Positions 1-11,142 of a stretch of 11,142 nucleotides of DNA are shown here, piece by piece. The notes beneath the pieces are model-generated. The model made no database searches and was not told the DNA's origin. It saw only the letters and a program-made list of their open reading frames with translations. This DNA is from an uncultured bacterium (GTDB taxonomy: Bacteria > Patescibacteriota > Patescibacteriia > CAIQCM01): assembly GCA_903870305.1 (NCBI GenBank), contig CAIQCM010000042.1, positions 1-11,142 on the forward strand, written 5' to 3'. The translations under genes and the position numbers were made by a program. Positions within the stretch are counted from its first letter, which is position 1. Every line of letters begins with the position of its first letter.

Positions 1-4
1 AACC

Positions 5-784
5 ATGCCAACTTTGGAAAAGGCGCTTGAAGGCGCCGGATTGTCGGAAAAAGAAGCTAAGGTCTATTTGGCCGCGTTAGAGCTGGGTTCGGCCGCGGCC
101 GTCGCCCTCGCGCGAAAGTCCGGGATCAACCGCGGCACCACCTATCTCATTGCCGAGAATTTGATGTCGCGCGGTCTCATGAGTTCTGTCGATCGCGACG
201 GCACGCGGCACTTTTCTTCCGAGCCGCCGGCGCATTTGCTCGCGCGCATTGAAAGGGAATCGTTTACGATGAACGACCGCAAAGCGTCGCTCGCCGCCGC
301 GCTCCCCGAGCTCGAAGCCATGGTAAAGTCCGGCCTGCCGCGGCCGTCGGTGCGCTACTACGAGGGTTTGCAAGGGCTGGAAACGATGCGGCAGATCCTT
401 TACTGCGCGCGGCACGACGAGGTGTTGTCGGCGCTCGATATCGACGGATTGCGGGAACATATTTCCGTCGAGAACATGCGCGCGCACCAAAGACAAATGA
501 AGCGTTTTGACCTGGGTGGAAGAGTGCTCTACACCTGCTCCGACGAGATCAACGAAAAGGTTTTAAGCGAGTCGCTTTCGAGAGAGACGCACGAACACCG
601 TCGCGTCAGCCATGAGGTTTTCCCCTTCGCCGGCGAAGTGGTGATCTTCGGCAACACCGTTGCCCTTATCTCATATTCCGAACGGATCGTCGGCTCGATC
701 ATCGACCATAAAGATTTTTCCCGCACCATGCGCTCGCTATACGAACTGGCCTGGAAAGCGGCCGAGACAAAGAAGCTTATATAA
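5..784 (+). CDS. TrmB-family transcriptional regulator
   Basis: A 259-aa cytoplasmic DNA-binding protein. Residues 1-80 form a winged helix-turn-helix of TrmB type: the opening GLSEKEAKVYLAALELG (13-29) and the following LARKSGINRGTTYLIAENLMSRGL are characteristic of the family. A helical linker with ELEAMVKS follows, then a C-terminal PLD-like effector region that opens with VRYYEGLQGLETMRQIL and ends with GEVVIFGNTVALISYSERIVGSIIDHKDF, as is usual in bacterial TrmB-like regulators. In characterised members this part senses a sugar or other ligand. The ATG at 5 fits the usual family N-terminus, but only four bases lie upstream, so neither promoter nor ribosome site can be judged. It sits 5' of the ligase/ThiF gene run on the same strand and may control it; that is inference. 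Its ligand is unknown. Confidence 0.9.
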   Translation: MPTLEKALEGAGLSEKEAKVYLAALELGSAAAVALARKSGINRGTTYLIAENLMSRGLMSSVDRDGTRHFSSEPPAHLLARIERESFTMNDRKASLAAALPELEAMVKSGLPRPSVRYYEGLQGLETMRQILYCARHDEVLSALDIDGLREHISVENMRAHQRQMKRFDLGGRVLYTCSDEINEKVLSESLSRETHEHRRVSHEVFPFAGEVVIFGNTVALISYSERIVGSIIDHKDFSRTMRSLYELAWKAAETKKLI

Positions 785-792
785 AAAAGTAG

Positions 793-820
793 CCCCGCCC
801 TCTACTGGAAGAGGGCGGGG
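793..820. terminator. Strong GC hairpin after the TrmB gene
   Basis: Perfect 11-bp stem (CCCCGCCCTCT at 793-803 with AGAGGGCGGGG at 810-820) and a 6-nt loop, 8 nt after the TrmB stop codon. On the plus strand no T-run follows the stem. On the minus strand the stem is followed by CTAC and then six T (complement of 784-789), so as an intrinsic terminator it fits leftward transcription better. It may still end or stabilise the TrmB mRNA. Confidence 0.45.
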
Positions 821-1248
821 TCGCGGCGCGTTGAGATCGGTTTGGATTTATGCGAGCAAGGGCTGCGCTACCAAAGAACGAAATATTGCGCCTGGGGAGT
901 TTTTTACGCTTTGGTATCAGCAACCTTTCGGCCGCCATTGCTTTTAGTTTTTCTGACGTTTTGTGGAGGAACGCTAATGTACCTCAATGAGCTGACTCAC
1001 GCGGTCCCGTTGTGGCGGGACCGCGTTTTCCCCATGAGTCGGCGGCCGTTTGCGACCACTATGTTCTATGTGGTCAGCCACCGTGCATCTGCGTACCCTC
1101 CTGTTTCATGGGCTTCTCTCCTTGCTTCCCGGATCGGGAAGCCGCTTGCGGTTGATCAAAAGAACGAAGAAAAGCATTCTGCCACAGGCGCGCCGCGAGC
1201 GCAAGGGCTGCTTTTATCCGTGCTGGGGATGACGGAAGGCGGCCGTTA
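821..1248. other. 428-bp region rich in stem-loops; possible structured RNA or long leader
   Basis: No convincing gene lies between the TrmB hairpin and the ligase gene. Several complementary segments can be seen: TACCAAAG 869-876 with CTTTGGTA 909-916, flanked by GCTG 862-865 with CAGC 918-921; CGGCCGC 929-935 with GCGGCCG 1042-1048; CATTG 936-940 with CAATG 985-989; GACTCACGCGGTCCCG 994-1009 with its complement at 1016-1025 and 1035-1040; GACCAC 1054-1059 with GTGGTC 1070-1075; GCTTCCCG 1124-1131 with CGGGAAGC 1135-1142. The second, third and fourth together form a plausible three-way junction. I could not match the region to RNase P, tmRNA, SRP RNA, 6S RNA or a known riboswitch. It could be a plus-strand leader of the ligase operon or a separate RNA on either strand. 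An 11-bp word, GCAAGGGCTGC, occurs at both ends (856-866 and 1201-1211). Confidence 0.4.
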
Positions 1249-1249
1249 A
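977..1249 (+). CDS. Doubtful 90-aa small ORF, translationally coupled to the ligase gene
   Basis: An ATG at 977 is preceded by a good Shine-Dalgarno GGAGG (965-969, 7-nt spacing), which most genes in this window lack. The frame stays open for 90 codons and its TAA overlaps the ATG of the ligase gene (TAATG, 1247-1251), a typical coupling arrangement. Against it, the predicted protein is rich in Arg, Ser and Pro, poor in acidic residues, matches no family I know, and passes straight through perfect DNA hairpins at 999-1026 and 1124-1142. The frame also extends upstream to 842, but only the 977 start has a ribosome site. It could be a leader peptide, a real small protein, or chance in a structured RNA. 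Confidence 0.2.
   Translation: MYLNELTHAVPLWRDRVFPMSRRPFATTMFYVVSHRASAYPPVSWASLLASRIGKPLAVDQKNEEKHSATGAPRAQGLLLSVLGMTEGGR
999..1029 (+). terminator. Terminator-like hairpin inside the leader region
   Basis: Perfect 11-bp stem, ACGCGGTCCCG (999-1009) with CGGGACCGCGT (1016-1026), loop TTGTGG, running into TTTT at 1026-1029. An outer stem GACTCA (994-999) with TGAGTC (1035-1040) can form around it. The T-run is short, so termination or attenuation ahead of the ligase gene is possible but not certain. Confidence 0.35.
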
Positions 1250-2775
1250 TGTTAAGATTCGTTAAAGAATATATGACGGAACCGACAACGCCGGCCGGAA
1301 TGATCTTGGAAAAGATCTATTCGGAGGGATCCCCTTATTGGAAAACAATGCGCCGCTTGAACGCTTTGGCGTCCTTTCGTTCTTCGGCGGCGCGCGTCCC
1401 CGCTTACGGGGATTTTTTGCGCGCCGCGGGCGTCGATCCCGCGACGGTCAAAACAACGGCCGACCTTGGAAAAGTGCCGCCGGTCGGAAAAAATAATTAT
1501 CTTCGCGCGTATCCGCTTGAACGGCTTTGCGCGAACGGATCGCTTTCGGAGCATTCCACCGTTTTTACTTCGACCTCGGGTTCGACCGGCGACTCGTTCT
1601 ATTTTCCAAGGGACAACGCGATTGACCTGCGTTCGTCCGTCTATCACGAGATGTTTTTGAAGAATTCGCGCACTCCTCCCAACGGCTCGACCCTGGTCGT
1701 GGTCTGTTTCGGCATGGGCGTTTGGATCGGCGGGATCATCACCTACCAGGCCTTTAAGATGATCGCCGAGCGAAACTATCGGCTCGCGATCATCACCCCG
1801 GGGGTCAACAAAGGGGAGATATTTGAAGCGTTGAAAAGCGTCGCGCCCCGTTACGATCAGGTGGTTTTGTGCGGCTATCCGCCGTTTATGAAAGACATTG
1901 TCGATGAAGCGCCGCTCCATGGCGTTGATTGGAAAAAGTTCAAGGTCAAAATGATCTTCGCGGCTGAAGCGTTCTCGGAAGATTTCCGCGATCATATCGC
2001 CGAGCGCGTCGGCATTCGCGATGTTTATCGCGAGACGATGAACATTTACGGCAGCGCCGACTTGGGCACCATGGCCGAGGAGACCCCGGTATGCATCTTG
2101 ATAAGACGGCTCGCGCTTTCGAACACGACGCTGTATAAGAAAATTTTTAAAGAAGCCGCCCGTCTTCCGACCTTGGCGCAATTCCACCCCGGTTTCATAA
2201 ATTTTGAATGCGATAACCGAAAGGTTTATTGCACAAGCGATAGCGTCTTGCCGCTCGTGCGTTATGAGATAGGCGACAACGGCGGCGTCATGGACTTTGA
2301 CGAAGTGGAAAAAATTTTTGCCGAAGAGGGGATGGATCTGGAGAATGAGGTTAAAAAAGCCGGCCTTGCCGATTCGCTTTGCAAATTTCCTTTCATTTAT
2401 ATTTATGAGCGGACCGACCTGTCGACCAAGTTCTACGGGGCGATCGTTTATCCCGAGCATGTGCGCGGCGGCCTTTTAAGGGCCGAACTCGAGGAGCATA
2501 TCACCGGAAAATTCACCATGTCGGTGAAGCACGACGACAAGATGGACGAATATCTCGAGATCAACGTTGAATTAAAGCCGGGCGCGAACGGTTCCGAAAA
2601 GTTGGCTCAAGACGTGTCAAAATGCGTCTTTGAAAGTTTGACGGCCAAAAGCGCCGAATATAAGAATAACGCCAATATGTTCTCGGCCAAGGTGAAGCCG
2701 AAGATAATCTTCTGGCCGCACGAGCATCCGGAGCATTTTCGCCCCGGCGCCAAGCAAAAGTGGGTTAAAAAGTGA
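1249..2775 (+). CDS. PaaK/LuxE-like acyl-adenylate ligase (phenylacetate-CoA ligase family)
   Basis: A 508-aa ANL-superfamily enzyme expected to activate a carboxylic acid with ATP to an acyl-AMP, then pass it to CoA or another acceptor. Visible core motifs are the phosphate-binding loop TSTSGSTG (107-114), IYGSADLG (266-273; the adenine/Mg motif with YGSAD in place of YGxTE), and LPLVRYEIGD (334-343; the ribose-binding RYxxGD motif). The C-terminus ends GAKQKWVKK, where a lysine could serve as the catalytic lysine of the mobile subdomain. FGMGVWIGG (154-162) is typical of the PaaK/LuxE branch. The length fits; no signal peptide is evident, so it should be cytoplasmic. The start at 1249 overlaps the stop of the small upstream ORF; an alternative is Met9 at 1273. 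It heads the gene run, with the ThiF-like gene following after a 62-bp spacer. Substrate unknown; phenylacetate is not implied. Confidence 0.85.
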   Translation: MLRFVKEYMTEPTTPAGMILEKIYSEGSPYWKTMRRLNALASFRSSAARVPAYGDFLRAAGVDPATVKTTADLGKVPPVGKNNYLRAYPLERLCANGSLSEHSTVFTSTSGSTGDSFYFPRDNAIDLRSSVYHEMFLKNSRTPPNGSTLVVVCFGMGVWIGGIITYQAFKMIAERNYRLAIITPGVNKGEIFEALKSVAPRYDQVVLCGYPPFMKDIVDEAPLHGVDWKKFKVKMIFAAEAFSEDFRDHIAERVGIRDVYRETMNIYGSADLGTMAEETPVCILIRRLALSNTTLYKKIFKEAARLPTLAQFHPGFINFECDNRKVYCTSDSVLPLVRYEIGDNGGVMDFDEVEKIFAEEGMDLENEVKKAGLADSLCKFPFIYIYERTDLSTKFYGAIVYPEHVRGGLLRAELEEHITGKFTMSVKHDDKMDEYLEINVELKPGANGSEKLAQDVSKCVFESLTAKSAEYKNNANMFSAKVKPKIIFWPHEHPEHFRPGAKQKWVKK

Positions 2776-2784
2776 CCAAAGTCC

Positions 2785-2829
2785 TTTAACAAGACGGTCT
2801 TTTAATGTATGATTCAATTGTCTTAAGAC
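2785..2829 (+). promoter_or_regulatory. Possible promoter with paired operator-like palindromes
   Basis: In the 62-bp spacer after the ligase gene, TTTAAC (2785-2790) and TATGAT (2808-2813) are separated by 17 bp and resemble -35 (3/6) and -10 (5/6) boxes. Two palindromes share the arms AAGAC/GTCTT: AAGACGGTCTT (2791-2801) between the boxes and GTCTTAAGAC (2820-2829) just downstream of the -10. The layout suggests a regulated internal promoter for the ThiF-like gene, but it rests on pattern alone. Confidence 0.35.
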
Positions 2830-2837
2830 GATCAAAT

Positions 2838-2909
2838 ATGGATACGATAAAAAAGTTTATTGAAAGCGCGCGCGCGGCGCATCTCGGACACAAACCGGTT
2901 TTTTTTTGA
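2838..2909 (+). other. Probable frameshift or recoding site at T9 in the ThiF gene N-terminus
   Basis: An ATG at 2838 opens a frame reading MDTIKKFIESARAAHLGHKPVFF, which ends at TGA 2907-2909 directly after nine T (2899-2907). Removing one T joins it seamlessly to the downstream ThiF frame as KPVFFDLNEP. The alternative is a TTG start at 2860 giving an Arg-rich, unnatural opening (MKARARRISDTNRFFF). The ATG frame therefore looks like the true N-terminus, with a one-base excess from mutation, assembly error, or a slippage site. Confidence 0.6.
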
Positions 2910-4026
2910 TCTTAACGAACCGGCGGCGCGGGAGGCCCTCGGCAAGCTTTTTGCCGACGGGCGCGTTTGCCGCGTTTCCGATGACTACAAAGAACAACTT
3001 CGCGAGCTTTTTGCCGTTAACGATCCGCCGCTGGTTTATTCGCCGGGGTTCAAGATCAAGTTCGAGGAGTATTACGACGGTTTGCAAAAGGATCGCGATA
3101 TCAATGCTCATGGCAAATGGGTTTATTTTCCTTGGAGCGCCGGCCTTACCCATATCCTTGATGAAGCCGATTTTCATAAGGTCAGGACGGCGCGGAACAA
3201 GAACCTGATCAACAAAGACGAGCAGATGAAATTTTATAACGCCACCGTCGGCGTGGCCGGTCTTTCGGTCGGTTCAAGCGTGGCGCTCGCGCTTGTTATG
3301 GGGGGAGGGGCCAAGCATATAAAGCTTGCCGATATGGATCGACTGGCGCTTTCAAACACCAATCGGATCCTTGCCGGCGCCGATGAACTCGGCGAACTCA
3401 AGGTTGAATTGTCCGCGCGAAAAATATACGAGATCAACCCGTATGCGCAGGTCGAAATTTTTCCGGAAGGACTGACCAAGGACTCCATCGGAAACTTCTT
3501 TGACGGACTCGATATCGTGATCGATGAGATCGACAGTTTGGCTTTCAAATATTTGATACGCGTTGAGGCGAAAAGGCACGGCATTGCGGTTGTCATGGCA
3601 GCCGACAACGGCGATAACGCGGTCGTTGACATCGAGCGATACGATCTGGATCCGGCGACGCTGTTCTTCCACGGCCGCATGGGCGACGACATTTCCTTTG
3701 AGATGCTTTCCGGGCTCGACAAGTTCGGCATCGGGAAAATGATCACGAAACACGTCGGAGCCGAGAACGTGACGGAAAGAATGCAGCAGTCGCTTTTGGA
3801 AATGGGCAAGACGATCGTCTCGTGGCCGCAGCTGGGCGGCGCGGCGTTCGTTAATGGCGCGGCCGTGGCCTATTGCGTAAGAAAGATCTTGAACGGGCAG
3901 CCGTTGGAAATGAACCGCGCCCTTATTTCGCTTGATCAACAGCTTGTACCCGATTTCGACTCGCCGGAACAGATCGAAAAACGCCATCAACTGTCCGAAT
4001 CGTTCAAAAAGATCTTCGGCCTATAA
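2860..4026 (+). CDS. E1/ThiF-like adenylating enzyme, Rv1355c (MoeY) N-terminal type
   Basis: A 388-aa protein with a ThiF/MoeB/E1-like Rossmann domain that would adenylate a carboxylate using ATP. The nucleotide-binding loop is VGVAGLSVGSSVA (130-142), followed by the acidic strand end LADMD (156-160) and the E1 signature SNTNRI (165-170), with a conserved-type Lys181 and INPYAQVEIF (192-201). The N-terminal segment with WVYFPWSAGLTHILDEADFHKVRTARN (87-113) resembles the ThiF part of mycobacterial Rv1355c/MoeY. There is no CxxC zinc pair and no cysteine in the region where ThiF/MoeB/E1 carry the catalytic Cys, so it may adenylate without forming a thioester or persulfide. The open frame only permits a TTG start at 2860; the real start is probably ATG 2838 across the T9 run, giving about 395 aa. 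The nitroreductase-like gene follows after 14 bp. Confidence 0.82.
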   Translation: MKARARRISDTNRFFFDLNEPAAREALGKLFADGRVCRVSDDYKEQLRELFAVNDPPLVYSPGFKIKFEEYYDGLQKDRDINAHGKWVYFPWSAGLTHILDEADFHKVRTARNKNLINKDEQMKFYNATVGVAGLSVGSSVALALVMGGGAKHIKLADMDRLALSNTNRILAGADELGELKVELSARKIYEINPYAQVEIFPEGLTKDSIGNFFDGLDIVIDEIDSLAFKYLIRVEAKRHGIAVVMAADNGDNAVVDIERYDLDPATLFFHGRMGDDISFEMLSGLDKFGIGKMITKHVGAENVTERMQQSLLEMGKTIVSWPQLGGAAFVNGAAVAYCVRKILNGQPLEMNRALISLDQQLVPDFDSPEQIEKRHQLSESFKKIFGL

Positions 4027-4040
4027 ATTCCAAGACCGTT

Positions 4041-5096
4041 ATGAATAACGATATCGAGAAGATAATAAAGGACGGCACGCTCGCGCCGTCGGGAGAGAAC
4101 TGCCAGCCGTGGAAATTCAGCGTGTCCGGCGACAGGATCAGCATTTATAATCTGCCCGAAGCCGATCGGTCGCTTTATAATTCCAAGCAAAAAGGATCGT
4201 ACATCGCGCATGGCGCGCTCATTGAGAATATCGCCTTGAGCGCCGCGCGATACGGTTATGACGCGGCTGTCGAGCTTTTTCCCACGCCCGCCGTGCCCAA
4301 TCTCGTCTCGGTCATTACATTGAAGAAAGCGACGCCAAAAATCGACCCGCTGTATCAATATCTGGAAAAACGCTGCACCAACCGCAAGGATTTTTCCGGT
4401 AAGAAATTGTCGACGGAACAAAAGAATGCGCTTATTGCCGCCGCGCGCGAGACCGGTTTCGGTGAATTGCGGCTCATTGACGATGCGCCGTCGCTTGCCA
4501 AGCTCGCTCCGGCGCTGGCGGTAAACGACCGGCTGATCTTCGAGAATAAATTGCTGCACGATTTTTTCTACGGACACATTCTTTGGAAGGACGAGGAACA
4601 AGATAAAGCCGGCGGATTCTATATTAAGACCTTGGAGTTTTTGCCGCACCAGCTTAAGGGCGTCCAGATGATGAAAAAGTGGCCCGTTCTGAAGATCATG
4701 AACAAGATCGCCGGCGTGTCCAAAATGATCGCCAAAGAGAACGCGGCAAAATACGCGGCCTCCGGCACTTTGGGCGCGATCGTGGTAAATGGCGATGCGA
4801 GTAAGGACTTTGTGAACGCCGGTCGCGCCGTGGCGCGCGTTTGGCTAAGAGCGGCTTCGCTTGGTCTCTCCGTCCATCCTTGCACCGGCGTCGTTTTTTT
4901 TAACGAACAAATAAAGGACGGGGGCGCGGCCAATTTTTCCGAGGCGCAGCGGCTGATGATCGACGAAGCTTACAAACAGATCGTTTCGGTCTTCGGCGCC
5001 GAAGGGAAAACCATTCCCATGCTCTGGCGCCTCGGGTTCGCGGATGCGCCCACGGCCCGCTCTATGAGAATGCCGCCTGTTATAACGCATGAATAA
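4041..5096 (+). CDS. FMN nitroreductase-like protein (Acg/Rv1355c C-terminal type)
   Basis: A 351-aa protein with the nitroreductase-like fold, expected to bind FMN and use NAD(P)H for a two-electron redox step. LAPSGENCQPW (14-24) is the flavin-contacting motif near the N-terminus, YIAHGALIENIALSAARYG (54-72) is a core helix, RCTNRKDF (111-118) matches the Acg-like branch, and ARVWLRAASLGLSVHPCTG (265-283) is the second core region. The tail LWRLGFADAPTARSMR (328-343) resembles the end of Rv1355c-type ThiF-nitroreductase fusions. The length exceeds typical nitroreductases (about 200 aa), as in two-lobed Acg-like proteins. No Shine-Dalgarno is visible. It lies 14 bp after the ThiF-like gene and overlaps the methyltransferase gene by 8 nt, so the three are very likely co-expressed. 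Substrate unknown. Confidence 0.82.
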   Translation: MNNDIEKIIKDGTLAPSGENCQPWKFSVSGDRISIYNLPEADRSLYNSKQKGSYIAHGALIENIALSAARYGYDAAVELFPTPAVPNLVSVITLKKATPKIDPLYQYLEKRCTNRKDFSGKKLSTEQKNALIAAARETGFGELRLIDDAPSLAKLAPALAVNDRLIFENKLLHDFFYGHILWKDEEQDKAGGFYIKTLEFLPHQLKGVQMMKKWPVLKIMNKIAGVSKMIAKENAAKYAASGTLGAIVVNGDASKDFVNAGRAVARVWLRAASLGLSVHPCTGVVFFNEQIKDGGAANFSEAQRLMIDEAYKQIVSVFGAEGKTIPMLWRLGFADAPTARSMRMPPVITHE

Positions 5097-6018
5097 TATG
5101 TCAAACCGAAACCAAGAAATAAACGACGCAATAAGCAAACTGGAGTCGTTCAAAGCCGATCCCGCTTATGCGAAAGACGCGTATGCGATCGATGAGAACA
5201 TTATCTTCTTGAAAAGCATCAAGAATATTTTCAGTTATATCGGCTGGCTGATCAAACGCCCGAAGATGATCGCGCCTGAACGGCTTTTGGAACTGACCGA
5301 TTTTCCGGTTGAAGCGTGGGATCTTAAAATGCATCGCCGGCTAATTGACGTCGAGCGCAACAAACATATCGGGGTTGGAAAACCGCTCGTCGACAAGATT
5401 TTGGCATATGTCGAATCCGAAGACCGTCCGCTCACGCTCGTCAATTTGGGTGCCGGCGGCATGGAGGTCGACCGTCAAGTTATAGCCGCGCTTTTGGAAA
5501 AAAAATATTCGCGACCGCTTGTCATCATCGGCGTCGACAAGTCGCGAACGACGCAAAAGATCGCCAAAGAAAATCTCGGCTCATTGGGGAATGGTGTGAA
5601 CGTGATCGAGCGCGATCGACTGACGCGCGGCGAACTCGACGCGATCAAAGCGGTGAACGCGGGTATAACGGTCATTCTGTGCGGTAACGATATTTTCGGC
5701 CTGGACAAGGAATTTCCCGCCGGCTCGTTCGATCTCATATATCACTCGATCTTTAAGCATCATCTGCCGTCCGATACGCGGCCGTGCCTCGATGAATTGA
5801 TGAAAAAACTGTCGCGAACCGCCTATGAATATGATGGGTTTAGAACCTGGCAGGTTATTGTGCCGCTAACGGTTGTGGCGTGGAATTATCCGTTTTTTCT
5901 CGGGGCGGTCGTTTTTTCAAACATCAGGTTTGATAAGGAACCGGTCGTAAAAGCGCGCGCCGGAGCGCGCATCCTTTCTTTTCATAAGAATACCGGACAC
6001 TACCTCTTGGAGCTATGA
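5089..6018 (+). CDS. SAM-dependent methyltransferase-like protein
   Basis: A 309-aa protein with a class I (Rossmann) methyltransferase core after a helical N-terminal domain (1-110). Motif I is VNLGAGGMEVD (118-128), a SAM-binding glycine loop; the acidic end of strand 2 is IIGVDKS (146-152); motif IV and the following segment are FDLIYHSIFKHHLP (214-227). The C-terminal part (about 255-278, VIVPLTVVAWNYPFFLGAVVF) is strongly hydrophobic and may contact a membrane or a lipophilic substrate. The ATG at 5089 overlaps the preceding gene; ATG 5098 is an alternative start. Its stop overlaps the next start as ATGA (6015-6018). The core is clear enough for a family call, but the methyl acceptor cannot be read from the sequence. 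Confidence 0.7.
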   Translation: MNNMSNRNQEINDAISKLESFKADPAYAKDAYAIDENIIFLKSIKNIFSYIGWLIKRPKMIAPERLLELTDFPVEAWDLKMHRRLIDVERNKHIGVGKPLVDKILAYVESEDRPLTLVNLGAGGMEVDRQVIAALLEKKYSRPLVIIGVDKSRTTQKIAKENLGSLGNGVNVIERDRLTRGELDAIKAVNAGITVILCGNDIFGLDKEFPAGSFDLIYHSIFKHHLPSDTRPCLDELMKKLSRTAYEYDGFRTWQVIVPLTVVAWNYPFFLGAVVFSNIRFDKEPVVKARAGARILSFHKNTGHYLLEL

Positions 6019-7616
6019 ACATATACCGCATTTTGACCGCCAATGTTATCGAGGTGGTCAACAATCTCCACCTAAAAAATCTTGACCTGCTTACGGTTGG
6101 AATTTCGATCGCCGCCATTTCTATTTTGGGTTTTGTCATCTATTTCAACAATCGCTCAAGCATTACGAACAAGACCTTTGCCGCCCTCTCCGCCTCCGCC
6201 ATGATCTGGGCCGCTGTTAATTACTTGAGCTACCAGACGAATAATTATGCCGAGCTGACGCTATGGCTTCTGCGAACCGTATTATTTTTTGCCGTTTGGT
6301 TCGCATATTTTCTTTTCAAATTAACCTATGTTTTTCCGGGGAACGAAATGGTTTTTCCCAAGTGGTATAGATCATTTCTGGTGCCTTTTGTGGTCTTTAC
6401 CTCGCTTTTAACCTTGACGCCGTTTGTTTTTTTCGGGATCTCGCAAATCTCTGCCGTCGGTTCGGTATCGCATGCAACGATCCTCCCGGGAATCGCGGTA
6501 TTCGGGATCGTTGTTTTCATTTTAATTTTTGGAAGTTTTTTCAATTTGATAAAAAAATTACGCGAAGCGAAAAAGGCCGAAAAACCGAAGTTCCGCCTGA
6601 TGCTTGTCGGAACCATTATCACCTTTGGTTTGATCATCACCTTTAATTTTATTTTTCCGATCGCTCTTTTTAACGTTAAATACATCCCCTTGGGCGGTCT
6701 CTTTATCTTCCCTTTTGTCGCCTTCACCGCCTACGCCATTTTTAAACACCGGCTTTTCAACGTTAAGAATATCGTCACCGCCGTTTTCACTTTTTTCCTT
6801 TGCTTTGTGACGCTGGTCGAGATCGTCTTCGCCCCCGACACAACGCAAATGCTGCTTCGGATCGCCGTCTTTTTCGTCTCGCTCATGATCAGCATCAAGT
6901 TGGTCCAGAATACTTTTGAATTGGAAGCGGCCAACGAGAAAAAAGCCGAGTTCATGTCTTTCGCCTCGCACGAATTGCGGTCGCCGATCACTTCCATTAA
7001 GAATTATTCCGAGCTGCTTCTTGAGGGCGGTATGGGCAAGCTTAATCCGGATATTAAGGACGGCGTGCAAAAGATATTGGTATCGGCGAACGGCGCGATC
7101 GCGCTTATCGCCCAATACTTGAACAAGGCCAAAATGGAACTTAATCAGTTCACGTATTTCATCACCGTTTTCGACATTGCCAAAACGGTTCGCGCCGCCG
7201 TGGACAATGTCCAAGTGAATGCCGAACAAAAAGGCGTTTTCGTGACATTGAAGCTTGATGAAAAAGCGGTTGTTAACGTGAAAGCTGACGAAGGCAAGGT
7301 CAGGGAAGCCATTGGCAACATTTTGGATAATGCCATTAAATTCACCAAGATCGGCGGCGTTCTCGTTACGGTCGAGGACGGGCGCGACAAGGTCATTGTC
7401 AAGATCGCCGATACCGGCGCCGGGATCAGTCCCGACATGATGCCGCTCCTTTTTAAAAAATTCTCAAAAGATGATTCGCAAAAGAACATTATGGGCAGCG
7501 GCCTCGGGCTGTTCCTCTCCCGAACGTTCGTCGACGCCATGAAAGGGCGCTTGTGGGCGGAATCCGAAGGCGAAGGCCGCGGCTCGCAATTTTATATCGA
7601 ACTTCCAAAAACATGA
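6015..7616 (+). CDS. Membrane sensor histidine kinase with multi-TM N-terminal domain
   Basis: A 533-aa sensor kinase. Residues 1-297 contain eight or nine hydrophobic segments (about 25-44, 54-73, 82-104, 119-140, 157-178, 194-215, 225-243, 252-272, 279-297), like the 7TM sensor regions of this kinase group. The cytoplasmic part has the HisKA phosphoacceptor SFASHELRSPITS with His319, then an HATPase_c domain with N box NILDNA (435-440), G1 DTGAGI (466-471), F box FKKFSKD and G2 GSGLGL (494-499). All catalytic boxes are present, so it should be active. It overlaps the methyltransferase gene by 4 nt (ATGA), with a close GGAG at 6009-6012. No response regulator lies in the window, so it is an orphan here. 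The signal is unknown; the context suggests something linked to the upstream enzymes. Confidence 0.92.
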   Translation: MNIYRILTANVIEVVNNLHLKNLDLLTVGISIAAISILGFVIYFNNRSSITNKTFAALSASAMIWAAVNYLSYQTNNYAELTLWLLRTVLFFAVWFAYFLFKLTYVFPGNEMVFPKWYRSFLVPFVVFTSLLTLTPFVFFGISQISAVGSVSHATILPGIAVFGIVVFILIFGSFFNLIKKLREAKKAEKPKFRLMLVGTIITFGLIITFNFIFPIALFNVKYIPLGGLFIFPFVAFTAYAIFKHRLFNVKNIVTAVFTFFLCFVTLVEIVFAPDTTQMLLRIAVFFVSLMISIKLVQNTFELEAANEKKAEFMSFASHELRSPITSIKNYSELLLEGGMGKLNPDIKDGVQKILVSANGAIALIAQYLNKAKMELNQFTYFITVFDIAKTVRAAVDNVQVNAEQKGVFVTLKLDEKAVVNVKADEGKVREAIGNILDNAIKFTKIGGVLVTVEDGRDKVIVKIADTGAGISPDMMPLLFKKFSKDDSQKNIMGSGLGLFLSRTFVDAMKGRLWAESEGEGRGSQFYIELPKT

Positions 7617-7642
7617 AAAGAGACCCCGAGGGGTCTCTTTTT
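7616..7642. terminator. Bidirectional intrinsic terminator between convergent genes
   Basis: AAAAGAGACCC (7616-7626) pairs with GGGTCTCTTTT (7631-7641) around the loop CGAG. It has a T-run at the 3' end on both strands, and it lies exactly between the TGA of the kinase gene and the TAA of the minus-strand kinase-like gene. It should stop transcription from both sides. Confidence 0.92.
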
Positions 7643-8198
7643 AGATCAAGCCGCGTTCTTTCAATGCGGCCATTATTTTATCGGCGTTCTCTTGCGGACC
7701 CTTGGCAGCGGTCGTATCGAGGACAAAGTCGTAATGCGACGGATCAAAGTAATTGTCAATTCCGTACAGGCGCTTAAATTTGGCGACATACCGCGCGACG
7801 CGCGTGGCCACGATCTTCCGAGTTTCTTCAACGGATGAATAATCGGGCTCATCGCTCCTATGCAGTCCGGTTTTTTTATCTTCGAAAATGCGCTGCGCGC
7901 CTTCGCGTTCATCGACCGTGACCAAGATCTTAAAGGAATGGGGGATCGTATACCAAGCGATCAATCCCTCGACAATGATATTGTCCTCGGTCTTGCCCAA
8001 TTTTTTTTGAAAGCCGTCGATCTCATGGTCGGCGTCATCGTTGCCGGAAATGAGTTCGTCGATCGTCACGCCATTCTCATTGGCCATCTTTCCAAGAATA
8101 TCGCCCGCCGAATAAAATTTCATGCCCAAGCGCTTGGCGAGCACTTTAGCGGCCGAGGTTTTTCCTCCGCCCGGGACGCCGGTGATGGTGATGATCAT
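7641..8198 (-). CDS. Cytidylate-kinase-like P-loop nucleoside monophosphate kinase
   Basis: A 185-aa soluble P-loop kinase of the archaeal-type cytidylate kinase / AAA_18 group, likely transferring phosphate from ATP to CMP/dCMP. The Walker A is GVPGGGKTS (7-15); FYSAGDILGKMA (28-39) matches the NMP-binding segment of archaeal CMP kinases; an Arg-rich lid (EETRKIVATRVARYVAKFKRLYG) and the closing YDFVLDTT are family-typical. The length fits the family. The start MIITITGVPGGGKT is the usual N-terminus; no Shine-Dalgarno is seen upstream. It is the last of three minus-strand genes and ends at the shared terminator. CMP is the likeliest acceptor, but another nucleotide or small molecule cannot be excluded, because many CPR proteins of this type are only annotated as AAA family. 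Confidence 0.8.
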   Translation of the reverse strand: MIITITGVPGGGKTSAAKVLAKRLGMKFYSAGDILGKMANENGVTIDELISGNDDADHEIDGFQKKLGKTEDNIIVEGLIAWYTIPHSFKILVTVDEREGAQRIFEDKKTGLHRSDEPDYSSVEETRKIVATRVARYVAKFKRLYGIDNYFDPSHYDFVLDTTAAKGPQENADKIMAALKERGLI

Positions 8199-8207
8199 AA
8201 TGGGTGT

Positions 8208-8275
8208 TAGAATTTAGAAGTTAGAACTTAGTACATAGTACGAAGAAAGAACTACGTTCTAAGTACTAAATTCTA
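8208..8275. repeat. AT-rich inverted repeat between two minus-strand genes
   Basis: TAGAATTTAG (8208-8217) pairs with CTAAATTCTA (8266-8275), and TTAGAAC (8221-8227) pairs with GTTCTAA (8256-8262). This gives 17 paired bases with a 3x3 internal loop and a 28-nt apical loop that itself holds GTAC words. The element fills most of the 84-bp gap between the pseudouridine synthase stop and the cytidylate-kinase-like start. There is no T-run, so it is not an obvious terminator. Confidence 0.7.
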
Positions 8276-8282
8276 TGTTCTA

Positions 8283-9149
8283 TTACGGAACATTCGTGAA
8301 TTCCGGCGGCAGAGGGGACTCGTAAACGACCGCATTGCCTTGCATGTCGGTAAAACCGATCTTCGAGGCGTGAAGCAGTAAGCGCTTGGCTTTGACGCGG
8401 GCGTCCTTGGGCGCATAAAGCGTATCGCCGACAATGGGGTGGCCCATGTGTTTCATGTGTACCCTGATCTGGTGCATGCGTCCGGTTTCGGTCGTGATCT
8501 TCAATAGCGTTGCTTTTTTGCCGCTTCTTAATATCTCAAAGTGCGTGACGGCGCTGAGCCCATCGGGCTTCACTGACATTCGTCCTTTGCGGTTGCGGCC
8601 GATCGAGGCGCGGATCGTTCCCGATGGTTGTACAACGACGCCAAGAACAACAGCGGCATATTCTTTGTTCATTTTATGGTCGGCGAATTGGTTTTTCAAA
8701 TAATCGTAGGCCGCTTCGGTTTTGGCCGCAATCATGACCCCAGAGACATCACGGTCCAAGCGGTGAACGATTCCCGGCCGGTGCGGTTCGCCGACGTTCC
8801 TGATCAGTGGATTGTAAGCGAGCAAGCGGTTCACGAGCGTGCCGGTCTTGCGCTCGGAGGTGGCATGCACCGTAAGCCCGGCCGGTTTGTCGATGACCAA
8901 ATAATCCTTGGTCTCGGCGAGCACGGCTAAAAGCCCGGGTTCTTCGGGCAGTTCTTTGCTTGAGGCAGGCAAGGTCGTCACCACGTCGCCGGTTTTAAGG
9001 CGAAGTCCGGCGCTCGCCGGCTTTCCGTTCACATTTGCTTCGTTTCGTTTAATGGTATGCAAGACCGCCGAGCGGGTAACGCCAAGCTTCTCGGACAAGT
9101 AAACGTCGAGCCGTTTTTTTGTATCGATTTGGTCAACGATGAATTTCAT
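8283..9149 (-). CDS. RluA-family RNA pseudouridine synthase
   Basis: A 288-aa enzyme that isomerises uridine to pseudouridine in structured RNA, most likely 23S rRNA as for RluD/RluC, though the target cannot be set from sequence. An N-terminal S4 RNA-binding domain spans about 12-58 (KRLDVYLSEKLGVTRSAV through LKTGDVV). The catalytic domain follows with VIDKPAGLTVH (85-95), the motif HRLDRDVSG (129-137) with catalytic Asp132, and the late motif ETGRMHQIRVHMKHMGHPIVGD. Length and domain order match RluD-like enzymes, and all key residues are present. The ATG at 9149 lacks a Shine-Dalgarno and is preceded by ATATAT. It is separated from the upstream CCA-enzyme gene by 107 bp containing a multi-hairpin repeat. 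Confidence 0.95.
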   Translation of the reverse strand: MKFIVDQIDTKKRLDVYLSEKLGVTRSAVLHTIKRNEANVNGKPASAGLRLKTGDVVTTLPASSKELPEEPGLLAVLAETKDYLVIDKPAGLTVHATSERKTGTLVNRLLAYNPLIRNVGEPHRPGIVHRLDRDVSGVMIAAKTEAAYDYLKNQFADHKMNKEYAAVVLGVVVQPSGTIRASIGRNRKGRMSVKPDGLSAVTHFEILRSGKKATLLKITTETGRMHQIRVHMKHMGHPIVGDTLYAPKDARVKAKRLLLHASKIGFTDMQGNAVVYESPLPPEFTNVP

Positions 9150-9157
9150 ATATATCC

Positions 9158-9222
9158 GTCATACCGACGAAAGTCGGTATCCACGGCCGTCCGACGTGGA
9201 CCCCGATTTTCATCGGGGTGAC
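9158..9222. repeat. Three-hairpin dispersed repeat, copy 1
   Basis: A 65-bp element from GTCATACC to GGGGTGAC with three stem-loops: ATACCGAC (9161-9168) with GTCGGTAT (9173-9180) around GAAA; CCACG (9181-9185) with CGTGG (9195-9199); and CCCCGAT (9201-9207) with ATCGGGG (9212-9218) around TTTC. The outer hairpins both give a GAAA tetraloop, on opposite strands. The second copy is at 10985-11081. It resembles the GTCAT-bounded palindromic intergenic repeats found in many bacterial genomes. Confidence 0.85.
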
Positions 9223-9235
9223 ATAGCAAGCCGGA

Positions 9236-9260
9236 TTAGATATTAGTCGTTAGATATTAG
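9236..9260. repeat. Short direct repeat overlapping the end of the CCA-enzyme gene
   Basis: TTAGATATTAG occurs at 9236-9246 and 9250-9260, separated by TCG. The second copy contains the TAA stop of the minus-strand CCA-enzyme gene (9257-9259). It shares TTAG-type words with the 8208-8275 element. Confidence 0.7.
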
Positions 9261-10879
9261 ATATTTTTTATGAATCTTTCCGCTTCTCTCCGGTTCTTCA
9301 CTTTGCCTTCCAATTGCGCTTCGCGCAAGGCCGCGATCAATTCGCCGACCTTTGGGCCGGGTTTAAGCTTAAGGAGTTTCATGATCTGCCCGCCGTTAAT
9401 GACCGGCGGCGGAAGTTTGTTGCCGGCGCCGAGCGCGGTCAGTTCATCGATCCGTTCCATGAGGCGCACCAAGTTTTTTAAATGGTCGGGCCCCAGTCCG
9501 CCTTCGGGCACGGCGGCCATGCCGTCGCAATACATGACCATCAAAAGTTCGCGCCCCGGGAGGTTTGGATTGAAAAAATATTTTTCCAGCGTGTTGGGGC
9601 GGATCTCGTCAATATGGCCGTTTAGCACGAATAAATGGTTCCTGACGATCCAAGCAAGTTTTTCGGTATCAATGTCAAATCCTTCGGCCGCCGAGAGCGT
9701 TAGCCGCTTGGCTATTGCTTCGGTCATTTCCGCGCCAACGCGGTCGTGGTTGGTGTAACGCACGCGGTCGGTGCCGTGCTCTTCCGGCGTTTGCATGGTC
9801 GAGGGTTTGCCGAGGTCGTGATATAGCGTGCCAAAGTACACAAGCGCAGGGGGTTTTTCAGCGCCGAACAATTTTTTGAACCCAATGTCGCCAATGCGCG
9901 AAAGCGCGAGGCGCGTGTGCGTCCAGACATCACCTTCGCTGTGAAAGTTCACGGGTTGTTTGCAGCCGCGCATGGCCAAGAGCTCCGGCATGAGCGTTTC
10001 GGTCGCGCCGCTCTCGAACCAAAGATCGTATGCGCGGACCGGATCGTTAACGAGCGCCTTGGTCAGTTCGCGCGCGATTATCTCGGTGGCCACCACGCGC
10101 ATGTTGCCCAGGGGTGTGTGCTGGTAATCGTTCACGTGCGGCATGAAAATGCGGATTGCGCCCATGGTGTGGGGTTCGATATTAAAACCAAGTTGGCAAG
10201 CAAAACGCAAGCCGCGCAACATGCGTGAATAATCCTCGCGAAAGCGTTCGCCCGCTTCGCCCACGGTGCGGATCGTTTTTGCGCGCAGATCTTTTTGCCC
10301 ATCGAACGGATCGATGAGCGCTGGCTTGGGGGTTAGCCGCAGCGCCATGGCGTTCACCGTAAAATCCCGCCGCGCCAAGTCCTTCTCGATCGGCAGTTCC
10401 GGATCCGAATCCACCGACACATCGCGATACCCGCCCGAGTTGAACGAGTGCTCGGTCCGCGGCAGCGCAATATCGATCGCCGTTTGCCGAGGCGAAGCCT
10501 CGGCGGCGGTCGGCCGAGGCTTCGCCTCGGCTTGCGATTTAGCAAGCATTTCTTGGGTATTTTGCGGCATCGCCCGACGCCGAGGCGAAGCCTCGGCGGG
10601 TGCCTCGGCGGGTAAGAATTTCCACACACCGAACCGTTTTCCGACCAGGTCGACGCGGCCGAGCTTCTTTAAGAACTTTTCCAGCGCCTCGGGTTTAACC
10701 AGCCGCACGACCAGGTCCCAGTCCTTGTTGTCGTCGCGACCCAAAAGGGCGTCGCGGACCGTGCCGCCGACCAAATAAAGCTCGCCTTTGGGGAAGGCGG
10801 CGTGGAAGGCGCTCACGAGCGCTTTGATCGGCTCGCGCTTTTTAAGCGCCAGCAATTTTTCCGGTATCTCGGACGTCAT
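9257..10879 (-). CDS. cca: CCA-adding enzyme / poly(A) polymerase with HD domain, carrying in-frame palindromic inserts
   Basis: A class II tRNA nucleotidyltransferase that adds or repairs the 3' CCA of tRNAs. From Met at 10879 it is 540 aa: GGTVRD (39-44) and the metal-binding DWD (53-55), RRDFTVNAMAL (170-180), the LRGLRFACQLGFNI head-neck motif, then an HD-type domain with FHSEGDVWTHT, LYHDLGKP and NHDRVGAE. The frame stays open upstream to an ATG at 10951, but those 24 codons look non-coding and Met 10879 fits the family start. Between FGVWKF and IDIALPRTE lies an extra stretch (about 91-132) made of AEAPAEASPR, AEAKPR and AEASPR units encoded by palindromic DNA; homologues normally have a short link there. 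It heads the minus-strand run ahead of the pseudouridine synthase. Specificity for CCA rather than poly(A) is inferred. Confidence 0.92.
   Translation of the reverse strand: MTSEIPEKLLALKKREPIKALVSAFHAAFPKGELYLVGGTVRDALLGRDDNKDWDLVVRLVKPEALEKFLKKLGRVDLVGKRFGVWKFLPAEAPAEASPRRRAMPQNTQEMLAKSQAEAKPRPTAAEASPRQTAIDIALPRTEHSFNSGGYRDVSVDSDPELPIEKDLARRDFTVNAMALRLTPKPALIDPFDGQKDLRAKTIRTVGEAGERFREDYSRMLRGLRFACQLGFNIEPHTMGAIRIFMPHVNDYQHTPLGNMRVVATEIIARELTKALVNDPVRAYDLWFESGATETLMPELLAMRGCKQPVNFHSEGDVWTHTRLALSRIGDIGFKKLFGAEKPPALVYFGTLYHDLGKPSTMQTPEEHGTDRVRYTNHDRVGAEMTEAIAKRLTLSAAEGFDIDTEKLAWIVRNHLFVLNGHIDEIRPNTLEKYFFNPNLPGRELLMVMYCDGMAAVPEGGLGPDHLKNLVRLMERIDELTALGAGNKLPPPVINGGQIMKLLKLKPGPKVGELIAALREAQLEGKVKNRREAERFIKNI
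10486..10609. repeat. Three palindromic repeat copies and a half copy inside the CCA-enzyme gene
   Basis: The 19-bp palindrome GCCGAGGCGAAGCCTCGGC occurs at 10486-10504 and 10579-10597, and in inverted form (central TTC) at 10513-10531. A half copy GCCTCGGC lies at 10602-10609. Each is an 8-bp stem with a 3-nt loop. In the minus-strand gene all are in frame and encode AEASPR or, for the inverted copy, AEAKPR. Confidence 0.9.
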
Positions 10880-10886
10880 TACCTCT

Positions 10887-10916
10887 ATCTTACGCGATAC
10901 GGCCCCACATGGACAA
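10887..10916 (-). promoter_or_regulatory. Weak candidate promoter for the CCA-enzyme gene
   Basis: On the minus strand TTGTCC (10916-10911) and TAAGAT (10892-10887) lie 18 bp apart and match -35 and -10 boxes at 4/6 each. Transcription would begin almost at the ATG at 10879, giving a leaderless or near-leaderless message. This would agree with the poor ribosome site there (GAGG only 2 nt from the ATG). Confidence 0.25.
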
Positions 10917-10965
10917 TGGGCGCTAAAAATGATAGAAGTTAATAGTCGCATAGGGGCTTTTCGAC

Positions 10966-11081
10966 GTCATACCGACCTTTCGTCGTCATACCGGCGATCA
11001 ATATGGGAAAAGCATGCCCCGTACCGTGATACGGGGCCGGTATTCACGGCCGTCGTGGACCCCGGCTTTCGCCGGGGCGAC
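10966..11081. repeat. Three-hairpin dispersed repeat, copy 2, with inserted hairpin and a tandem partial unit
   Basis: The main copy runs from GTCATACCGG (10985) to GGGGCGAC (11081). ATACCGG (10988-10994) pairs with CCGGTAT (11037-11043), CACG (11045-11048) with CGTG (11054-11057), and CCCCGGC (11060-11066) with GCCGGGG (11071-11077) around TTTC, as in copy 1. Instead of a GAAA loop, the first hairpin holds 42 nt including a further stem, CCCCGTA (11017-11023) with TACGGGG (11030-11036). A partial unit, GTCATACCGAC, precedes it at 10966-10976 with a 19-bp period. The element ends 23 bp before the tRNA. Confidence 0.8.
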
Positions 11082-11104
11082 AAAAACATTTGCTTCTCGC
11101 ATGG

Positions 11105-11142
11105 GGGCGCGTAGCTCAGTGGTAGAGCTGACGTCTTATACA
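11105..11142 (+). tRNA. Partial tRNA, apparent anticodon UAU (Ile), cut by the window end
   Basis: The 5' half of a tRNA is clear: acceptor strand GGGCGCG (11105-11111), T8 A9, D stem GCTC (11114-11117) with GAGC (11125-11128) around AGTGGTA, one linker base, then the anticodon stem 5' strand GACGT (11130-11134) and loop CTTATAC (11135-11141). With U33 at 11136 the anticodon is TAT at 11137-11139, reading AUA isoleucine. The final base A (11142) can pair with T 11134. The anticodon stem 3' strand, T arm and acceptor 3' strand are outside the window, so the type call is provisional. Confidence 0.85.

Follow-up and report, generated by a model that had tools for sequence, protein, structure and literature searches.

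A ligase, ThiF-like enzyme, nitroreductase and 7TM sensor kinase gene cluster recurring across Patescibacteria, with a candidate oxazolone-type pathway

A run of genes encoding a PaaK-type ligase, a ThiF-like enzyme, a nitroreductase-type flavin enzyme, a methyltransferase and a sensor histidine kinase was identified in an uncultured member of the Patescibacteria. The gene set, the families, folds and motifs of its members, their phylum-wide co-localization and a branch of kinase sensor domains tied to the cluster were directly observed. We give about an even chance to the operon making an acyl- or aryl-amino-acid/oxazolone molecule and carrying its own dedicated receptor, the chemistry and the ligand both being putative. 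The initial annotation had suggested a dedicated small-molecule or lipid modification, possibly linked to sensing, and the co-occurrence of ligase, ThiF, nitroreductase and 7TM kinase across the phylum supports a small-molecule pathway of this kind and its link to sensing.

Results

The window, meaning the whole stretch of DNA analysed here, is a contig of 11,142 bases from a 947,774-base assembly with an estimated completeness of 90.5 %. All five genes were confirmed on a single strand, with overlaps of 8 nt and 4 nt among the last three, and ligase, ThiF, nitroreductase and kinase recur together across Patescibacteria, so that the gene run of the initial annotation is real and not a product of chance. 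The closest public loci by ThiF identity were L033 (bacterium nzgw356, 76 %), L035 (Parcubacteria group bacterium GW2011_GWA1_40_21, 70 %), L034 (Patescibacteria group bacterium, 69 %) and L036 (a Taylorbacteria genome, 68 %). A TrmB-like regulator upstream (2–784) was considered as part of the system and set aside; in sister locus L033 another ORF separates the upstream regulator from the ligase. The leader at 785–1248 contained no riboswitch or T-box at Rfam gathering thresholds, a search that returned only tRNAs and one rRNA from the window and six related loci, none of them in the window. Downstream, on the opposite strand, are ordinary genes for a CMP kinase, an RluA-family pseudouridine synthase and a CCA-adding enzyme. 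An inverted repeat of 11 pairs (7616–7641), placed where the kinase gene ends and its convergent neighbour begins to face it, was scored as terminator-like on the minus strand, a weak call because 14 such sites were found and 12.4 were expected from shuffles. The promoter scan was no better than chance (6 sites vs 5.5 in shuffles).

The first gene (1249–2775, + strand) encodes an adenylate-forming (ANL) ligase of 508 aa. It carries SGSTG (from residue 110), YGSAD (267), IGD (341), ERTD (387) and a C-terminal KQKWVKK (502), which we take to be the adenylation motifs and the C-terminal lysine of this superfamily; residues S110, G111, G114, Y267, G268, D343, R388 and K502 were invariant across 27 sequences. 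Structure comparison placed the protein in the ANL fold with PaaK topology, and its structural matches included the PaaK-family AMP-ligases NatL2 and ClxA and plant GH3 acyl-acid amido synthetases, which share the fold at only 11–18 % identity. GH3 enzymes couple acids to amino acids. No N-acyl amino acid synthase (TyzA/TrzA/NasY) was found among the annotated genes of the window, and 16 of 17 cluster genomes, the window's own (G000) among them, gave no match to FeeM (PF21926). Known oxazolone clusters (tyz/trz/oxz) contain an N-acyltransferase (PMC12856293, PMC10404671), and the PaaK-fold ligase may take its place here. The cluster is tyz/trz-like but, with the defining acyltransferase missing, is not filed as a member of the oxazolone clusters.

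The ThiF/E1-like gene occupies 2838–4026 (+ strand); the frame from ATG 2838 stops at a nine-T run (2899–2907), and a frame of 388 aa is readable from TTG 2860. Characteristic motifs and residues are GLSVGS (134), R169, K181, D225 and WPQLGG (322). The protein matched NF005901, the Rv1355c/TrzS family, over residues 9–371 (E 5.4e-95, 319 bits), far ahead of the next family (79 bits, 2.8e-22), a score that falls short of 476 bits, the cut-off for the fused protein, of which our ThiF corresponds to the N-terminal half. The nitroreductase-superfamily gene (4041–5096, + strand, 351 aa) starts 14 nt downstream, is of the Rv1355c C-terminal/Acg type, and carries APSGENCQPW (15) and KRCTNRK (110). 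It matched NF011424 (1.1e-61), NF005901 (3.1e-58) and NF047509 (2.5e-38), the first being a related fusion model that slightly outscores NF005901. In alignment with a Rhodococcus Rv1355c-family protein, the ThiF adenylation-motif residues including D225 were identical and nitroreductase R111/R115 likewise invariant; the TrzS reference positions are Asp217 and FMN-site Arg540/Gln651 in M. smegmatis numbering, and our residue comparison is with the Rhodococcus protein.

Rv1355c/TrzS cyclizes N-acyl-tryptophan and then desaturates it to an oxazolone in mycobacteria (PMC12856293), and an unfused version, TyzA/B/C, has been reported (PMC10404671). Oxazolones break down in acids and alcohols (PMC12856293). 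Because both proteins match halves of this published oxazolone enzyme, the pair is best read as the probable cyclase and desaturase of an oxazolone-like pathway. The initial annotation had recognized no named pathway; this no longer holds for ThiF and nitroreductase, which correspond to the cyclase/desaturase of tyz/trz/oxz, and it stands for the use of a ligase in place of an acyltransferase and for the kinase, neither of which features in the available text of those descriptions (PMC10404671, PMC12856293). By sequence, ThiF matched four solved structures at E 1e-8, all TcdA/CsdL tRNA t6A dehydratases. Ring closure at a carboxylate activated by adenylation is likewise the reaction of TcdA/CsdL, which acts on tRNA. 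A plasmid search recovered members of the Rv1355c family from Actinobacteria and ThiF proteins from Streptomyces; a PaaK gene was absent from the gene tables, themselves incomplete, of the two such neighbourhoods inspected. Low-oxygen conditions are usual for many Patescibacteria. The desaturases that serve as models here use O2 (PMC12856293). These two points together count against the oxazolone reading.

Strong ThiF matches (E < 1e-45) were present in 17 of 285 genomes of the class sample (24 with any match), and the ligase profile matched 54 of 379 genomes of the phylum at E < 1e-60 (56 with any match). All 20 class genomes with strong ligase matches except G152 were opened. Outside the class, regions were taken from 46 of 47 strong-match genomes, giving 47 regions (G349 contributed twice; G390, with two partial matches, was left out). 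The score thresholds were chosen by us (ligase 200; ThiF 40 for the 47-region count and 150 for the recounts of 43 regions and 33 loci), as was the 6 kb distance. Training of the local profiles used the window and L030–L065, where scores are consequently not independent; for the kinase profile it used the first locus set.

Counting genes on the ligase's own strand and no more than 6 kb away, the 47 ligase regions contained a 7TM kinase in 41 cases, ThiF in 35, nitroreductase in 24, dehydrogenase in 10, a receiver in eight and a lyase in seven. After removal of four regions on contigs judged, from their equal lengths, to be shared with the training set, the kinase was present in 37 of 43. Six regions lacked it: in L190, L193 and L206 the contig ends at the cluster or no more than ~1.5 kb from it, the whole contig of L214 measures 5.9 kb, and L208 and L210 lie inside long contigs. 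Among public loci ranked by ThiF, 22/33 had the kinase within 6 kb; some of those without it end with the contig (L036 and L037), others, such as L034 and L046, do not, and in L047 a methyltransferase–kinase pair lies further downstream. Three observations were counted against our best reading: the 11 kinase-less public loci, the 23 phylum regions in which the search around the ligase gave no nitroreductase, and the ligase–kinase pairs without ThiF among the 47 regions. Overall, ligase, ThiF, nitroreductase and 7TM kinase neighbour each other phylum-wide, and their homologues are not scattered among unrelated neighbourhoods.

The initial annotation had also named the methyltransferase among the enzymes to be checked for co-occurrence; it was present in only 4 of 37 clustered loci and is an optional accessory. 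Encoded at 5089–6018 (+ strand, 309 aa), it carries LGAGGMEVD (120) and had no Pfam match; its predicted structure (pLDDT 75) has a class I SAM-methyltransferase fold. A frequent companion of the ligase is an amino-acid enzyme resembling Trp dehydrogenase, ammonia-lyase or hisC, found in 20/33 public ThiF-ranked loci and 14/43 independent phylum regions. Those tested resembled ScyB (3/3), FlxA (3/3) and hisC (2/2), all below curated cut-offs. PF02812 was dropped as a dehydrogenase marker, being too common (185/285 class genomes). The lyase label fits the ligase tree more closely, with four changes (12 rows) vs eight on the ThiF tree (11 rows), the two trees holding different row sets; it alone differs, dehydrogenase changing 10 times on each and transaminase four times on each. 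The window's genome had no match to an aromatic ammonia-lyase and its cluster contains no supply enzyme. Lyases also occur outside clusters: they were present in 15 class genomes and seen beside a cluster in three (G124, G213 and G138, the last at a FeeM–ThiF locus). This, together with the equal dehydrogenase and transaminase changes and the lack of a supply enzyme in the window's cluster, was counted against our best reading.

The final gene (6015–7616, + strand) encodes a histidine kinase with an N-terminal 7TM sensor, HisKA (ASHELR from residue 317) and HATPase domains, and is the only HisKA_7TM (PF16927) match found in its genome. The Pfam model misses some members, with no match in G001, whose kinase is 73 % identical to that of the window. 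With 58 matches in 26 genomes of ~1 Mb, arithmetic predicts ~0.014 kinases per same-strand 6-kb neighbourhood, against the 41/47 observed with the more sensitive local profile. Fifteen cluster genomes held 23 HisKA_7TM matches, 16 of them within 10 kb of this cluster type, four at the FeeM–ThiF cluster of G034 and three elsewhere.

In a tree of 118 sensor domains (like all our trees, quick maximum likelihood with SH-aLRT support only), one branch with SH-aLRT 100 comprised 68 rows, namely 67 cluster kinases and a single control (L226), and the cluster label changed eight times vs 32 in shuffles. Thirteen of 80 cluster-labelled kinases fell outside this branch: six at loci that pair ligase and kinase but lack ThiF (L199, L201, L202, L205, L207 and L211), L203, two extra copies of L053 and four in the mixed locus L101 of G034. 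Other ThiF-less loci (L170, L186, L188 and L212) were inside it. The outlying kinases, and the failure of lyase-type cluster sensors to form a single branch, were counted against our best reading. The arrangement found is thus a synthase-type gene beside a dedicated membrane receptor, in which the enzymes would act as a signal synthase. A signalling role is the most economical account of the constancy of the kinase, and we give about an even chance to the reading as a whole; the adjacency also fits feedback regulation with no exported signal.

Several 7TM kinases adjoin genes for other small-molecule enzymes. Of eight loci in the class whose ThiF matches were weak, all but L108 had FeeM, ThiF and 7TM proteins together; the local FeeM profile used for these loci derives from the genome of L101 (G034) and was trained on its own four copies. 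In genomes lacking this cluster, or at other sites, a 7TM kinase directly follows a BioF/Kbl-like PLP enzyme (L217), a protein weakly FeeM-like by local profile (59 bits) with no Pfam match (L220), a PigE/acyl-ACP-reductase-like protein (L224) or methyltransferase-like proteins (L215, L219 and L222). The L217 enzyme had been taken by eye as CqsA-like, an assignment rejected on scores of 444 bits for BioF/Kbl models vs 206 for the autoinducer-synthase model. Counter-cases were L216, where the neighbour is GatB-like by eye, and L218, where it reads away from the kinase.

Discussion

Among described systems, TrzAS (Rv1356c–Rv1355c and relatives, producing N-acyl tryptazolone) shares the same cyclase and desaturase family, NF005901 spanning both halves; there the two are fused and accompanied by the N-acyltransferase TrzA, whereas here they are separate genes beside a PaaK-type ligase and a 7TM kinase, with no acyltransferase found. 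TyzABC of M. tuberculosis, the tyrazolone cluster OxzAB of Pseudoalteromonas rubra and the stieleriacine/NasY clusters likewise share the ThiF–nitroreductase pair, the last also with a methyltransferase (PMC12479983), but rely on an N-acyl amino acid synthase, and the available portions of their descriptions name no sensor kinase as part of them. Genes for c-di-GMP occur near the trz locus (PMC12856293). Synthase–kinase pairs in CPR have already been predicted for homologues of CqsA, LuxI and PpyS (PMC7567580). In these too, a patescibacterial gene for biosynthesis adjoins one for a membrane sensor kinase; unlike the present cluster, they were reached from known signal synthases (PMC7567580), and the terms 'ThiF' and 'nitroreductase' have no occurrence in that paper's main text. 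Among the matches listed by our literature search, no title or abstract opening described the cluster in Patescibacteria.

In the pathway that we infer, down to its substrates, its product and the product's part as kinase ligand, the PaaK-type ligase would activate a carboxylic acid as acyl-adenylate and couple it to an amino acid, in place of the N-acyltransferase; in many relatives the acid may itself derive from an amino acid through the accompanying dehydrogenase, ammonia-lyase or transaminase. The ThiF-like enzyme would adenylate the carboxylate of the N-acyl amino acid and close the oxazolone, as TrzS/TyzB do, the flavin enzyme would desaturate it, and in the window's genome the methyltransferase would decorate the product. 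Binding of this product or its hydrolysis product by the 7TM kinase, with signalling to a response regulator, could provide sensing of self or neighbours.

Other explanations for the same genes were weighed. What the enzymes produce could be a lipid of the cell envelope or a modified membrane component, with the kinase sensing membrane state or stress and regulating the operon, so that the product is no signal. Tyrazolones are lipids and oxazolone loci have been tied to stress (PMC12856293), and kinase and enzymes are laid out as one operon, as this account would have it. We nevertheless consider it rather doubtful, given that the kinase is the ligase's most constant partner (41/47), that one sensor branch tracks the cluster (67/68 rows) and that 7TM proteins also adjoin FeeM–ThiF pairs (7/8 weak-ThiF loci), a pattern more like that of synthase–receptor pairs.

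Patescibacteria are often episymbionts, a lifestyle that would suit an antimicrobial or host-acting metabolite whose production or self-protection the kinase governs, and N-acyl tyrosine derivatives of Stieleria maiorica are antimicrobial (PMC12856293). The annotated part of the recurrent neighbour families included no exporter or immunity gene, which argues weakly against this possibility, and we judge it unlikely. Very unlikely, in our assessment, is action of ThiF and nitroreductase on a peptide or protein, in a RiPP-like or ubiquitin-like conjugation with the ligase supplying an acyl cap. E1-like enzymes classically adenylate protein C-termini, and several such families do match ThiF weakly. 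Rv1355c/TrzS is by far the better match (319 vs 79 bits), and the substrates of TrzS are N-acyl amino acids (PMC12856293).

Returning to the oxazolone-type signal, we propose more tentatively, at somewhat short of an even chance, that it represents a phylum-wide and undescribed class of self-made signals, aryl- or acyl-amino-acid oxazolones or relatives made by the PaaK-type ligase together with the E1-like cyclase and the flavin desaturase and perceived by a cognate 7TM kinase lineage, and that in this phylum a 7TM kinase often points to a signal-synthase gene, across several chemistries. The repeated retention of the cluster in tiny, mostly uncultured Patescibacteria suggests an undescribed mode of signalling or mutual sensing, and the coupling of a putative oxazolone-type pathway to a sensor kinase in streamlined genomes opens a signalling role to direct testing. 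If correct, the proposal would offer a way to study how uncultured bacteria that depend on hosts perceive those hosts or their neighbours, and 7TM kinases would serve as a guide to further signal synthases.

Features of the window

The ThiF gene (E1-like, Rv1355c/TrzS type) displayed a frame break near its start. Within positions 2838-2910, the frame beginning at ATG 2838, in appearance the natural start, was similar to the N termini of relatives and ended in a stop at a run of nine Ts (2899-2907), whilst the body of the gene was open from TTG 2860 in another frame. This break may reflect a length error in the run or may be genuine. The CMP kinase at 7641-8198 had the archaeal-type TIGR02173 as its top model, with a score of 73.7 bits that fell below the cut-off of 102.1; the bacterial cmk model scored 20.7.

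Variant clusters and associated genes

Locus L030 (genome G034) carried two ligase-ThiF pairs in tandem, with a single kinase and a response regulator downstream. Six loci (L199, L201, L202, L205, L207 and L211) combined ligase and 7TM kinase without ThiF, and in trees both their ligases and their sensors fell outside the main branches. Cluster-associated ammonia-lyases displayed Thr-Ser-Gly at the MIO triad position in L044, L048, L057, L061, L062, L182, L183, L185, L196 and L206. The ammonia-lyases of L107, L116 and L119 had Ala-Ser-Gly there; 11 of the 13 enzymes carried Ser-His at what we take to be the selectivity position.

On actinobacterial plasmids, a ThiF gene was paired with a GNAT gene in Streptomyces (L151, NZ_CP109451.1), and a GGDEF gene lay close to an Rv1355c-family gene in Rhodococcus (L150, NZ_AP026692.1).

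7TM proteins and acyltransferase clusters

Kinases with 7TM sensors were also present remote from the main cluster, often immediately 3' of other small-molecule enzymes, namely BioF/Kbl-like (L217), weakly FeeM-like (L220), PigE/acyl-ACP-reductase-like (L224) and methyltransferase-like (L215, L219 and L222) proteins. Relatives of the kinase sensor domain also occurred as stand-alone 7TM proteins of approximately 230-290 aa in L102, L107, L217 and L221, some of them arranged in tandem rows.

A second cluster type within the same class (L101-L107) comprised a FeeM-like N-acyltransferase, ThiF and a 7TM kinase. The combination of FeeM-like, ThiF and 7TM genes occurred in seven of the eight class loci with weak ThiF profile matches. 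The acyltransferase version of the cluster, as carried by L101-L107, thus also adjoins a sensor.
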